From an uncultured Verrucomicrobiota bacterium (GTDB taxonomy: Bacteria > Verrucomicrobiota > Verrucomicrobiia > Limisphaerales > UBA9464), in NCBI GenBank assembly GCA_903922605.1, contig CAIXUG010000077.1, forward strand, positions 1 to 64,000: DNA of 64,000 nucleotides. Direction: 5' to 3'. A program made the position numbers and the translations under genes. This document shows positions 1 through 64,000 of the stretch, in pieces. The notes below the pieces were generated by a model, which was given only the letters and a program-made list of their open reading frames with translations, had not been told where the DNA came from and did no database searches. Positions within the stretch are counted from its first letter, which is position 1. Every line of letters begins with the position of its first letter.

Positions 1-1
1 C

Positions 2-26
2 GCGCCGGGTCGGAGACCGGCGCTCC
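2..26 (-). repeat. Palindromic intergenic repeat (family 1)
   Basis: A 22-base hairpin with 7-bp arms GCGCCGG and CCGGCGC around an 8-base loop, followed by TCC. Other copies in this window are at 1529-1553, 1579-1603 (diverged), 12798-12821 and 12941-12965. It lies just past the stop of the minus-strand hydrolase gene, whose upstream side also carries a copy. No mobility gene is nearby; a REP-like dispersed element is the likely explanation. Confidence 0.75.
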
Positions 27-84
27 AGCCGCGCGACTGCGCCGGCGACTTCGGGCCATCCGCCGAGAACAGGCGGCTGCCATC

Positions 85-1515
85 TCACTCCCCCGCCTTG
101 AAAGAAACCCAGGGCTGGCTGGGCCGGTCCTTCAGCAGGCCGCGTTGCCAGTCGTATTGCGGGTGTTCTCGCAGGAACTTTTCCGCCGAAAAGGCCATGC
201 CGTCCGCCGAACCCCAGCGGCCCAGAAAGCTCATCCGCTTCGCCAGCGTGGCGTCCACCACCTTGCCGTCGAACGTGCCCGACGGCTCAAACGGTTCCGG
301 GCCGCCGAAGCGCTCGTCATCCAGTTCGAAGTGGCCGCACAGGTTGCGGGAGCCGGCCTGGTGCTTTCGCAGATAGACATCGTAGTCGTCCGCGAGAAAT
401 TTCTCCGCCGCCATCGCCGTGATGCGGCCCTTGTTTTCGGTCATCAGCTGCTTCCAGCGGACCCGTCGGGCCGCCGCGGACCGGCGGATGTCGGTCTCGC
501 TGCGTTCGGTTTCCAGACGCAGCAGCTTGCGGTCCTCCGCCACGTTGGAACCGGCAAAATAACCGTCCTTCGTGGTTTCCAGCGCGACGTATTTCAGCCC
601 CAGTTCGAGCCGGGCGATCTCGCCGGTGTTCACGTCGCCGACCAGCCAGGCGTTGGCGTAACCGCCGTTGTTGCCCTGCCGCATAACGTCGCACCAGTCG
701 GTGAGTGTGCGCGTGTCCTGCGTGGCGCGGCGGAAGCGGGCGAACTCCGGAATCCCGTTGGTATCGAAGCCGGAAAACTGTCCTATCGTGGTTTCGCAGC
801 CGACCAGGCCGGCGTCAGTCACGAAGAAATCGGTGCCACTGTGGATGAAGCCCGGTTGGGTCTGCATCAGGATGTGCTGGCCCTTGGCCGGCACAAGGTC
901 GAGCACCACGTTCGCAATCGCTTCGGTGTAATCGAACATCGTGTTGTGGCCCATCACGACCCCGTGATCGGCCGTCCACGAGCCGGTGGCGATGAAGGCG
1001 CTGCAACGATCCTTCGGTGGGGCCGGTTTTTCATCCGCGAGCCGCTTCTTTTCCAGCGGCCACCAGTAGCCCTCGAATTCCAACTGGGCGTTGTAGGCCA
1101 TGATTTCATCGCGGGTGGTCGTGATGCCGGCGGCTTTCAGGCCGGCGACGATGCCGTCCAGTTCGGCGAGGTTTTCGGCGTCCACCTTGGGCGTCACAAT
1201 TTCCGCCGCGCGGCCGACCAGCCACGGCCAAGTCATTCCACTCTGGTATTCCCAGACCGCGCGATGCACGCGCAACGCCTCGGCGATTTCCGGGGCGAGC
1301 AGGTAGCCGTGCTGGAAGCCTAACGCCGGAGCTTCGCCCTCGACGTGGAGGTAGATCCATCCGTTTCGTTCGAAGCGATGACTGCGGGCCAGCCATTGCC
1401 GCTGTTCGGGGGTAAGTTCAGCCGCCCGAATGCCGGAGCCGAAGGACAGCGTGAGGGCGATGGCCGTGAAGAGCTGTTTGAATCTCACCCCGGCACTTTG
1501 GAGAAATGATGCCAC
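85..1515 (-). CDS. Secreted Ntn-type hydrolase, phospholipase-B / C45 peptidase-like
   Basis: A 476-residue protein with an N-terminal hydrophobic stretch (about residues 14-31, ending near RAAEL) that looks like a signal peptide. The central motif DRCSAFIATGSWT puts a cysteine at about residue 171, followed by HGVVMGHNTMFDY. This matches the self-processed nucleophile region of C45 / acyl-CoA:6-APA acyltransferase-like and phospholipase-B-like Ntn hydrolases. These enzymes cleave amide or ester bonds; the substrate cannot be read from the sequence. It may act outside the cytoplasm if the signal is cleaved. The gene follows the exporter operon on the same strand after about 100 bases that carry two repeat copies, so it is probably transcribed separately. 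Family is fairly sure, substrate unknown. Confidence 0.75.
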   Translation of the reverse strand: MASFLQSAGVRFKQLFTAIALTLSFGSGIRAAELTPEQRQWLARSHRFERNGWIYLHVEGEAPALGFQHGYLLAPEIAEALRVHRAVWEYQSGMTWPWLVGRAAEIVTPKVDAENLAELDGIVAGLKAAGITTTRDEIMAYNAQLEFEGYWWPLEKKRLADEKPAPPKDRCSAFIATGSWTADHGVVMGHNTMFDYTEAIANVVLDLVPAKGQHILMQTQPGFIHSGTDFFVTDAGLVGCETTIGQFSGFDTNGIPEFARFRRATQDTRTLTDWCDVMRQGNNGGYANAWLVGDVNTGEIARLELGLKYVALETTKDGYFAGSNVAEDRKLLRLETERSETDIRRSAAARRVRWKQLMTENKGRITAMAAEKFLADDYDVYLRKHQAGSRNLCGHFELDDERFGGPEPFEPSGTFDGKVVDATLAKRMSFLGRWGSADGMAFSAEKFLREHPQYDWQRGLLKDRPSQPWVSFKAGE

Positions 1516-1528
1516 AATACAAGGCGGC

Positions 1529-1603
1529 GGAGCGCCGGTCTCCGACCCGGCGCGGATGAGATCAAAAAGGCAACCGCCGTGCCGGATCGGAGATCGGCGC
1601 TCC
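1529..1603. repeat. Inverted pair of family 1 palindromic repeats
   Basis: Two copies face each other: 1529-1553 reads GGAGCGCCGG...CCGGCGC and 1579-1603 is the opposite orientation with a few substitutions (for example GTGCCGGATC). They are separated by 25 bases and lie between the hydrolase start and the adaptor stop. Paired inverted copies are the arrangement seen in REPIN-type elements. Confidence 0.7.
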
Positions 1604-1614
1604 GAACGGAAGCC

Positions 1615-2649
1615 TCACTGCGCCGGCAGGAAATCCACCTTGGCACTGAGTTCGGGGGTGAGAAACCGGTCCGGCTTCAGGATCTGCACCTTCACTTGGA
1701 GGGTGCCTTTCTGGCGGCTCGCCTCGGGGGCGCGTTCGGCAACGACGCCGTCATAGACCTTTTCGGGATACGCCTCGGGGCTGACCTTGCACTTCTGGCC
1801 GAGGGAAATCTTGGCGAGATCGGATTCGTTGAGGTCGATCTCGACCTGCAGGTCATTCGGGTCGGCCACGGCGATCAGGGAGGTGCTGGGGCCGCGGGTG
1901 CCCCCGAAAGTCTGGGGCGTGACCAGCTCGTTCGGGTCCACCAGCTTTTCCAGAACCACCCCGTTCGCCGGCGACTTGATCACGCACCAGTCGAGATACG
2001 TCTCGATCAGCTTGCGCACACCGACGAGTTGCTTCACCTGCGCCTCGGCGGACTCCAGCTGCAGCTGCGCGTCGTCGAGCATCTTCTGCATCTCCACCTT
2101 GCTCGTCACGAGATCCTGCGCGCGCTTCAGGTCGGTATGGGCCCGCTTGACCCCCACTTGGGCCACGCCGATCTGGCCGTCGATGTCGGCGAGGCGGGCC
2201 TGGTACTCGGAATCATCCAGTAGCACGACGGTCTGGCCGTTCGTCACGCTGTCGCCCTTCTTCACGCCGATCCATTTCACCACGCCCATGAAGCGCGGGC
2301 TGAGCTCAATGCGCTCGCGGTTCACGATGTAGCCGCTGACGGTGAGGATCGAGCCCTCGACCCGGCCGCCGCTGCCGGAAGAGTAGGTGTTGGTGGACCC
2401 GGCCGCCGAAGCGGAGGCCTTCGTCGCCGCTTCCAGCAGCTTCTTGGAACCCTCGGCCGTCACCTTGTCCTTTTTGTCATGGCTGGAGGTCAGGCCGGCG
2501 CGGTTGTCATCCGAAGCCCGGGGAACGGCGAAGAAAGCCACCACCGCCGTGACGGCGAGCACCCCGCCGATGATGAACCAGATGGGTCCGCGCGAGCGCT
2601 GCTTGCGTTCCGAGGCGATGCGGAGCTGCTGGAGCTTGTCTTCGGTCAT
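1615..2649 (-). CDS. Efflux periplasmic adaptor (HlyD/MacA-type membrane fusion protein)
   Basis: The start is set at MTEDKLQQLRI, whose ATG overlaps the TGA of the upstream permease (ATGA), giving 344 residues; upstream reading would run back into the permease. One transmembrane helix lies at about residues 23-42 (IWFIIGGVLAVTAVVAFFAV). A Ser/Ala/Gly-rich linker follows, then a lipoyl-like half (SGYIVNRERIELSPRFMG), an alpha-helical hairpin and the second half ending in a beta-barrel region. This is the order of membrane fusion proteins that link an inner-membrane ABC or RND pump to an outer-membrane channel. It is the last gene of the five-gene exporter operon. No TolC-like gene is in the window. 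Confidence 0.88.
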   Translation of the reverse strand: MTEDKLQQLRIASERKQRSRGPIWFIIGGVLAVTAVVAFFAVPRASDDNRAGLTSSHDKKDKVTAEGSKKLLEAATKASASAAGSTNTYSSGSGGRVEGSILTVSGYIVNRERIELSPRFMGVVKWIGVKKGDSVTNGQTVVLLDDSEYQARLADIDGQIGVAQVGVKRAHTDLKRAQDLVTSKVEMQKMLDDAQLQLESAEAQVKQLVGVRKLIETYLDWCVIKSPANGVVLEKLVDPNELVTPQTFGGTRGPSTSLIAVADPNDLQVEIDLNESDLAKISLGQKCKVSPEAYPEKVYDGVVAERAPEASRQKGTLQVKVQILKPDRFLTPELSAKVDFLPAQ

Positions 2650-3827
2650 AGTGATTTGAGGGCGGAGATTACGGGCAGTTGCGCGGCACGCAACGCCGGG
2701 AGCAGGCTGCCGACGAAGCCGATGGCGGCCGAAAAGAGCACACCCAGCAGCATCAGGTCGGGCGTGACCCGGAACTGGAACACCGTCTCGGCAAACGACT
2801 GGAAATCCATCGTGCCAAAGTTGATCCCGCGCAGCAGCACGACGGCGTACACGCTCCACGCGAGGAGGCTGCCCAGCAGGCCGCCGAGCATGGCCAGGAA
2901 CGTGCCCTCGATCAGGAAGCTCAGCACGATGGCAAAGCGCGAGAAGCCCAGCACCCGCAGTGTGCCGACCTCCCGCGTCCGCGCCGCCACGCTGGCGTAC
3001 ATGGTGTTCATCGCCGCGAAGACCGCCCCGATGGACATCGCGACGCCGAGAATACCGGCCAGGATCTTGATCGGCATCGCGGTCATGGTCTGCTTCGCGT
3101 AGTAGTCCACCTCGCGCTCGGCGCGGAGGGAGAGCCGCTTGTCGGCCTGGATGCGGGCGACGAGGTTCGTCAGGGCGGCCTCGTCACGCGGGCGCAGCAG
3201 GATGCTGGAATACATGTCGCGGTCGAAGATCGAGCGGCACTCGTCCGCATCCATCCAGGCTTCCGAATCAAAGGCGCTGCCAGCGGCGTCGAAATGGCCG
3301 ACAACCGTGAGCCGGTCCGGTCCGGCCTTGATCGTGCCCCCCAGCTCAAAGCCGGCGAAGCGTGAGGCCAGCCGTTGCGCCACCACGACCTCGCGTTTGC
3401 CGGGAGTGAACCAGCGGCCTTCCTTCAATGTGACCTGCGGGCGCAGTTCCATGCCGCGCGGCGTCACGCCCCGGAGCAGGGTATTGGCCTCGCCCGCGGC
3501 GCCGCGCCGGGGCGCGCTGACGATCATCACCAGCTCGGCGGAGATGACCGGCTCGTTCTTCTCGTTGCGGGCGATCTCCTCGAAATACTGCAGTGTGCGG
3601 AACTGGTCGCGGGTCACGAGGCTGCCGGATTCCGCCTGCGAGCCCTTGCGGACCACGAGGATGTTGCGCGGGTCACCGGTGTTGCCACTGCTGCGCTCGA
3701 TGCCGCGAGCCATGCCGCGCAGCAGCACAAACACCGTCACCACCGCGGCGATGCCGAGCACGGTGAAGGCCGTCGTGCGCCAGCGGACGAGCACGTTGCG
3801 GACGTTGTATCTGAGCGGGAGGGCCAT
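2646..3827 (-). CDS. ABC exporter permease, MacB/FtsX family (second permease)
   Basis: A 393-residue FtsX-type permease with one N-terminal membrane helix (about residues 18-40), a large periplasmic MacB-like domain (about 45-265) and three C-terminal helices starting near ILAGILGVAMSIGAVFAAMNT. The conserved segment RTREVGTLRVLGFSR after the second helix is typical of MacB/LolC/FtsX permeases. It shares an operon with another FtsX permease (4255-5538) and one ATPase (5546-6268), so the two permeases may form a heterodimer like LolCE. Its stop overlaps the adaptor start, suggesting coupled translation. Confidence 0.88.
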   Translation of the reverse strand: MALPLRYNVRNVLVRWRTTAFTVLGIAAVVTVFVLLRGMARGIERSSGNTGDPRNILVVRKGSQAESGSLVTRDQFRTLQYFEEIARNEKNEPVISAELVMIVSAPRRGAAGEANTLLRGVTPRGMELRPQVTLKEGRWFTPGKREVVVAQRLASRFAGFELGGTIKAGPDRLTVVGHFDAAGSAFDSEAWMDADECRSIFDRDMYSSILLRPRDEAALTNLVARIQADKRLSLRAEREVDYYAKQTMTAMPIKILAGILGVAMSIGAVFAAMNTMYASVAARTREVGTLRVLGFSRFAIVLSFLIEGTFLAMLGGLLGSLLAWSVYAVVLLRGINFGTMDFQSFAETVFQFRVTPDLMLLGVLFSAAIGFVGSLLPALRAAQLPVISALKSL

Positions 3828-3830
3828 GGA

Positions 3831-4199
3831 TCATTCCGGAGCGACATCGGTCGGCAACGGGAACAGGCGCACGGGCCGCCGCAGGCCGGGCTGGAGAATG
3901 TTGACCGCGATTCCTTTTCCGCTGGCCGGGCCGGCGAAGCGCAAGTTTACCCGCACGCCGTCCATTCCATCATAGCGCTGCGGTCGTGCGTAAATCTCCA
4001 GGACGCTGGGGAATCCGGCGTTGTCACCGAGGGTGACCGCGGGCTGTTCCAGCGAGCCGGTTTCCACGAAGAACCAGATCTGCGTCCGCTCGGGGTTCTG
4101 CGTGCGGTATTCGACCCGCGCCGACTGCGTGGGCGCAACCGTGGCGCAGCCGGCAGACAGGAGCGCCCAGGATGCGAGAATCAGGGGAATGCTTTTCAT
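3831..4199 (-). CDS. Small predicted lipoprotein of the exporter operon
   Basis: The start is placed at MKSIPLILASWALL, giving 122 residues; an ATG 54 bases upstream would place polar residues before the signal. A lipobox LSAGC puts the lipidated cysteine at residue 18. The mature part is a short beta-rich domain with no motif I recognise. It lies between the two permease genes, 3 bases before the next start, so it is very likely co-translated and may be a subunit or cargo of the exporter. Aspartate is not at position +2 (the sequence is CATV), so under the enterobacterial rule it would go to the outer membrane. Confidence 0.75.
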   Translation of the reverse strand: MKSIPLILASWALLSAGCATVAPTQSARVEYRTQNPERTQIWFFVETGSLEQPAVTLGDNAGFPSVLEIYARPQRYDGMDGVRVNLRFAGPASGKGIAVNILQPGLRRPVRLFPLPTDVAPE

Positions 4200-4254
4200 G
4201 GGGTTGTTTCTCAAATAGGGCGACAAAAGGTGGGCGGTGATTGGAGCGGACACA

Positions 4255-5538
4255 CTAATCCAAGGTCTTCAGGCCTTCCACGACGCTCGTCCGCGCGACG
4301 GCGAGCGAGGGGGCGATTGCCGAGACAATTCCCAGCAGCGCCGCCACGACCGCCCCCGTGGCCATGATCCGTGGGGTCACCTCGAAGTATATCAGGAACC
4401 CGTTGGTCATTTTCTGCAGGTCCATGAACGTCCAGAACGCCCATGCGCCGCCAATGCCCACCAGCGCACCGAGCGCGGCGAGTCCGAAGCTCTCGGCCAG
4501 GATGAAGCTGAACAGCTCCGTGCGCCGGAAGCCGAGCGCCTTGAGCACGGCGAGTTCCCGAAACCGCTCGCGGATGGCCATGCTCATGGTGCTGACCGTC
4601 ACGAGCACGAGGGTGAACACGACCACCGCGCTGATCGAGCCGATGAGCAGCTTAACGTTGCCCAGCATGCTGATGAAGCCCATCTGGAAGGCCCGCTCCG
4701 TCTCGGCGCGAACCTCGGCCGAGGAGTTCTCAAAGGCCTTGTTCACCCGGGCGATGACGTCGTTGGCCACACCGGCCGAAGCGACGCGCAGGTACCACGT
4801 GCCCACGGTGCCGGGATCGCCCATCAGCTCGTCGAGCAGCTTGTGGTGAAAGAACACGCCGCGATCATCCACGGTGCCCTGAAACACGGCGGCGATCTTC
4901 AGGTCGAGATCCACCGGATAAAATGTGCCGGTGAAGCGCATCTTGTCGCCGATTTTCAGCCCGTAGCGCTTCATTGTATCCGCGCCGACGAAGCACGAGG
5001 TGCGGTCCTTGATGAAAGCCTCGTAGGTGCCCTCCGCAATGTGGCCCTCGACGATCAGGTCCTTGAAGCGCACGGGGTCCACCGCAAACTGCGCGAAACT
5101 GGTGACCGTCTCCTCGCGGAAGTTGCCACCGAAAAAGGTGAACGGCGACACCGCGACCACGCCCGGGATTTTCTCGATGATGGGGAGCTGCTTGGCCGGC
5201 AGCGGCTGCGCCAGCGACACCTTGTTCCGCGCAATGATGCGGAGCGATGCGGCCTCCGACTCGGGTGGCACGGTCAGTTCGCGCTGCAGGGTCAGCAGCG
5301 TCACCAGCAGCGCGCAGGATACGGCCACGCTGATGATGGTCAGCAGGGCGCGGCGTTGATTTCGCAACGCGCTGATCCCGATGAACGTAAGATAGGAAAG
5401 CCCAAAGCGACGTACGATCAGCCGCAGCAAGTAATCCAACCAGACAAGCGGGCTGAACCAGCGCAAGAGATGTAAAAAAGCCCGCTCATGAGCTAGTTTC
5501 GCTTTCTGAAGCTGGATGTAATCGGTGATGAAGCCCAT
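4255..5538 (-). CDS. ABC exporter permease, FtsX family (first permease)
   Basis: A 427-residue permease. An amphipathic N-terminal region precedes the first helix (RALLTIISVAVSCALLVTLL, about residues 63-82). A periplasmic domain follows, then helices near LLIGSISAVVVFTLVLVTV, ESFGLAALGALVGIGGAWAF and IMATGAVVAALLGIVSAIA. The motif IRERFRELAVLKALGFRRTEL is the FtsX/MacB signature. It is clearly different from the other permease of the operon. It starts 7 bases after the ATPase gene. Substrate unknown; lipoproteins, lipids or peptides are typical cargo for this class. Confidence 0.88.
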   Translation of the reverse strand: MGFITDYIQLQKAKLAHERAFLHLLRWFSPLVWLDYLLRLIVRRFGLSYLTFIGISALRNQRRALLTIISVAVSCALLVTLLTLQRELTVPPESEAASLRIIARNKVSLAQPLPAKQLPIIEKIPGVVAVSPFTFFGGNFREETVTSFAQFAVDPVRFKDLIVEGHIAEGTYEAFIKDRTSCFVGADTMKRYGLKIGDKMRFTGTFYPVDLDLKIAAVFQGTVDDRGVFFHHKLLDELMGDPGTVGTWYLRVASAGVANDVIARVNKAFENSSAEVRAETERAFQMGFISMLGNVKLLIGSISAVVVFTLVLVTVSTMSMAIRERFRELAVLKALGFRRTELFSFILAESFGLAALGALVGIGGAWAFWTFMDLQKMTNGFLIYFEVTPRIMATGAVVAALLGIVSAIAPSLAVARTSVVEGLKTLD

Positions 5539-5545
5539 GGCACTC

Positions 5546-6268
5546 TCATTTCGCGTCGTTCACCAATTCACCTTTTTCGAGATGCAGGCTTCGGCTGCCG
5601 TAAGCCGCCGACTTCGGATCGTGCGTCACCATCACCACGGTCTTGCCCGCTGTACGCGTGAGGGATTGCAGGATCTCCAGCACGTCGGCGGCGGATTTGG
5701 CGTCGAGGTTGCCGGTCGGTTCATCGGCCACGATCAGGGCGGGGTCGGTCACGAGCGCCCGCGCGATGGCGGCGCGCTGTTGCTGCCCACCTGACAGCTG
5801 GTCTGGCCGGTGATGCCCCCGGTCGGCCAAGCCGACAAGCTCGAGCGCCGTCTGCGTCTGCAGGCGGCGTTCCTTGCGGCTGAGGTTGGTCAGGAGCAGG
5901 GGTAGTTCGACGTTCTCGGCAGCGGTCAGCACCGGGATGAGGTTGAAGCTCTGGAAGACAAACCCCACGTTCTGGTTTCGCCAGTCGGCGAGCTGCGACT
6001 GGTTGAGTCGCGCGATGTCGATGCCCTGCACCTTCGCCGACCCGCTCGTGGGCTGGTCGATGCCCGCGATGATGTGCAACAGCGTGGACTTGCCGGAGCC
6101 GGACGGCCCCATTAGCACCACGAACTCGCCGGGCGCGATGTCGAGAGAGACGGAGTTCAGGGCGGTGACGTTGATGTCGCCCTGGCGGTAGATCTTCGAG
6201 AGGTCACGAACGACGACGATGGATACGGGAGGCGGCGCGGCCATGCTGCGACCGAGAATGGGCCTCAC
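5546..6268 (-). CDS. ABC exporter ATPase, LolD/MacB class
   Basis: A 240-residue ATPase with Walker [11 protein letters not shown]-loop [16 protein letters not shown], signature [15 protein letters not shown], Walker [13 protein letters not shown] and switch histidine VTHD. The FQSFNL and EPTGNLD forms are typical of LolD, MacB and FtsE-like ATPases. The first possible start is GTG at 6268 and an ATG lies at 6244 (MAAPPPVS); the second is also plausible. It heads the operon ATPase - permease - lipoprotein - permease - adaptor and powers the complex from the cytoplasm. Confidence 0.92.
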
Positions 6269-6300
6269 CTATCCCGGTAGCAATTGAGAACCCACGGCTG

Positions 6301-6447
6301 CCCGGGAGGGCGCGGTTCGACCCGCGCCGTAAATGCCTTCACGCCGGTGAAGCCCGGATTATCCCATGCCCGCGCCTCACATCGCGGATTTTCCACGTTC
6401 TCGGCGGAGAAAAATATAGGGCGCGGGTGGAACCGCGCCCTCCCGGG
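6301..6447. repeat. Long inverted repeat (28-bp arms)
   Basis: Arms at 6301-6328 and 6420-6447 are reverse complements with a single mismatch. They begin CCCGGGAGGGCGCGG on the outside and are separated by 91 bases without a plausible gene. The pair fills the gap between the exporter ATPase start and the stop of the xylose-isomerase-like gene. It looks like a non-autonomous palindromic element. Confidence 0.8.
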
Positions 6448-6451
6448 CTGG

Positions 6452-6476
6452 GGATGACCGTTTACCACGGTCATCC
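6452..6476 (-). terminator. Hairpin downstream of the xylose-isomerase-like gene
   Basis: A perfect 10-bp stem (GGATGACCGT / ACGGTCATCC) with a 5-base loop, 33 bases past the minus-strand stop at 6509. There is no T-run after it, so a rho-independent role is uncertain; it may instead protect the 3' end. Confidence 0.45.
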
Positions 6477-6508
6477 TCCAGCTTCTGGTAATTAGACCAA
6501 CCCCGCCC

Positions 6509-7549
6509 TCACTTCCCCATCAGGTGCTCCAGCACGAGCTGGTCGAGATCCTGATAGTTGCGGTCGGCGATCAGGGCGTCGGCTTCCTTAGTCGGATAGA
6601 AGCGCGCCTTCTCGACGAGGCGCAGGAAAGTCTTCCGCGAGTTGTCGAGGTGCTTGAGGAAATGCTCTTCGCGCGTGGTACGGAACGGATGCACGTCGAA
6701 GGCGACATACTCGCCCTTGCGGCCGTAGCCATTGCGCTCGAGCGCGCGGACCTGGTTGAACGCGACGCGCAGGTTCGCGGAGCCGAAGGGCTTGTCCTGG
6801 TCGAACTTCAGCCCGTTCTGGTCGTTCAGGTGGAGCGACCAGAGCTTGCTGAAGGTCATCGCGAAATCGATCTCATCCGCCGGGTCCAGGCCCGCGAGGA
6901 TCGAGTGCGCGGACTCGATGAGCGCGCCGACGCGCTTCGGATCGCGGGTGAGCTGCGCGATGGCGAGCGCGTGGCCGATGGTCGGGATGTACGCGTGGTC
7001 CATCGGCTCGTTCGGCTTTGGCTCGATGCACAGGCGGGCCTTCTTGTCGTGGGCCAGCATGGCGTCCAGGGCCTCGACGAGCAGTTCGGTGGAGCGGGCG
7101 CAGGACTTCGACTCGCGCAGGTAGGTGCCCTCGCGTGCCAGCCAGAGCACGATCAGGTCCGTGCCCAGCACATTGGCGATGTCGATCGTCTGCTTCGAGC
7201 GGTCGATGGCGTAGCGGCGCTGCTTCTTGTCGTTTGAGGTGTAGGCGCCGTCGATCGTCTGGGGTGCGAACCACAGGCGGGGCGCGACCATCTCGGCCAC
7301 GATGCCCTCGCCATCGAGGCGCTTCTTCAGCTCCTTGGCCTCCTTGAGCACCTGCGCGGGGGACTTCGTGTCGATGTCGGGCACGGCGTCGTCGTCGTGG
7401 AACATCATCGCCTCGAAGCCCAGCTCCTTCAGCGCGGCCAGCTTCCAGTCAAACGACTTTGCGGGGCGGGTGGTCGGACCGTAGGGGTCGCCGCCTTCGC
7501 TGAAATTCCAGGGTCCGACGCAGAAACGATAAGTGGTGGGCTTGGCCAT
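6509..7549 (-). CDS. Xylose isomerase-family protein with altered metal site
   Basis: Start at MAKPTTYRF, 346 residues. Landmarks of bacterial XylA are present: FHDDD (His51, Asp54), DGAYTSNDKKQRRYA, IEPKPNEP (Glu176, Lys178), IESAH (Glu212, His215), DQNGLKFDQD (Asp250, Asp252) and FDVHPFRT (Asp285). The metal-1 aspartate of the XylA motif HIDLN is replaced: the motif here reads SLHLN, with His240 in that position. The loop LFTHPVFKDG of XylA is also changed (LWFAPQTIDG). It is therefore a divalent-metal aldose-ketose isomerase or a close relative, perhaps with another substrate. It is divergent from rhaA, so it probably belongs to the sugar regulon. Confidence 0.8.
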   Translation of the reverse strand: MAKPTTYRFCVGPWNFSEGGDPYGPTTRPAKSFDWKLAALKELGFEAMMFHDDDAVPDIDTKSPAQVLKEAKELKKRLDGEGIVAEMVAPRLWFAPQTIDGAYTSNDKKQRRYAIDRSKQTIDIANVLGTDLIVLWLAREGTYLRESKSCARSTELLVEALDAMLAHDKKARLCIEPKPNEPMDHAYIPTIGHALAIAQLTRDPKRVGALIESAHSILAGLDPADEIDFAMTFSKLWSLHLNDQNGLKFDQDKPFGSANLRVAFNQVRALERNGYGRKGEYVAFDVHPFRTTREEHFLKHLDNSRKTFLRLVEKARFYPTKEADALIADRNYQDLDQLVLEHLMGK

Positions 7550-7792
7550 AGACGTAATTAAATAGAGTCGCGAAGCGTAATGAGAGGGACGAAGCGGGGG
7601 CAAGCGCAGCTTCACGCGGTAGGTTGGCGGATCAAGTGCCAAGCTGGCCTGCATTCCATCCCTGCCACAACGATCACTGATTACCGGTCCCTGATCCCTC
7701 GTCATTCGAAACTCGCACCTCGCAATTCGTCACTCCCCCCGCCCTTGTCCGCTTGTGAAGATCACTCCGGTTGCCTCACTCTTGGGCGCGCC
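7550..7792. promoter_or_regulatory. Divergent intergenic region between isomerase genes
   Basis: These 243 bases separate two divergent sugar-isomerase genes and should carry both promoters. No clear -35/-10 pair or operator could be picked out. The part at about 7700-7738 is a wordy repeat (ATTCGAAACTCGCACCTCGC...) similar to 60318-60350 and 46619-46650. An open frame running in from 7580 is not used as coding because rhaA homology begins at 7793. Confidence 0.5.
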
Positions 7793-9064
7793 ATGAAGCC
7801 GTCCCAGTCCTCCGCCATCGCCCGGGCCTATGCCCTGGCCCATGAACGCTACACCGCGCTCGGCGTGGATGTGGACACCGCACTGAAGCTGCTCGGACGG
7901 ATGCCCATCTCGCTCCAGTGCTGGCAGGGGGACGACGTGGGCGGCTTCGAGCATTCCGGCAGTGCGCTCGGCGGCGGCCTGGCCGTCACCGGCAACCACG
8001 CCGGCAAGGCCCGCACGCCGGAGGAACTGCGCGCCGACCTGGAAAAGGCGCTGTCACTCATCCCCGGCCAGCACCGGGTCAACCTGCACGCGATGTACGG
8101 CGAATTCGGCGGCCGGTCCGTGGACCGCGACACCATCGAGGCCGCTCATTTCCAAGGCTGGATCGACTGGGCCGCCTCGCATGGGTTGGGGCTCGACTTC
8201 AATCCCACCTGCTTTGCCCATCCGAAGGCCACCGACGGGTTCACGCTGTCGCACTGCGAGCGGGGCATCCGCTCCTTCTGGATCGAGCATTGCCGCCGCT
8301 CGCGCGAGATCGGTGCGGTCATGGGCAAGGCGCTGGGCACACCATGCGTGACCAATGTGTGGATCCCCGACGGGTTCAAAGACACGCCTGCTGATCGTTC
8401 CGCCCCCCGCGAGCGGCTGGTAGAATCGCTGGATGCCGTGTTCAAGAAGTCGCTGCCGCCCGAGCATCAGCTCGACGCGCTGGAGCCCAAGCTGTTCGGG
8501 ATCGGCGCGGAGAGCTGCACCGTCGGTTCGTATGACTTTCTGCTCGGGTACGCGGTCACCCGGAGCAAGCTGCTATGCCTCGACGCCGGGCACTTCCATC
8601 CCACGGAAAGCGTCGCCGACAAGATTTCCAGCCTGCTGCTCTACCTGCCGGAACTCCTGCTGCACGTCAGCCGCGGTGTCCGCTGGGACAGCGACCACGT
8701 CGTCACCTTCAACGACGACTTGCTGGCCATCGCTCGCGAGGTCATCGCCACCGGACAGTCCGAGCGCGTCCACTTGGGGCTCGACTATTTCGACGCGAGC
8801 ATCAACCGCATTGCGGCGTGGGTCATTGGCTCACGAAACCTCCTGCGCGCCCTGTTGGTGGCGTTGCTGGAACCGCCCGATATCCATGCCGCCGAGCTGG
8901 CCGACGACCCCACGGCCCGGCTCGCCTTGCAGGAGGAAAGCCGCTCGCTGCCCTTCGGGGCCATCTGGGATTTCTACTGCGAGAGCAAAGGCGTGCCGGT
9001 CGGAGAAGCGTGGCTGGAGGAAGTCCGGGCGCATGAGCAGAACGTGCTGAGCCAACGCGTCTAG
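7793..9064 (+). CDS. rhaA: L-rhamnose isomerase
   Basis: A 423-residue protein closely matching enterobacterial RhaA along its length: [83 protein letters not shown] and [16 protein letters not shown]. RhaA converts L-rhamnose to L-rhamnulose in the cytoplasm using divalent metal. ATG at 7793 is chosen because the RhaA N-terminus aligns there. It is followed after 64 bases by the rhamnose-type ABC importer. The kinase (rhaB) and aldolase (rhaD) are not in the window. Confidence 0.95.
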
Positions 9065-9128
9065 CGGCTTCATCCTCAGTGACGGCCCCATTTACAGCCT
9101 TCCATTTAAGCGCAAGGAAGCATGCTCC

Positions 9129-10856
9129 ATGAGCGCGGTGCTCCAGCTCACCTCCGTCACCAAATCCTTCGGCGCAGTGCGGGCGCTGAAGGGCGTGTCG
9201 TTTGAGCTGCGGGCGGGCGAGGTACATGCGCTGTTGGGCGAAAACGGGGCCGGCAAATCCACGCTCATCAAGATCATCACCGGCGCGCACCAGCCCGATG
9301 GCGGCACCCTTGAAATCGGCGGCCAGCAGGTGGCGCAGCTCACGCCGCAGGCCGCACACCGGCTCGGCATCGCATGCATTTACCAGCAGCCCGCGCTGTT
9401 TCCCGACCTTACAGTTTCGGAAAACATCGGCTTGCGGCTCGAATCCGTGTCGGTGCTGCGCCGCGTGAACTGGTCAGCCCGCCGGGAACGCGCCGCGCAA
9501 CTATTGCAACGCCTCGGCGCTGACATCTCGCCCGACGCCGAAGCCGGCTCGCTGTCCATGCCCGAGCAGCAGCTCGTCGAGATCGCCTGCGCGCTCGGTG
9601 CCGGCGCCCGCATCGTCATCATGGACGAGCCGACGGCCTCGTTGACGCAGAAGGAGCAGCATCGGCTCTTCACCGTCGTGCGCGAATTGCGGGCCTCGGG
9701 CGTCGGCGTCATCTACATCTCGCACCGCCTCGAAGAGATCTTCGCGTTGGCCGATCGTGTGACGGTGTTGCGCGATGGCGAGAGTGTGGGCACGCGCAAC
9801 ATCGGTGCGGGACAGTCGGCGGTTGCGAGGTGCATGGCAAATGAGCGCCCCGAATCCCCTCACCCCGGCCCTCTCCCCGGGGGAGAGGGAGAAAGGCAGC
9901 CCGCAACTCGACCAGCCGTGCGCGTCCCTTTCGCCGAGCCGCTGACGACCATTCTCCCTCTCCCCTCGGGAGAGGGCCGGGGTGAGGGGGTTCGCGACTC
10001 ACGACCTGCGGGCCCTCCGAATCCGTCCACACCCCCGATCACCGAATCCGAACTCATCCGGCTGATGGTGGGCCGCGAAGTCTCCTCCATTTATCCGGCT
10101 GCCGAAGGGGAACCGGGCGAGGTGGTCCTCGCGCTGAGCGATCTTGGCTGCACCGCCGGCGGCGTGCGTCACATCACTCTCGACGTCCGGGCCGGCGAAA
10201 TCGTCGGCCTCGCCGGACTCGTGGGCGCGGGACGCACCGAACTCGCGCGCGTCCTTTTCGGACTGACGCCTGCTGACTCGGGTGAGATCCATCTCAATGG
10301 CCACAGCGTCTCCATCCGTTCGCCGCAGGAAGCGGTAGCGCACGGGATTGCCTACGTGCCGGAAGACCGCCGCCGCCATGGCGTGATTCTCGAAATGCCC
10401 ATCGCCCACAACCTGACGATGGCGATTCACCCCCGCCTGTTTCCGGGCACCTGGTTGCGCTTTGGCGCGGAGCGGTCCCATGCTTTGGAATCCATGCGCG
10501 ATCTGGCGGTGAAGGCGGCCGGACCGGACGCGCCCGGTGGTTCGCTCTCCGGCGGCAACCAGCAGAAGGTCGCGCTCGCCCGCTGGCTCGCGACGAAGCC
10601 GCGTGTGCTTATCCTCGACGAGCCGACGCAGGGCGTGGATGTCGGCGCGAAAAGCGAGATCCACAAGATCATCCGCCGACTCGCTCAGCAGGGCATGGCC
10701 GTACTGCTGATTTCCAGCGACCTTCCCGAGGTGCTCGGGATGAGCGACCGCATCGCGGTGATGCGCGGCGCCGAAATCGTCGCCATGATGCCACGCGGCA
10801 CTGAAGCGCACGCGGTGATGGCCGCCGCACTGGGCCAGGGCAGGGGAGAATCATGA
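9129..10856 (+). CDS. Sugar ABC transporter ATPase (RhaT/RbsA type) with in-frame repeat insert
   Basis: A 575-residue fusion of two ABC domains, the form used by ribose/rhamnose-type importers. Domain 1 has Walker A GENGAGKST and signature LSMPEQQLVEIACAL. Domain 2 has the degenerate P-loop GLVGAGRTELARV and signature LSGGNQQKVALARWLATKP. Between them, at about residues 236-303, sits a Pro/Gly-rich segment (SPHPGPLPGGEGE ... LPLPSGEGRGEGV) encoded by an inverted repeat; sugar ATPases of this type are usually about 500 residues. The frame stays open. The gene overlaps the first permease by ATGA. The neighbouring rhaA and rhaM make L-rhamnose the likely substrate. Confidence 0.9.
   Translation: MSAVLQLTSVTKSFGAVRALKGVSFELRAGEVHALLGENGAGKSTLIKIITGAHQPDGGTLEIGGQQVAQLTPQAAHRLGIACIYQQPALFPDLTVSENIGLRLESVSVLRRVNWSARRERAAQLLQRLGADISPDAEAGSLSMPEQQLVEIACALGAGARIVIMDEPTASLTQKEQHRLFTVVRELRASGVGVIYISHRLEEIFALADRVTVLRDGESVGTRNIGAGQSAVARCMANERPESPHPGPLPGGEGERQPATRPAVRVPFAEPLTTILPLPSGEGRGEGVRDSRPAGPPNPSTPPITESELIRLMVGREVSSIYPAAEGEPGEVVLALSDLGCTAGGVRHITLDVRAGEIVGLAGLVGAGRTELARVLFGLTPADSGEIHLNGHSVSIRSPQEAVAHGIAYVPEDRRRHGVILEMPIAHNLTMAIHPRLFPGTWLRFGAERSHALESMRDLAVKAAGPDAPGGSLSGGNQQKVALARWLATKPRVLILDEPTQGVDVGAKSEIHKIIRRLAQQGMAVLLISSDLPEVLGMSDRIAVMRGAEIVAMMPRGTEAHAVMAAALGQGRGES
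9856..9989. repeat. Inverted repeat inserted in-frame in the ABC ATPase gene
   Basis: Arms at 9856-9893 and 9952-9989 (38 bases each) are reverse complements with two mismatches. The left arm begins CCCCTCACCCCGGCCCTCTC. The whole segment encodes the extra linker residues between the two ABC domains, without a stop or frameshift. This word (CCCTCACCCCGGCCCTCTCC) resembles a widespread class of bacterial palindromic repeats. Confidence 0.85.
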
Positions 10857-11782
10857 AGCGCCACTTCCGCGAATTCTCCGTCACCGGCGCGCTGCTGTTG
10901 CTGCTCGTGAGCCTGGCCATTTTCGCGCCGAACTTCTTCGAGCCCCAGCCTCTGTTGTCTCGGCTCACGGCGGCTGCGCCCAAGCTCGTCGTCGCGTGCG
11001 GGATCGCGCTGGTCATCCTCAGCCGGCAGATCGACATCTCGGTCGGATCGCTTTTCGCGGTGTGCAGCTTGAGCGCGGGACTGCTGGCGGCGGCGAAACT
11101 GTCGCTGCCGGTCGCGGTGCTCGCCTCGGTGGGGCTGGGCGCGGTCGGCGGGGCCCTCAATGGCGCTCTCGTCGCCGTTCTGCGGCTGCCTTCCATCGTG
11201 GTCACGCTGGCAACCATGGTGATGTGGCGGGAAGGGCTGCGGCTCGCGCAGCAGGGCGTGTTTGTAAACCTGCCCGACGGCGTGCAGTGGTTTGGCCTGC
11301 CGATGGCGGCGGGGCAGGGGATCGTGTGCGGACTCGCGCTGGTGGTGCTGCTGGCACTGGCGTATGCGCTCCGATTTCTCGCGGTCGGCCGGTTTGTTTA
11401 CGCGGTCGGTTCCGATGCCGAGGCGGCGCGACTGGCAGGGATTCGGCCACGGCTGGTGACGTTTGGAGTGTTCATCCTGCTGGGCGCGCTCACCGGCCTC
11501 GCGGCGGTGATGAACCTCGTGCAGTCGCCGCAGGTGGACCCCAGCACCGGCCGGATGCTGGAGTTGGAGGCCATCGCCGCCGTCGTCGTCGGTGGCGTGG
11601 CGGTGTCGGGCGGGCGCGGCAATCTGTGGGGTGTGCTGGCCGGATTCCTCCTGCTCGCCTGCATCACGCCCGCGCTGACCTATCTCGACGTGAAGCCGTA
11701 TTGGGACAAGGCCATTCAAGGCGCGGTCATCCTGCTCGCCGTGGTGGCGGATGGGGTGAGGCGACGGAAGTTGAACCGCTAA
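10853..11782 (+). CDS. Sugar ABC transporter permease 1 (RhaP/RbsC type)
   Basis: A 309-residue, very hydrophobic permease with about eight to ten predicted helices. It has the family motifs VILSRQIDISVGSLFAV and AVVVGGVAVSGGRGNLWGVLAG, which mark the BPD_transp_2 (RbsC) family. Its start overlaps the ATPase stop (ATGA), indicating translational coupling. It should form the membrane channel together with the second permease at 11802. Confidence 0.92.
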   Translation: MKRHFREFSVTGALLLLLVSLAIFAPNFFEPQPLLSRLTAAAPKLVVACGIALVILSRQIDISVGSLFAVCSLSAGLLAAAKLSLPVAVLASVGLGAVGGALNGALVAVLRLPSIVVTLATMVMWREGLRLAQQGVFVNLPDGVQWFGLPMAAGQGIVCGLALVVLLALAYALRFLAVGRFVYAVGSDAEAARLAGIRPRLVTFGVFILLGALTGLAAVMNLVQSPQVDPSTGRMLELEAIAAVVVGGVAVSGGRGNLWGVLAGFLLLACITPALTYLDVKPYWDKAIQGAVILLAVVADGVRRRKLNR

Positions 11783-11801
11783 TTAACGCTGATCTGCACT
11801 C

Positions 11802-12824
11802 ATGAGCTTTCGCTTCCAAAAAACCGCTGTCCTTCGCCACGAAACCGTCCTGCTGCTTGTGCTGGTGCTGGAAGTCGTGTTCTTCCAGTTGGCGGGCCGG
11901 AACTTTGGGACGGTGGACAATGTGGCCAACATCGTCCGGCACTCAGTTGAGATTGGCCTGCTCGCACTGGTGATGATGCCGGTCATTCTCACAGGTGGCA
12001 TCGATCTTTCGGTCGGCTCGTTGCTCGGGCTGTGTGCCGTGCTTTTCGGCAAGCTGTGGCGCGACGCCGGGCTGCCGTGGGAGCTGGCCGCGCTGGCGAC
12101 GCTCGGACTTGGTGCGCTGGCGGGTGGATTTAATGCCGCCCTCATCACCGGCCTGCGTCTGCCACCGCTCATCGTGACCCTTGGCACCTACTCGCTCTTT
12201 CGAGGCCTCGCAGAGGCGATCACCCACGGCACGGATGCCTTCACCCGTTTTCCCGAGAGGTTCCTGTTTCTCGGGACGGGGCGGATTGCCGGTGTGCCGA
12301 CGCAGGCGTGGATCTTCGTGGCGGTCGGGGTGGCGGTGTGGCTGCTGGTGCACCGGACGACCTTCGGCCGGTCCTGGCGGGCGATCGGTTTTTCGCCGGA
12401 AGGGGCGCGCTACGCGGGGCTGCCTGTGACTCGACGGCTGGTTCTGGCCTACATGCTGGCGGGGTTGATGGCGGCCCTGGCCGCCATCACCTACACGGCG
12501 CGGTTCGGCACGGCGAAGGCCGACGCGGGCACCGGTTATGAACTCGCCGCCATCACGGCTGTGGTGCTGGGTGGCACGAGCATTTTCGGTGGTGTCGGGT
12601 CGGTCCACGGGACGCTACTGGGCGTGGCCGCCATCGCCGTACTGACCAACGGTCTTTCTCGCGTCCCCGCCACGATGAGCAACGCCGCCGAGCTTTCCGG
12701 CCTGCTTACCGGGGCGCTGCTGATCGTGGCGCTCGCGGGCGGAGCGCTGCCAGGCAGGATTGGTGCGCGCCGGCGGAAGGAGCATCCTCCCGCCGTTGGA
12801 GCGCCGGTCTCCGACCCGGCGTGA
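11802..12824 (+). CDS. Sugar ABC transporter permease 2 (RhaQ/RbsC type)
   Basis: A 340-residue paralogue of the preceding permease with ILTGGIDLSVGSLLGL and AVVLGGTSIFGGVGSVHGTLLG. Two different permeases beside one ATPase is the RhaP/RhaQ arrangement of rhizobial rhamnose importers. The last codons (GAPVSDPA and stop) come from a copy of palindromic repeat family 1 at 12798-12821, so the original C-terminus has probably been replaced or extended. Start ATG at 11802, 19 bases after the previous stop. Confidence 0.9.
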   Translation: MSFRFQKTAVLRHETVLLLVLVLEVVFFQLAGRNFGTVDNVANIVRHSVEIGLLALVMMPVILTGGIDLSVGSLLGLCAVLFGKLWRDAGLPWELAALATLGLGALAGGFNAALITGLRLPPLIVTLGTYSLFRGLAEAITHGTDAFTRFPERFLFLGTGRIAGVPTQAWIFVAVGVAVWLLVHRTTFGRSWRAIGFSPEGARYAGLPVTRRLVLAYMLAGLMAALAAITYTARFGTAKADAGTGYELAAITAVVLGGTSIFGGVGSVHGTLLGVAAIAVLTNGLSRVPATMSNAAELSGLLTGALLIVALAGGALPGRIGARRRKEHPPAVGAPVSDPA

Positions 12825-12965
12825 ACAGCGACCATCGGTACAGGGTTTCTGATCGCAAGCCGATCCACCTGCTTTCGGCATCACGATTGAAATTGGAATT
12901 AGGATCGCGATGGGAGATTGTGATGCGAACTTGGCGAACCGCGCCGGGTCGGAGACCGGCGCTCC
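12798..12965. repeat. Inverted pair of family 1 palindromic repeats
   Basis: Copy at 12798-12821 (GGAGCGCCGG orientation) and an inverted copy at 12941-12965 flank 119 bases without a gene. The left copy supplies the permease's last codons. The region lies between the permease and the substrate-binding protein gene, so it is transcribed within the operon and could fold into a hairpin in the mRNA. Confidence 0.8.
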
Positions 12966-13029
12966 GCACTTCCGGCGGTTTGCGCTTCGCCTTCCGTTTG
13001 GCCTCCGTTACATAAGCCGGCACACGCCT

Positions 13030-14049
13030 ATGTTCCGTTTCCTCGCCCTCACTCTCGGCCTTGGGCTCGCTATGCTCACGGGCTGCAACAAGTCCGGCCC
13101 CGATTCCGCCGCCGCTCCTGCCGGAGGCTCGCCCGCTGGCAAGAGGCTCACCGTCGCCCTCATGCCGAAGTCGAAGGGCAACGCCTATTTCGTCTCCTGC
13201 AAGCAGGGCGCGGAACAGGCGGCCAAGGATCTCGGCGTCGAGCTGATCTTTGACGGCCCGGTCAACCCCGATCCCGCCAAGCAGAACGAGATCATCGAGA
13301 ACTGGATCACCCTCGGCGTGGATGTCATCGCCGCCGCCTGTGAAAATAAGGACGGCATTTCCACCGCGCTGAAAAAGGCGCGGGACAAGGGGATCAAGGT
13401 CGTCACCTACGATTCCGACGCGAATCCCGACGCGCGCGATTTCTTCGTGAACCAGGCCACACCCGAAGGCATCGGCAACGCCCTCATGGATGAGGCCGCG
13501 CGCCTCTGCGGCAACGAGGGCGAGTTCGCGATCATCACCGCCTCCCTCACCGCGCAGAACATGATCGAGTGGCAGAAGTTCATCGAGGCCCGCCGCGTCG
13601 CGAAATATCCCGGCATGAAGATGGTCGCGCTGCGGCCCTGCGACGATCTCAAGGACAAGGCCCAGGCCGAGGCGACGACGCTCCTCAGCGCCTTTCCCAA
13701 CCTGAAGCTGCTCATGAACATCTGCTCGCCCGCCGTGCCCGGTGCCGCCGAGGCGGTGAAGCAGGCCGGCAAGGCGGGGAAGGTGAAGGTCATCGGGCTC
13801 GGCCTCCCGAATGAAAACCGCCGCTACGTGAAGGACGGCACGACCGACACGGTGATTCTCTGGAAGACGGTGGATCTCGGCTACTTGACCGTGCAGTCGG
13901 CCGTGGCGCTGGCCAGGGGCGAGCTCAAGCCCGGCGCGACCAGCTTCCACGGGGGCAAACTCGGAGACTTCAAGATCGCGGGCGACAACATCCTGCTGGG
14001 CGAACCTTTCAAGTTCACCAAGGATAACATCGACCAGTTCGACTTCTGA
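13030..14049 (+). CDS. Sugar ABC transporter substrate-binding lipoprotein (RhaS type)
   Basis: A 339-residue periplasmic binding protein of the LacI-like family. The start MFRFLALTLGLGLAMLTGC gives a signal peptide with lipobox LTGC, so it is probably a lipoprotein. The Peripla_BP_4 fold is indicated by LTVALMPKSKGNAYFVSCKQGAEQAAKDLG, NWITLGVDVIAAACENKDGI and KARDKGIKVVTYDSDA. It completes the importer begun at 9129. L-rhamnose is the likely ligand from context. Confidence 0.9.
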   Translation: MFRFLALTLGLGLAMLTGCNKSGPDSAAAPAGGSPAGKRLTVALMPKSKGNAYFVSCKQGAEQAAKDLGVELIFDGPVNPDPAKQNEIIENWITLGVDVIAAACENKDGISTALKKARDKGIKVVTYDSDANPDARDFFVNQATPEGIGNALMDEAARLCGNEGEFAIITASLTAQNMIEWQKFIEARRVAKYPGMKMVALRPCDDLKDKAQAEATTLLSAFPNLKLLMNICSPAVPGAAEAVKQAGKAGKVKVIGLGLPNENRRYVKDGTTDTVILWKTVDLGYLTVQSAVALARGELKPGATSFHGGKLGDFKIAGDNILLGEPFKFTKDNIDQFDF

Positions 14050-14064
14050 ACCGGCGGCTCGATC

Positions 14065-14487
14065 ATGACTGTCGGACACTTTCTCAACGTCGATCTGGAG
14101 ATCGAATCGAAGACCGATCTGGCATCCTTGGCCGCTGCATTGGAACCGGACGCATTCGCGCTTTACTGCGGCCCTGTGCCTGACGGACACCTGCTGAACC
14201 TTGAGCTGAACACCGAATCCGGTATCAAGGAGGGACCCGACGAGCGGATTCACGAGTTTTGCGGGCTAATTGAGGCGCTGTCGCCGGAAGGCCGGCAAGG
14301 CTGGCAGTCGGCTTTCCGCCGCACGTTTGATGTCGGTTTCGATGCCACTGCGGAACATATGGCCGCTCGCTTCAGCCTGCGAACCGACACGTTGGAACGC
14401 ATCGCCCGACTGGGGGCCACACTCACAATCACGGTTTACAAGGCCGACCCCGAAGCGGGGCCGGTGCCTCGCCCCCATGATCCGTAA
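14065..14487 (+). CDS. Conserved-looking hypothetical protein in the rhamnose operon
   Basis: A 140-residue soluble protein beginning MTVGHFLNVDLEIESKTDL and ending in a segment LERIARLGATLTITVYKAD. It has no signal peptide and no catalytic motif I recognise. The pattern 'DLEIES...ALEPDAFALYCG' and the terminal ITVYKAD look like a small alpha/beta domain. It overlaps the start of rhaM by 11 bases, so it is probably co-translated with it. Function unknown. Confidence 0.65.
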   Translation: MTVGHFLNVDLEIESKTDLASLAAALEPDAFALYCGPVPDGHLLNLELNTESGIKEGPDERIHEFCGLIEALSPEGRQGWQSAFRRTFDVGFDATAEHMAARFSLRTDTLERIARLGATLTITVYKADPEAGPVPRPHDP

Positions 14488-14797
14488 AGCCTTTGTCATG
14501 TCCGTGCACCTCGGCCAGGAAGCCGAGTACGTGCGGCGGCATCAGCCCATCTGGCCGGAGCTGGAAGCGGTTCTGCTGGCGCACGGCGTGGCGACCTACT
14601 CGATTTTCCTTCATCCGGAAACGCGTCAGCTTTTCGCCTATGCCGAGTTTTCCGACGAGGCCAAGTGGAACGCGGTCGCGCAGACCGAAGTCTGCCGGCG
14701 CTGGTGGGCGCACATGAGCGAGCTGATGCCATCCAACGCGGACAACAGCCCGGTGGCCCGGGAGCTTCCCGAGATATTTCACGTAGGGCTGGCGTGA
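14477..14797 (+). CDS. rhaM: L-rhamnose mutarotase
   Basis: A 106-residue protein. The start MIRKAFVM is the conserved RhaM N-terminus; an upstream in-frame extension is rejected. RhaM motifs are present: RRHQPIWPELEAVLLAHG, NAVAQTEVCRRWW, MSELMPSNADNSPV. It interconverts alpha and beta L-rhamnopyranose and feeds RhaA. It overlaps the upstream hypothetical gene. Confidence 0.93.
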   Translation: MIRKAFVMSVHLGQEAEYVRRHQPIWPELEAVLLAHGVATYSIFLHPETRQLFAYAEFSDEAKWNAVAQTEVCRRWWAHMSELMPSNADNSPVARELPEIFHVGLA

Positions 14798-14871
14798 CCG
14801 TCGGTTGCATCCGATGCAGCGGGAGTTGGTTGTCGGCGACGCCCCGGTCGGCCTAACCTCGCTGCACACCT

Positions 14872-16089
14872 ATGGCCACCATCGCAGTTCTCGGCACTTT
14901 CGACACCAAAGGCGAAGAGCACGGCTACGTCGCCGGACTCATCCGCGCGTGCGGCCACCGCACGCTGCTCGTCGATGTCGGCGCGCTTGAGGCGCCCCGA
15001 GTCCAGCCCGACGTGCCGCGGACCGAGATCGCTTCGGCGGCCGGTGCGGACCTGGCCGCCATCGTTGCCCGGCGCGACCGGGGCGAGGCCGTGGCCGCGA
15101 TGACCAAGGGCGCGCCCATCGTGCTGGCCCGGCTCCAGCGCGAGGGGCGGATCGATGGCGTCATCTCGCTCGGCGGCGGCGGCGGCACGGCCATCTGCAC
15201 CGCAGCCATGCGCGCGCTGCCGATCGGTTTCCCCAAGCTGATGGTCTCAACCCTCGCCAGCGGCAACACCGCCCACTACGTCGGCGTGAAGGACATCGTG
15301 ATGATGCCGAGCGTCGTGGACGTCGCGGGCCTGAACCGCCTGTCGCGCAAGCTGCTGGCGCAGGCCGCCGGCGCCATCTGCGGCATGGTCGAGGCGCAGG
15401 TGCCGGCGGGCGCGGCGGACCGTCCGGTGATCGTGGCGTCGCAGTTCGGCAACACCACACCGTGCGTCACCCGGGCGCGCAGTCTGCTGGAAGCCGCCGG
15501 CTACGAGGTGATGATCTTCGCCGCCACCGGCAACGGCGGGCGCACCATGGAATCGCTCATCGAGGCGGGCATCCCAGCCGGCGTGCTCGACATCACCACC
15601 ACCGAGTGGGCCGACGAGCTGGTGGGCGGCGTGCTCAATGCCGGACCGACCCGTTGCGAAGCCGCCGCCCGCCACGGTGTGCCGGCCATCCTTACGCCCG
15701 GCTGCCTGGACATGGTGAACTTCGGCGAGCCGGCCAGCGTGCCGGCAAAGTACGCGGGCCGCCGCTTCTACCACCACAACGCCCAGGTCACGCTTATGCG
15801 GACCACGCCCGAGGAATGCGCGCAGCTCGGCCGCATCCTGGCGGAGAAGTGCAACCTCTCGACCGGTCCGGTGACCGTGCTCCTTCCGCTGATGGGCATC
15901 AGTGTCATCAGTGCGCCCGGCCAGCCGTTTTATTGGCCCGAAGCCGACGCCGTCCTCTTCGGCGAATGGAAGCGCCACCTGCGCCCCGGCATCCCGGTCA
16001 TCGAATACGATGGCAACATCAACGACCCCGCCTTCGCGGACCTCTGCGTGCAGGAGTTGCTGAAGAATATCGCGGCCGTTGCTAAGTGA
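14872..16089 (+). CDS. Tm-1-like / UPF0261 family protein
   Basis: A 405-residue protein matching the UPF0261 (Tm-1 N-terminal-like) family. Landmarks are IAVLGTFDTKGEEHGYV, a glycine-rich loop VISLGGGGGTAICTAAM, MVSTLASGNTAHYVGVKDIVMMPSVVD and a conserved C-terminal half (PLMGISVISAPGQPFYWPEAD). Bacterial members sit in sugar or opine catabolic loci. The plant homologue Tm-1 binds ATP and a viral replication protein. The biochemical role here is unknown, but position suggests the rhamnose/uronate operon. Confidence 0.85.
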   Translation: MATIAVLGTFDTKGEEHGYVAGLIRACGHRTLLVDVGALEAPRVQPDVPRTEIASAAGADLAAIVARRDRGEAVAAMTKGAPIVLARLQREGRIDGVISLGGGGGTAICTAAMRALPIGFPKLMVSTLASGNTAHYVGVKDIVMMPSVVDVAGLNRLSRKLLAQAAGAICGMVEAQVPAGAADRPVIVASQFGNTTPCVTRARSLLEAAGYEVMIFAATGNGGRTMESLIEAGIPAGVLDITTTEWADELVGGVLNAGPTRCEAAARHGVPAILTPGCLDMVNFGEPASVPAKYAGRRFYHHNAQVTLMRTTPEECAQLGRILAEKCNLSTGPVTVLLPLMGISVISAPGQPFYWPEADAVLFGEWKRHLRPGIPVIEYDGNINDPAFADLCVQELLKNIAAVAK

Positions 16090-16133
16090 TAAACATCGAA
16101 GGAACCAAGGAACAAAGAGAGGCCGAAGAAGAT

Positions 16134-16454
16134 ATGTCATCGGCACCGATAAATGACGGAGGGCCACCGGGCGAAGGCAGACGGTCGGTTTCGCGCATTC
16201 TATTTATCACGCTTGAGGTGCAGTTGGGCTTGGGCTGGCTTGGTCTGGCGCTCGTCACATACGTTCTCCCGCGTTTCAGTGGTTTGTCCGAAGCGGTTGA
16301 GGCGGGTTGTGGGGTGGCTGTGATGGTTGCGTGGCCCATCCTATTCTTCGTTGCGCCTTTCTTTCTGCGCAAAATGAGACGGGTCGCTTTGGTCGGATGG
16401 TTCATGGCGTTCGTCATGGTATTGTGGGGATTGACCTTGCCGGCCATTGCGTGA
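16134..16454 (+). CDS. Small membrane protein, unknown
   Basis: The start ATG at 16134 (MSSAPINDG) gives 106 residues with about three hydrophobic helices (ILFITLEVQLGLGWLGLALVTYV region, VAVMVAWPILFFVAPFF, VALVGWFMAFVMVLWGL). Reading from 16086 would translate a copy of the GAAGGAACCAAGG repeat, so the later start is preferred. No family recognised. Codon use is less G+C-rich than its neighbours. Confidence 0.55.
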   Translation: MSSAPINDGGPPGEGRRSVSRILFITLEVQLGLGWLGLALVTYVLPRFSGLSEAVEAGCGVAVMVAWPILFFVAPFFLRKMRRVALVGWFMAFVMVLWGLTLPAIA

Positions 16455-16640
16455 GGGTTGTCGTACCCCTTTAGCTGGGAATTTATCATCACGGTCGTAC
16501 CGAGATTGGCGTCGGAGTTCGTCCTGCCTGCCTGCCTTTTGCCCTTCGGAAGTAGGATGGGCGAGCGCCGTCCTACGTGGACGACGGGAGCCCCTAACCG
16601 GCGAGTTGGCTTCCAGCCCGGTTTTGGCTAAAACCCACCC
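16455..16640. other. Gene-free spacer with hairpin repeat
   Basis: Contains a GTAGGAxGGGCG-type hairpin at 16552-16576 (arms GTAGGA/TCCTAC). Related words sit after other genes at about 18852, 25814 and 60736. Nothing else is recognised. Confidence 0.5.
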
Positions 16641-17498
16641 GTGACCATCATCACCGATCCGCGTTGCTTGGAATATCGCGCGACTGGCCATCCCGAGAAA
16701 CCGATCCGGGTGCAGCGCACGGTCGAGCTGCTCCAGTCGCAGAAAAGCCTCGAATTGAAATGGGCCGAGCCGGCAGCGGTGACAGACGCGCAGTTGCTCC
16801 GGGCACATTCGTCCGCGCATCTAGCCCTGCTGGCGTCGGGGGAAGATTTCGATGGTGACACGCCCTTTTTCCCGGGCATTGGCGACCATGCGCGGCGTGG
16901 GGTGGGCGGGGCGCTGAAGGCGCTCGAACTCGCCCGGGCCGGTGAACCAGCGTTCAGCCTGCTGCGTCCACCTGGCCATCATGCGACGCGGCATCATCCG
17001 ATGGGTTTTTGCTACCTCGGCTCGATGGCGGTCGCGGCGTTGGAGGCGCAGGCGCAGGGCTTGCGCGTGGCGGTGTTCGACTTCGACGTGCATCACGGCA
17101 ACGGCACGGAGGAAATCCTGGCCGGGGTCGAGGGGGGGGCCTTTGCGTCGGTGCATCAGTCGCCGTGCTATCCGGGCACGGGCTTGGCCGACGTCGGCGG
17201 CAACTGCTTCAACTACCCGGTCGCGCCCGGCACGACCCGCGAGGCCTGGCGCGCCACCTTCAGCCGCGCCTTGGAGCGGCTGCTCGCCACCAAACCCGAC
17301 GTGCTCGGAATCTCGGCCGGCTTCGACGCCTACGTGAAGGACCCCCTCGCGAACGGCACGCTGGAGCGCGAAGATTTTCTCTGGCTGGGCCAGCAGGTCC
17401 GCGCGTCCGGCGTGCCGGCCTTTAGCATCCTTGAAGGCGGCTACTCGCTCGATCTCCCGGATCTCGTGCTGAATTACCTGCTCGGCCTCGCGGGCTGA
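16641..17498 (+). CDS. Histone-deacetylase-fold hydrolase (acetylpolyamine amidohydrolase/AcuC-like)
   Basis: A 285-residue class of Zn-dependent deacetylase. It has LLRPPGHHA (catalytic His113-His114), FDFDVHHGNG (zinc ligands Asp149 and His151), GFDAY (zinc ligand Asp229) and LEGGY (Tyr268). It starts with GTG at 16641. Bacterial members remove acetyl groups from polyamines, lysines or small molecules in the cytoplasm. Its place among sugar genes does not reveal the substrate. Confidence 0.88.
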   Translation: MTIITDPRCLEYRATGHPEKPIRVQRTVELLQSQKSLELKWAEPAAVTDAQLLRAHSSAHLALLASGEDFDGDTPFFPGIGDHARRGVGGALKALELARAGEPAFSLLRPPGHHATRHHPMGFCYLGSMAVAALEAQAQGLRVAVFDFDVHHGNGTEEILAGVEGGAFASVHQSPCYPGTGLADVGGNCFNYPVAPGTTREAWRATFSRALERLLATKPDVLGISAGFDAYVKDPLANGTLEREDFLWLGQQVRASGVPAFSILEGGYSLDLPDLVLNYLLGLAG

Positions 17499-17533
17499 AG
17501 TGAGGTCGTGCGCTAACCATGAACGGACCCGGT

Positions 17534-17558
17534 CGCCAAGGTCATTGCGACCTTGGCG
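17534..17558. repeat. Perfect hairpin before uxaE
   Basis: A 10-bp perfect stem CGCCAAGGTC / GACCTTGGCG with a 5-base loop ATTGC, located between the deacetylase-like gene and the uxaE start. It could be a terminator without T-tract or an mRNA structure. It makes the alternative start at 17519 unlikely. Confidence 0.5.
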
Positions 17559-17581
17559 GCGAAGGCTCATTCTCGGTCTCC

Positions 17582-18835
17582 ATGCTCACGTTGGAACGTT
17601 TCACCATCGGCGTCGGAGATCGGTTTGCCCATCAGGCTCGCGCGCAGCTCCATGCCTTCCAGAAGCTCGCCGCCCAGGGTGTCGCGGCGGTGCCGGTCTG
17701 GAACAAGTCAAACCGCGAACACACCTTCATCGGCTCGGAGCCGCAGAGCGTCTTTGACGCCGCGCAGGCGGCAGTGAAGGCGCTGGGCTGGACCGGTGGC
17801 TGGCATGTCGATGCCGATCATATCCGCCTGGAGACGGTGGACCGTTTCTTGTCGTGCTCGGACTTCTTCACCATCGACGTCGCGGACAGCATCGGGAAAC
17901 CCGCCGCGCCCGAGGCGTTGGCAGCCTTCATGGCGCGGCATCCGGAATTGGTCGGGACCATCGCCCTCGCGGGGAGCACCACGCCGTTTCAGACCACCGT
18001 TGAGGACATCCGGCGCATCGCGGGCAAGTACCTGCTGGCGGTGCAGGATGCCGGGAAGATCTACCGGCACATTGCGACCCAGAAGGGCGGGGAAGGGAAC
18101 TTCATCGCGGAAGTCTCCATGGACGAGACGGATGCCCCACAAACACCGCCGGAGCTGCTGGTCATCCTCGCGCTGCTCGCCGACGAGGGCGTCCGCGCCC
18201 AGACGATCGCGCCGAAGTTCACCGGCCGCTTCAACAAGGGCGTGGATTACGTGGGCGACCTGGCGCAATTCGAGCGCGAATTCAACGACGACCTTGCCGT
18301 CATCGCGCATGCGGTGGCCCGCTACGGGTTGCCTGCGAACCTGAAGCTCAGCGTCCACAGTGGCAGCGACAAGTTCTCCCTCTATCCCATCATCCGCCGC
18401 GCGCTGGTGCGCACGGGGGCTGGCCTGCACCTCAAGACTGCGGGCACGACCTGGCTCGAGGAGCTCATTGGCCTCGCCGAGGCCGGTGGTGCGGGGCTCG
18501 CGCTCGCGCAGGAGATCTACGCCTACGCGCTCGAACATGTGGATGAACTCTGTGCGCCCTATGCCTCGGTCATCGATATTGACCGCGCGATACTGCCATA
18601 CGCCGCAACCGTAAAAGGCTGGCGCGGGGAACAGTTCGCCAACGCGCTCCGGCACATTCCCGGGCATCCGGAATTCAACCCCAGCTTTCGTCAGCTCTTG
18701 CACGTCTCCTTCAAGCTCGCCGCGAAAAAGGGCGCAACCTATCTCGACCTGCTCCAGGCGAACGAGGCCATCGTTGCCAAGAACGTGACTGAGAATATTT
18801 ACGACCGGCACCTCGTCCCCCTCTTTCTCGGTTGA
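17582..18835 (+). CDS. uxaE: Tagaturonate epimerase
   Basis: Start at MLTLERFTIGVGDRF, 417 residues; an upstream ATG at 17519 would read through the hairpin. Family landmarks of UxaE are FTIGVGDRFAHQARAQL, VWNKSNREHTFIGSEP, WHVDADHIRLETVDRFL, IAPKFTGRFNKGVDYVGD and LKLSVHSGSDKFSLYP. UxaE, described in Thermotoga, interconverts D-tagaturonate and D-fructuronate, bypassing the uxaB/uxuB route of galacturonate breakdown. A uronate-isomerase-like gene lies at 62141. Family assignment is strong. Confidence 0.88.
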   Translation: MLTLERFTIGVGDRFAHQARAQLHAFQKLAAQGVAAVPVWNKSNREHTFIGSEPQSVFDAAQAAVKALGWTGGWHVDADHIRLETVDRFLSCSDFFTIDVADSIGKPAAPEALAAFMARHPELVGTIALAGSTTPFQTTVEDIRRIAGKYLLAVQDAGKIYRHIATQKGGEGNFIAEVSMDETDAPQTPPELLVILALLADEGVRAQTIAPKFTGRFNKGVDYVGDLAQFEREFNDDLAVIAHAVARYGLPANLKLSVHSGSDKFSLYPIIRRALVRTGAGLHLKTAGTTWLEELIGLAEAGGAGLALAQEIYAYALEHVDELCAPYASVIDIDRAILPYAATVKGWRGEQFANALRHIPGHPEFNPSFRQLLHVSFKLAAKKGATYLDLLQANEAIVAKNVTENIYDRHLVPLFLG

Positions 18836-18851
18836 GCTTCGGCTTCACCAA

Positions 18852-18963
18852 ATAGGACGGGCGTCGGGATCGGGGACAGGACTTCGAGGACAGGACGAAG
18901 AAATCGAGGACACCTGCGGCTGTGTTTCGGTGTCCTTGGTTTCTTGGTTCCTTCGTTGTTCAT
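18852..18963. repeat. Spacer with GAAGGAACC-type and GGACGGGCG-type repeats
   Basis: After the uxaE stop comes ATAGGACGGGCGTCGGGATC and then, at 18941-18963, TTCTTGGTTCCTTCGTTGTT followed by CAT. The second word recurs at 26041-26068 in the same orientation, and inverted at 16098-16113. No gene is seen in 18836-19009. Confidence 0.6.
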
Positions 18964-19009
18964 CCCAACGACCAAACCAAAAGGCTATCCTTCGCGGCGA
19001 CCGCGCGGA

Positions 19010-20608
19010 TCATTTCTTCCGCCGGATGATCACGCCCTCGGCTTTGCCATCGAGCTGTTCCCGGACGTTGGCGGCGCGGTTCTCGAAAAAGCGCTTGAGC
19101 TGCCACACGGGATGGTTGGGGCCTTCCGGGTTGCCATCACGCGAACTCGCAGAGTACTTCGACGAGACGGCCGTTTCAAAGCGGCTGAGCCGGTTGGTGG
19201 ACCATTCCGCCACCGCCGGGCGGATCAGCGGGGCCAGGGTGTCCACACGCTGTTTGAGGCGGTCGGGGACAAACTGGTTGGCCAGCAGCTGTTCCAGCGC
19301 CTGACGATACCGCGTCTTGAAGGTGGGTGCGGCGAAGAGGCGCTCCAAGAAGCGGTTCTGACCCAGCCACGGGTGCCAGATGCTGGCGTGCTCACGTTCG
19401 TCCGCCGTGCCGATATATCCGAATTCGCCCCAGGAATGATCGAGGTCCCACGGAATGAAGCCGAAGTGGTTGCTGCGCGGATCGAGGTAGACCAGGAAAT
19501 TCTGGCCGTTGGACAGGATGCCGTCGTAGTTGGAGAGCAGCACCTCGCAGGCAAAATAACGCGCCACCTCGTCGAAATCGAAGTAGTCGCCCAGCTTGGC
19601 CGCAAACTCGTCATCCGAGGCATGCGTCACAAACTGGCTGAGCGCCATCAGCCGCGCTTCCTGCTCGTGGCTGAGCTTGGTCTTGGGATCGTACACCTCC
19701 TTATAGGCGGCCCAATTGGTGCCGAGGTCGGCAAAGAGTTCGTAGGTCACGGGCTTGAACAGCCCGACTCCTTTGGTGCCAAACTGTGCCTTGGCCCAGG
19801 TATCGTCCGGATTTTCGGCCATCACATAGAGGCCGACGAGCCGGTGATCTGTCTTGCCCGTGATGGTGAGGAACAGGCGGGCGAAGGCCGTATGGGATGC
19901 AGGAATGCCGGCCTCGCGGAAGAATTCGTAGCCCAGCGTGTCGCCGAGGCAGGAGTAATCCGCGGCCAGATTGCCGAGGTTGATGGTGGAGACGCCGCCC
20001 AGCCTCTGGCCTTTCACCTCATGGTTCAGGTCCAGCTTGAAAGGCCGCTTGTAGGTGCCCATCGAACCCAGGAACGTGCCGTTACCCTTGTAGCGGATGC
20101 CAACGTTCGTGAAGGTCACACCGCCGAATTCCACGTCGCCCCTGGACCATGGGTAATCCAACCCAAGCACGCCCGCGAGACCGGCCCGGGGCGCCTGGGG
20201 ATTGCGCAGCAGCGGTCGGCCATCCTCCTGCATGAAGCCGGGCAGCGGCGGGACGTGGTTCGGACCCAGCGCCTTCCACTGCTGCTCCGTGAAGCGCAGG
20301 TGGATGTTCCAGAGATTGGTGGTGCGGTACAGTTCGGCCGCCGAGGTGACCTGGTGGGCATCCGGCTCGAAGCCGTGGTAGGACGGCACCGGTGGCGGAG
20401 CATTGAGTGCAGCCTCCGGAAAGCTGGCACCCTGATGCTCCATCATCTTGCCGAAAAACCAGGCCTGAAAATTCGGGGAACGCCAGGCAAGGATCGCCGC
20501 CACAATCAGCGTGACGAGCAGCAGGAAAAGGCTGCTGATGGCCACGAAGAAAATGGCCAACCAACGCTTCCAGCCGGACTTCGGCAGGAGAGACCAGGGG
20601 GAACGCAC
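19010..20608 (-). CDS. CotH-family protein, membrane-anchored
   Basis: A 532-residue protein with one N-terminal membrane helix (about residues 15-41) and an external domain. Landmarks of the CotH kinase-like family are GIRYKGNGTFLG, KRPFKLDLN, EFFREAGIPASHTAFARL, GLYVMAENPDDTWAKAQFG and the metal-binding-like FIPWDLDHSWGEFG. CotH of Bacillus spores is an atypical protein kinase; in Gram-negative bacteria members are often secreted and of unknown role. The gene is monocistronic, divergent from the histidine kinase. Confidence 0.82.
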   Translation of the reverse strand: MRSPWSLLPKSGWKRWLAIFFVAISSLFLLLVTLIVAAILAWRSPNFQAWFFGKMMEHQGASFPEAALNAPPPVPSYHGFEPDAHQVTSAAELYRTTNLWNIHLRFTEQQWKALGPNHVPPLPGFMQEDGRPLLRNPQAPRAGLAGVLGLDYPWSRGDVEFGGVTFTNVGIRYKGNGTFLGSMGTYKRPFKLDLNHEVKGQRLGGVSTINLGNLAADYSCLGDTLGYEFFREAGIPASHTAFARLFLTITGKTDHRLVGLYVMAENPDDTWAKAQFGTKGVGLFKPVTYELFADLGTNWAAYKEVYDPKTKLSHEQEARLMALSQFVTHASDDEFAAKLGDYFDFDEVARYFACEVLLSNYDGILSNGQNFLVYLDPRSNHFGFIPWDLDHSWGEFGYIGTADEREHASIWHPWLGQNRFLERLFAAPTFKTRYRQALEQLLANQFVPDRLKQRVDTLAPLIRPAVAEWSTNRLSRFETAVSSKYSASSRDGNPEGPNHPVWQLKRFFENRAANVREQLDGKAEGVIIRRKK

Positions 20609-21185
20609 GTCGAGTTGTTACGGCAGGGTAACGTCAGACTCAAGTGGACGTTCTGACGAAAATTCCACCGACCGCAGAAGGCAAACGGCTCATATGGTGG
20701 CTTGGAAAGGCCATGCTACCAGCGGGAGTGTAACCGCCGCTAAAACGATGTTTACAAAAATGTCGAGATAGTAAAACTGCTGATTTAGGTGTGCCTCTCA
20801 AAGCCCATCGGGGTGCCATGGTTAAAAAATTGGAGGAATCGGAATGATTTCGCGGTTTCGTAATACAATCCTTAATCATAAGTGGTGATTGTTGTATTGT
20901 TGTTAGTCCGATTCCCTAGTGACGCAGTTTGATCCCATATGGTTGCCGGACCCCGAGCCTTGCCCTCGATACAGCCATTGCAGCCCGTTGCACCGATGCC
21001 TTTGGCATTTCTGCTGACCGGGACTGCTTTTGACCTGTCGGGATGCAGATTCCAGATCCGGGGAACGGTTGCCCGTGGGACTTCTAACCCTCTCCCTCGT
21101 TCTGCCAACCCTGACGAATCCGGGACGATGTTGCGGTCGCCCCGAAATTCAGATTCAGATGGCTGGATGCCTTGCCCAACCAACC
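20609..21185. promoter_or_regulatory. 577-base divergent intergenic region
   Basis: It separates the CotH-like gene (minus) from the hybrid kinase (plus). The middle part (about 20740-20930) is clearly richer in A+T than its surroundings and is the likely promoter area. No RNA gene or recognisable operator was seen. Open frames entering from 21030 (TTG) and 21159 (ATG) could extend the kinase. Confidence 0.45.
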
Positions 21186-22949
21186 ATGAACCCTCACCCC
21201 GATGCACTGACCAGTGCCGCCTATTCCCCCCTACTCACGGTCGACCTCGAAGATTCGGCTCCAGGTTTCCGGCTTTGGGCTGAGGGAGGGGTGTTACCGC
21301 TCTTTTCCGAGACGACCGGCCTTTTTCCCAAGACCATTTCAGGCTGGGAAGCCGGGGAGGGAAACCATGGGGCCTTCAGCCGGCCAGGGCCGGTGGATGA
21401 TGACGGGGCCGGATGCGATTTTGCCCGCAGCATCATCAACTCGCTGGATGCGGTCATCTACACGATGGACCGGGATCTGTGCCTCACGAGCATCAACAGC
21501 GGTTGGCAGAAGATGCCCCCGGAGCATGGCGGGCTGAAGCTGGATCAGGCCCCGGAGGCGGGCCGGTCCTTTCTGGACTACGTGGCCGACCCATCCCGGC
21601 GGGCCGAGGTGCGCGAAATTCTCGCCAGCGTGCTGGCTACCGGCCATTCCCGGGAATTTCAGGCGTCCTCGCCGGATCACCGCCACTGGGCGATACGCAT
21701 TTCACCGTGGGTCAAACACGAGGAAATCGTCGGCCTGGTTTACGCGGTCACCGATCAGACTTCCTACCGGGAGCTGCAGAACCAGCTGTTTCAGGCGCAG
21801 AAGATGGAGACCATCGGTACCCTGGCGGCGGGGGTGGCGCACGATTTCAACAACCTGATCCAGGCGGTGCGGGGCAACGTGGACCTGCTCCGGCTCGAAC
21901 CGCAGATGCCCCGGGATCTGCTCCCGCACTTGCAGCAAATTGAGCAGGCGGCACGGCGGGCGGCCGACATCACGCGCCAGCTGCTGTCGTTCAGCCATGC
22001 CAGCAGTGAGAGCATCACGGTTTTCGACTTCAACGAGCTGGTGCAGGAGGCCACGCAGCTCACCCGGCGTACCCTGCACCGCGAGACCGAGGTGCGGCTC
22101 CAGCTCGCCGATCAGCCGCTGACCGTGCGGATGGACGCCACCCGTGCCCACCAGCTGCTGCTGAACCTGTGCGTCAATGCGCAGGATGCCATGCCGGGAG
22201 GCGGTCACCTCACGATCACCAACACCCCGGCCGAGCTTACCCCTGAGCAATCCCTGCGAATCGGCCGGCCTGTGGGCACGCCGTTCCTGCGTTGCAGCGT
22301 GGAGGATACCGGTGTGGGCATTCCGCCCGAGATGCAGCGGCGTATTTTCGACGCCTTCTTTACTACCAAAGGTGCTGGCAAGGGGACCGGCCTAGGACTT
22401 TCCATCGTGCACTGTGTCGTGACCCAGGCCGGTGGTTTTATCGAGATGACCAGCACCGTGGGCGAAGGCACCACGTTTCACATCTACCTTCCCATCGAGT
22501 CGTCCGAGAGGACGGCACCGGAAACCATGACCACGCATGAGCGTCCCCAAGGGTCAGGACGCCTGCTGGTGGTCGATGATGAGGAACTCATCCGGCAGTT
22601 CAACGAGCGGGTGCTGGAAGCGTCCGGCTTCGAGGTGGTACTCGCCTGTAATGGCGAGGAAGCCCTGATGAAGCTGTTGCAGGATACGGAGCAGACCATT
22701 GACGTGCTTCTGACGGATTATCACATGCCGCGCGTTAACGGTATCGATTTAATTCAGCGGGCCAAGACCATTCGCCCAGATTTGCACTGTGTGCTCGTGA
22801 CGGGTTATATGGAAGATGCCAAACGGCAACGGGTTGAGCATGTTTTCAAGGCTCGGATCCTACAAAAGCCTTACAGCATCAATGAAGCGGTCAGCCTGAT
22901 TTCGGAATTGATTGATCCTAATTCTGTCAAAGTGATCTCCGCGAGATGA
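21186..22949 (+). CDS. Hybrid histidine kinase with PAS and receiver domains
   Basis: About 587 residues from ATG 21186 (MNPHPDALTS); an ATG at 21159 is possible. A PAS domain covers about residues 75-195. The phosphoacceptor region is LAAGVAHDFNNLIQ (His about 219), followed by an HATPase with NLCVNAQDAM, EDTGVGIP, FFTTKGAGKGTGLGLSIV. A C-terminal receiver has VVDDEE and LLTDYHMPRVNG (Asp about 511). The HDFNN form is typical of HKs that control sigma-54 or stand-alone hybrid kinases. No membrane helix is present, so it is cytosolic. CheA and CheW follow on the same strand. Confidence 0.9.
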   Translation: MNPHPDALTSAAYSPLLTVDLEDSAPGFRLWAEGGVLPLFSETTGLFPKTISGWEAGEGNHGAFSRPGPVDDDGAGCDFARSIINSLDAVIYTMDRDLCLTSINSGWQKMPPEHGGLKLDQAPEAGRSFLDYVADPSRRAEVREILASVLATGHSREFQASSPDHRHWAIRISPWVKHEEIVGLVYAVTDQTSYRELQNQLFQAQKMETIGTLAAGVAHDFNNLIQAVRGNVDLLRLEPQMPRDLLPHLQQIEQAARRAADITRQLLSFSHASSESITVFDFNELVQEATQLTRRTLHRETEVRLQLADQPLTVRMDATRAHQLLLNLCVNAQDAMPGGGHLTITNTPAELTPEQSLRIGRPVGTPFLRCSVEDTGVGIPPEMQRRIFDAFFTTKGAGKGTGLGLSIVHCVVTQAGGFIEMTSTVGEGTTFHIYLPIESSERTAPETMTTHERPQGSGRLLVVDDEELIRQFNERVLEASGFEVVLACNGEEALMKLLQDTEQTIDVLLTDYHMPRVNGIDLIQRAKTIRPDLHCVLVTGYMEDAKRQRVEHVFKARILQKPYSINEAVSLISELIDPNSVKVISAR

Positions 22950-23018
22950 TCCCAGAGTAAGGATAGTCCTTAAGCGTGCTGGCAGTCTGCCGATATACGG
23001 AGCGCCGGTTACGCTTCT

Positions 23019-25184
23019 ATGACTGAATTTGCCGACGATCCGATCACCGCCCTTGTCCGGCTTACGGAGAAGGTGGCTCTGGAATTGGTCTATTCTGAGG
23101 CGGGCAAGGATGTCGGGCTGCTGCCCCTCAACTGCCTTTTGGGAGAGATTGAGGAGCAAGTGAGCCTGCTGGTCTTGCCGGATGAGGTGAAGCAGGCGGT
23201 CAAGGCCGCCCGTGGCTGGATTGATGAGGTGTTCGAATCCACCGGGGTCTTTGAACAGCCGGTTTTGGATCGGCTTTCACAATGGTCACAGTGGATGCTG
23301 GAAGTGCTGCCGGTGGCCCAATCCGGACAGCCGTTGCCGCCGGCTGACTTTCTGGCCCCGACCGCGTCGGTTCCGGCTGCTGCCGCCAGTCATGCGGAAA
23401 AAATAGGTGCGGATCCGGATGAACCCATCCTGCTGAACCTCGAGGGAGACGGGGAACTTCTGCGCGAGTTCATCAACGAATCCTATGAGCATCTGCAAAA
23501 CATCGAGGGCGGTGTCCTGGTGCTGGAGGAAAATCCTACCGACGCGGAAACGCTGAATTCCATCTTCCGCGCGTTCCACACGTTCAAGGGCGGTTCCGGG
23601 TTTCTAAACCTGAAGCCGGTCAACCATCTCGCCCACGAGCTCGAATCGCTGCTCGACCTCGCCCGGCAGCACAAGCTCACGATCACCTCGGAGATCATCG
23701 ATCTCATCCTCGCGGGGCGCGATTCGCTGAAGCTGTTCGTCACGGAGATCGAGTTTCAACTGACCGAGCAAAAGCCCCGGGCTCCCATCAGCTTTCCCAT
23801 CCAGCACCTGATTTCGCGGGTGTTGACGGTCACCACGGGCAGCCAGGCTCCCACAACCAGACCGGCCCGTGCGGCCGCTGCCTCGGCTCCAGTCGCGCCG
23901 CTATCGCTGGCGGAAGAGCCAGAAGCCCAGGTCAAACTGGCCATCGTGCCGGAAGCGAACACGCCACCTGTGCCCGAGGCTCAGGTGCTGAAGAGCACCG
24001 CCGGCGCGCTATCAGTCAAGGTGGACACCTCCAAGCTCGACAGCCTGGTCGATCTCGTTGGTGAGATGGTCATTGCCCAGTCGTTGGTCGCGCAGGATCC
24101 CTACCTGAAGCGGGACCAGAACCAGCAGCTCACGCGCAATCTCGCCCAGCTTGGCCGCATTACCAAGGACCTGCAGCGGGCGGCCATGTCGCTGCGCATG
24201 GTGCCGATCAAGTCCACCTTCCAGAAAATGACGCGCTTGGTGCGCGACCTGTCATCCCAGGAGTCCAAGCAGGTCCAGCTCGTGCTCAGCGGTGAGGATA
24301 CCGAGCTGGATCGCACCATCGTCGAGGAGATCAGCGACCCGCTCGTCCACATGGTCCGCAACTCCGTGGATCATGGCGTTGAGCGTCCGGACGTCCGTTT
24401 GGCACGGGGAAAATCCGCCCACGGCACCATCCACCTGCGGGCCTGCCATCAGGGCGGCAGCATCGTCATCCAGATCGAGGATGATGGCGGCGGCCTGAAC
24501 AAGGAGCGCATCCTGGCCAAGGCCATCCAGCAGGGACTGATTCCGGCCGACGCCCAGCTGCCCGAGGGCGAAATCTACAAGCTCATCTTCCAGCCCGGGT
24601 TCTCCACCGCCGAAAAGGTCACGAGCATCTCGGGTCGTGGGGTTGGCATGGATGTGGTCCGCCGCAACATCGACAAGCTGCGCGGGCGCATCGAGATCAC
24701 CTCCACCTTGGGGGTGGGTTCTTGCTTCACCATCTATCTGCCACTGACGCTGGCGATCATTGATGGCCTGCTGATCAGCGTCGGGCGTGAGCGGTACATC
24801 CTGCCCACGCTTTCGGTCCGAGAATCGTTCCGGCCCACCCCACAGATGCTCAGCAGCCTGAACGAAAGCTCCGAGATGGTGCTCGTGCGCGGGAAGCTGA
24901 TTCCGCTGCTCCGTCTGGCTGACCATTTCGAGGTGCCCGATGCGGTCCGCAACCCCATGGAAGGCCTGGTGGTGGTCGTCGAATCCAACGGCCAGGCGCG
25001 CTGCCTGCTTGTGGATCATCTGCTGGGCAAGCAGGAAGTGGTCATCAAGAGCCTCGGCGAGACCTTCAAGCACGCCCGTTCACTGGCCGGGGCCGCGATC
25101 CTCGGCGATGGCAAGGTGGGGCTCATCCTGAACGTCGATTCGCTTGTCCGCCTGCAACCCGACCGGCTCCCGCTCGCCGCATGA
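23019..25184 (+). CDS. cheA: Chemotaxis histidine kinase CheA
   Basis: A 721-residue CheA. An unassigned N-terminal helical segment covers residues 1-135. The Hpt domain carries the phosphorylated His187 (FRAFHTFKGGSGF). A Pro/Ala-rich linker (about 265-330) takes the place of a clear CheY-binding P2 domain. The dimerisation helices (KLDSLVDLVGEMVIAQ) and HATPase (HMVRNSVDHGVE, GRGVGMDVV) follow, and the C-terminus is a CheW-like domain. It phosphorylates CheY/CheB-type regulators in response to receptors. It is 69 bases after the hybrid kinase and 92 before cheW. No cheY, cheB, cheR or receptor is in the window. Confidence 0.93.
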   Translation: MTEFADDPITALVRLTEKVALELVYSEAGKDVGLLPLNCLLGEIEEQVSLLVLPDEVKQAVKAARGWIDEVFESTGVFEQPVLDRLSQWSQWMLEVLPVAQSGQPLPPADFLAPTASVPAAAASHAEKIGADPDEPILLNLEGDGELLREFINESYEHLQNIEGGVLVLEENPTDAETLNSIFRAFHTFKGGSGFLNLKPVNHLAHELESLLDLARQHKLTITSEIIDLILAGRDSLKLFVTEIEFQLTEQKPRAPISFPIQHLISRVLTVTTGSQAPTTRPARAAAASAPVAPLSLAEEPEAQVKLAIVPEANTPPVPEAQVLKSTAGALSVKVDTSKLDSLVDLVGEMVIAQSLVAQDPYLKRDQNQQLTRNLAQLGRITKDLQRAAMSLRMVPIKSTFQKMTRLVRDLSSQESKQVQLVLSGEDTELDRTIVEEISDPLVHMVRNSVDHGVERPDVRLARGKSAHGTIHLRACHQGGSIVIQIEDDGGGLNKERILAKAIQQGLIPADAQLPEGEIYKLIFQPGFSTAEKVTSISGRGVGMDVVRRNIDKLRGRIEITSTLGVGSCFTIYLPLTLAIIDGLLISVGRERYILPTLSVRESFRPTPQMLSSLNESSEMVLVRGKLIPLLRLADHFEVPDAVRNPMEGLVVVVESNGQARCLLVDHLLGKQEVVIKSLGETFKHARSLAGAAILGDGKVGLILNVDSLVRLQPDRLPLAA

Positions 25185-25276
25185 CCTTGCTAAAGTTTCC
25201 CCGCCGGTTTCCGACAAATGAAGGTGTGACTGTGTGGTCCCCCTTCATCTGAAGCCACATCCAGCCGATTTTTCCT

Positions 25277-25795
25277 ATGCTCGCAGATCAGATTGAAACC
25301 CGCGCCGATGCGGTTCGCACCGTTGGTGGCAAGTACCTCACGTTTGTCCTGGGACGTGCCTCCTACGGCATCGACGTGCTGAAAATCCGTGAGATCATCC
25401 GGCTCGTCGAGTTCACGACGGTGCCGCAGATGCCGGATTTCGTGAAGGGTGTCATCAACCTCCGCGGCAAGATCATTCCCGTGGTGGATCTCCGTCTGAA
25501 GTTCCGCCTCAGCAGCGCCGAATCCACTGAACGCACCTGCATCGTCGTGGTGCAGGTGGACGTCTCCAATGGCGTCAAGACCCTCATGGGCCTTGTGGTG
25601 GACAGCGTCGAGGAGGTGCTTAACATCGGCCAAAACGACATCGAGGCCCCGCCTGATTTCGGCACCAAGCTCGACACCTCCTACATTCTCGGCATGGCCA
25701 AGATCAAAGGCGTCGTGAAGACCCTGCTCGACATCAACCGCGTCATGACCGCCGAATCGCTGCTCGCGATCGACCAGTCACTGGCCCGGGTCTGA
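25277..25795 (+). CDS. cheW: Chemotaxis coupling protein CheW
   Basis: A 172-residue CheW with KYLTFVLGRASYGIDVLKIREIIRL, VPQMPDFVKGVINLRGKIIPVVDLRLKF and GLVVDSVEEVL. It couples receptors to CheA at the membrane. It lies 92 bases after cheA on the same strand and should be cotranscribed. Confidence 0.93.
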   Translation: MLADQIETRADAVRTVGGKYLTFVLGRASYGIDVLKIREIIRLVEFTTVPQMPDFVKGVINLRGKIIPVVDLRLKFRLSSAESTERTCIVVVQVDVSNGVKTLMGLVVDSVEEVLNIGQNDIEAPPDFGTKLDTSYILGMAKIKGVVKTLLDINRVMTAESLLAIDQSLARV

Positions 25796-26129
25796 GTTGG
25801 CGAAGACCCGAAAGTAGGACGGGGCGTCCCGCCCGTCTTCCAATCTCTCTTCCCCTTGGGGCAGCCGCGGGCGTAAATTCGGGGTATCAGGTCAGCGCGT
25901 CAGCTTTTTGCTGCGGTGCTGCTGCACCGCGTTGGTCGGGCGTCCGCTACGAGAAGACCCAGATGGAAAACAGGCGAGCCTCCCCGTCCTGTTTTGGAAG
26001 GGTTAAACGCCGGGCCGCGCTGCTCGGTATTTTTGGGCACTTCGTTCCTTGGTTCCTTCGTTGTTCATCTCCCCGTCTTGTCGGCCTTTTGCCTTTTGCC
26101 TTTTACCTTTTGCCCTTTGAACCTCCGGC
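25796..26129. repeat. 334-base spacer made of several repeat words
   Basis: It holds a GTAGGACGGGGCG hairpin at 25814-25837 (GACGGG/CCCGTC), a perfect 7-bp hairpin GCGGTGC-TGCT-GCACCGC at 25913-25930, the GAAGGAACC repeat (26041-26068, reverse) and a run of GCCTTTT/ACCTTTT units at about 26089-26120. No gene is supported. Confidence 0.65.
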
Positions 26130-27098
<969 letters not shown>

Positions 27099-27101
27099 TT
27101 T

Positions 27102-27671
27102 ATGACGAATCCATTCAGGAAGCTGACTCATGAGGAGAAGATTCGTGAACGCATGCGTGGCTTCACCAGACAAGCGCCCCCTAATCCTTGGCGAGTTGTC
27201 AGTCACGCTGTCGGTGGATTGACTGAGATAGGCTACGACAGGGGCACCGATTTGCTCCTGGCCGTGTCAGAGAGCGGGCGTGGTCTGTTTGACTGCCGCA
27301 TTGGGCAAAGAATTGCCCGGAATTCGACAGCCGCGGCGGAAGGAAGTTGGTACCAACCAATAAAGCTCCTGGCCGAAGGCATTGATGTCATCGCGAAGCA
27401 CACCATCAGCCTGGCTGGGCTGCATGGGGGCGGATTGCCTTTGTTCGCGGAAGATGGATGGAGCTTGCAGCCGGTGGCACCCGATTGGCCGCGCGCGAAG
27501 ATCATCCTCTGTCCCTCCTTTCGATCTGCCCTTTCTGAGCAGCATGGCGGAGGATGTGTCTGTGTTGGAGAAGATTACGAATTTCGAGCCTATGGATTCT
27601 CGGAGACAGGCTTGAGTTTTGTGATCGCGACGAGCAGCACGCTGAAGATTTTCACCCGTTCTGAGGGATGA
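27102..27671 (+). CDS. Hypothetical protein within the peptide ABC operon
   Basis: A 189-residue soluble protein (MTNPFRKLTHEEKIRERM...). It includes GYDRGTDLLLAVSESGRGLFDC and ends VIATSSTLKIFTRSEG. No family recognised. Base composition is less G+C-rich than its neighbours, suggesting acquisition. Its stop overlaps the ATG of a dppF relic (ATGA at 27668-27671), so the original operon order was probably dppD - this gene - dppF. Confidence 0.7.
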   Translation: MTNPFRKLTHEEKIRERMRGFTRQAPPNPWRVVSHAVGGLTEIGYDRGTDLLLAVSESGRGLFDCRIGQRIARNSTAAAEGSWYQPIKLLAEGIDVIAKHTISLAGLHGGGLPLFAEDGWSLQPVAPDWPRAKIILCPSFRSALSEQHGGGCVCVGEDYEFRAYGFSETGLSFVIATSSTLKIFTRSEG

Positions 27672-27742
27672 GCCTTCTCGAAATCCAAAATCTCTCCGTC
27701 CATTTTCCGATAAAGCAGGACGTGTTCGCTTATCGCGCATGA
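27668..27742 (+). pseudogene. 24-codon relic of a dppF start
   Basis: The segment encodes [17 protein letters not shown] then DVFAYRA and stop. It aligns with the start of the intact downstream ATPase ([21 protein letters not shown]), differing by several substitutions. The stop codon overlaps the ATG of higB, and the start overlaps the preceding gene's stop. It is best explained as the 5' end of an earlier dppF cut off by the HigBA insertion. It could now act as a short leader peptide coupling higB to the operon. Confidence 0.8.
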
Positions 27743-28047
27743 GAATCATCAAGCAAAGCTACCTTCGCGCGCAGGCGGCGAAGTATCCGAAGGCCACCCG
27801 CTATCTGGCCGATTGGGTTCGGGTGGTCGCGTCAGCGGAGTGGAAAAACTTCGCGGAACTGCGACGTAGCTATCCGTCTGCTGACTTGGTGCCGGTGGCC
27901 AGTGGTCGTCCGGTCGTTGTGTTCAACGTCTGCGGCAACAGCTACCGCCTCATCGCCGCCGTGCATTTCAACCGTCGCCGGGTTTACACGCTCCGGTTTC
28001 TAACCCATGCTGACTACAGCAAGAACGCTTGGAAGCACCAGCTATGA
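27739..28047 (+). CDS. higB: HigB-type mRNA interferase toxin
   Basis: A 102-residue protein matching the HigB family: KNFAELRRSYPSADLV, VVFNVCGNSYRLIAAVHFNRRRVYTLRFLTHADYSKNAWK. These toxins cut ribosome-associated mRNA. The toxin gene precedes the antitoxin gene, as usual for higBA, and overlaps it by ATGA. It starts inside the stop codon of the dppF relic. Confidence 0.92.
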   Translation: MRIIKQSYLRAQAAKYPKATRYLADWVRVVASAEWKNFAELRRSYPSADLVPVASGRPVVVFNVCGNSYRLIAAVHFNRRRVYTLRFLTHADYSKNAWKHQL

Positions 28048-28475
28048 AGGCCACCACCAAGAGCCAGCTTACTTTCGCCGCCCTGCCCAGGGACTACGCC
28101 GGCCTTTGTGCTGTGTTGTTGCCGCGTCCGGTCCGCGACCGCGTGGACTACGCGAATGTTTCCGAGGTCACCGACGCCATGGCCGTGCACGAGGGTGCCT
28201 TTACCGCCGACCAGGAAGACTACTTCGAGCTGCTTTGCCAATTATTGGAAGAATATGACGCCCAGCATACCCGCTGGCCGGCGCGTACACCGCTCGCCTC
28301 CCTCAAGCACCTGCTGGCGGAACAAGAAATGGAATCGCCCGGACTGGCGAAGCTGCTGGGCGTGGTTCCCAGGACTGCGGCCGCAATTCTAACCGGTGAG
28401 CGTTCCTTGACCGTGGAACAGATCCGCAAGCTGGCCGGCCACTTTGCCGTCAGCCCGGCCCTGTTCATCGGCTGA
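28044..28475 (+). CDS. higA: HigA-type antitoxin with helix-turn-helix domain
   Basis: A 143-residue protein. The C-terminal half has a helix-turn-helix domain ([54 protein letters not shown]). The N-terminal half is the HigA-type extension ([21 protein letters not shown]). It should bind and neutralise HigB and repress the module. Its stop lies 4 bases before the TTG used by the dppF gene. Confidence 0.9.
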
Positions 28476-28479
28476 TCCG

Positions 28480-29454
28480 TTGTCACCTCGCTTGCCTCTT
28501 CTCGAAGTCCAAAACCTCTCCGTCCACTTCCCGGTGCAGCCGGGCATGTTTGCGCGTGCAGCAGGATTCGTGAAGGCGGTTGAGGATGTGAGTCTCACCG
28601 TCGCGGCGGGCGAAGCGGTGGGGTTGGTGGGGGAGAGCGGCTGCGGCAAGACCACGCTGGGCCGGGCCGTCCTGCGGCTGATTGAGCCGACCGGTGGGAC
28701 CGTGCGCTTCGACGACGAAGACATCACCCGGCTGTCGGCCAAGGAACTCCGCGCACGACGGCGGCAGTTTCAGATGATTTTCCAAGACCCGTTCAGCTCG
28801 CTGAATCCGCGCCTCACGGTCGGCCAGAGCATCGGCGAAGCGCTGGATATCCACCGACTGACGCCGAACCCGGCGGCGCGGACAGTCCGCATCGGTGAAC
28901 TCCTTCGAAGCGTCGGGCTCGTCCCGGAGCACGCGGAGCGGTATCCGCACGAGTTCAGCGGCGGGCAGCGGCAGCGCATCGGCATCGCCCGCGCGCTGGC
29001 GGTCCAGCCCCGGCTCATCGTGTGCGACGAGCCGGTGAGCGCCCTTGACGTGAGCGTGCAGGCGCAGGTCATCAACCTGCTGCAGGATCTCCAGCGCGAT
29101 CACGGGCTGGCCTACCTCTTCATCTCGCACGATCTCGCCGTGGTGGAACACCTCTGTCAGCGCGTGGTGGTGATGTACCTCGGCCGCGTGGTCGAAGTGG
29201 GCGAGACGCGCGCGGTCTGCCGGGCGCCGAAGCATCCCTACACCCAGGCGCTGCTCTCCGCCGTGCCGGTCATGGACCCGGATTCCAAACGCCAGCGCAT
29301 TGTTCTGGGCGGTGATGTGCCCTCGCCGATCAATCCACCGAGCGGCTGTCCGTTTCATCCGCGCTGTCCGGTGGCCGAGGCGCGCTGTCGGATCGAACTG
29401 CCAGCGCTGCGGGAAGTGACGCCCGGGCGGTTTGCAGCGTGCCATCTGGCGTGA
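28480..29454 (+). CDS. Oligopeptide/dipeptide ABC transporter ATPase, DppF/OppF type
   Basis: About 324 residues. There is no ATG near the conserved start, so TTG at 28480 or 28492 must be used. It has Walker [10 protein letters not shown], signature [15 protein letters not shown], Walker [13 protein letters not shown] and the C-terminal [14 protein letters not shown] extension of OppF/DppF. It partners DppD at 26130. A relic of a similar start lies upstream of higBA, so this copy of the 5' end may have arrived with the insertion. Confidence 0.9.
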
Positions 29455-29562
29455 GCCGGTGGTGGAGCAGGGGAGAAAGGGAGCAGGGGCGCAGGGAGGG
29501 CAATCGCGAACGGCGAGTGCTGCTTCAAATCATAAATCGTAAATCATCAATCATAAATGGAA
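29455..29562. repeat. Wordy repeat spacer
   Basis: Contains GAGCAGGGGAGAAAGGGAGC and an AT-rich run of AAATCATAAATCGTAAATC units. The word GCGAACGGCGAG recurs at 60249-60260. No gene seen. Confidence 0.5.
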
Positions 29563-30297
29563 TCAGACCCCACGCTCATCCGGCGGCCAGATGAACTTGT
29601 GCATCTGCAACTGGAAGCGCACCGGCAGCCGGTCGGCGATGATCGCGTTCACCAGTTCCTGTCGTGCGATCGGAGTCTGACCTGCAGGCACCGCCTTCAG
29701 TGACTTGTCCTGCTGATGCGGCAGCAGCGGGGCGACCCACGAGAAGAGCAGGGGACATACCTCCGCCAGCCGGTGCTCAGCGAGAATGCCTTTGGCCCAC
29801 GCGTAATCCTCGTGGGTACCCAGGACGAACTTCACCTCATCGGTCGGCCGCAGGTGCGGGAGATTTTCCCAGCGGTTGCGGGCCACTTCGCCGCTGCTGG
29901 GGGCCTTGAGATCCATGATGCGTCGGATGCGCGGGTCGAGCACCGAGATGTCATGTGCGCCGCTGGTTTCGACCAGCACGGTGAAGCCGTCGTCGCAGAA
30001 GAGCTTCATCAGCGCGGCTGCGGCCGGTTGCAGCAGGGGCTCGCCCCCGGTGAACTCGATCAGTGGCAGGCGATGCCCTGCCACCTGCGCATCGAAACTG
30101 GCGGCCAGCTTCGCCACCTCGGCCCGGATTTCCTCAAAGGACCGGCGCTTGCCCTCGGTGAAGGCGTACGCCGTGTCGCAGTAGGAGCAGCGCAAGTTGC
30201 AGGCGGTCAGCCGCACGAAAATGCATGGCAGGCCGGCAAAGGTGCTTTCCCCCTGCAGGCTGAGATAGATTTCGTTGACGACGATCGACGCGGACAC
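29563..30297 (-). CDS. queE: 7-carboxy-7-deazaguanine synthase
   Basis: A 244-residue radical SAM protein. The N-terminal ISLQGE-like segment (IYLSLQGESTFAGLPCIFVRL) precedes TACNLRCSYCDTAYAF, giving the CxxxCxxC cluster ligands Cys33, Cys37 and Cys40. FTGGEPLLQP and VETSG motifs follow. QueE makes 7-carboxy-7-deazaguanine from 6-carboxytetrahydropterin in queuosine biosynthesis. No queC or queD is in the window. Confidence 0.9.
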   Translation of the reverse strand: MSASIVVNEIYLSLQGESTFAGLPCIFVRLTACNLRCSYCDTAYAFTEGKRRSFEEIRAEVAKLAASFDAQVAGHRLPLIEFTGGEPLLQPAAAALMKLFCDDGFTVLVETSGAHDISVLDPRIRRIMDLKAPSSGEVARNRWENLPHLRPTDEVKFVLGTHEDYAWAKGILAEHRLAEVCPLLFSWVAPLLPHQQDKSLKAVPAGQTPIARQELVNAIIADRLPVRFQLQMHKFIWPPDERGV

Positions 30298-30822
30298 GCC
30301 CCGAACCTAGGCCGGGAACCAGCAACGGCTCAAACTTGTTTGGCAATTTGCAATGATCCTACCAGAACTTTAATGCCGAAGAAAATGCAGACAGCGTTAA
30401 ATGCCGCCACGGATTCGTCCATTTGAAACACGAACCGCAAAGGAGTCGCATCACCGCTTTCCGATGATTGCGGAATGGATTTTAGCGTTAAAACAGCATC
30501 AAGAAAGATTTCTGTGCCATTTGGGCTGGCTGACTTGGCGGTTGAGAGGAACGAGTGATTGCGGAGGCGGCGCGGGAATGATTTCAAGAAGATCAAAACA
30601 TGCAGCCGTAAACGGGAGGCGCCATGGGTCTTGGTTGGTTGTTAAATTTTAAATCGTCTTTTAAATATGCCACTTAAAAAAATACGCTACAAACTGGTAA
30701 TAAACATGTTATGAATAAAATTAAGACTTTCGATTCGGCTAAAAAATCTGTCTTAAAATAAAAACCGCTTGATGAAGCGCTGCTCTTGATCTAAGACCTT
30801 CCAAGTCGAGAGGGCTTAATTT
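30298..30822. promoter_or_regulatory. 525-base AT-richer intergenic region
   Basis: Divergent region between queE and the next plus-strand gene. The part at 30640-30780 is strongly A+T-rich and is the likely promoter of the following gene. Short open frames here lack family resemblance and are not called. Confidence 0.4.
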
Positions 30823-31365
30823 ATGGAAGAGCATCTGCAAAAAACTTTAGAGCAGGCGAAACGCAAGTTAGCCGAGCAAGAGGCCGCCATTGTCGGCACT
30901 AAGAAATTCATCAACCAGCTTTGCGAGTTTGGTGGAATTCCGTCGATGTTCCAGAACACAGACGAGGTCCCATCTTCTAATGCCGGACTTGGTGCTATTC
31001 GGAGCGATTCCTTCTACGGAAAATCCGTGACCACTGCGACCCGTGAGTATTTGGAGATGCGGCGCGGTTCTGGCCTAGGAGCAGCCAATCACTCTGAAGT
31101 TATCGAGGCCCTTAAGACTGGCGGTTTTGATTTCTCTACCATTAGCACCGACGAAACTGTGGCTCAAAGGGGTGTCGCCATCACCCTTGCCAAGAACTCA
31201 TCGATATTTCACAAGCTTCCTAATGGAAACTGGGGGCTTTTATCTTGGTATCCCGAAGCGAAGGAGAAAAAGGAGAAGCGAGCTGCAGCCTCGCCTTCTA
31301 CAGCAGACGCATCATTGAAGACGGGCGATGTTTCCGAAGAATCCGAAACAAAAACGCCGGAATAA
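30823..31365 (+). CDS. Orphan protein with coiled coil and winged-helix-like domain
   Basis: A 180-residue protein. Residues 1-30 are Lys/Glu/Gln-rich (MEEHLQKTLEQAKRKLAEQE) and likely form a coiled coil. Residues about 65-145 (SVTTATREYLEMRRGSGLGAANHSEVIEALKTGGF ... IFHKLPNGNWGLLSW) resemble a HARE-HTH/winged-helix module, which is found with restriction or chromatin proteins. The tail is Lys/Glu- and Ser/Thr-rich. Base composition is much more A+T-rich than the neighbours, suggesting transfer. Function unknown. Confidence 0.7.
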   Translation: MEEHLQKTLEQAKRKLAEQEAAIVGTKKFINQLCEFGGIPSMFQNTDEVPSSNAGLGAIRSDSFYGKSVTTATREYLEMRRGSGLGAANHSEVIEALKTGGFDFSTISTDETVAQRGVAITLAKNSSIFHKLPNGNWGLLSWYPEAKEKKEKRAAASPSTADASLKTGDVSEESETKTPE

Positions 31366-31378
31366 AAATTCCGGCGTT
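31353..31378 (+). terminator. Hairpin overlapping the stop codon
   Basis: A perfect 10-bp stem AACGCCGGAA / TTCCGGCGTT with a 6-base loop TAAAAA that contains the stop codon of the preceding gene. No T-run follows. It may end transcription or protect the 3' end of the mRNA. Confidence 0.55.
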
Positions 31379-31380
31379 CC

Positions 31381-31711
31381 ACGATTTCTGCACGGTCAGT
31401 GCGACCTGATTGTGCAGTGACGTGCGAGCGGAGTTACCCGCCCTGGTAGCACAAGGAAGGTAACAAAGACCCGCTCGGCGTCAACGCAACAGTCGCGTTG
31501 TTTCCCATCAAAGCTTGTGAAAACTTGCTTCAAATGCGGAGCGCCGATTCGTTTCGTCGCGTGGATCACTGATCGCGTGACAAAACGGCGGAGGCGACCG
31601 CCGCCGGGCTGTAAGGCTTGGCCAATCCATCCAGATGGCTCCTGCAGCCAACGCTGGTTCCGCTTCTAAGCGGTCAAGCCGCATTGTCTTCGGGCAATGC
31701 GGCCCTTTTCC
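31381..31711 (+). ncRNA. Candidate structured RNA, unknown class
   Basis: About 330 gene-free bases contain several good helices: CGAGCGG/CCGCTCG with GTTACC/GGTAAC (31425-31477), CAACGC/GCGTTG (31482-31500), and a multibranched unit closed by GGCTTG/CAAGCC (about 31615-31679) with inner hairpins CCATC/GATGG, GGCT/AGCC and CCGCT/AGCGG. It ends in a strong terminator hairpin. No match to tmRNA, RNase P RNA, SRP RNA or tRNA was recognised. It could also be a long 3' untranslated region of the preceding gene. Confidence 0.45.
31678..31711 (+). terminator. Rho-independent terminator with UUCG loop
   Basis: GCCGCATTGTC-TTCG-GGCAATGCGGC forms 11 pairs (one G-U) with a very stable UUCG tetraloop, followed by CCTTTTCC. 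It points along the plus strand. It lies 24 bases past the stop of the convergent debranching-enzyme gene and may work for both directions, but the T-rich side favours the plus strand. Confidence 0.8.
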
Positions 31712-31735
31712 GTTATGCAAGCCGTCTTCGCCGGC

Positions 31736-34700
31736 TCAAACCTGTTTGACGGGCGATTCCTTTGCCAGCCAGCGCCAGACCCGCAGCGCTTCAGTGCTGC
31801 CCCAGGCCTGCGCATCGCAGCCGCGATGGGTGTGCGGGGCATCTCCGTCGAGAATCTCCGGCAGATGTCCCAGGCAGCCCTCGCCGAGCAGCCGGTCGAT
31901 GCTGCCGAGATAGGCGCGGGCCGCCGTCAGCGCTTGGGCGTCGCCGGGATGGGCCTTCACGAGGGCCTCGCAGAAGGCGGGGAAGGTCCAGGTCCACGCG
32001 GTGCCATTGTGATAGGCGGGTTTGCGCCGGGTGTCCTCGTCGCCCTCGTAACGAGGCCAGTAAGGATGGTCCGGATCGTTGAGCAGGCCGCCCTGGTTCC
32101 CGTAAATCGCCAGCGGCGGAATGATGGGCAGCGGCGCGAGCGAGCGTAGCGCCCCAGGGATCACCAGGTGGCGTGCGGCCGCGTCGACCATGCGGCGGGC
32201 GCGGTCGGCGAACTTCGGATGCTGATCCACGCCGAGGGCCACGAGGAGCAGGCAATTGCTCCGCAGCGCGTTGCTCGGCGGCGCGGTTCGCGCCGGTGTG
32301 TCGCGGTCGGCGAGCAGCACGTCGGCATACCAGCCGCATTCTTCCAGCCAGAAATAGTCGTGGAGCGAGCGTTCCGCACGCCGGGCCAGGTCTGACCAGC
32401 TTTCGCCGCGCCCTTCCCACGGTTCCACTCCGAGCCGCCCTAGCAGGCGGAGGAGGCGCACCCAGAGCGCCTGGATTTCCACCGGATACCCTTCGCGCGG
32501 CGTGCCGGCGGGATGGTTCGTGTCCATCCAGGTGAAATGGCTCGGGCTCCAGACCAGACCTGACGCCGCATCCACCCGGATGCCGTTCGGCGTGCCTTTC
32601 AGGTAGCCGCACGCAATCGAGCGCAGCACATCGCGCAGAGGACGGCCGGCCGTGTCCACGGGTGTGGCAAAGAGAGCAGGTGAATAAGCGAGTGAGCCAG
32701 CCGGTGAGATCTGGCTCACTGGCTGACTGGCTGACTGGCTCATCAGGGCTTCTGCCAGCTCCTCGGCCACGACACCGAACCACAACGGCGCGTCCGTCGT
32801 GTCGCGGTTCGAGGCGTCCGCGCCGTTGATGCTGTTGGGCAGCGTGCCGTCCTTTTCAAAGCGGCCAAAGGTGATCAGCAGGTCGCGGACTTCCTCAAAC
32901 ATGCCGGCAGCGATGAGCCCGCGCGCGCAGATCAGCGAATCGCGGCCCCAGTCGAGGAACCACGGATAGCCGGCGATGACGGACCGGGTGTCGTCGCGCT
33001 TCACCACATAGGCCTGGGTGGCTAGGACCAGGGCGCGTCCGAAGGTGTCGTTGGACGGCAGCGCGGCCCGTCCGGTCGCGTGTTGCTGGAGCGCCGCGCG
33101 GATGGCGACGAAACGGCCGGACTTGTCCGTGCCGGCCTGCTCCGCTTCCGCACTGGCAACGAGGGTGACGCCGGCATTTTTTGCCAAGGGCACTTCAAAC
33201 CAACCGGGGCTATAGGCATCTCCCGCACCTTCCTGGCCGCGCCCCGCCTCGACCGGATGCGGGAGGTTCATGGCCCACTCGGCCTGATGGTGGTAGTGGC
33301 CGGCATCCACCCAGACCCGGAGCTGGCGGTCACTGGCCGGAGTGAACTCGAACCCGTTGAACGAATGCTGCCCGTCGCAGATGGGCTTCGTGCAGATCTG
33401 CCGGCAATGCGAGCTGAAGTGGTATTCCGTGCCGCTGTTACGCTTGGTTTCCCAGTGGAAATTGCGGTCCTCAATGTCCACGCGGGCGATCAGCGAGACC
33501 TTGGCCTCTTCCGGCAGGGGACGGCCAAGACGGGCATCGATGCGGGAGCGACTGGGCCGGCTGAACTGCAGCACCACCGTGTTCTGGTCGGGCAGCAGAT
33601 CGGCGACCAGATGGATCTCCACACTGCGGCCATCGCCGGCATTGGCCACGAAGCGCCAGTGCGCGGGTGGGCCGGCCTCGAAATCGATGAGGTTGTCGAA
33701 GTTCAGCGGCGAGACGAAGCCATCCGCATTCACCCACACGCGGATGCGTTTCGCGAAGATGTGCCGGTCCACCGGTATGGACCCGTTGAGGTTCGCGCCG
33801 AGCAGGCAGTCGTATTTTGATGTGATGCGGCCCAGGTCCACGTGCAGCCGGGCCATCGCGCCTCGGCCGTTCGTGAGCAGGACCAGGTGCGGTGCCGGTT
33901 GGGGGCCGGCGGTGGCCGCCGCCGGATGCGGGGCGAGGAAACGCAGGGCTCCGACCAGCCGCCTTTCACCGGCGCCGTAACGTTCCAGTTCGAGTTTGGC
34001 GTCGGTGGCGGCGAGCGGGTGACGAGGCTGGAGACAGGCGATGAATCCGTCCTGGACCGCCACGGCTTCGACGTTCTCCGTGAATTTTCCCGCCCCTGTG
34101 AGCCGCGCGTGAAACGGCACCGTGTCACGGACGAGCAGCCAGTGACCGGGCGGCACCAGGGTGATGCGGCTGCGGTCCTCTGGGCTCCACGTGATCACCG
34201 GACGGTAGCCCTCGGCGGCCCCCAGAGTGCTCGCGAGAAAGCCGGCCGGATCGCGGTCCACTACGGCTGCCAGCGCCTTCCAGTCACCGGTCGGGTGGCT
34301 GCTGGAGCCCAGATGAGCGGCCGCCATGCCCCAGTCGGCAAGTGTGCGGAGGCGGCGGTAGGTTTCGCCGGAAATTCCGCGCGGTTGGGGTTGCGGTGCG
34401 AGGCAGTGGACCGCTCCGGCCGCCAGTTCGAGTTCCACCCAAGCGTCGGTCGCGGTGCCCGTGACGAGACGGATCAGAGCCGCGGGATTGAGCAGGTCGT
34501 GGCCCGTGCCACAGAAATCGGACCACAGCTTGGTTTCCAACCGGCAGGCCTTCGCCTGCTCGCAGTCGGTGTTCACCAGCACCAGCACCGAGTCGCTCCC
34601 CTCGGCGGAATCCCGGCGCAACACGTAAACGGGCGCGCTGTCCGGGCTGAGTCGGGTGAGTTTGGCCCCGTCGAAAAAACAGGGATGGTCGGCCAGCAGG

Positions 34701-36148
34701 CGGTTCACCGCGCCAAGTTCCTTCAGCAGGTTGTCCGCCGAACCCCACGCGAGACCCCGGCTGCTATGGACATTGACCTGCTCCGTCGCCAGCCACTCGA
34801 CGCCGTTGGTGAAGCCGAAGCCGCCGGCCACCGATGTGAGGGCGGACAGCAGGTTGCGATGCAGCGACCACAGGCGTCCCGGCGGACGGGCCGCCAGGCG
34901 CGCATTGTCGTGGGTCTCGCTATAGTGGATGAGCGTGCCGGCGCTCTGGCTCGTGACGAGCGCGTGGTCGAGGTACCACTGAACGCCCTGACCGCCGAAG
35001 TTCTGGAACAGTTCGCTGTAGGCCCACTGCATCCCGCCCTCGCCGAGCAGGTCGTTGGTCGCGTCCCAGGAGCCGCCGAGCCCTTCGAGCAGAAACACCG
35101 TGTCGGGAAACTCCTGCCGCACGCGGGCGGTGATGAACTGCCAGACCGGCAGCGGGATCTTGTAGCCCGCATCGCAGCGGAAGGCATCCACCCCGCGGCG
35201 GCACCAGGTGAGGAACGCCTCGGCGAACTGTTCCCAGAGCGCCACGTGGCGCTGGTCGAGTTCCACGAGATCCTCCCAGACCGTGCCCCACGCGCCCGGA
35301 CTTTCGAAGGTGCCGTCACCGTGCCGCACGAACCATTCAGGATGCTGCTCGTAGAGCGTGCTGCCCCAGCCGGTGTGATTGATGACCAGATCCAGCATCA
35401 GCTTTGCCCCGGCGGCATGTGTCGCATACGCCAGCTCGCAAAACTGCTCCACGCCCGTGCTCTTCTTGTCAAAATCGACGAGCGCGGGATCGATCGCTGT
35501 CAGATCCTGCAGCGCGTAGGGCGAACCGAAACGGCCGAAGCGTGCAAACGTGGTCGGGACGGGGCTTACCGGAAGCAGGTGCAGGATGCGGCAGCCCAGC
35601 GTGCCCGTGATGTGCGGAAGCTCCTGGATGAGGTCGCGCAGCTTCCCGCCGGGCGGGATGACGGTGTAACCGTCCTGGTCGAGTGGAGCCATCCGCGCGT
35701 CGAGGGCGGCATCCACCGTCACGCGCTTCGTCTTGTTCGGCCCGAACTGGCGGGGAAAGGCGCAATAGATGGTGTTGCCGGTGCGCGTCCAGGCCGGATG
35801 CACGCTCACGCCGAAATCCGCTCCGTCCGGCCAATGCTGGTAGCCGCGCTCATCGAGCGCGTAGGCCTTGGCCTTGAAATAACCGACCTCGGCCAGCGGC
35901 AGGGTGAGGGTAAACTCGCCCTTGCCGGCGTCCGTCATGACCAGGTCACGCCAGGAGGCCCCGGCCAGCGGCAACCTTTCAAAATGGGCCCGGACGATCT
36001 CGTCGCGAAGCATCCCGGCGCGGCCAACGTTGGTACGGAGTTTGGTCTTCCACCCCGGGGGCACACCCCGCAGGGTAAAGGTGAGGCAGTCGCCCACGTG
36101 GCGCACAAGGCGCGTGGCGGGCGCGGGGGACATGATGAGTTCGGGCAT
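31736..36148 (-). CDS. Two-domain glycogen debranching enzyme (GH13 plus GH133)
   Basis: About 1470 residues from MPELIMSPAP; earlier in-frame codons translate a wordy repeat and are excluded. The first half is a GH13 barrel with LDLVINHTG (about residue 250), DAFRCDAGYK (about 322), LLEGLGG (about 351) and SETHDN (about 412). The second half is an amylo-alpha-1,6-glucosidase domain (GYPWFLDWGRDSLICARG about 1066; TLPNSINGADASNRDTTDAPLWF). This is the layout of eukaryote-like debranching enzymes: transferase then glucosidase. At about residues 1130-1152 a Ser/Gln-rich stretch from a tandem repeat interrupts the second domain in frame. It should act on cytoplasmic glycogen. Confidence 0.88.
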   Translation of the reverse strand: MPELIMSPAPATRLVRHVGDCLTFTLRGVPPGWKTKLRTNVGRAGMLRDEIVRAHFERLPLAGASWRDLVMTDAGKGEFTLTLPLAEVGYFKAKAYALDERGYQHWPDGADFGVSVHPAWTRTGNTIYCAFPRQFGPNKTKRVTVDAALDARMAPLDQDGYTVIPPGGKLRDLIQELPHITGTLGCRILHLLPVSPVPTTFARFGRFGSPYALQDLTAIDPALVDFDKKSTGVEQFCELAYATHAAGAKLMLDLVINHTGWGSTLYEQHPEWFVRHGDGTFESPGAWGTVWEDLVELDQRHVALWEQFAEAFLTWCRRGVDAFRCDAGYKIPLPVWQFITARVRQEFPDTVFLLEGLGGSWDATNDLLGEGGMQWAYSELFQNFGGQGVQWYLDHALVTSQSAGTLIHYSETHDNARLAARPPGRLWSLHRNLLSALTSVAGGFGFTNGVEWLATEQVNVHSSRGLAWGSADNLLKELGAVNRLLADHPCFFDGAKLTRLSPDSAPVYVLRRDSAEGSDSVLVLVNTDCEQAKACRLETKLWSDFCGTGHDLLNPAALIRLVTGTATDAWVELELAAGAVHCLAPQPQPRGISGETYRRLRTLADWGMAAAHLGSSSHPTGDWKALAAVVDRDPAGFLASTLGAAEGYRPVITWSPEDRSRITLVPPGHWLLVRDTVPFHARLTGAGKFTENVEAVAVQDGFIACLQPRHPLAATDAKLELERYGAGERRLVGALRFLAPHPAAATAGPQPAPHLVLLTNGRGAMARLHVDLGRITSKYDCLLGANLNGSIPVDRHIFAKRIRVWVNADGFVSPLNFDNLIDFEAGPPAHWRFVANAGDGRSVEIHLVADLLPDQNTVVLQFSRPSRSRIDARLGRPLPEEAKVSLIARVDIEDRNFHWETKRNSGTEYHFSSHCRQICTKPICDGQHSFNGFEFTPASDRQLRVWVDAGHYHHQAEWAMNLPHPVEAGRGQEGAGDAYSPGWFEVPLAKNAGVTLVASAEAEQAGTDKSGRFVAIRAALQQHATGRAALPSNDTFGRALVLATQAYVVKRDDTRSVIAGYPWFLDWGRDSLICARGLIAAGMFEEVRDLLITFGRFEKDGTLPNSINGADASNRDTTDAPLWFGVVAEELAEALMSQSASQPVSQISPAGSLAYSPALFATPVDTAGRPLRDVLRSIACGYLKGTPNGIRVDAASGLVWSPSHFTWMDTNHPAGTPREGYPVEIQALWVRLLRLLGRLGVEPWEGRGESWSDLARRAERSLHDYFWLEECGWYADVLLADRDTPARTAPPSNALRSNCLLLVALGVDQHPKFADRARRMVDAAARHLVIPGALRSLAPLPIIPPLAIYGNQGGLLNDPDHPYWPRYEGDEDTRRKPAYHNGTAWTWTFPAFCEALVKAHPGDAQALTAARAYLGSIDRLLGEGCLGHLPEILDGDAPHTHRGCDAQAWGSTEALRVWRWLAKESPVKQV

Positions 36149-36207
36149 CGGAGTCGCGCGGCGACGGTGAAAGTGTGTCGCGCCGACCGGCGCCAGTGCA
36201 AGCGGGC

Positions 36208-36345
36208 GGTTCCGAGTCCTAAGTCCCGAGTCCCGGGTCCAAGGTCCCAAGTCTTGAGTTCCGAGTAGCGGGTCTAGGGTTCGACGTCTGGCGTCTGGCG
36301 TTTTGGACTTGGGACCCGGGACCCGGGACCCGGGACTCAAGCCCC
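36208..36345. repeat. Wordy tandem-like repeat spacer
   Basis: A string of near-repeats of AGTCCCGAGTCCCGGG, CGTCTGG (two copies) and GGGACCC (four units near 36310-36340). It fills the gap between the debranching enzyme and the TIM-barrel gene. No coding potential of its own. Confidence 0.7.
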
Positions 36346-36346
36346 T

Positions 36347-37246
36347 TCAACCCATAAAAGGCTTCATCTCGTCGAGCATCTTGGGCACGCGCACCGCCGG
36401 GTCTTCTGGCAGTTCGTATTCCAGCGCCACGAAGCCCTGGTAGTTGGCGTCGCGCAGGATCTTGAAGGTCCGCGCCGTGTCCCCGGGCCCCTTTTGTTTC
36501 TCGCCGCGCGCCTGGATGTAGCCCTTGAACTGCACGTTCACGGCCCACGGTGCGATCTTCGCGAGATCGGCATAGGGGTCGTCGGTGTGGAAGTTGCCGG
36601 TATCGAGGTTGATCCCGATCCACGGTGACTTCACCGCCTTGAGGATGTCCACGAGGTCATTGGCCTCCGCCACGATGCCGCCGTGGTTCTCGATCCCGAG
36701 GAAGACGCCAGCCTTGCCTGCGGCCTCACCACATTCCTCGAGCGCGGCGATGCAGTTCGTCTTCGCCTCCTCCTTGGCCATACCTTTCGGGGCGGTGCCG
36801 GCAAACACGCGGATGTGTGGGGCGCCGAGGATGGTGGACTTGCGGACCCATTCCTTCACATGCGCGATCTCCTTGTCCCGCGCCTCGCCGGCCGCCAGGC
36901 AGAAATTGTTGCCCACGGCGGTGCCGCTCACCGTCACGCCGCGCAGGTGGGCGTGGCGATGGACCTGGGCGAGATAGTCATCGCTGACGTTCGGCGGGAA
37001 GTAATAGCTCGTCAGTTCTGCGCCCTCACAGCCGTGTTCCGCGCAGTAGTCGACGAACTTGAACATGTCCATGCCGCCGCGTAAGCCATCCTTGCTGCGC
37101 GGGCCGTCGTCACGGAACGAATAGGCGGCGAGCGAGAGCCGCAGACGCGATTTGCCGGCCCGGACAAACGGCTCGGCGGCATGAGCGAAGGGGAGAGCGG
37201 CGGCGGTGGCCGCGAGGCCGCCAAGGAACGAGCGACGGGAAATCAT
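36347..37246 (-). CDS. Tat-exported sugar phosphate isomerase/epimerase-like TIM barrel
   Basis: Start at MISRRSFLGGLAATAAALPFAHA gives 299 residues with a twin-arginine signal (SRRSFL). The rest is an AP-endonuclease-2/xylose-isomerase-like barrel: LAAYSFRDDG, FKFVDYCAEHGCEGAELTSYYF, FLGIENHGG (metal-binding Glu and His), GINLDTGNFH and LEYELPEDP. Such periplasmic barrels are common in planctomycetes and verrucomicrobia; the substrate is unknown. Confidence 0.87.
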   Translation of the reverse strand: MISRRSFLGGLAATAAALPFAHAAEPFVRAGKSRLRLSLAAYSFRDDGPRSKDGLRGGMDMFKFVDYCAEHGCEGAELTSYYFPPNVSDDYLAQVHRHAHLRGVTVSGTAVGNNFCLAAGEARDKEIAHVKEWVRKSTILGAPHIRVFAGTAPKGMAKEEAKTNCIAALEECGEAAGKAGVFLGIENHGGIVAEANDLVDILKAVKSPWIGINLDTGNFHTDDPYADLAKIAPWAVNVQFKGYIQARGEKQKGPGDTARTFKILRDANYQGFVALEYELPEDPAVRVPKMLDEMKPFMG

Positions 37247-37338
37247 GGGCGGAGTCTGAGGCCGACATCGGTTTTTCTCAATACTCATGCTGGAATTTCG
37301 ATTCACGCGAGGGGGAGCCTTTCGGCGACACCAGACGC

Positions 37339-37950
37339 ATGCAATGGCTCATGGTTACCGGCTCGTTTCTGCTTCAGCTCGCGGCGCTCATTTTGGTGGC
37401 GGATTTTGCCGGCGGTTTCGTCCACTGGCTGGAGGATGCCTACGGGCATCCCGACACACCGGTGATCGGCCGGCTCGTCATCCGCCCCAACATTGTCCAC
37501 CACCACCACCCGCGCCGCTTCCTGCACTACGGCTGGTTGCGCAGTTCGTGGGATCTGCTGTGCGTGGCCGTGCTGATGGTGCTGGTGGCCGGCTGGCTCG
37601 GCTGTCTGACGTGGCGCGTGTGGGTGTTCGCGGGCCTGACGGCGAACATGAACCAGTTCCACAAATGGGGCCATGGCAGCCGCCGGGAAAATGGCCCGTT
37701 CATCTCCCGGCTGCAGGACCTGCGGCTGATCCAGACTGCCCGGCATCATGCCAAGCACCACACGGACCCGAAAAATGTCTCCTACTGCGTGGTGACAAAC
37801 GTGCTGAACCCGTTCTTGGACCGGCTGCGGTTCTGGGACACGCTTGAGCACGTCATCTGGAAGCTCACCGGCCTGCGCCGTCGTGCGGACACGTCCGTCA
37901 ACGGGCAGGGACCGGCTCCCGAATGGCTGCGCGCTGAAATCACGAACTGA
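37339..37950 (+). CDS. CarF/Kua-type plasmanylethanolamine desaturase-like protein
   Basis: A 203-residue membrane protein with helices at about 5-30 and 72-102. It has the histidine pattern of the CarF/TMEM189 (PEDS1) lipid-desaturase family: ADFAGGFVHWLEDAYG (His29), RPNIVHHHHPRRF (His54-57), NQFHKWGH (His108, His112) and TARHHAKHH (His136, 137, 140, 141), followed by NVSYCVVTNVLNPFLD. CarF and TMEM189 introduce the vinyl-ether double bond of plasmalogens. It begins a plus-strand cluster of phospholipid genes, 4 bases before lplT. Family strong, activity inferred. Confidence 0.85.
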   Translation: MQWLMVTGSFLLQLAALILVADFAGGFVHWLEDAYGHPDTPVIGRLVIRPNIVHHHHPRRFLHYGWLRSSWDLLCVAVLMVLVAGWLGCLTWRVWVFAGLTANMNQFHKWGHGSRRENGPFISRLQDLRLIQTARHHAKHHTDPKNVSYCVVTNVLNPFLDRLRFWDTLEHVIWKLTGLRRRADTSVNGQGPAPEWLRAEITN

Positions 37951-37954
37951 ACCC

Positions 37955-39229
37955 ATGAAATCCAACCGCAACTATCCGTTGCTCCTCGCCAGCCAGTTCC
38001 TCGGGGCCTTCGGCGACAACGCCATTCTGGCGGTGATCGTCGGCCAGCTGACACTGATGCAGAAGGCCGGGCAAATCTCCCAGGAGGAGCTGCGCCAGAG
38101 GGGTACGATCTACACGAGCATCCTCTTCATCCCCTATGTGCTGCTCGCCCCGCTCGCCGGATTTCTCAATGACAGGCACGCCAAGACCGCGTGGCTGCGC
38201 GGCGGCAACCTGCTGAAACTGCTCGGCACCGCCGTCTGTGCCCTGAGCATCTGGTATGGCTACACGTGGCAGGGCATTGGCTACTTCATCGTGGGCATCG
38301 GCTCCACCATGTACGGCCCGGCGAAATACGGCATTCTCCCAGAGATCCTGCCGCGCGAAAAACTGGTGAAGGCCAACGGCATGGTCGAGCTGCTGACCCT
38401 GCTGGCGATCCTCTTCGGGGCCATCGGCGGCTCCGTCATCGTGGACCGCCTGCCGGTGTCGGCCTGCTACGGCGTGCTGCTCGGCATCTTCGCCTCCTCC
38501 CTGGCGTTGAACCTCTTCATGACGCGCACCCCATCGAATCCCAACGTTCATCTGGCCGCGAGCGTGGGTGAATTCTTCCGGCATTTTGGCGGCCTCCTGC
38601 GTGCCCCGCGCCTGGGCAAGGTGCTCGTCGGCACCGCGCTCTTCTGGGTCTGCGGCGCGGCCATGAAGATCAACTTCCAGCCCTGGGGACTCGATGTGCT
38701 CAAGCTGCCCGACAACACGCAGATCGCCCTGCTCGGTCTCTGGCTCAGCGTCGGCGTGATGATTGGCAGCATTTCCGCCGGGAGGTTCTACCGGGTCAGC
38801 GACCTGCGGCACTCGCGGTGGTTTGGCTTCGCGCTGGCGGCCATGCTTCTCGTGGTCTTTGCGGTGGCACCGCTCGGTCTGGGTGAAATGGGCCGTCACG
38901 TCATCGAGTCGGCAAAGCCGGATGGCACGAAGTCGGTGACCTTGGTGGTGTTGCCCGTCGTGATGCTGCTGCTGGCGGCGACGGGTGTGGTGGCGGGACT
39001 GTTCCTTATTCCGCTCAATGCCGCGCTGCAGGCCGAGTCGGACCCGTCGAAGCTGGGCAAGACCATCGCGGTGCAGAACTTCACCGACAATTGCGGGATG
39101 ATCCTCGCCGGCCTGCTGGTGTTTGCCTGTGTGCAGCTGCACCTCTCGGCCTCGCAGGTCTTCCTGGCCCTGGCGGGTTTGGTGATCGTCGTCGTCGCCT
39201 GGCTGCGGATCCCAAAATCGGAGGCGTAA
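37955..39229 (+). CDS. Lysophospholipid transporter (LplT-like, major facilitator)
   Basis: A 424-residue transporter with about 12 helices. The LplT-type N-terminus is clear (PLLLASQFLGAFGDNAILAVIVGQL), with YTSILFIPYVLLAPLAGFLNDRH, GIGSTMYGPAKYGILPEILP and AVQNFTDNCGMILAGLL. LplT flips lysophospholipids from the periplasmic to the cytoplasmic leaflet for reacylation by Aas. An Aas-like gene lies two genes downstream, supporting this role. Confidence 0.88.
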   Translation: MKSNRNYPLLLASQFLGAFGDNAILAVIVGQLTLMQKAGQISQEELRQRGTIYTSILFIPYVLLAPLAGFLNDRHAKTAWLRGGNLLKLLGTAVCALSIWYGYTWQGIGYFIVGIGSTMYGPAKYGILPEILPREKLVKANGMVELLTLLAILFGAIGGSVIVDRLPVSACYGVLLGIFASSLALNLFMTRTPSNPNVHLAASVGEFFRHFGGLLRAPRLGKVLVGTALFWVCGAAMKINFQPWGLDVLKLPDNTQIALLGLWLSVGVMIGSISAGRFYRVSDLRHSRWFGFALAAMLLVVFAVAPLGLGEMGRHVIESAKPDGTKSVTLVVLPVVMLLLAATGVVAGLFLIPLNAALQAESDPSKLGKTIAVQNFTDNCGMILAGLLVFACVQLHLSASQVFLALAGLVIVVVAWLRIPKSEA

Positions 39230-40738
39230 ATGGAGACGACGGCCCAACCTGAAAGGAACGTCCCGCCATCGCCGGCGGGGTTGCCAGAGGTGGCGTCCGC
39301 CCGGCGTTTGCGTCCCGCGACGGTGGCGCTGCTGGTGGTCGGCGCGGTGGCGTCTTTCCAGCTCGCGTTCCAGTTTACGCCGCTGTGCTGGCTGGTGCTG
39401 GCGTATCTCGGTTGCCTCTACGAGCTGCGCCGGGTGGCTACGGCACGCCAGGCGTTCTATGGCGGTATGGTGGTGGGACTGGGCGTGTTTGTGCCGCAGA
39501 TGGGGTTCATGTGGACCATCTTCGGCCCGGCGGCCATTCCGCTGTGGCTGATTCTGGCCTTCTTCCACGGTGTGTTCCTCCTTCTGCTGCACCGTGTGGA
39601 AGTCCGGCTGGGTGCGTGCTGGGCGATGTGGCTCGCGCCGGTGCTTTGGTGCGGGATCGAATACTTCCGCAGCGAGGTTTGGTGGCTGCGGTTCACGTGG
39701 TTCACAGCGGGAACCGTCTTCGATCCGCCGGTTGGAATGGCGCTGTGCGTGGGCGTTTACGGCGCAGGATTGATCGCCTTCCAATGCGCGATTTTCCTGC
39801 GGCGCCTGGTGTCCCGTACTTTTTCCAAGGCCGATGGGATGCTGCTGGCCGCATGGGCATTGCTGATCATCGTGCTCCCTGCTTTCGCTGTCGCTTCTAA
39901 TGCTCGTCAGCGCAGCCTGCATGTTGCCGGCGTTCAGTTGGAATTTCCCGGTGTGCCGGAAGTCGTCACCGCGCTCGACCGCGTCGCCAAGGCGCATCCC
40001 GAAGCCGAGTTGCTGATGCTCAGCGAATATACCTTCGACGGACCAGTGCCCGATGCGGTGAAGATCTGGTGCAAACGGAACGACAAGTGGCTCGTGGCGG
40101 GCGGTAAGGACGTCCTCCAGCCGGGGGGAAGTCCGGGCAAACCGTTGTTGGGGCCGCCCACTGCTGGCGTGGCCACGGAGCGCTATTACAACACCGCCTT
40201 CGTGATCAGTACCAGCGGCGAGGTTGTGTTCACGCAGGCGAAGTCGCGGCCCATCCAGTTCTTCAAGGACGGCGAGCCGGCGCGCGAACAGCGGGTTTGG
40301 GACTCGCCGTGGGGCAAGCTCGGTATCGCCATCTGCTACGATGTCAGTTACCGCCGCGTGATGGACGAGCTCATACGCCAAGGTGCGGGGGCGTTGCTTA
40401 TCCCGACGATGGATGTCGAGCCATGGGGCGAACATGAGCACCGGCTCAACGCCCGCATGGCCAGGATCCGTGCCGCCGAATATGGCGTGCCCATCTTCCG
40501 CGTCGCCAGTTCCGGCATCTCCCAACTGATCAACACCCTGGGTGATGAGCAGTCGACCACCTCCTATCCCGGCCCGGGCGAAATCATCTCGGGCGAGCTG
40601 CGCCTGCGAGTGCGGGGAGGCACCGTGCCACTGGATCGCTGGTTGGCCCCGTTCTGCACGGTCGTAACCGGCGGTGTGCTGACGGCCTTGATTGTGTTCG
40701 CCTGGCGGGATCGCGCTTCGTGGAAGGAGTCGACGTGA
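39230..40738 (+). CDS. Apolipoprotein N-acyltransferase-like (Lnt)
   Basis: A 502-residue protein with about six N-terminal helices and a C-terminal helix around a nitrilase-type domain. The catalytic triad is visible: Glu266 (MLSEYTF), Lys338 (QAKSRP) and Cys369 (AICYDVSY). This matches Lnt, which moves an acyl chain from phosphatidylethanolamine to the N-terminal cysteine of lipoproteins in the periplasm. Start ATG lies directly after the lplT stop. It could be a second, specialised copy. Confidence 0.85.
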   Translation: METTAQPERNVPPSPAGLPEVASARRLRPATVALLVVGAVASFQLAFQFTPLCWLVLAYLGCLYELRRVATARQAFYGGMVVGLGVFVPQMGFMWTIFGPAAIPLWLILAFFHGVFLLLLHRVEVRLGACWAMWLAPVLWCGIEYFRSEVWWLRFTWFTAGTVFDPPVGMALCVGVYGAGLIAFQCAIFLRRLVSRTFSKADGMLLAAWALLIIVLPAFAVASNARQRSLHVAGVQLEFPGVPEVVTALDRVAKAHPEAELLMLSEYTFDGPVPDAVKIWCKRNDKWLVAGGKDVLQPGGSPGKPLLGPPTAGVATERYYNTAFVISTSGEVVFTQAKSRPIQFFKDGEPAREQRVWDSPWGKLGIAICYDVSYRRVMDELIRQGAGALLIPTMDVEPWGEHEHRLNARMARIRAAEYGVPIFRVASSGISQLINTLGDEQSTTSYPGPGEIISGELRLRVRGGTVPLDRWLAPFCTVVTGGVLTALIVFAWRDRASWKEST

Positions 40739-40745
40739 GCGCGCC

Positions 40746-40872
40746 AGCGTCTTGGAGTGCGGCAGCCCTCTGCCGCTTTGTGGGGCGTACAGAAACGGTC
40801 AGCGTGCTCCAGCCCTTTGGCAATCCATCCGGCTGTCGAAAGCGCGAGAGGGCTCGCGCAGTCCAAGACGCT
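40746..40872. repeat. 127-bp palindromic element with two hairpin ends
   Basis: Ends are inverted (AGCGTCTTGGA at 40746 and its complement ending 40872). Each end contains a perfect 7-bp hairpin with the loop CCCT: GCGGCAG-CCCT-CTGCCGC on the left and, read from the other strand, GCGCGAG-CCCT-CTCGCGC on the right. The two hairpins differ by compensatory base swaps. The element lies between lnt and the aas-like gene and has the REPIN/MITE layout. Confidence 0.85.
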
Positions 40873-40952
40873 CCGCGACTTCGCCTGCTGCCTTCCTTCG
40901 GCGACGACGCTTTGGTTCTCTTCCGACGCGTCTGCGTGATCGGTAATCTTCC

Positions 40953-43151
40953 ATGAAATCGTTCTTCCTCGAACTCGTCCGGTTCTGCTTCCGCTTCCGG
41001 GCGTACAACACCGAGGTGCTCACCACTCCGGGGCCGGTGCTGCTGCTGCCGAACCACACTTCGTGGCTCGACTGGCTTTTTCTCTACGTCGTGCTGGATG
41101 ACGACTGGAAATTCGTCACCTCCAGCACCACGGCGCAGGCGAGCTGGCTGCACCGGAAGATCATGGTGAATGAGCGCACCTTCCCGGTGGACACGACCTC
41201 GCCCTACGCGGTGAAGCGCATGGCCGAGTATCTGGCCACGGGCGGGCGTTTGGTACTCTTCGCCGAGGGCCGCATCTCGATCACCGGCTCGCTGATGAAG
41301 CTCTTTGATGGCACCGGCTTCCTCGTCCACAAGACCCACGCCAAGGTCATCACCGCGTATCTGCGGGGCGCGAACCGCGTCCATTGGGTGCGGCACAAGG
41401 GCTGGACGAAATGGTTTCCCACCGTGACCGCGCATTTCAGCCAGGTGCTCGAAGCCCCCGCGCTGCCGGAGGGGACCTCGAACACCATCGCACGGCAGAA
41501 GCGCACCACCTGGCTGCGTGACGTGATGGTGCGGCAGCAGTTCGATACGGAGACGGAGTTTGGACAACGCACCGTGCTGGGCGCCATCGCGGAGACGGCG
41601 GGGAACATCCCGGGCAAAATCGTGCTCGAAGATTTCACGGGGGCGGAGGTCACGTATCGCAAGCTGATGGTCGGGACCGAAGTGCTGGCGCAGGCGTTGA
41701 CGCCGCCCGTGCTCGGGCCCGCCACCCGGGTCGGGGTGCTGCTGCCCAATATCAACGGGACACCCATCATCCTGCTCGCTCTGTGGTCGCTGGGCCGGGT
41801 GCCGGCGCTCCTGAACTTCTCGACCGGCGCACCAGTGATGCTCCAGTGCGCGCAACTGGCCGGGTTGAAACAGATCATCACGTCACGGCAGTTCGTCACG
41901 AAGGCGAAGCTGGACATGAGCACCTTTGCACCGGCCGGCATCGAGCTGATTTTTCTGGAGGATGTGCGGGCGGGCATCACCGCGATGTCCAAATTCGCCG
42001 CGCTGCTGCATCACACCTTAAACTGTGGCGCCGGCCTGCGCGACGTGACCCCGCAAGCGGGGAGCGGGGAGCGCGGAGCGGGGAGCGGCGAGGCCATTCC
42101 TTCCGATCCAGCGGTGATCCTGTTCACCTCCGGTTCGGAGGGCGTGCCCAAGGGAGTCGAGCTTACCCATGCCAACCTGCTCGCCAACATCCGCCAGGTG
42201 GACGTGACGATGGACCTTACGGATGAGGAGCGGTTTTTCAACGCGATGCCGCTGTTCCACAGCTTCGGCCTCACGGCCTGCACGCTCTATCCGCTGGTGC
42301 GCGGGCTATACGTGTTCCTGTACCCGTCGCCCTTGCATTACCGCATGGTGCCGGCGGCAGTTTACGATCGCGCGTGTACCATCATGGTCGGCACGAACAC
42401 CTTCCTGAACGGTTACGCGCGCAAGGCGCATCCCTACGATTTCAGCACGGTGAAGTACCTCGTGGCGGGCGCCGAGAAGGTGCAGGAGGCCACCGCGAAC
42501 ATCTGGGCGCGCAAGTTCGGTGTGCGCCTGCTCGAGGGCTACGGCGCGACCGAGTGCAGCCCGGCGGTGTGCCTGAACTCGCGTGTGGACGTGAAGTTCG
42601 GCTCGGTCGGCCGCTTCATGCCGGGCATGGAGTGGCGGCTGGAACCGGTCGAGGGCGTTGCCGAGGGCGGTCGGCTCTTCGTGCACGGGCCGAACATCAT
42701 GAAGGGCTACCTCAACCCCGAGCCCAACGCGGCATTCCTCGCGCTCGGCGGCTGGTACGACACCGGCGACATGGTGCGCGTGGACGACGAGGGCTTCGTC
42801 TTCATTCTCGGCCGGCTGAAGCGCTTCGCGAAGGTCAGCGGTGAGATGGTGAGCCTGACGGCGGTGGAGGATGCGCTGGCAGGTGCGTTCCCGCAGTTCG
42901 GCCTGCGCTGCGAGATCGCGGTGGTCGCGGTCCACGACGAGGACAAGGGCGAGAAGCTCATCGCCATCACCAACGAACCCAAGCTCACGCTCGACGACCT
43001 GCGCCAGGTCATCCGCGCCAAGGGTCTTACCAACCTCTGCACACCACGTGAAATCCGCGCCGTGCATGAGATCCCGAAACTCGGCACCGGCAAGGTGAAC
43101 CACCGGGCGCTGATGGAGCAGCTCCAGGCGGAGAGCAAACCCGCTGCATGA
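40953..43151 (+). CDS. Acyltransferase / acyl-ACP synthetase fusion (Aas-like)
   Basis: A 732-residue fusion. The N-terminal PlsC domain has LPNHTSWLDWLF (His35, Asp40) and LFAEGRIS. The C-terminal AMP-binding domain has ILFTSGSEGVPKGVELTH, LEGYGATECSPAV, YDTGDMVRVDDEG and GKVNHRAL. Aas of E. coli reacylates 2-acyl-glycerophosphoethanolamine in the inner membrane. Near residues 366-382 a Gly/Ser/Glu stretch (GSGERGAGSGE) from a G-rich repeat interrupts the AMP-binding domain just before its P-loop. It overlaps the next gene by ATGA. Confidence 0.9.
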   Translation: MKSFFLELVRFCFRFRAYNTEVLTTPGPVLLLPNHTSWLDWLFLYVVLDDDWKFVTSSTTAQASWLHRKIMVNERTFPVDTTSPYAVKRMAEYLATGGRLVLFAEGRISITGSLMKLFDGTGFLVHKTHAKVITAYLRGANRVHWVRHKGWTKWFPTVTAHFSQVLEAPALPEGTSNTIARQKRTTWLRDVMVRQQFDTETEFGQRTVLGAIAETAGNIPGKIVLEDFTGAEVTYRKLMVGTEVLAQALTPPVLGPATRVGVLLPNINGTPIILLALWSLGRVPALLNFSTGAPVMLQCAQLAGLKQIITSRQFVTKAKLDMSTFAPAGIELIFLEDVRAGITAMSKFAALLHHTLNCGAGLRDVTPQAGSGERGAGSGEAIPSDPAVILFTSGSEGVPKGVELTHANLLANIRQVDVTMDLTDEERFFNAMPLFHSFGLTACTLYPLVRGLYVFLYPSPLHYRMVPAAVYDRACTIMVGTNTFLNGYARKAHPYDFSTVKYLVAGAEKVQEATANIWARKFGVRLLEGYGATECSPAVCLNSRVDVKFGSVGRFMPGMEWRLEPVEGVAEGGRLFVHGPNIMKGYLNPEPNAAFLALGGWYDTGDMVRVDDEGFVFILGRLKRFAKVSGEMVSLTAVEDALAGAFPQFGLRCEIAVVAVHDEDKGEKLIAITNEPKLTLDDLRQVIRAKGLTNLCTPREIRAVHEIPKLGTGKVNHRALMEQLQAESKPAA

Positions 43152-43681
43152 CCGACCTCCGTGAATTCATCCGTATCCTGATGCTGTGCGTGGTTGCCTC
43201 GGTCGCCTACGGGATTGTTCACGACCAGGTCACGGCTCATCTCTGCGTTGAGTATTTCACGGTCGCCCACCCACCGGTCTTCGCAACGACCTCGCCTTTG
43301 TTGCAGGGCTTGGGCTGGGGTGTCATCGCGACGTGGTGGGTTGGAGCCTATTTGGGCGTCGCGCTCGCACTATCGGCGCGCGTCGGCAGTTGGTGGAAGG
43401 TCAAGGCCAGCGAACTCGTGCGGCCAGTTCTTCGCCTGATGGCCGTTACGGCACTGACTGCCACGGCCTGCGGATTGACCGGCTATCTGCTGTTCAAGGC
43501 GCACCGCATTGGTATTGCCGGCTGGGAAGATGCAATCCCGCGCGAGAAGCACGCCGCGTTCTCGGCGGACATCTGGTCCCATCTGGCCAGCTACGCGATG
43601 GGTTTTGCGGGAGGTCTGTTCTTGTGCGTCCAAACCCTGTGGCGTCGTTGGCGTCTCTCCCGGGAAGGCTCCAAGTGCTGA
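43148..43681 (+). CDS. Membrane protein of unknown function
   Basis: A 177-residue protein with about four helices (FIRILMLCVVASVAYGIVHD; GLGWGVIATWWVGAYLGVALAL; LMAVTALTATACGLTGYLLF; SYAMGFAGGLFLCVQTLW). The first segment with IVHDQVTAHLCVEYFTVAHPP looks conserved in type but I cannot name the family. Start overlaps the stop of the aas-like gene. Confidence 0.72.
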   Translation: MTDLREFIRILMLCVVASVAYGIVHDQVTAHLCVEYFTVAHPPVFATTSPLLQGLGWGVIATWWVGAYLGVALALSARVGSWWKVKASELVRPVLRLMAVTALTATACGLTGYLLFKAHRIGIAGWEDAIPREKHAAFSADIWSHLASYAMGFAGGLFLCVQTLWRRWRLSREGSKC

Positions 43682-44778
43682 AAAAAAAGAGAATCAGAAG
43701 TATGGCAATTCTCGGCGGCGCATTCGTCCTGGCCCTCGTGGGGCTGCGTCTGGTCTTCTTCCATGGTCCCTACCAATCCCCCCACTCGCTGCCCGAGGCC
43801 AAGCTGCTCGACCTTCACTGCCATACAGCAGGCATCGGCGCGGGCGGCAGTGGCTGCTTTGTGTCGCGTGAGCTGGAGCAGAGCTACAAGTTTGGCATTT
43901 ATCTCAAGGCCTTCGGCGTGACGCGGGAGGAGCTGGCCCGTGAAGGCGATGCGTTGATCATGCGACGCATTTCCGAGCAGCTGTCGGGCAGCGCCAAGGT
44001 TGGTCAGGCCATCGTGCTTGCGCTGGATGGCGTGGTGAACGAGGCGGGTGAATTGGACCGGACGAATACGCAGGCTTACGTGCCGAACGAGTTCGTGGCC
44101 ACCGAGACCGCGAAGTTCACCAACCTCCTCTGGGGCGCGAGCATCAACCCCTACCGCAAGGATGCCCTCGCGCGGCTCGACTGGGCCGCCGCGCACGGCG
44201 CGAAGCTGGTGAAATGGATTCCCAGCACCATGCACATCGACCCGGCGGACGAACGGATCACGCCGTTCTACCGCCGCATGGTGGAGCTGAAGCTGCCATT
44301 GCTCTGCCATGCGGGGCAGGAGCGCGGTTTCGTGGGGGCACAGGATGAACTGGCCGATCCGGTGCGGCTGGAGCTTCCCTTGAAGCTCGGTGTCACGGTC
44401 ATCGCCGCGCACATCGCGTCCACCGGGAAAGACGACGGCGAACGCGACACCGACCGGCTCGCCCGCATGATGGCCGCGCACACCAACCTCTATTCGGAGA
44501 TCTCGTCGCTCACCCAGGCGAACAAGCCCGGCTACCTGCGCGAGGCGCTGACCCGACCGGAGTTTCGCGGGCGGCTGCTCTATGGCACCGATTTCCCGCT
44601 CATCAACACGGCGCTCGTTTCGCCCTGGTTTTACCCGTTGAACCTGACCCGGACGCAGATGGCGAAAATTGCCGCCATTAAAAACCCCTGGGACCGCGAT
44701 GTGGCGCTGAAGCAGGCGCTGGGCGTGCCGCCGGAGATCTTTGCCCGCGCGGATTCACTGTTTCGCGCCAAGCCATGA
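43675..44778 (+). CDS. Membrane-anchored amidohydrolase-family protein
   Basis: A 367-residue protein starting at GTG 43675 (LKKKRIRS, then a membrane anchor AILGGAFVLALVGLRLVFF), with GGAAGG seven bases before it; an ATG at 43702 is possible. The catalytic part is a TIM barrel: LLDLHCHTAG, PLLCHAGQERGF, VIAAHIAST and LLYGTDFPLI, the metal-dependent hydrolase pattern. The substrate is unknown. An A8 run follows the upstream stop. The gene is in the same plus-strand run as the lipid genes. Confidence 0.78.
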   Translation: MLKKKRIRSMAILGGAFVLALVGLRLVFFHGPYQSPHSLPEAKLLDLHCHTAGIGAGGSGCFVSRELEQSYKFGIYLKAFGVTREELAREGDALIMRRISEQLSGSAKVGQAIVLALDGVVNEAGELDRTNTQAYVPNEFVATETAKFTNLLWGASINPYRKDALARLDWAAAHGAKLVKWIPSTMHIDPADERITPFYRRMVELKLPLLCHAGQERGFVGAQDELADPVRLELPLKLGVTVIAAHIASTGKDDGERDTDRLARMMAAHTNLYSEISSLTQANKPGYLREALTRPEFRGRLLYGTDFPLINTALVSPWFYPLNLTRTQMAKIAAIKNPWDRDVALKQALGVPPEIFARADSLFRAKP

Positions 44779-44786
44779 GGGGTGAC

Positions 44787-45569
44787 ATGGAACTTCGCCG
44801 ACACGGCGACGCGACCTTGCCGGCGCTGATTTATCTGCCGGGCCTGCATGGGGACTGGACACTGATCAGTTCGTTTCGCCAGGCGGTCGAAGGCCGCGTC
44901 CACTTTGTCGAGCTGGCGTATCCCCGCGCCGTGACGCCCAGCCTCGCGGATCTTGCGCGCGCGATCCTCACCGGCTTGCAGGCGCAGGGCATCACCACGG
45001 GCTGGCTGCTGGCGGAGTCGTTTGGCTCACAGGTGGCGTGGGCCATGCTTCAGGAAATCCAATCGCCAGGCCTCCATGGAGCGGTGCAGTTCACGCCTGC
45101 CGGGCTGATCCTGGCGGGAGGGTTTGTGCGGCACCCGGTCATCCCTGGGGTCAGGTTGGCGAAGGTATTTTGCGCGGAAACGCCGCCCTGGTTTTTGCGG
45201 CTGTTTCTCTGGGTCTATCCCAAGTACGCACGCTTCCGTCACCGGCGGGCACCGGAGACGCTGCGCGACATTGCGGAGTTTGTGGTGCGCCGCCAGACGC
45301 CCGGCGATCGCGAGGCGATGGCCCACCGCCTGAACCTCATTGCCGCCGCCGACTTTCGCGCCCTGGCCCGCACCACCCGGGTGCCGGTGTATTCCCTGAC
45401 CGGCTTTTGGGACCCGATCGTGTTTTGGTGGCCGGTACGTGCGTGGCTGCGCCACGAGTGCCCTGCCTTGCGGGGCGACCGTTTGCTCTTCTGGGCCGAT
45501 CACACCGTGCTCGCCACCCAGCCCGACGCCTCCGCCCAACAGGTGCTTGCCTGGATGGGGCCTCACTGA
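44787..45569 (+). CDS. Alpha/beta hydrolase
   Basis: About 260 residues from MELRRHGDATL, preceded by GAGGGG; an ATG at 44775 overlapping the previous stop is also possible. The nucleophile elbow is LLAESFGSQ, the acid is in GFWDPIVF and the histidine in WADHTVL. PALIYLPGLHGDW forms the oxyanion region. The specific substrate is unknown; esterase or lipase activity is likely. Last gene of the plus-strand cluster. Confidence 0.8.
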   Translation: MELRRHGDATLPALIYLPGLHGDWTLISSFRQAVEGRVHFVELAYPRAVTPSLADLARAILTGLQAQGITTGWLLAESFGSQVAWAMLQEIQSPGLHGAVQFTPAGLILAGGFVRHPVIPGVRLAKVFCAETPPWFLRLFLWVYPKYARFRHRRAPETLRDIAEFVVRRQTPGDREAMAHRLNLIAAADFRALARTTRVPVYSLTGFWDPIVFWWPVRAWLRHECPALRGDRLLFWADHTVLATQPDASAQQVLAWMGPH

Positions 45570-45608
45570 CGGGCAACGACCCGCCTGCCCACCCACTGAC
45601 CTACTGGC

Positions 45609-45938
45609 TCACGCCACCGTCAGCGGGCCGTCGAAGACCGTCAGACTAACGACTTCGGTGCGTGCCACATGGGGACCGTGCCGTTCGCCCTTGGGGGCGA
45701 AGAAACAGGTGCCGGCGCCGTAGGTGACACCTTCCTCCTCCCATTCCCCGCTGAGGACATAAGCCGTTTCGTTGGCTTGCGGATGGATATGCGCCGGCAC
45801 GGTCACGCCCGCCGTGAACTTCCGGAGCACGGTGACACCGCCGGTGGCCGGGTTGCGATGGAGCAGCTTCAGTTCGACGCCGGGGTAGGGACCGGGCTGC
45901 CACGGTTTGTCGGCGGCGAGGGTGACGTGTTGGAACAT
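45609..45938 (-). CDS. Cupin-domain protein
   Basis: A 109-residue single cupin, with VPAHIHPQANETAYVLSGEWEEEG (metal-binding His/His/Glu motif) and GTCFFAPKGERHGPHVA (second cupin motif with His). Resembles ChrR-type or small regulatory/enzymatic cupins. It stands alone between convergent and divergent genes. Confidence 0.85.
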   Translation of the reverse strand: MFQHVTLAADKPWQPGPYPGVELKLLHRNPATGGVTVLRKFTAGVTVPAHIHPQANETAYVLSGEWEEEGVTYGAGTCFFAPKGERHGPHVARTEVVSLTVFDGPLTVA

Positions 45939-45985
45939 CGGCTTAGAATACAGGAGATGGGAGTTGGGAGATAGAAGATGGCGCT

Positions 45986-46606
45986 GTGCCCAATCTTCTG
46001 TTGGCTCCTTTCAAAACTTCGTATCCTTGGGCCGTGCTCTTGTTCCGCGAAAAGATTCCGGCCGACTGGCTGCCGAAGGTGAAGGCGAACCTGCCCTCGG
46101 TGCTGGTCGATCACGCCCACCTGGAGCGCAAGGCGGCGACGACCGCGCTGAATCTGGAGAAGTTCCGCCAACTTTTTGACCGGGTGCATGAGCTGAACGC
46201 CATCGCCATTGAGGAACTCCAGCATTTCGAGCTGGTGCTTCAACTGCTCAAGGCGCGCGGCATCCCGTTCTCAGAACCCCGGCCCAGTGCGTGGATCAAG
46301 GGGCTGATGAAGTCGGTGCGCGGCGGCATCCATGGCCAAGTCATCGACCATCTCATCTGTTGCGCGCTGATCGAGGGGCGGAGCTGTGAGAAATTCCAGA
46401 TCTTGGGCGAGGCGCTACGCGACGATGAGCCGGAATTGGCGACGTTTTATCGCAGCCTGGTGGAGTCCGAGGGCAACCACTACGCCACCTACCTAATCAT
46501 GGCCCGGCACATTGATCTGGCCGAAACGGACCGCCGGCTGGATTGGTATCTGGACCTCGACGCGGAACTCATGCGGCAACCGAACCCGGAGCCGATTCTG
46601 CATTAA
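45986..46606 (+). CDS. miaE: tRNA-(ms2io6A)-hydroxylase
   Basis: A 206-residue diiron enzyme starting with GTG (PNLLLAPFKTSYPWAVLLF). Iron ligands are suggested by HLERKAA, EELQHFELV and VESEGNHYATYL. MiaE hydroxylates the isopentenyl group of ms2i6A37 in tRNA. Family match is clear along the length. Monocistronic. Confidence 0.88.
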   Translation: MPNLLLAPFKTSYPWAVLLFREKIPADWLPKVKANLPSVLVDHAHLERKAATTALNLEKFRQLFDRVHELNAIAIEELQHFELVLQLLKARGIPFSEPRPSAWIKGLMKSVRGGIHGQVIDHLICCALIEGRSCEKFQILGEALRDDEPELATFYRSLVESEGNHYATYLIMARHIDLAETDRRLDWYLDLDAELMRQPNPEPILH

Positions 46607-46714
46607 GTTGGGAGTGACGGATTTCGAATTTCGAGTGGCGAATCGCGAGCAAGGCGAGTGACCAAGAGCCCGTCCGGCATTCAGCATCCAGGATCTGGCA
46701 TCCCGGCCGTAACC

Positions 46715-47167
46715 TCACCAGAGGAAGGACTTGGTCTCGGCGAGTTCCGTGTCGCCGTCGAGCAGGGTCAGGCGCCAGGCCTGGACTTCACCGGAGTCCT
46801 TGTAGGTCTGGCCATCGAGCGTCAGGCCGGTCCAGCCGCCGTGGAAGTGGCCGAGCTTCGCCGGGGATTCCAGCACGATGGGCTGCGTGAGCGGCCGGTT
46901 CGCCGTGCGAAGCTGGATGCGGAGCTTCAGGTGAGACGTGTCACTGACGTGGGCCTTCCACTGGACGTCGTAGCGCAGGCCCGAAATCCGGTCCGGATGC
47001 TTTCGGAGTTCGGCCTGATAGGCGTCCCGCTCGAAGAGGCTGGGGGAGAGCGAGTGCCGGCCCTTCTGATCGAGCAGGTGTGGCAGGACCTTGAGAATCT
47101 TCCCATCGGCAGCGAGTGCCGCCGAACCGATCAGCCAGAAAGCCAACAGAAGGAGCGGGCGGAACAT
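46715..47167 (-). CDS. Secreted hypothetical protein
   Basis: A 150-residue protein with a signal peptide (MFRPLLLLAFWLIGSAALAADG). The mature domain starts KILKVLPHLLDQKGRHSLSPSLFERDAYQAELR and ends TLLDGDTELAETKSFLW. The pattern looks beta-rich, but I cannot name a family. It starts 4 bases after the stop of the upstream secreted protein gene, so they are co-transcribed. Confidence 0.75.
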   Translation of the reverse strand: MFRPLLLLAFWLIGSAALAADGKILKVLPHLLDQKGRHSLSPSLFERDAYQAELRKHPDRISGLRYDVQWKAHVSDTSHLKLRIQLRTANRPLTQPIVLESPAKLGHFHGGWTGLTLDGQTYKDSGEVQAWRLTLLDGDTELAETKSFLW

Positions 47168-47171
47168 GCGT

Positions 47172-48248
47172 TTAGAAATCGCGGACCGGGCGGGGCAGGA
47201 CCGCCGGTTGCGCCTGCATGATCAGTTCCGGGCGCTTTGGTTGGGGAGCCGGAACGAAAAGTGGCTGCTGGGAAAAGGTGGAAACCGGAGCCGGAGCGAA
47301 CACTGCGGGGCGGGAAGAGGCAAAGCTACCCAGCACGCCCGCCACACTGGAGACCGCATTGGGATCACGACCCAGGATGTTACGCAGATCGTCCTCATGG
47401 GTATTTCGCTGCCCCAATGGTTCGGTGACGCTGGAGAACGCGGAAGGGCCTGAGGGGCCAGTGACGGCGTTCGGCAGAGAAAAAATCTGGCCGATATGGG
47501 CAGCGGAACGGGCGGCGATGGCAGCCTGCGAATCGGCTGCGTCCTTGTCCGCGTCCCTGTCCTTGTCGCCCTGGCGAGCTGAGCCGAACGCGCTGTCGGA
47601 TTTCTTGCTCGCCTTCGCGCGCGCAAAGGGATCGCTGAAGAAGGCTCGCGAAGCCTCCTTGTCCGAACCACCCTTTTCTGAGCCGCTGCGTGAGGAGCCG
47701 GAAGACAGCAGTTTATCGTCCGGGAACTGGTCCGGTGTCGCCGAAGGGTCATCCGCGTTGTCCTGATCCTTCTTCCGACGGATTTCCTTCAGCTTGTCCT
47801 GTTTGCCGTCGGAATCCTTGCTCAAAAAGCGTTTTTCGAGCGCCGTCCGGCGGCTGTTTACGACCTCTTCAAAGGGGTCCTCCTCCTTTTCCTGGCCCGC
47901 CTCAGACTGCTTGTTGCTGCCATTGATGAGCCAGTTCCTCTTTTCGTCCCACTTCTGCAGCAGCTTGGCCCGGGTCTTGGAGTCGATCACCATCGGGTTC
48001 TGCTGCGGAGTGTAGGAAGGCGGCAGGCCCACCGAAGACGAGGAACTTTTGGACGCATTGCGGTCGAAAATCTTGTATTCGTTATCCACGTCCTTGCCCC
48101 GGACGGGGGCCAGCGACGAGGCGGTCTTGCCGGGTGGCTGACTGAAATCGGCCTGTTCCGACGCCGTCACCGTGAACGCCATGAGCCCGGCCGCCAGCGC
48201 GAGCGTCGCGCGGCCCGTGCGGGTCAGGTGGTTCAGCGGCCAATGCAT
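47172..48248 (-). CDS. Secreted low-complexity hypothetical protein
   Basis: A 358-residue protein with an N-terminal signal (LALAAGLMAFTVTASE). The mature part is rich in Lys, Asp, Ser and Ala (for example DKDRDADKDAADSQAA) and contains RRTALEKRFL and KAKSKKSD-like stretches, so it is probably disordered. No family recognised. It is 43 bases after the Mrp gene on the minus strand. Confidence 0.72.
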   Translation of the reverse strand: MHWPLNHLTRTGRATLALAAGLMAFTVTASEQADFSQPPGKTASSLAPVRGKDVDNEYKIFDRNASKSSSSSVGLPPSYTPQQNPMVIDSKTRAKLLQKWDEKRNWLINGSNKQSEAGQEKEEDPFEEVVNSRRTALEKRFLSKDSDGKQDKLKEIRRKKDQDNADDPSATPDQFPDDKLLSSGSSRSGSEKGGSDKEASRAFFSDPFARAKASKKSDSAFGSARQGDKDRDADKDAADSQAAIAARSAAHIGQIFSLPNAVTGPSGPSAFSSVTEPLGQRNTHEDDLRNILGRDPNAVSSVAGVLGSFASSRPAVFAPAPVSTFSQQPLFVPAPQPKRPELIMQAQPAVLPRPVRDF

Positions 48249-48291
48249 GCTTAGTCCGTAGCTGAGTCAGACCACGGCGTCAAAGCCCCAT

Positions 48292-49335
48292 TCAACCCAA
48301 TTTTGCCCGCAACATCCGGGCGACCTCCAGAAAGGCCTGGGCCGGGGCGCTGTCCGGGGCCGAGACTACGATCGGCACGCCCCGGTCGCCGCCTTCGCGG
48401 ATGGCCGTGAACAGGGGGATTTCCCCCAGAAAAGGCACGCCCTTGCGCGCCGCCTCGGCCTTGCCGCCACCGTGGCCGAAGATTTCCAGCCGCGAGCCGT
48501 CCGGGGCCGTGAAATAGCTCATGTTCTCCACGAGGCCGAGGATGGGCACGTTCACCTTCTCGAACATGGCCACGCCCTTGCGCACGACGCCGAGGGACGC
48601 CTCCTGCGGAGTGGTGACGATCACGCCGCCATCCAGCGGCACGATCTGGCAGAGGGAAAGCTGCGCATCGCCGGTCCCGGGCGGCAGGTCCACCAGCAGG
48701 TAGTCCAGCGTGCCCCAGTCCACCTGGTGGATGAACTGCTGGATGGTCTTCTGGATCATGGGCCCGCGCCAGATGACCGGCTGGTCGTCCGTGATGAGGA
48801 AGCCCATGCTCATGAGCTTCACGCCGTGGGCGACCGGCGGGATCAGCTTCTCGTCCTCCGTGAGGCCGGGACGCTGGTTGAGCCCCATCATCAGTGGAAT
48901 GCTGGGGCCGTAGATGTCGCAGTCCAGTAGGCCGACCTTGGCTCCCAGGAGTTGCAGCGCGCAGGCGAGGTTCACGGAGCAGGTGGATTTGCCGACGCCG
49001 CCCTTGCCGGAAGCGACCGCGACAATGCGGGCGAGCCCGGGAATCTTGGTTTTGGCCCCGAGCGTTGGCGCGGCAGCCGCAACTTGCTGGGGCGTGGGTA
49101 CCCGCAACTGGATATGCGCATCGGTCAGGCCTTCGATGCGGTCGCGCAGGGCGAGCCGGGCGGCATCGGCGATCTGCTCGCCGAGTTCCTGGTTCGGCGT
49201 GGTCAGCTCGATGAGCACGCCCACGGCCATGCCGTCGATCTGGATGTCCTTCACCAACCCGAACGACACGATGTCGCGGCTGTAGCCGGGATATTTGACG
49301 GTCTTGAGGACGGCGAGGACGGTTTCTTGAGTCAT
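48292..49335 (-). CDS. Iron-sulfur cluster carrier ATPase (Mrp/ApbC)
   Basis: A 347-residue protein with an N-terminal MIP18/DUF59-like domain (residues 1-95) and a P-loop ATPase: ASGKGGVGKST (deviant Walker A), DCDIYGPSIP, VDLPPGTGDAQLS. The C-terminal CxxC usually found after ENMSY is missing (ENMSYFTAPDGSRLEIFGHGGG). Mrp proteins carry Fe-S clusters to apoproteins. Whether this variant binds a cluster is unclear. It is first of a minus-strand run with two secreted proteins. Confidence 0.88.
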   Translation of the reverse strand: MTQETVLAVLKTVKYPGYSRDIVSFGLVKDIQIDGMAVGVLIELTTPNQELGEQIADAARLALRDRIEGLTDAHIQLRVPTPQQVAAAAPTLGAKTKIPGLARIVAVASGKGGVGKSTCSVNLACALQLLGAKVGLLDCDIYGPSIPLMMGLNQRPGLTEDEKLIPPVAHGVKLMSMGFLITDDQPVIWRGPMIQKTIQQFIHQVDWGTLDYLLVDLPPGTGDAQLSLCQIVPLDGGVIVTTPQEASLGVVRKGVAMFEKVNVPILGLVENMSYFTAPDGSRLEIFGHGGGKAEAARKGVPFLGEIPLFTAIREGGDRGVPIVVSAPDSAPAQAFLEVARMLRAKLG

Positions 49336-49484
49336 GGATGGTATGGCGGCAGACGAACGGCAGGCAGGCTAGAAGGCTCCGGCGTCCATCGCAACCAACG
49401 GGTGCGATGGATTCGTCCGTCTCAGGGAGGAGCCATCGGTCAACAGTCTTGCCTCGGGATTCCGTCGCCGTAGGGTCGGCGCGC

Positions 49485-52400
49485 GTGTCCCCCTTTGGTG
49501 CCAACCTGATCCGGATCATGGTCTGGGTCGTGACCATCCTGCTGGCCGGCCGGCTGCGGGCGGAGGTGGCAACCGTGGCGGCGGATGACTATTTGATCCG
49601 CAACTTCACGGCCGATGACGGGCTGCGGAGCGACACGCTCTACGCGCTCGCTCAGGACCGGGACGGCTACCTCTGGGGCGCCAGCGCCGTAGGTCTGGTG
49701 CGGTTTGACGGGGTGCGGTTCACCGTTTTTGACCGGGATAACACGCCCGGCTTCACGACCCGGGCCGTGTACTCGGTCTCGCCGGATGCGGGCAGGGGGC
49801 TGTGGCTCACGGATGCGCATAATCGGCTCTTCCACTGGCGGGACGGCCAGCTCCATCCGGTGCCTCTGCAAATGGCTCCGGACGCCCCTTCGGAGACGGT
49901 GCTGCTCACCTTTCCGGATGCGCAGGGCAACCTCTGGATCTGGAGCCGGGAAGGGCACAGGTATCTCTGGCGGGTGGGCCTGGCCAATCCGGAACCCGTC
50001 GGACTCGCCGGTTCGCAGGCCTTGCCCTGGCCTGGGAACGGCTCCGAATGGCACCAGTTGGGCGGGTCCGTTCCGGGCACCCTGCAATACGGGCTGCTCG
50101 CCGGCGGGCATTTCGTCGCCCGGGCCGATCCGGAAGGGGCGCGCGAATTTCGCAATCCGCGATGCTTCCCGCGGGTCGCGGGCGGCCAGTGGATGCTGGA
50201 GGATACCGGGGCCGAACTGAAGCTGCGGGCGTTGTCGGCGGCGGGCACGATCTCGGCGGCACGGACCCTGCCGCGCCTCCTCGGCGCGCCTCCCAACGCC
50301 TACCTGGAGGACCGGGAGGGCAATCTTTGGATCGCCCTGCCCGAAGCCGGTCTGGCACTCCTCCGTCCGGATGGGGCATTGCGCAGGTTCACGCGGCCGG
50401 ACGGCTTGCTTTCGGAGCGTATTCGCGGACTCCTCCTCGACCGCGAGGGGAACGTGTGGGTGGCCACCGATGGCGGCGGGCTTGCCCGGTTCACCCGCCG
50501 CCGCTTCCGGACGCTGGGGCGTGCGGAGGGCCTGCCCAGCGAGATCATCTACTCCGTGATCGCGGCACCGGCTTCCAGTGGCGGCGGGCTGTGGGTCGCG
50601 ACTCACGGCGGTGGCGTCCAGCGCTTCCGTGATGGACGGTTTGAGCGTCAACCCGGCTTTGATTCCTATCCCTGGGCACTGCATCTCGCTCCCGACGGGG
50701 CGCTCTGGGTCGGGGACCTGATGAATGGTCTCGGCACGCTCCGCAACGGATCGTTGACGCCATTGGTGGCCTGGCGCCAGTCGGACGCCATCTGCGACGA
50801 TCCTTCCGGAGGCGGCTGGGCCGGGGGCCAGGGACTCTTCCGTTGGCACGCGGGCAGCGCCAGCCTGGTTACGAACTGGCTGGGCGGGGGCAACATCACC
50901 TCGCTGGCCTGTGCCCGCGACGGCACGCTCCATTTGGGGACGACCGATGACGGACTCTGGATCCGGCGCGCAGGCGCCTTCGAGCGGCTGCCTCTCCCCG
51001 GGTGCCCGGCCGATGTCGAAATCAGCGCCCTGTACTTTGATTCCCAGGCTGTGCTCTGGGTCGGAACCGCCGGCCACGGCCTGTTCCGGTTCCGTCAGGG
51101 ACAGTTCAAAGCGATTACAGTAAAGGATGGGCTCGCAGACCGCTCCGTGCTGGGCATCGCCGAAGATGGGATCGGCAGCTTCTGGTTCACTTCGCTGGCG
51201 GGCATTTTCCGCATCAGCCGGCAGGATCTGGACAATTTTTGCGAGGGACGGACCTCCCGGGTCACCTCATACCGTTTCGGCCAGGAAGACGGCCTGGCCG
51301 GGTTGCAATGCACGGGTTGGTCGCAACCCAAGATCGCCCGGACGGACGATGGCCGGATGTGGTTCGCGACCATGCGGGGGCTGGCGGTGGCTGACCCGGC
51401 CGCCATGTCTGTGAATCCGGCGCCGCCGCCGGTGGTGATCGAGCAGATCAGCGCCGATGGCCGTGTGCTGCAGGCCACCGGCAGTCCGGCGGCGTACCGT
51501 GTCGCCGCCGGCACGCGGCGGACCGAGGTGCAGTTCACCGCGCTCAGCCTCACGGCTCCGGGCCGGGTGCTGTTTCGCCACCGCTTCGTGGGCCGCGACG
51601 CCGAATGGACCGAAGCCTCGCCGGAGCGCCGTTTCGTGTTCGGCTCCCTGCCCCCCGGTCCCTACCGGCTTCAGGTAAGCGCCTGCAACAACGACGGGGT
51701 GTGGAATGAGGAGGGGGCGACGCTCGAATTTTCCGTGCTGCCGTTCTTCTGGCAGACGCTCTGGTTTCGTGCGGCCACGGGGGCTGCGGCCCTGGTCCTG
51801 GCGGTCTGGGGCATCCGCTGGGTGTCCCTCCGCAAAGTTCGCCGCCGGCTGGCCGAACTGGAACGGCAGCAGGCGGTGGACCGCGAGCGCGCCCGCATCG
51901 CCCGCGACATGCATGACGACGTCGGCTCCGCGCTGACCCAGCTGACGCTGATCAGCTCGCCGATGGACCCCACCGGCGCGGCCACCGAATCTGCGCAGAA
52001 CCGCCTCGCCCAGGTCACCGAGCTGTCCTGTGAAATCGTGGGCAAGCTGGACGAACTGGTCTGGACCGTGAACCCGCGCCACGACACCACCACCGGTCTC
52101 GTGGACTATCTCAGCCGGCATGCCGAGGAGTTGCTGCGGCCCGGCGGCGTGCAGGTTCGCTGCGACTTCGCGCCGGGCCTGGCCGAAGTGCCGTTCCCGG
52201 CGGATCGGCGCCACCAGGTGTTTCTCGCGTTCAAGGAGGCGATCAACAATGTCGTCAAACACGCTCAGGCCACCGAAGTGTGGTTGCGGGTCCGGGTGGA
52301 GGCGGACGTCCTTCATTTCACCGTGGAGGACAACGGGCGGGGCTTTAATCCGGGGCCGTGCGCGACGGATGGCGACGGGCTCGCAAACATGAAGGAACGC

Positions 52401-52508
52401 CTGAGATCCGTCGGTGGAACGTGTGTGTTCGGCCGGACCGCGACCGGTGGAAACCGGGTCGAATTCCGGCTGCCCATGGCTGAGCCTTTCGCGCGGTTGG
52501 GCAATTGA
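49485..52508 (+). CDS. Two-component propeller sensor histidine kinase
   Basis: About 1007 residues from GTG 49485, giving a signal-like helix (IRIMVWVVTILLAGRL). The periplasmic part has many beta-propeller repeats (DDGLRSDTLYALAQDRDGYLWG type) and a Y_Y_Y domain ending LPPGPYRLQVSACNNDGVW. One helix (about residue 760) is followed by HisKA_3 (ARIARDMHDDVGSALTQL, His about 810) and an HATPase (KEAINNVVKHAQA, EDNGRGF, GLANMKERL). It is the NarX/LiaS-like class that pairs with NarL-type regulators, and such a regulator follows 60 bases downstream. The ligand is probably a carbohydrate or similar, by analogy with propeller HKs. Confidence 0.9.
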   Translation: MSPFGANLIRIMVWVVTILLAGRLRAEVATVAADDYLIRNFTADDGLRSDTLYALAQDRDGYLWGASAVGLVRFDGVRFTVFDRDNTPGFTTRAVYSVSPDAGRGLWLTDAHNRLFHWRDGQLHPVPLQMAPDAPSETVLLTFPDAQGNLWIWSREGHRYLWRVGLANPEPVGLAGSQALPWPGNGSEWHQLGGSVPGTLQYGLLAGGHFVARADPEGAREFRNPRCFPRVAGGQWMLEDTGAELKLRALSAAGTISAARTLPRLLGAPPNAYLEDREGNLWIALPEAGLALLRPDGALRRFTRPDGLLSERIRGLLLDREGNVWVATDGGGLARFTRRRFRTLGRAEGLPSEIIYSVIAAPASSGGGLWVATHGGGVQRFRDGRFERQPGFDSYPWALHLAPDGALWVGDLMNGLGTLRNGSLTPLVAWRQSDAICDDPSGGGWAGGQGLFRWHAGSASLVTNWLGGGNITSLACARDGTLHLGTTDDGLWIRRAGAFERLPLPGCPADVEISALYFDSQAVLWVGTAGHGLFRFRQGQFKAITVKDGLADRSVLGIAEDGIGSFWFTSLAGIFRISRQDLDNFCEGRTSRVTSYRFGQEDGLAGLQCTGWSQPKIARTDDGRMWFATMRGLAVADPAAMSVNPAPPPVVIEQISADGRVLQATGSPAAYRVAAGTRRTEVQFTALSLTAPGRVLFRHRFVGRDAEWTEASPERRFVFGSLPPGPYRLQVSACNNDGVWNEEGATLEFSVLPFFWQTLWFRAATGAAALVLAVWGIRWVSLRKVRRRLAELERQQAVDRERARIARDMHDDVGSALTQLTLISSPMDPTGAATESAQNRLAQVTELSCEIVGKLDELVWTVNPRHDTTTGLVDYLSRHAEELLRPGGVQVRCDFAPGLAEVPFPADRRHQVFLAFKEAINNVVKHAQATEVWLRVRVEADVLHFTVEDNGRGFNPGPCATDGDGLANMKERLRSVGGTCVFGRTATGGNRVEFRLPMAEPFARLGN

Positions 52509-52568
52509 TCCATCCCCCGTTCATCCGATACCCATGCCCTTCGCCGCCGGCCAAACTTCACCGACCTG

Positions 52569-53216
52569 ATGTCCGCCAAAGCCCCACCACCGATCCGGGT
52601 CGCCGTCGTGGAAGATGACGACCGGCTGCGCGCCGGCTTCGTGTCGCGCCTGGAGCGCGCCGAGGGCTTCCGCTGCGTGGCCGCGTTTGCCAATACGGAA
52701 CAGGCGCTGGCCCAGCTCGCCGAAGCCGCGCCCGAAGTGGTGCTCATGGACATCAACCTGCCGGGCAAATCGGGCATCGACTGTGTCCGCGAGCTCAAGC
52801 TGAAGCACCCGGCCATCCAATTTCTCATGCTCACGGTTTATGAGGATGTGGACCTGATCTTCCGTTCGCTGCAGGCCGGGGCCACGGGCTACCTGCTCAA
52901 GCGGTCCGTGCCCGGGGAACTGCTCGACGCCATCCGGGACCTGCATGCCGGCGGAGCGCCGATGACCAGCCTGATCGCGCGCAAGGTGGTGGAATCCTTC
53001 GCCAGCAAAGCCCGGAGCGGCAGTCCGACACCCACCAGCCTCACCCCGCGCGAGCGGGAGATCGTGGAGGCCCTCGCCCAGGGCTGCCCCTACAAGGAAA
53101 TTGCCGACCGTTGCGGCATCAGTCTTTCCACGGTTCGTACTCACCTCCAGCACATCTACGAAAAGCTGCAGGTGAACAACCGCACCGAGGCGGTGGTGAA
53201 ATTTCTGGGGCGGTAA
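52569..53216 (+). CDS. NarL/FixJ-family response regulator
   Basis: A 215-residue regulator. The receiver has VVEDDDRLR, Asp61 (VVLMDINLPGKSG) and LLKRS. The C-terminal LuxR-type helix-turn-helix is LTPREREIVEALAQGCPYKEIADRCGISLSTVRTHLQHIYEKLQVNNRTEA. It should be phosphorylated by the kinase just upstream and bind DNA as a dimer. A PEP-CTERM gene follows, a possible target. Confidence 0.93.
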   Translation: MSAKAPPPIRVAVVEDDDRLRAGFVSRLERAEGFRCVAAFANTEQALAQLAEAAPEVVLMDINLPGKSGIDCVRELKLKHPAIQFLMLTVYEDVDLIFRSLQAGATGYLLKRSVPGELLDAIRDLHAGGAPMTSLIARKVVESFASKARSGSPTPTSLTPREREIVEALAQGCPYKEIADRCGISLSTVRTHLQHIYEKLQVNNRTEAVVKFLGR

Positions 53217-53366
53217 GGCAGTTTCAAAATTGAAATGGATCGGGACGCCTGCCATCGGATGAACATCCGATACCGCTCGGCCGGGAGAATGTCATGGTGG
53301 TGGGCGAATCCCGCCGGCTGTGACCGGCTGATTTTTAACCATCCTAACGTTACAAGTCCCACCCTT

Positions 53367-54140
53367 ATGAAACCGTTTCTCACAAATCCCCTGATCGTGC
53401 TGGCGGCCCTTGCGGCGCTGGCCGCACCGGCGTTGGCCGACTATTCCAACGACTTCACCTCCGGCAGCGATGCCGACTTCACCCACTATTCCCCATTGCA
53501 AGGGTTCGGGGCGGGCAGCGTGTATACGTTCCCCGCAGGCGGATACGGCATCAGCGCACCCGCTTCACCGGCTCCAGGCGCACTCGGACCGGCCCGGGCG
53601 GGCTCCTTTCTCAGCGGGCAGAGCTACGCGGATTTCAACGTCACCTATGATATTCTCAGCTATTCGACCGCGAATGCGCAGTTCATGGGCGTCTTCGGCC
53701 GGGTGAGCACGCCGGGTCTGGGCACGCTCAACGGGTATGCCATGGGGCTCGACACCACCACGGGACAGCTTTTCATCAGCCGGGTGCAGGGTGAGCAGTC
53801 GCTCGGACCGATCGGAGCCTCGGCGGTTTCGGCCGCGCTGACGCTGAACCCGGCCGACGCCTACTCGCTCTCCTTCTCGGCGGTGGGTTCCGCCTTCACC
53901 GGCTCGCTCCGGGACAAATCGACGGGCACTCTCCTGGCGAGTGTCTCGGGTGCCGACAGCACCTATGCGAGCGGCGAACTCGGTTTCGGGGTGGCCGCCC
54001 AGACCCTGACGGCCGGGGCGTCCGCCGAGGCCGTTTTTGACAACCTGTCGGTTACCGCGGTGCCTGAGCCGGCCGGCTGGGCATTCACCGCTGCCGGCGG
54101 TCTCGTGGCGTTTGCCTGGCTACGTCGCCGGTCGAAGTAA
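53367..54140 (+). CDS. PEP-CTERM sorting-signal protein
   Basis: About 257 residues with a signal peptide (PLIVLAALAALAAPALADYS). The external part is a lectin-like beta sandwich in pattern (FTSGSDADFTHYSPLQGFG ... GYAMGLDTTTGQLFISRVQG). It ends with VPEPAGWAFTAAGGLVAFAWLRRRSK-like PEP-CTERM sequence: VPEP, a membrane helix and an Arg-rich tail. Such proteins are processed by an exosortase; none is in the window. The start is the ATG before KPFLTNP. A strong hairpin follows. Confidence 0.88.
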   Translation: MKPFLTNPLIVLAALAALAAPALADYSNDFTSGSDADFTHYSPLQGFGAGSVYTFPAGGYGISAPASPAPGALGPARAGSFLSGQSYADFNVTYDILSYSTANAQFMGVFGRVSTPGLGTLNGYAMGLDTTTGQLFISRVQGEQSLGPIGASAVSAALTLNPADAYSLSFSAVGSAFTGSLRDKSTGTLLASVSGADSTYASGELGFGVAAQTLTAGASAEAVFDNLSVTAVPEPAGWAFTAAGGLVAFAWLRRRSK

Positions 54141-54155
54141 GTCGGAGCAGGAAAA

Positions 54156-54182
54156 AGGCTGGCCGCATCCGGCGGCCAGCCT
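54156..54182 (-). terminator. Strong hairpin terminator for the nifS-like gene
   Basis: Perfect 11-bp stem AGGCTGGCCGC / GCGGCCAGCCT with a 5-base loop. On the minus strand it is followed by TTTTTCC, the pattern of a rho-independent terminator for the nifS-like gene ending at 54215. It may also end the convergent PEP-CTERM transcript. Confidence 0.82.
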
Positions 54183-54214
54183 GTTCGGGACCTTGAGGAG
54201 GCTCAGGCAGTCTC

Positions 54215-55480
54215 TCAGTGCGCGGCCTTGCCGGAGACATCTGCGGCGTGCTGGGAGAAGGATTTGCCACGCCCCGTCGGCGCAATGACGGAGTCGATGA
54301 CCCCGCGCTCGAACTCGTCCCACATCGGCGACATGCCGCGCAGCTTGGTCGCGATCTTCGCGAAGGTCTCGACCGTGTAGTCCACGTCCTCCTCGGTGTT
54401 CGCCATGCCGAGGGTCATGATGATGTTGCCCTGCGCGAGCGCGTGGTCGAGGCCGATGGCGCTGAGCACATGCGAAACCTTCAGCGACTTGCTCACGCAG
54501 CTCGAACCGCTGGCGACCGCGATGCCGTTCATGTCGCAGAGCAGGAGCTGTCCCTCGCCCTCGATGAACTCGGTCGAGAGGTTCAGGTTGGTCGAGATGC
54601 GCTTCGGGCCTGGCTCGGCGCCGTTGAGCTTGATGTACGTGATCTGCGACTTAAGGCCGTCCCACAGGCGCTTTTGCAGGTGGGCGGTGTGGGCGATGCG
54701 CTTCGGCAGTTCCGTCAGCGCGATCTCGGCCGCCACGCCGCCGCCCACGATCGCGGGCACATTCTCCGTGCCGGCGCGCCGGCCGCCCTCCTGCACGCCA
54801 CCGTGCATCATCGAGACGATGCGCGCCTTCTTGTTGCGGTAGAGCACGCCGACGCCCTTCGGCCCGTAAAAACGGTGGGGCGAGAAGCTTACGAGCGCCG
54901 CGCCGAATTCCTTCACGTCGATCGGCAGCCAACCGGCGCTGGCCTCGCAATCCACGTAGAGCGGCACGCCCTTCTCGCCGCAGATCTTCCCAACCTCGCG
55001 CATCGGCTGGATGGTACCAATGTCGTGGTTCACATGGTGGACGGCGACGAGCACGGTCTGGGGCGTGATGGCCGCGCGGAGTTCCTCCAGGTTGAGAACG
55101 CCTTCCTTGTCCACGCTCACGCGGGTGCAGGTCCAGCCCTGCTTCTCGAGGAACTCGACCGAGTTGATCACGCTCGGGTGCTCGGTGGCGGAGATGACGA
55201 GGTGCTTGCCCTTGCGCTCGTTGGCGTAGGCGACGCCCTTGATCGCGAGGTTGGCGGACTCGGTGCCGTCGGAGGTGAAGAAGATCTCCTCCTCGCTGTC
55301 GGCGTTGATGAGGGTGGCCATCTGCTGGCGGGCCTTCTTGAGCGCATCGCGCACGCGCAGGCCGTGCTGGTGCAGTGAAGACGGATTGCCGAAGGCCTCG
55401 GTGAAGTACGGCTTCATCGCGTCGAAGACTTCGGGCAGCACGGGCGTGCTGGACTGGTGGTCGAGAAAAACGTGGCGCAT
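54215..55480 (-). CDS. NifS/IscS-like aminotransferase-fold protein lacking the PLP lysine
   Basis: A 421-residue protein of the cysteine desulfurase family: FLDHQSSTPVLPEV, ISATEHPSVINS (His101), VNHDIGTIQP, YVDCEASAG, HGGVQEGGRRAGTEN, and the persulfide loop ASGSSCVSKS (Cys328). The lysine that binds PLP in IscS (SGHKIYGPKG) is arginine here (SFSPHRFYGPKG; Arg203, codon 54872-54874, CGT). The catalytic Schiff base should therefore not form, unless another lysine serves. The gene is the last of the minus-strand iron-sulfur operon. Fold certain, activity in doubt. Confidence 0.88.
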   Translation of the reverse strand: MRHVFLDHQSSTPVLPEVFDAMKPYFTEAFGNPSSLHQHGLRVRDALKKARQQMATLINADSEEEIFFTSDGTESANLAIKGVAYANERKGKHLVISATEHPSVINSVEFLEKQGWTCTRVSVDKEGVLNLEELRAAITPQTVLVAVHHVNHDIGTIQPMREVGKICGEKGVPLYVDCEASAGWLPIDVKEFGAALVSFSPHRFYGPKGVGVLYRNKKARIVSMMHGGVQEGGRRAGTENVPAIVGGGVAAEIALTELPKRIAHTAHLQKRLWDGLKSQITYIKLNGAEPGPKRISTNLNLSTEFIEGEGQLLLCDMNGIAVASGSSCVSKSLKVSHVLSAIGLDHALAQGNIIMTLGMANTEEDVDYTVETFAKIATKLRGMSPMWDEFERGVIDSVIAPTGRGKSFSQHAADVSGKAAH

Positions 55481-55495
55481 AAGATTCAGGGAAAA

Positions 55496-56122
55496 CTAGC
55501 CTGCCAAAGCCGGATCGCCAAAGCGGGCGACATATCGGGGCAGCATTTCAGACAATCGGGAGTTTGCAAAATTTTCGGCGTAAACCTCACCGCCGCGACA
55601 GCTGTCCTGCTGCTTGTATTTCATGCGGTCGTGGTGATGACCGAGCTCGTGCATGAAGACGTGCAGCAGCAGGAAAGCCCTGGCCTGCGCCTTGGTGAAA
55701 AAACACAGCCAGGAGTCGCGTTCCTGGGTTGCTTTGACCTGAAGCAGGCCGAGCACCTCGCGGTGCGCGGCGTAATAGGAATTCTCAAACCTGGCCCACA
55801 GATCGCCCTGCCATGCATGGATGACGATCGCACCGGTCTGCTCGCGGTGAAAATGCTCGTATAATCCGTCCAGGTGTTCATGGGGATCTCCACCACCGAG
55901 GACAATCCGTTCCAAACCGACCGACAGTTCCGCCCAATCGGGGATCAGGTCCGTGAATTCACCGAGGTCGCGTTTGGTGATGACGTGCCGGAAGCCCTTC
56001 CTTGGACTTTCCCGGTCGAGCACATAGCCAAGCCGCGCCGTGAACTGATGGCGGTTTTTCCGCTGCACCTTTCCGTTACGGACCTTGGTGGCTGTGCGTC
56101 GATTGAACCCGATGGCGTGCAT
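55496..56122 (-). CDS. Hypothetical HExxH metallopeptidase-like protein
   Basis: A 208-residue protein. The motif MHELGHHHDRM (residues 157-167) is a zincin HExxH site, and GGEVYAENFAN 11 residues later offers a Glu as third ligand, as in ImmA/IrrE-like peptidases (COG2856 style). A basic N-terminus (RRTATKVRNGKVQRKNRHQ) is notable. It lies between the toxin gene and the nifS-like gene; ImmA-type peptidases often cleave antitoxin-like repressors, so a link to the neighbouring TA pair is plausible. Function unproven. Confidence 0.72.
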   Translation of the reverse strand: MHAIGFNRRTATKVRNGKVQRKNRHQFTARLGYVLDRESPRKGFRHVITKRDLGEFTDLIPDWAELSVGLERIVLGGGDPHEHLDGLYEHFHREQTGAIVIHAWQGDLWARFENSYYAAHREVLGLLQVKATQERDSWLCFFTKAQARAFLLLHVFMHELGHHHDRMKYKQQDSCRGGEVYAENFANSRLSEMLPRYVARFGDPALAG

Positions 56123-56131
56123 GAGTAAGAG

Positions 56132-56443
56132 TCAGTCGGCGGAAAGCTCGGCCTCCAGATCGCGGGAACCGTGAATGATCCGGTATACAAACAGGTCGTC
56201 TGGCCGAACGGAGTAAAAGATCAGGTAATTTTCAAAGCCACGAACGCCCCAGGAGCGCAGGTCCGGCTTTTGGTATTCCGGGCGCATCCGGCGGAGATGC
56301 GGGTGGATGGAGAGCTGATCAAAACTGTAATAGACCGAACGCAGAAACCGCTCCGCCTGGGCGATATGCTGACGACGCAGGAAACGCGCGATGTCCTGAA
56401 GGTCACAGTAAAGCTCTTCGCCGTGGACGACCGGCAGTTTCAT
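56132..56443 (-). CDS. RelE/ParE-family toxin
   Basis: A 103-residue protein of the RelE/ParE superfamily (LQDIARFLRRQHIAQAERFLRSVYYSFDQLSIHPHLRRMRPEY ... LIFYSVRPDDLFVYRIIHGSRDLEAEL). The pattern of a short basic protein ending in VYRIIHGSRD is typical. It overlaps the antitoxin gene by ATGA. It probably acts on ribosomes or gyrase; which is unclear. Confidence 0.85.
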   Translation of the reverse strand: MKLPVVHGEELYCDLQDIARFLRRQHIAQAERFLRSVYYSFDQLSIHPHLRRMRPEYQKPDLRSWGVRGFENYLIFYSVRPDDLFVYRIIHGSRDLEAELSAD

Positions 56444-56655
56444 CCCAGGCTGGCAAGAATCCGCTCGATGTCTTTTGGGTCCGCCGGACGGAATTTTGCC
56501 GTGTCCACCTCGTCCAGCTTGCTCTGGATACGGGCGTTGTTTTTTGAAGCCGCCTCCCCGGTTTCAACCGACTCCAGCACCCAGGAATACACCTTGGCCT
56601 TGTCCGGCTCGGGCAGCCGGGCGATGGCGCTCTTAATTTCCGCGACCGTCGTCAT
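56440..56655 (-). CDS. Antitoxin partner of the ParE/RelE-like toxin
   Basis: A 71-residue acidic protein (MTTVAEIKSAIARLPEPDKAKVYSWVLESVETGEA...). Its position immediately before the toxin with a 4-base overlap identifies it as the antitoxin. The N-terminal part resembles small antitoxins of the addiction-module class. Lies inside the iron-sulfur operon. Confidence 0.82.
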   Translation of the reverse strand: MTTVAEIKSAIARLPEPDKAKVYSWVLESVETGEAASKNNARIQSKLDEVDTAKFRPADPKDIERILASLG

Positions 56656-56705
56656 GGTGGGAGTCTGGCGGCTGGCAGGCCGGCTACCAGCCGCAAATGA
56701 GGGGC

Positions 56706-57134
56706 TCAGGCGGCGACCGGTTCGGCCTTGCTCGCCTTGGCGGCGGCCTCGGGATGGCGCTTCACGTAGTCTTCGAGCGCGGCCTTCAGGGCCTCCTCGG
56801 CGAGCACGGAGCAGTGGATCTTCACCGGTGGCAGGCCGCCGAGGGCGTCCACGACCTCCTGGTTCGAGAAGTCCATCGCCTCGGCGATGGTACGGCCCTT
56901 GATGAGCTCGGTTGCCATGCTGGAGCTGGCGATCGCCGAGCCGCAGCCGAAGGTCTTGAAGCGGGCGTCCTCGATCTTCCCATCCTTGATCTTGATCGAG
57001 ATCTTCATGATGTCGCCGCAGGCGGCGGCCCCGACCTCGCCGACGCCGTCGGCGTCCTTGATGTCACCCATGTTGCGCGGGTTCATGAAGTGTTCCATGA
57101 CCGTCGGGTTGTAGAGAGTGTAGGTATCGCTCAT
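56706..57134 (-). CDS. Fe-S cluster scaffold protein (IscU/NifU N-terminal type)
   Basis: A 142-residue scaffold with the three cluster cysteines: Cys39 (AAACGD), Cys64 (KTFGCGSAIAS) and Cys108 (KIHCSVLAEEAL); Asp41 is the usual stabilising residue. It builds 2Fe-2S clusters using sulfur from a desulfurase. The tail is Ala/Lys-rich. It is 35 bases after the Rrf2-type regulator and 50 bases before the antitoxin start. Confidence 0.93.
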   Translation of the reverse strand: MSDTYTLYNPTVMEHFMNPRNMGDIKDADGVGEVGAAACGDIMKISIKIKDGKIEDARFKTFGCGSAIASSSMATELIKGRTIAEAMDFSNQEVVDALGGLPPVKIHCSVLAEEALKAALEDYVKRHPEAAAKASKAEPVAA

Positions 57135-57169
57135 AGGTCTAAATCAGTTCGGAGTTTCAGTTTCAAAGT

Positions 57170-57679
57170 TCAGGAGACCGCAGCCACGGCGGGCAGTGCC
57201 TTGTCGGTGGTCTGCGGACGGAAAACAATGGGGGTACGGGCGTTGGCCTGGGCCCGCTTCACGAGTCCGGCGGGAATATGCCGGGTGGCAAGCTGCGCCA
57301 GCGTCGTGCCGGCGAAAACTTCCTTCACCTTGTCCTGCGCCTCGGCAAAGAGACTGCACAGGGCACAGCCGCCGGCGTGTTCGCAGCCGGCTTCCTCATC
57401 GAGGCAGCGGGTGAGCGCCACCGGACCCTCAACGGCCTCAATGACCGTCAGCACGGTGATTTCCTCAGGCCGGCGCAGAAGAACGAAACCACCGCCGGAA
57501 CCGCGGGTGGACTTCACCAGCCCGGCGCGGGCGAGGCTCTGAAAGATCTTTCCGAGAAAACTGACCGGCACGTCTTCCTCGTGAGCAACGACGTCCAGCA
57601 GCGCCACCTCACCCACCGGACGGCGGGCGAGGGCGAGCAGACCCAGCATCGCATATTCGCTGGCGCGGGTGACTTGCAT
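57170..57679 (-). CDS. Rrf2/IscR-like Fe-S responsive regulator
   Basis: A 169-residue Rrf2 family protein. The winged helix covers MQVTRASEYAMLGLLALAR ... LVKSTRGSGGGFVLLRRP. Cluster cysteines are Cys92, Cys99 and Cys105, as in IscR, with Cys108 near the IscR histidine ligand. It should sense cluster status and repress the operon. A palindrome that fits the IscR type-1 core lies 20 bases before its start codon. Confidence 0.92.
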   Translation of the reverse strand: MQVTRASEYAMLGLLALARRPVGEVALLDVVAHEEDVPVSFLGKIFQSLARAGLVKSTRGSGGGFVLLRRPEEITVLTVIEAVEGPVALTRCLDEEAGCEHAGGCALCSLFAEAQDKVKEVFAGTTLAQLATRHIPAGLVKRAQANARTPIVFRPQTTDKALPAVAAVS

Positions 57680-57698
57680 GTTCGTGTCGTCTTTAAAG

Positions 57699-57715
57699 CG
57701 GACTGAAATAGTCCG
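57699..57715. promoter_or_regulatory. IscR-type operator
   Basis: Inverted repeat CGGACT-GAAAT-AGTCCG; on the minus strand the core reads GACTATTTCAGTC. This fits the IscR type-1 core GACTRWWWYAGTC exactly. It lies 20 bases before the rrf2-like start codon and probably overlaps the promoter, giving autoregulation. Confidence 0.75.
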
Positions 57716-57773
57716 GTTACCGGAGGCAACCTAATCGGACGGGGTCGGGTGTCAAACGGAGATACGCTCCGGT

Positions 57774-59537
57774 TCAGCTGTTAAACAGCTCCGGGGCCAC
57801 CGACTTGGCCAGTGCCTGCGAACGGGCGAGAATCTCCTCGCCGGAATCGCACGCCATGGCGCTGGTGGCGAGCGCCTGCGCCTCGGCCAGCTTCAGCCGG
57901 CGCAGCAGAAACTTGGCTGCTGGCACCACCGCCGGCGTCGCGCTGAGTTCATCGACACCCAGTCCGACGAGCAGGGGAATCACCGCCGAATCACCAGCCA
58001 TTTCGCCGCAGACGCCGACCCAGCAGCCGGCGGCATGGCCGGCCTCGATCGTGAGCTGGATGAGCCGCAACACCGCCGGATGCGTCGGGGTGTGAAGATG
58101 CGCGACCCGGGCATTCAGGCGGTCCACGGCGAGCGCGTACTGGGTGAGGTCGTTCGTGCCGAGGCTGAAGAAGTTGACGTGCGGTGCCAGCGCGCGGGCG
58201 ATCAGCGCGGCCGAGGGCACCTCGATCATCATCCCGACCTCCATCTTCTCGTCGAAGGGCACGCCCTCCTGGCGCAGTTCCGTGCGGCACTCCCCGAGCA
58301 TCCGGTTCGCCGCCAGCAGCTCCTCCAGGCAGGAGATCATCGGGTACATCAGCTTCACGTTGCCGTAAGCGCTGGCGCGAAGGATGGCCCGCAACTGTGG
58401 CTTGAAGATGGCCGGATCGGCCAGGCTGATCCGGATGGCCCGCCAGCCGAGGAAAGGATTCGACTCGTGATGCTGGCCGGCGAAGAGCTTGTCCCCGCCG
58501 AGGTCGAGCGTGCGGATCACCACCGGCGCCGGGGCGAAGGCGGCCGCGACCTCGCGATAGACGGCGAACTGCTGCTCCTCATCGGGTGAGGCGGTGGGAT
58601 TGAGGAAAAGAAACTCGGTGCGGAAGAGGCCTACGCCCTCGGCGCCCGATTCCTTCACGGCGGGAATGTCGGAAGGCCCCTCGATGTTCGCTGCAAGCAC
58701 GAGTCGCGTGCCGTTCATCGTGATGGCCGGCTGCTCCCGCAGGTCGGCAAGCCGATGTTCCAGGGCGGCGCGGCGTTCGCGGATCTGCCCGTATTGGAAG
58801 AGCGTCGCGTCGGTCGGGTTGACCGTCAGCACGCCACCGTGCCCGTCGATCAACGCGTATTCGCCGGTGTGGACCCGCCGGGCCACGTCGCCCAGGCCGA
58901 CCACGGCCGGGATGCGGAGCTTGCGCGCCATGATGGCCGTGTGGCTGGTCTTGCCGCCGGCGTCGGTGGCAAAGCCGAGCACCTTGCTGCGGTCCAGCAG
59001 CGCAGTCGTGCTCGGTGAAAGGTCGGGTGCCACGATCAGCACGGGCTCCGTCAGCCGCGAAAGGTCCGCCTCGCTGACCACGCCGAGCAGGTTGCCCAGC
59101 ACCCGGTTGGCGACATCGTGAACGTCCGCCGCGCGCTCGCGGAGGTAATCGTCGTCCATCGCCGCCAGCGCGGCGGCGTACTTCGAGGTGATGTCCCGGA
59201 ACGCCGTTTCGGCGTTGGTTCCGCTGCGGATGGCGCTGTTAACCTTATCCAGCAGCGTGGGGTCTTCGAGGACGAGTAGATGGGCGTCGAAGATGCCCGC
59301 TTCGTGCGCGCCCATCGCGGTTTTCACCCGGTGCTGGACCTCGGCAATCTGGCGGCGGGTCTCGACCAGCGCCTGCTGAAAGCGCGCCAGCTCAGCGACC
59401 GTCTCCGCCTCGGTCAGCCGGTGATCGGGGATGTCGTGGTTGGTCTGCCCGAGCCGCAGGATTTTCGCGTGCGCGACGCCTCCGGCCACGGGGATGCCCC
59501 GGTAAACTCGTTCACCCGCTGGCTCGCGCTCAGGCAC
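57774..59537 (-). CDS. ptsI: Phosphoenolpyruvate-protein phosphotransferase (enzyme I)
   Basis: A 587-residue enzyme I. It starts with GTG. The phospho-histidine is His199 (DAGGKTSHTAIMARKL). The PEP-binding part contains GIFDAHLLVLEDPTL, GVGLFRTEFLFL, MYPMISCLEEL, FFSLGTNDLTQYALAVDR and VCGEMAGD with the active cysteine. It phosphorylates HPr in the cytoplasm. No HPr or EII gene is in the window, so it may serve regulation or a separate PTS. Confidence 0.93.
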   Translation of the reverse strand: MPEREPAGERVYRGIPVAGGVAHAKILRLGQTNHDIPDHRLTEAETVAELARFQQALVETRRQIAEVQHRVKTAMGAHEAGIFDAHLLVLEDPTLLDKVNSAIRSGTNAETAFRDITSKYAAALAAMDDDYLRERAADVHDVANRVLGNLLGVVSEADLSRLTEPVLIVAPDLSPSTTALLDRSKVLGFATDAGGKTSHTAIMARKLRIPAVVGLGDVARRVHTGEYALIDGHGGVLTVNPTDATLFQYGQIRERRAALEHRLADLREQPAITMNGTRLVLAANIEGPSDIPAVKESGAEGVGLFRTEFLFLNPTASPDEEQQFAVYREVAAAFAPAPVVIRTLDLGGDKLFAGQHHESNPFLGWRAIRISLADPAIFKPQLRAILRASAYGNVKLMYPMISCLEELLAANRMLGECRTELRQEGVPFDEKMEVGMMIEVPSAALIARALAPHVNFFSLGTNDLTQYALAVDRLNARVAHLHTPTHPAVLRLIQLTIEAGHAAGCWVGVCGEMAGDSAVIPLLVGLGVDELSATPAVVPAAKFLLRRLKLAEAQALATSAMACDSGEEILARSQALAKSVAPELFNS

Positions 59538-59611
59538 GTGGGAGGAGAATTAGGTGGAAATGGTTGGCAGGCAAACCGCTTTCTGGCCCGGCTCGCGGAT
59601 ATGACCGCCCA

Positions 59612-60184
59612 TCACGCCGCCAGTTTCAGAAAGTTGGACAGGATGGTCCGGCCGTTTTCTGTCAGGATGCTCTCCGGGTGGAATTGCACCCCCCAGATCG
59701 GCAGCGTCCGGTGGCGCAGCCCCATGACCTCGTCCTCGGTCGTCCAGGCCGTGACCTCCAATTCGGACGGAATCGTGTCCTTTTTCGCCACCAGCGAATG
59801 GTAGCGGGTCGCGTTGAAAGGATTCGGCATTCCGGCGAAGAGATCCTTGCCGTTGTGATAGATCGGGGAGGTCTTGCCATGCATCATGCGGTGATTGACC
59901 ACCACCGACGCGCCGAAGACGTGCGCAATGCACTGGTGCCCGAGACAGACCCCAAGCACCGGTGTGCGGCGGTCGGCGAAGGCGCGGAGCAGCTCGTTCG
60001 ACAGCCCCGCCTCCTTGGGCGAGCACGGACCGGGCGAGATCAATACCCGTTCCGGCTGGAGTGCCAGCGCCGCCTCGACGGTGATCTGGTCGTTGCGATG
60101 CACCTGCATGTCCACGCCCATCTCGCCGAGATACTGCACGAGATTGTAGGTGAACGAATCGTAGTTATCGATGACCAGCAGCAT
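59612..60184 (-). CDS. Glutamine amidotransferase, TrpG/PabA
   Basis: A 190-residue class I glutaminase: [47 protein letters not shown] (Cys80) and [14 protein letters not shown] (His169, Glu171). It is the glutaminase subunit of anthranilate or aminodeoxychorismate synthase. The synthase subunit gene is not in the window, so TrpG and PabA cannot be distinguished. Confidence 0.92.
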
Positions 60185-60352
60185 TGCGGGCGTATCCTAG
60201 AGGCGAACGGGCCGGAAGGGAAGCGCGGGGCGTTTGAAGTGCGGAGCGGGGAGCGAACGGCGAGCGCCCGTGAAGTGGGATATGGAACCTGGGAAGTTGG
60301 ACCGGAGGCCCTGGACTTGTAATTCGCAACTCGTGACTCGAAATTCGCCCGA
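60185..60352. repeat. Wordy repeat spacer between trpG and the ModE-like gene
   Basis: Contains GTGCGGAGCGGGGAGCGAAC (similar to the insert at 42060 and to 29505) and an ATTCGCAACTCGTGACTCG run (similar to 7700-7738). It is a divergent spacer, so promoters must lie in it, but none was pinpointed. Confidence 0.5.
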
Positions 60353-60739
60353 ATGGCGACCACCCCGAAACGTAAGCCGCCCACCAAGCCCGCCTCGCCG
60401 ACCCTCGAACCCCGGTTCCGCGTGGTCGTGGGCAAGGATGTGGCGCTGGGGCCGGGGAAGATCGAGCTGCTTGGCCACATTGCGACCACCGGCTCGATCG
60501 CCCGCGCGGCGGCGGCGATGGACATGTCCTACATGCGCGCTTGGATCCTGGTGCAGACCATGAACCGATGCTTCCGTGAACCGCTGGTCAGCGCGTCGCG
60601 CGGTGGCAAAGCCAGCGGTGGTGCGACTTTGACGCCGACCGGCAAACGCGCCCTGGAACTGTACCAGCAGATCGAGGCGGCCAGCCGCCTTGCCGTAGAA
60701 CCATTCTGGCTGGAAATTCTCCCTCTGTTGCCAAAGTAG
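60353..60739 (+). CDS. ModE-like winged-helix regulator
   Basis: A 128-residue protein of the molybdate-responsive ModE N-terminal (LysR-type wHTH) class: GPGKIELLGHIATTGSIARAAAAMDMSYMRAWILVQTMN and ASRGGKASGGATLTPTGKRALELYQQIE. The C-terminal molybdate-binding domains (TOBE) are absent, as in many short ModE-type regulators. A ModA-like gene is downstream. Its stop codon TAG is inside a GTAGGACGGG hairpin. Confidence 0.88.
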   Translation: MATTPKRKPPTKPASPTLEPRFRVVVGKDVALGPGKIELLGHIATTGSIARAAAAMDMSYMRAWILVQTMNRCFREPLVSASRGGKASGGATLTPTGKRALELYQQIEAASRLAVEPFWLEILPLLPK

Positions 60740-60790
60740 GACGGGTGCCCGTCCCCGATCCCCCTGTCCTCGCAGAGGTTGCTCCTTCGC

Positions 60791-61027
60791 TTAGCTGACC
60801 ATTGGTGCCAGACGAGGTGCCCGGAAACTCGTCGGCAACCGGGCTTTCAAGATCCGTTCGTCGCGGTCGTAGCGAACATCGTAGTGTTGGTCGTTCAACA
60901 GGGCGAACGCCGGGCGCAGGTTCGACAGATTACAGTCCCGGACGATGACGTCCGCGCGCGCGCTGATGGCCGCCACGAGGAAGGGCAGCCAATCGGCGGC
61001 GATTGCAGAAAGTTGGTGAATCTCCAT
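60791..61027 (-). CDS. Possible small hypothetical protein
   Basis: A 78-residue open frame (MEIHQLSAIAADWLPFLVAAISARADVIV...) between the ModE-like and ModA-like genes on the opposite strand. The composition is protein-like, but there is no family, no clear ribosome-binding site and it could be a fragment. The flanks carry a 10-base direct repeat TGACCATTGG (60797-60806, 61083-61092). Confidence 0.35.
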   Translation of the reverse strand: MEIHQLSAIAADWLPFLVAAISARADVIVRDCNLSNLRPAFALLNDQHYDVRYDRDERILKARLPTSFRAPRLAPMVS

Positions 61028-61241
61028 GGGGCAACGCTAGGGGAGCTATTGGAGGACACCCATGGGGTGAAACCCGAATTGAGTGACCATTGGCGAGTAA
61101 AGGTGACGAAGAGCTGCCTCCGGCCTCTGCGAAAGTGAGCAGGATGTGTCAGGCAAGCCCAACAGCGTCGGGCTCCAGGAGCCTCGCCTGCCGACCGACA
61201 TATTTGACAGGGTATATCTAATGAGATGCGATTGCCGCCAC

Positions 61242-62069
61242 ATGAGTTTCCTTCCGGTGGGCAAGGCAGGGTGGCGCTCGCTGGCGTTGGCGCTCGGGGT
61301 GATCGCGGTTGCGGCCCTCAGCTGGTCGGCTGCGGCGGTGGATGCCACCCCGTCTGCCACGGGAACCATCACGGTGGCCGCCGCCGCAGATCTGATCTTT
61401 GCCTTCGATGAGCTGAACGCCAAATTCCAGGCCGCCCATCCCGGGACGACGGTGAAGGTGACCACCGGTGCTTCCGGCAATCTCTTCGCGCAGATCAAGC
61501 AGGGCGCGCCGTTCGACGTGTTTCTGTCCGCCGACATGAATTTTCCGCGCGAACTGGTGAAGGCCGGTGCGGCGGACGAACGCAGCCTCGCCACTTACGC
61601 CATCGGCCATCTGGTACTGTGGACGACGAAGACGAACCTGCCGGTACGGCAGGGCCTGGCCGTGCTGACCAACGCGGCCATCGGTCGGATCGCCCTCGCC
61701 AATCCCGCCACCGCGCCCTATGGCCGGGCGGCCAGGGCGGCGCTCACCAACGCCGGGCTCTGGGACCTCGTGCAACCGAAGCTCGTGCTCGGCGACAACA
61801 TCGCGCAGGCCGCGCAGTTCGTGCAGACGGGCAACGCGGACGTCGGGTTGGTGAGCCTTTCGCTGGTGTCCGCACCCAAGCTGGCGGGCGTCGGCGTCTG
61901 GTGGCCGGTGCCCGAGGAGGCGTACCCGCGCCTGGAACAGGGCGCGATCCTGACCGCACGTGGCGCCACCAACGACCTGGCCCGCGCCTACCTGACCTTC
62001 CTTGGCTCGGATATCGCCCGCGTCGTGCTCGATCGCTTCGGCTTCCGCCGCCCCCCACTGACCCACTGA
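61242..62069 (+). CDS. modA: Molybdate ABC transporter substrate-binding protein
   Basis: Start at MSFLPVGKAGWRSLALALGV, about 275 residues with a signal peptide ending near SAAAVDA. Family motifs are ITVAAAADLIFAFDELNAKFQ, VKVTTGASGNLFAQIKQGAPFDVFLSAD, NPATAPYGRAARAALTNAGLW and GDNIAQAAQFVQTGNADVG. It binds molybdate or tungstate in the periplasm. modB and modC are not within the window; the next gene is unrelated. Confidence 0.92.
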   Translation: MSFLPVGKAGWRSLALALGVIAVAALSWSAAAVDATPSATGTITVAAAADLIFAFDELNAKFQAAHPGTTVKVTTGASGNLFAQIKQGAPFDVFLSADMNFPRELVKAGAADERSLATYAIGHLVLWTTKTNLPVRQGLAVLTNAAIGRIALANPATAPYGRAARAALTNAGLWDLVQPKLVLGDNIAQAAQFVQTGNADVGLVSLSLVSAPKLAGVGVWWPVPEEAYPRLEQGAILTARGATNDLARAYLTFLGSDIARVVLDRFGFRRPPLTH

Positions 62070-62140
62070 CCCGCTGGCTCACTGGCTCACTCACCCTCCA
62101 GCCTCGCCAGCGCCGTCGCCCCCGGGTTAGCGTCGGCCCC

Positions 62141-63379
62141 ATGCCGCCTACCACAGAACTCTCGCAGCGGGTTTCGCGCATCGTCGGGGCCACGCCGGTG
62201 CTGGACATCCATACGCACCTGTATGATCCGGCCTTCGGCTCACTGCTGCTCTGGGGCATCGATGACCTGCTGGTGTACCACTACCTCGTGAGCGAGTCGT
62301 TCCGTCAGATGGATGTGCCTTACGACCGCTTCTGGGCCGCCTCCAAAACCGAGCAGGCTGATTTCATCTGGGACGCACTCTTTGTCCTGCACTCGCCTGT
62401 GTCCGAGGCCTGTCGGGGCGTATTGACCATCTTGCATTCGCTCGGGCTGTCGCCGCGACAGAACGATCTGAAGGCCTTGCGAAAGTGGTTTGGGGAACAG
62501 CGTCCGGCCGACTACGTCGAACGCGTGCTGGCCGCCGCGAATGTCTCGGGCATCGGCATGACCAACTCGCCGTTCGATGACGAGGAACGCCCCTTCTGGG
62601 AACACAACACGCCGCGCGATTCGCGCTTTTTCGCCGCGCTTCGTATCGATCCGCTGCTTGTCGCCTGGAAGCAGACCGTGCCGCTGCTCCGGGGCTGGGG
62701 TTACGACGTGACCGCCGAACTGACCCAGCGCACCGCCGACGAGGTGCGGCGTTTTCTGGCCGACTGGACGCGCCGGATCGGGGCGCGCTACTGCATGGTT
62801 TCGCTGCCGCCGCACTTTGCGTATCCGGCCGACACGGAGACCGCGTGGCTCATCGAGCACGCGGTTCTGCCGCACTGCCGCGACCACGGGCAGCCCTTCG
62901 CCCTCATGATGGGCGTGAAGCGCGCCGTGAATCCCGCGCTCCGCATGGCCGGCGATGGTGTGGGCCGCAGCGACCTGACCGCGCTGCAAAGCCTGTGTGC
63001 CGCGCACCCCCAGAACCGCTTTCTGGTGACGTGCCTCGCCCGCGAGAACCAGCACGAGCTGGTCGTGCTCGCGCGCAAGTTCCGCAACCTGCATCCCTTC
63101 GGCTGCTGGTGGTTCACCAACACGCCGCAGCTGGTCGCGGAGATCACCACGATGCGACTTGAACTCCTCGGCACGAGCTTCACGCCCCAGCACAGCGACG
63201 CCCGCGTGCTCGACCAGCTCGGGTACAAGTGGTCGCACACGCGTACGATCCTGGCCGACTGTCTGGCGGAGAAATACGCCACCCTCGAAGCCGCCGGCTG
63301 GCCAATCACCGACGCCGACATCCAGCACGACGCCACCGAGCTCCTCGGCGGCGCGTTCACACGCTTCTGCAATGGGTGA
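62141..63379 (+). CDS. Uronate isomerase-like amidohydrolase
   Basis: Start at MPPTTELSQRVSRIVGATPVL, 412 residues. It has DIHTHLYDP (metal site), GFGLLLLWGIDDLLVYHYL-like N-terminus (FGSLLLWGIDDLL), and the C-terminal YKWSHTRTILADCLAEKY. This is the divergent glucuronate isomerase class found in planctomycetes and verrucomicrobia. The usual UxaC is about 470 residues. With UxaE at 17582 it would fit uronate catabolism. Family moderately sure. Confidence 0.7.
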   Translation: MPPTTELSQRVSRIVGATPVLDIHTHLYDPAFGSLLLWGIDDLLVYHYLVSESFRQMDVPYDRFWAASKTEQADFIWDALFVLHSPVSEACRGVLTILHSLGLSPRQNDLKALRKWFGEQRPADYVERVLAAANVSGIGMTNSPFDDEERPFWEHNTPRDSRFFAALRIDPLLVAWKQTVPLLRGWGYDVTAELTQRTADEVRRFLADWTRRIGARYCMVSLPPHFAYPADTETAWLIEHAVLPHCRDHGQPFALMMGVKRAVNPALRMAGDGVGRSDLTALQSLCAAHPQNRFLVTCLARENQHELVVLARKFRNLHPFGCWWFTNTPQLVAEITTMRLELLGTSFTPQHSDARVLDQLGYKWSHTRTILADCLAEKYATLEAAGWPITDADIQHDATELLGGAFTRFCNG

Positions 63380-63440
63380 CGAGTGACGAAGGGCGAGTGA
63401 GCTGAGAGGACGCCTTGCCTCTTCAGCCTCTGAGACTTGG

Positions 63441-64000
63441 CTAGAGAGCCTTCGCCACGTCCTTGGCGAAGTAGGTCAGGATCAGGTCGGCACCGGCGCG
63501 TTTGATCGCCAGCAGAGACTCGTCGCGGGTTTTTACAAGATCGAGCCAGCCCTTCTCCGCCGCCGCGTGCAACTGCGCGTATTCGCCGCTCACCTGATAG
63601 GCCGCCAGCGGCAGGGACGTCGAGTCGCGCAGTTCGCGGATGATGTCCAGATACGGGCCGGCCGGCTTCACCATGAGGGCGTCCGCGCCCTCGGCCTCGT
63701 CGAGCAGGGCGTCGGCGATGGCCTCGCGGCGGTTCGCCGGGTTGAGCTGGTAGGTGCGCTTGTCGAGCGATTTGGTGCCCGCCGCGCTGGCGCTGCCCAC
63801 GGCCTCGCGGAATGGTCCGTAATAGGCCGAGGCAAACTTGGCCGAGTAGGCCAGGATGCCGGTGTGACATTGCTCGGCGGCATCGAGCGCGGCGCGGATG
63901 GCGGCGACGCGGCCGTCCATCATGTCGCTCGGCGCCACGAAGTCCGCGCCGGCACCGGCGTGCAGCACCGACATCTGGGCGAGCACATGGAGGGTGGCGT
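63441..64000 (-). CDS. hemB: Porphobilinogen synthase, C-terminal part (runs off the window)
   Basis: The frame continues past the right edge, so only the C-terminal part is seen. The motifs [38 protein letters not shown] (substrate lysine) and [14 protein letters not shown] (Schiff-base lysine) identify 5-aminolevulinate dehydratase. It condenses two aminolevulinates to porphobilinogen in heme biosynthesis. Minus strand, convergent with the uronate-isomerase-like gene. Confidence 0.95.

Follow-up and report, generated by a model that had tools for sequence, protein, structure and literature searches.

What does a run of same-strand genes do in which a desaturase, a lysophospholipid transporter, an Lnt-type protein and an acyltransferase stand side by side? 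The run lies in the window (the whole 64,000-nt stretch of DNA analysed here, from a Verrucomicrobiota-like genome), and an earlier note had read it as a complete recycling loop for lipoprotein maturation, joined to plasmalogen synthesis. ORF calls, Pfam and NCBIfam bore out four genes on one strand (Table 1), with intergenic distances of 4 bp (desaturase–lplT), 0 bp (lplT–lntL) and 214 bp (lntL–aas). The top NCBIfam models were CarF, LplT, Lnt and Aas, all four scoring under the curated cut-offs. Of the proposed gene identities, LplT and Aas stood as good homologues, whereas the 'Lnt' proved not to be canonical (hence LntL) and the 'CarF' is without F118 and H131. Most likely, the run is an operon for recycling lysophospholipids that also encodes a phospholipid desaturase of its own and a periplasmic transacylase derived from Lnt, the latter acting on an acceptor other than the usual apolipoprotein.

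Table 1. Features of the gene run and its flank, in window coordinates
Feature	Position	Strand	Length	Basis and remarks
PF10520-family membrane lipid desaturase (CarF/TMEM189/FAD4 superfamily)	37339..37950	+	203 aa	Pfam, residues, AF2
LplT-like lysophospholipid transporter (MFS)	37955..39229	+	424 aa	NF008397, identity to E. coli LplT
LntL, Lnt-fold membrane nitrilase, triad E266-K338-C369, without Lnt arm	39230..40738	+	502 aa	TIGR00546, AF2 model, VIA-align to 5n6m, residue tables, tree
Dispersed repeat	40739..40895	+		lntL–aas gap; internal inverted arms 40746-40779 / 40839-40872
Aas-like acyltransferase / acyl-ACP synthetase	40953..43151	+	732 aa	NHTSWLD and AMP-binding domain
Small hydrophobic protein	43148..43681	+		By eye; 4-bp overlap with aas stop; no family match
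Amidohydrolase	43702..44778	+		PF04909, 1.3e-11; start an in-frame ATG picked by eye
Alpha/beta-hydrolase-like protein	44775..45569	+		Weak BioH match, 20.9 bits

The LplT–Aas pair

The transporter matches MFS_1 (Pfam, 2.3e-22) and NF008397 (210.7 bits, cut-off 297) and is 29 % identical to E. coli K-12 LplT over 386 columns (BLASTP). As it covers most of the length of E. coli LplT and is linked to aas, it is, judged by sequence, a good LplT homologue. The Aas-like protein carries a PlsC-type H(X)4D motif and an AMP-binding domain in a single chain (Pfam: Acyltransferase and AMP-binding) and is 39 % identical to E. coli K-12 Aas over 729 columns (BLASTP); its NCBIfam score is 725.7 (cut-off 1349), the 1140-position model being matched only at 428–1133. 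It, too, is a good homologue by sequence.

Adjacent same-strand LplT and Aas homologues recall the lplT-aas operon of E. coli (2-acyl-GPE cycle). In E. coli, however, aas precedes lplT, whereas in the window the order is reversed, with an Lnt-fold gene between the two and a desaturase in front. Among the matches listed from the open-licence literature, in the portions available, we recognised no Lnt paralogue between lplT and aas.

LntL, an Lnt-type protein without the Lnt arm

LntL matches CN_hydrolase (Pfam, 1.1e-09) and TIGR00546 (72.3 bits, cut-off 132.9). A canonical Lnt is encoded on another contig of the same genome (TIGR00546, 269.6 bits), for which reason LntL was rejected as the genome's own Lnt, and LntL forms a clade separate from canonical Lnt (tree support 100/99). 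The AF2 model (mean pLDDT 88.8) predicts the Lnt membrane-plus-nitrilase fold for the whole chain: VIA-align superposed it on Lnt 5n6m with Z 33.3 (443 residues, 3.4 Å), VIA-align ranks 1–20 were all Lnt (Z 31.1–33.3, 431–451 residues), as were Foldseek ranks 1–24 (TM by query length 0.65–0.71), and within the best 50 of 428 Foldseek matches those covering the membrane domain were Lnt only.

Residues were compared between 38 aligned LntL sequences and 30 canonical Lnt, taken by BLAST from 30/30 loci. The LntL residue counts and tree leave aside L069, L071 and L100 (three of 40 regions), and alignment A1, which lies behind the LntL structure, leaves aside seven (L069, L071, L086 and L098–L101). 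The Glu-Lys-Cys triad (E. coli E267-K335-C387) is kept in 38/38 LntL, and Y388 is Tyr in 37/38. The Lys–Cys spacing is 31 throughout (38/38), against 49–69 in canonical Lnt (n=30); in the same 38/38, the Lnt arm (345–365), E343 and W237 are without counterpart, E389 is Asp, and W415 and F416 are replaced. Of the canonical set, 26 have Trp and 4 have Phe at the W237 position. All 38 LntL have an Asp at Lys+9 where 30/30 canonical Lnt have a Glu at Lys+8, and this Asp could be a stand-in for the fourth catalytic acid of Lnt. The roles of these residues, including those essential in E. coli Lnt, are described in the available portions of PMC3850990, PMC6971011 and PMC5500890, according to which E343 is important for acyl-enzyme formation; its absence from LntL is therefore a point against the transacylase reading. 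Because a canonical Lnt is encoded elsewhere and reported essential residues are missing, a role of LntL in lipoprotein maturation is unsupported; what stands of the proposed loop is an LplT–Aas pair with an Lnt-type gene between.

A precedent for another acceptor is AatD, an Lnt homologue that, in the portion of PMC7943197 available, acylates an N-terminal glycine, suggesting that a protein of this type can serve a different substrate. Like LntL, AatD has the triad and occurs beside a canonical Lnt; by its published description, also available in part, it keeps the E343 equivalent (E286), which LntL does not. Elsewhere, the window's genome encodes one protein of the Lgt type and two of the PS-decarboxylase type, in line with the transacylase reading; the analysis found no acceptor candidate for LntL, which speaks against it.

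Two other roles have to be weighed. LntL may be a second, auxiliary apolipoprotein N-acyltransferase, with the operon recycling the lyso-PE released by lipoprotein maturation. The fold along the whole chain, the triad and the Tyr at Y388, essential in E. coli, all fit this role, as does the linked LplT–Aas pair, which works on the by-product that Lnt releases (PMC11416262, available in part), and an auxiliary Lnt2 is described for Streptomyces scabies in the part of PMC3850990 available. Given the canonical Lnt in the genome and the missing arm and residues set out above, we regard this as possible but rather unlikely. Alternatively, LntL could be a hydrolase of the periplasm, resembling phospholipase A or an amidase, in which nitrilase chemistry hands the acyl group over to water, leaving LplT and Aas to repair the products. 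The 31-residue Lys–Cys loop and a site free of the Lnt arm are consistent with this, and the nitrilase domain matches soluble amidases at Z 24.4–26.7 over 216–240 residues (among the matches listed). That the membrane domain matched Lnt only, among the best 50 of 428 Foldseek matches, weighs against it, we know of no hydrolase with the entire Lnt fold, and we consider this role unlikely, slightly more so than that of an auxiliary Lnt.

Gene linkage and a candidate remodelling route

The gene order recurs in relatives whose LntL is 43–75 % identical to that of the window, so it is not due to chance. The earlier note had proposed linkage in related genomes as a check, and it was found: among 96 genomes, same-strand neighbours were LplT–LntL in 20, LntL–Aas in 24 and LplT–LntL–Aas in 17, and the desaturase lies directly upstream of lplT for 18/20 genes of the window subgroup. 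These 96-genome counts leave aside LplT matches of 27–33 % identity (G076, G084 and G091), Aas matches of 32–33 % (G084, G073 and G053) and, where an LntL match was split, its second piece; of the 46 genomes with LntL, some have no more than fragments (e.g. G024, G049 and G077). Counted from lntL, the desaturase is nearby in just 3/80 loci, so that its linkage would look weak; the 18/20 is counted from the desaturase. At L186 and L190, a Spinster-type transporter takes the place of LplT, directly before lntL and with aas behind, which agrees with a lysolipid route, as SPNS1 is reported to transport lysolipids (PMC11141868, in the part available); this arrangement was seen at five loci, however, three of them less regular.

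Other counts point the other way. Of 59 loci with enough two-sided flank, 29 show neither a window-type lplT nor a window-type aas beside lntL, and Fisher tests across the 96 genomes gave no significant association between the presence of LntL and that of LplT (p 0.083) or of Aas (p 0.053); within the family, the values are 0.55 and 1.0, and in other families 1.0 and 0.23. Shared neighbours of lntL away from lplT and aas were examined at 76/80 loci with a called lntL frame. Recurring clusters, assigned by eye, include helicases, a phosphoglucomutase-like protein and an NADH dehydrogenase subunit, as well as planctomycete-type cytochrome and sulfatase-like proteins and a cardiolipin-synthase-like protein; among the twelve inspected, only the cardiolipin-synthase-like protein, a MarR-like regulator and the Spinster-type transporter hint at a lipid pathway. 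The frequent location of LntL elsewhere and the weak presence–absence association would suit a gene order that is a neutral relic, its members sharing no pathway. The order is kept over deep divergence, though, and desaturase–LplT–Aas is found with LntL in some genera and without it in others, making a relic improbable.

That the operon couples lysophospholipid recycling to phospholipid remodelling is, in our estimate, about an even call. From the observed gene order, families, predicted fold, residues and linkage, we infer the following steps, each with its substrate, side and direction. LntL would act as a periplasmic transacylase on a non-apolipoprotein acceptor, lysophospholipid being what remains; LplT would flip this lysophospholipid inward, and Aas would reacylate it. 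On the cytoplasmic side, the desaturase would place a double bond in phospholipid chains, its substrate probably being the pool rebuilt by Aas. The recurring combination points to an undescribed route of membrane lipid remodelling. More tentatively, and at somewhat less than even confidence, we suggest that LntL is the founding member of a family of phospholipid-dependent acyltransferases that work in the periplasm of Verrucomicrobiota and Planctomycetota on a non-apolipoprotein acceptor, and that, joined by LplT–Aas and by a PF10520 desaturase of a third, unrecognised kind, it forms an undescribed strip-flip-refill-desaturate pathway. Lysophospholipid recycling would gain a candidate dedicated source enzyme, and an Lnt-type protein without the arm and gating residues is still retained in many genomes. 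Which acceptor LntL uses and what the desaturase makes can both be tested directly.

The desaturase subgroup and flanking sequence

The desaturase matches PF10520 (Lipid_desat, 6.6e-41) and NF045946 (CarF) at 89.7 bits (cut-off 500), its AF2 model has a mean pLDDT of 87.8, and no PDB relative was found at E≤1. The 25 PF10520 matches, in 22 genomes, comprise 20 of the window subgroup (19 aligned; L123 assigned by score alone), four of another subgroup and one unclassified partial match (G056). Like CarF and TMEM189 (PEDS1), the subgroup keeps the eight His and the essential Asp (D100 equivalent, D33 in the window) in 19/19 aligned members, and its first His stands at the same distance from the H131 position as theirs. 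In contrast to both, the window protein has an Asn (N51) where F118 would stand and a Tyr (Y64) in place of H131 (positions assigned from the residue numbers in PMC8960569), its C-terminal His group lies one residue further on, it is linked to lplT and aas, and ether-lipid genes of the known route were not found in its genome. The F118 position is Asn in 19/19 members; that of H131 is His in 6/19, the window protein not among them. By these residues the desaturase belongs to a subgroup distinct from CarF/PEDS1.

Searches of the 95.84 % complete genome returned no AGPS-, FAR- or PlsA-type gene; neither a reductase-like NAD_binding_4 protein nor one with DUF2229 turned up. The genome encodes only two FAD-oxidase_C proteins, both more similar to glycolate oxidase than to AGPS: in a PDB set that includes AGPS, their best match was glycolate oxidase (316.0 and 309.9 bits, almost the full chain), whereas AGPS matched their front half with no more than 93.8 and 96.3 bits, and they score 517.3 and 395.7 against GlcD (cut-off 567.9). 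Plasmalogen synthesis was therefore rejected as the main reading, and plasmalogens in this organism, which the earlier note had suggested, are not supported by the residues and gene content; nor did we recognise any for these bacteria among the matches listed from the open-licence literature, in the portions available. A true plasmanylethanolamine desaturase, making plasmalogens from alkyl ether lipids obtained by an unknown route or by uptake, would agree with the shared family, the conserved His and Asp, the His at H131 in some relatives and the activity left in mouse PEDS1 F118A (5.9 %) and H131A (7.4 %), by which neither residue is absolute there (PMC8960569), but given the Asn and Tyr at these positions, the low NF045946 score and the missing AGPS-, FAR- and PlsA-type proteins, we hold it to be very improbable. 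CarF-like annotations in Verrucomicrobiota should hence not be taken as plasmalogen synthesis. By description, the plant phosphatidylglycerol desaturase FAD4 resembles the window desaturase in having PF10520 and the eight His without H131 (PMC8960569), a weak criterion since other PF10520 proteins share it.

The repeat in the 214-bp lntL–aas gap is probably a passenger: it gave 68 match rows in its own genome (E≤1e-3), among which half-elements and opposite-strand arms are frequent, and 20 rows span at least 120 bases, the window copy included. Plus-strand frames run on beyond aas to 45569. The small hydrophobic protein, also present at L062 and L084 (among 40 regions), is a probable operon member, and the amidohydrolase and the alpha/beta-hydrolase-like protein are possible ones. 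The latter has no PDB relative at E≤0.01, and genes of its type lie on the same strand within 6 kb 3′ of LntL at 14/80 loci.

Gene run and its linkage in relatives

The four genes that the earlier note had placed in one run are borne out by open frames and family profiles, all on the + strand. The desaturase and lplT genes are separated by 4 bp, lplT and lntL by 0 bp and lntL and aas by 214 bp, the last gap containing a dispersed repeat, and further + strand frames follow aas up to 45569. The gene names hold at family level only, as the best NCBIfam model of each of the four proteins scored below its curated cut-off. LplT and Aas share 29 % and 39 % identity, respectively, with their E. coli K-12 counterparts; the nearest titled record found is that of an uncultured Verrucomicrobia bacterium (L126, LplT 99 % identity).

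Features of the gene run
Feature	Position	Strand	Basis or extent
PF10520 lipid desaturase	37339-37950	+	family profile
LplT-like MFS protein	37955-39229	+	family profile
LntL, Lnt-like membrane nitrilase	39230-40738	+	family profile
Dispersed repeat with internal inverted arms, REP- or MITE-like	40739-40895		68 match rows in own genome, 20 (window copy included) spanning at least 120 bases
Aas-like fusion, PlsC-type acyltransferase with AMP-binding domain	40953-43151	+	family profile

The earlier note had proposed a search for the same gene order in related genomes, and the order does recur. Counting same-strand genes no more than 800–900 bp apart as neighbours, lplT lies directly 5′ of lntL in 20 of 96 genomes, lntL directly 5′ of aas in 24, lplT directly 5′ of aas in 38 and all three in a row in 17. 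Window-subgroup desaturase genes stand 65–116 bp ahead of lplT in 18/20 cases (profile match to LplT match), with lntL behind lplT in four of these 18 loci (G000, G004, G016 and G025). A scan of named-genome contigs gave 139 LntL relatives, the best 80 of which were retained; several of these contigs are identical to ones in the 96-genome set (e.g. L126 is contig C16 of G004). Among the 59 of these 80 loci with sufficient flank on both sides, 16 carry LplT and Aas, 14 Aas only and 29 neither. As a counterpoint, gene presence by itself showed no significant association across the 96 genomes: for LntL and LplT, p was 0.083 overall, 0.55 inside the family and 1.0 in the other families, and for LntL and Aas it was 0.053, 1.0 and 0.23.

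LntL and canonical Lnt

The designation ‘Lnt-like’ stands for fold and catalytic triad; the canonical Lnt of this genome, however, is a separate protein encoded on a different contig (269.6 bits, cut-off 132.9). An AF2 model of LntL from 34 sequences (mean pLDDT 88.8) matched Lnt structures over almost its full chain, with Lnt throughout Foldseek ranks 1–24 (TM by query length 0.65–0.71) and a VIA-align Z of 33.3 against Lnt 5n6m (443 residues, 3.4 Å). The triad (window residues E266, K338 and C369) is conserved in 38/38 LntL sequences.

The remainder of the active site was compared using residue roles given for E. coli Lnt in the available portions of PMC3850990, PMC6971011 and PMC5500890. 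The Lys–Cys spacing is 31 in all 38 LntL proteins versus 49–69 in 30 canonical Lnt; the Lnt arm is therefore absent from LntL. G342, E343, P346 and W237 have no counterpart in LntL, E389 is replaced by Asp and W415 and F416 are substituted in all 38 sequences, and the G145 position holds Arg (37) or Gln (1); the same positions are invariant in the 30 canonical proteins, save W237 (26 Trp, 4 Phe). Y388 is retained as Tyr in 37/38. R352 and F358 lie inside the absent arm and are uninformative, being variable among these bacteria's canonical Lnt proteins too. An Asp at Lys+9, invariant in 38/38 LntL, may substitute for E343. AatD, described in the accessible text of PMC7943197 as an Lnt homologue that acylates a different acceptor, keeps the E343 equivalent, whereas LntL has no counterpart.

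In a 69-row tree, one branch (support 100/99) split the 38 LntL from 31 canonical Lnt, E. coli included, with the bootstrap unsettled and E. coli Lnt forming a long branch. Canonical Lnt matched above cut-off in 54/58 genomes searched and LntL at E≤1e-8 in 46/96 (fragments among them), the own genome being included in both counts. By title, most of the best 80 of the 139 relatives are Verrucomicrobiota (Pedosphaera, Limisphaerales, uncultured) and a few are Planctomycetota. One Lgt-type and two PS-decarboxylase-type proteins are also encoded in the own genome.

The desaturase and plasmalogens

Plasmalogen synthesis, which the earlier note suggested from the desaturase, is not supported, because the F118 and H131 residues of PEDS1 are replaced and gene types of the known ether-lipid routes were not found in the own genome (95.84 % complete). 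Positions were assigned via the numbering in the available parts of PMC8960569 and from those of PMC9131029. Offsets from the first His (4, 22, 25, 26 and 35) are identical to PEDS1 numbering through H131, whereas the last His group lies one residue further along. Each of the 19 subgroup members aligned retains all eight His and an equivalent of D100 and has Asn at the F118 position; at the H131 position, the window protein has Tyr and 6/19 members have His. Mouse PEDS1 retains 5.9 % activity as F118A and 7.4 % as H131A, and the H131A counterparts in CarF and the human protein were inactive in a M. xanthus assay (PMC8960569, portions available). Four other PF10520 proteins from relatives (L102, L103, L104 and L105) constitute a second subgroup, with Phe at the F118 position and Arg at the H131 position, and their genes do not adjoin lplT.

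The two FAD-oxidase_C proteins of the own genome have GlcD as best NCBIfam model. In the PDB, glycolate oxidase matches them best, at 316.0 and 309.9 bits, and AGPS scores far lower, at 93.8 and 96.3 bits over no more than the front half. NAD_binding_4 gave 12 matches, the top one (62.5 bits across part of the profile) being read as not a fatty-acyl reductase. DUF2229, which we take to be the PlsA type, had zero matches in this genome.

Candidate lipid cycle and neighbouring genes

LplT–Aas operons are already known; among the matches listed from open-licence literature (titles and abstract starts), we recognised no paper on the desaturase-lplT-lntL-aas arrangement or the LntL family. Our best reading, in which we infer every catalytic step, is that LntL would take an acyl chain from a periplasmic-leaflet phospholipid, forming an acyl-enzyme, and pass it to an acceptor other than the standard apolipoprotein. 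LplT would then move the resulting lysophospholipid inward for reacylation by Aas, both steps being modelled on E. coli work (PMC11416262, in the part available), while the desaturase would work on phospholipid chains.

Five loci (L154, L156, L186, L190 and L192) carry a Spinster-type transporter near lntL and an Aas-type gene, with spinster homologue 1 as the best PDB relative (search with L156; alignment of all five). The transporter lies directly 5′ of lntL, with aas 3′, in L186 and L190 (L186 having a 128-residue frame between lntL and aas) and on the opposite strand in L154; the Aas-type gene of L156 and L192 is a distant one. As SPNS1 is reported to be a lysolipid carrier (PMC11141868, available text), these transporters are a modest sign that the cargo of the module is lysolipid.

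By eye, a MarR-like regulator lies a short distance 5′ of lplT, a transporter or lntL in 13 loci (L146, L148, L149, L152, L153, L160, L162, L163, L164, L167, L185, L190 and L193), and a cardiolipin-synthase-like gene lies within six genes of lntL in L157, L159, L179 and L184. In L165, a PlsC-type acyltransferase (3771-5201, by eye) follows lntL and a distant Aas-like gene precedes it.
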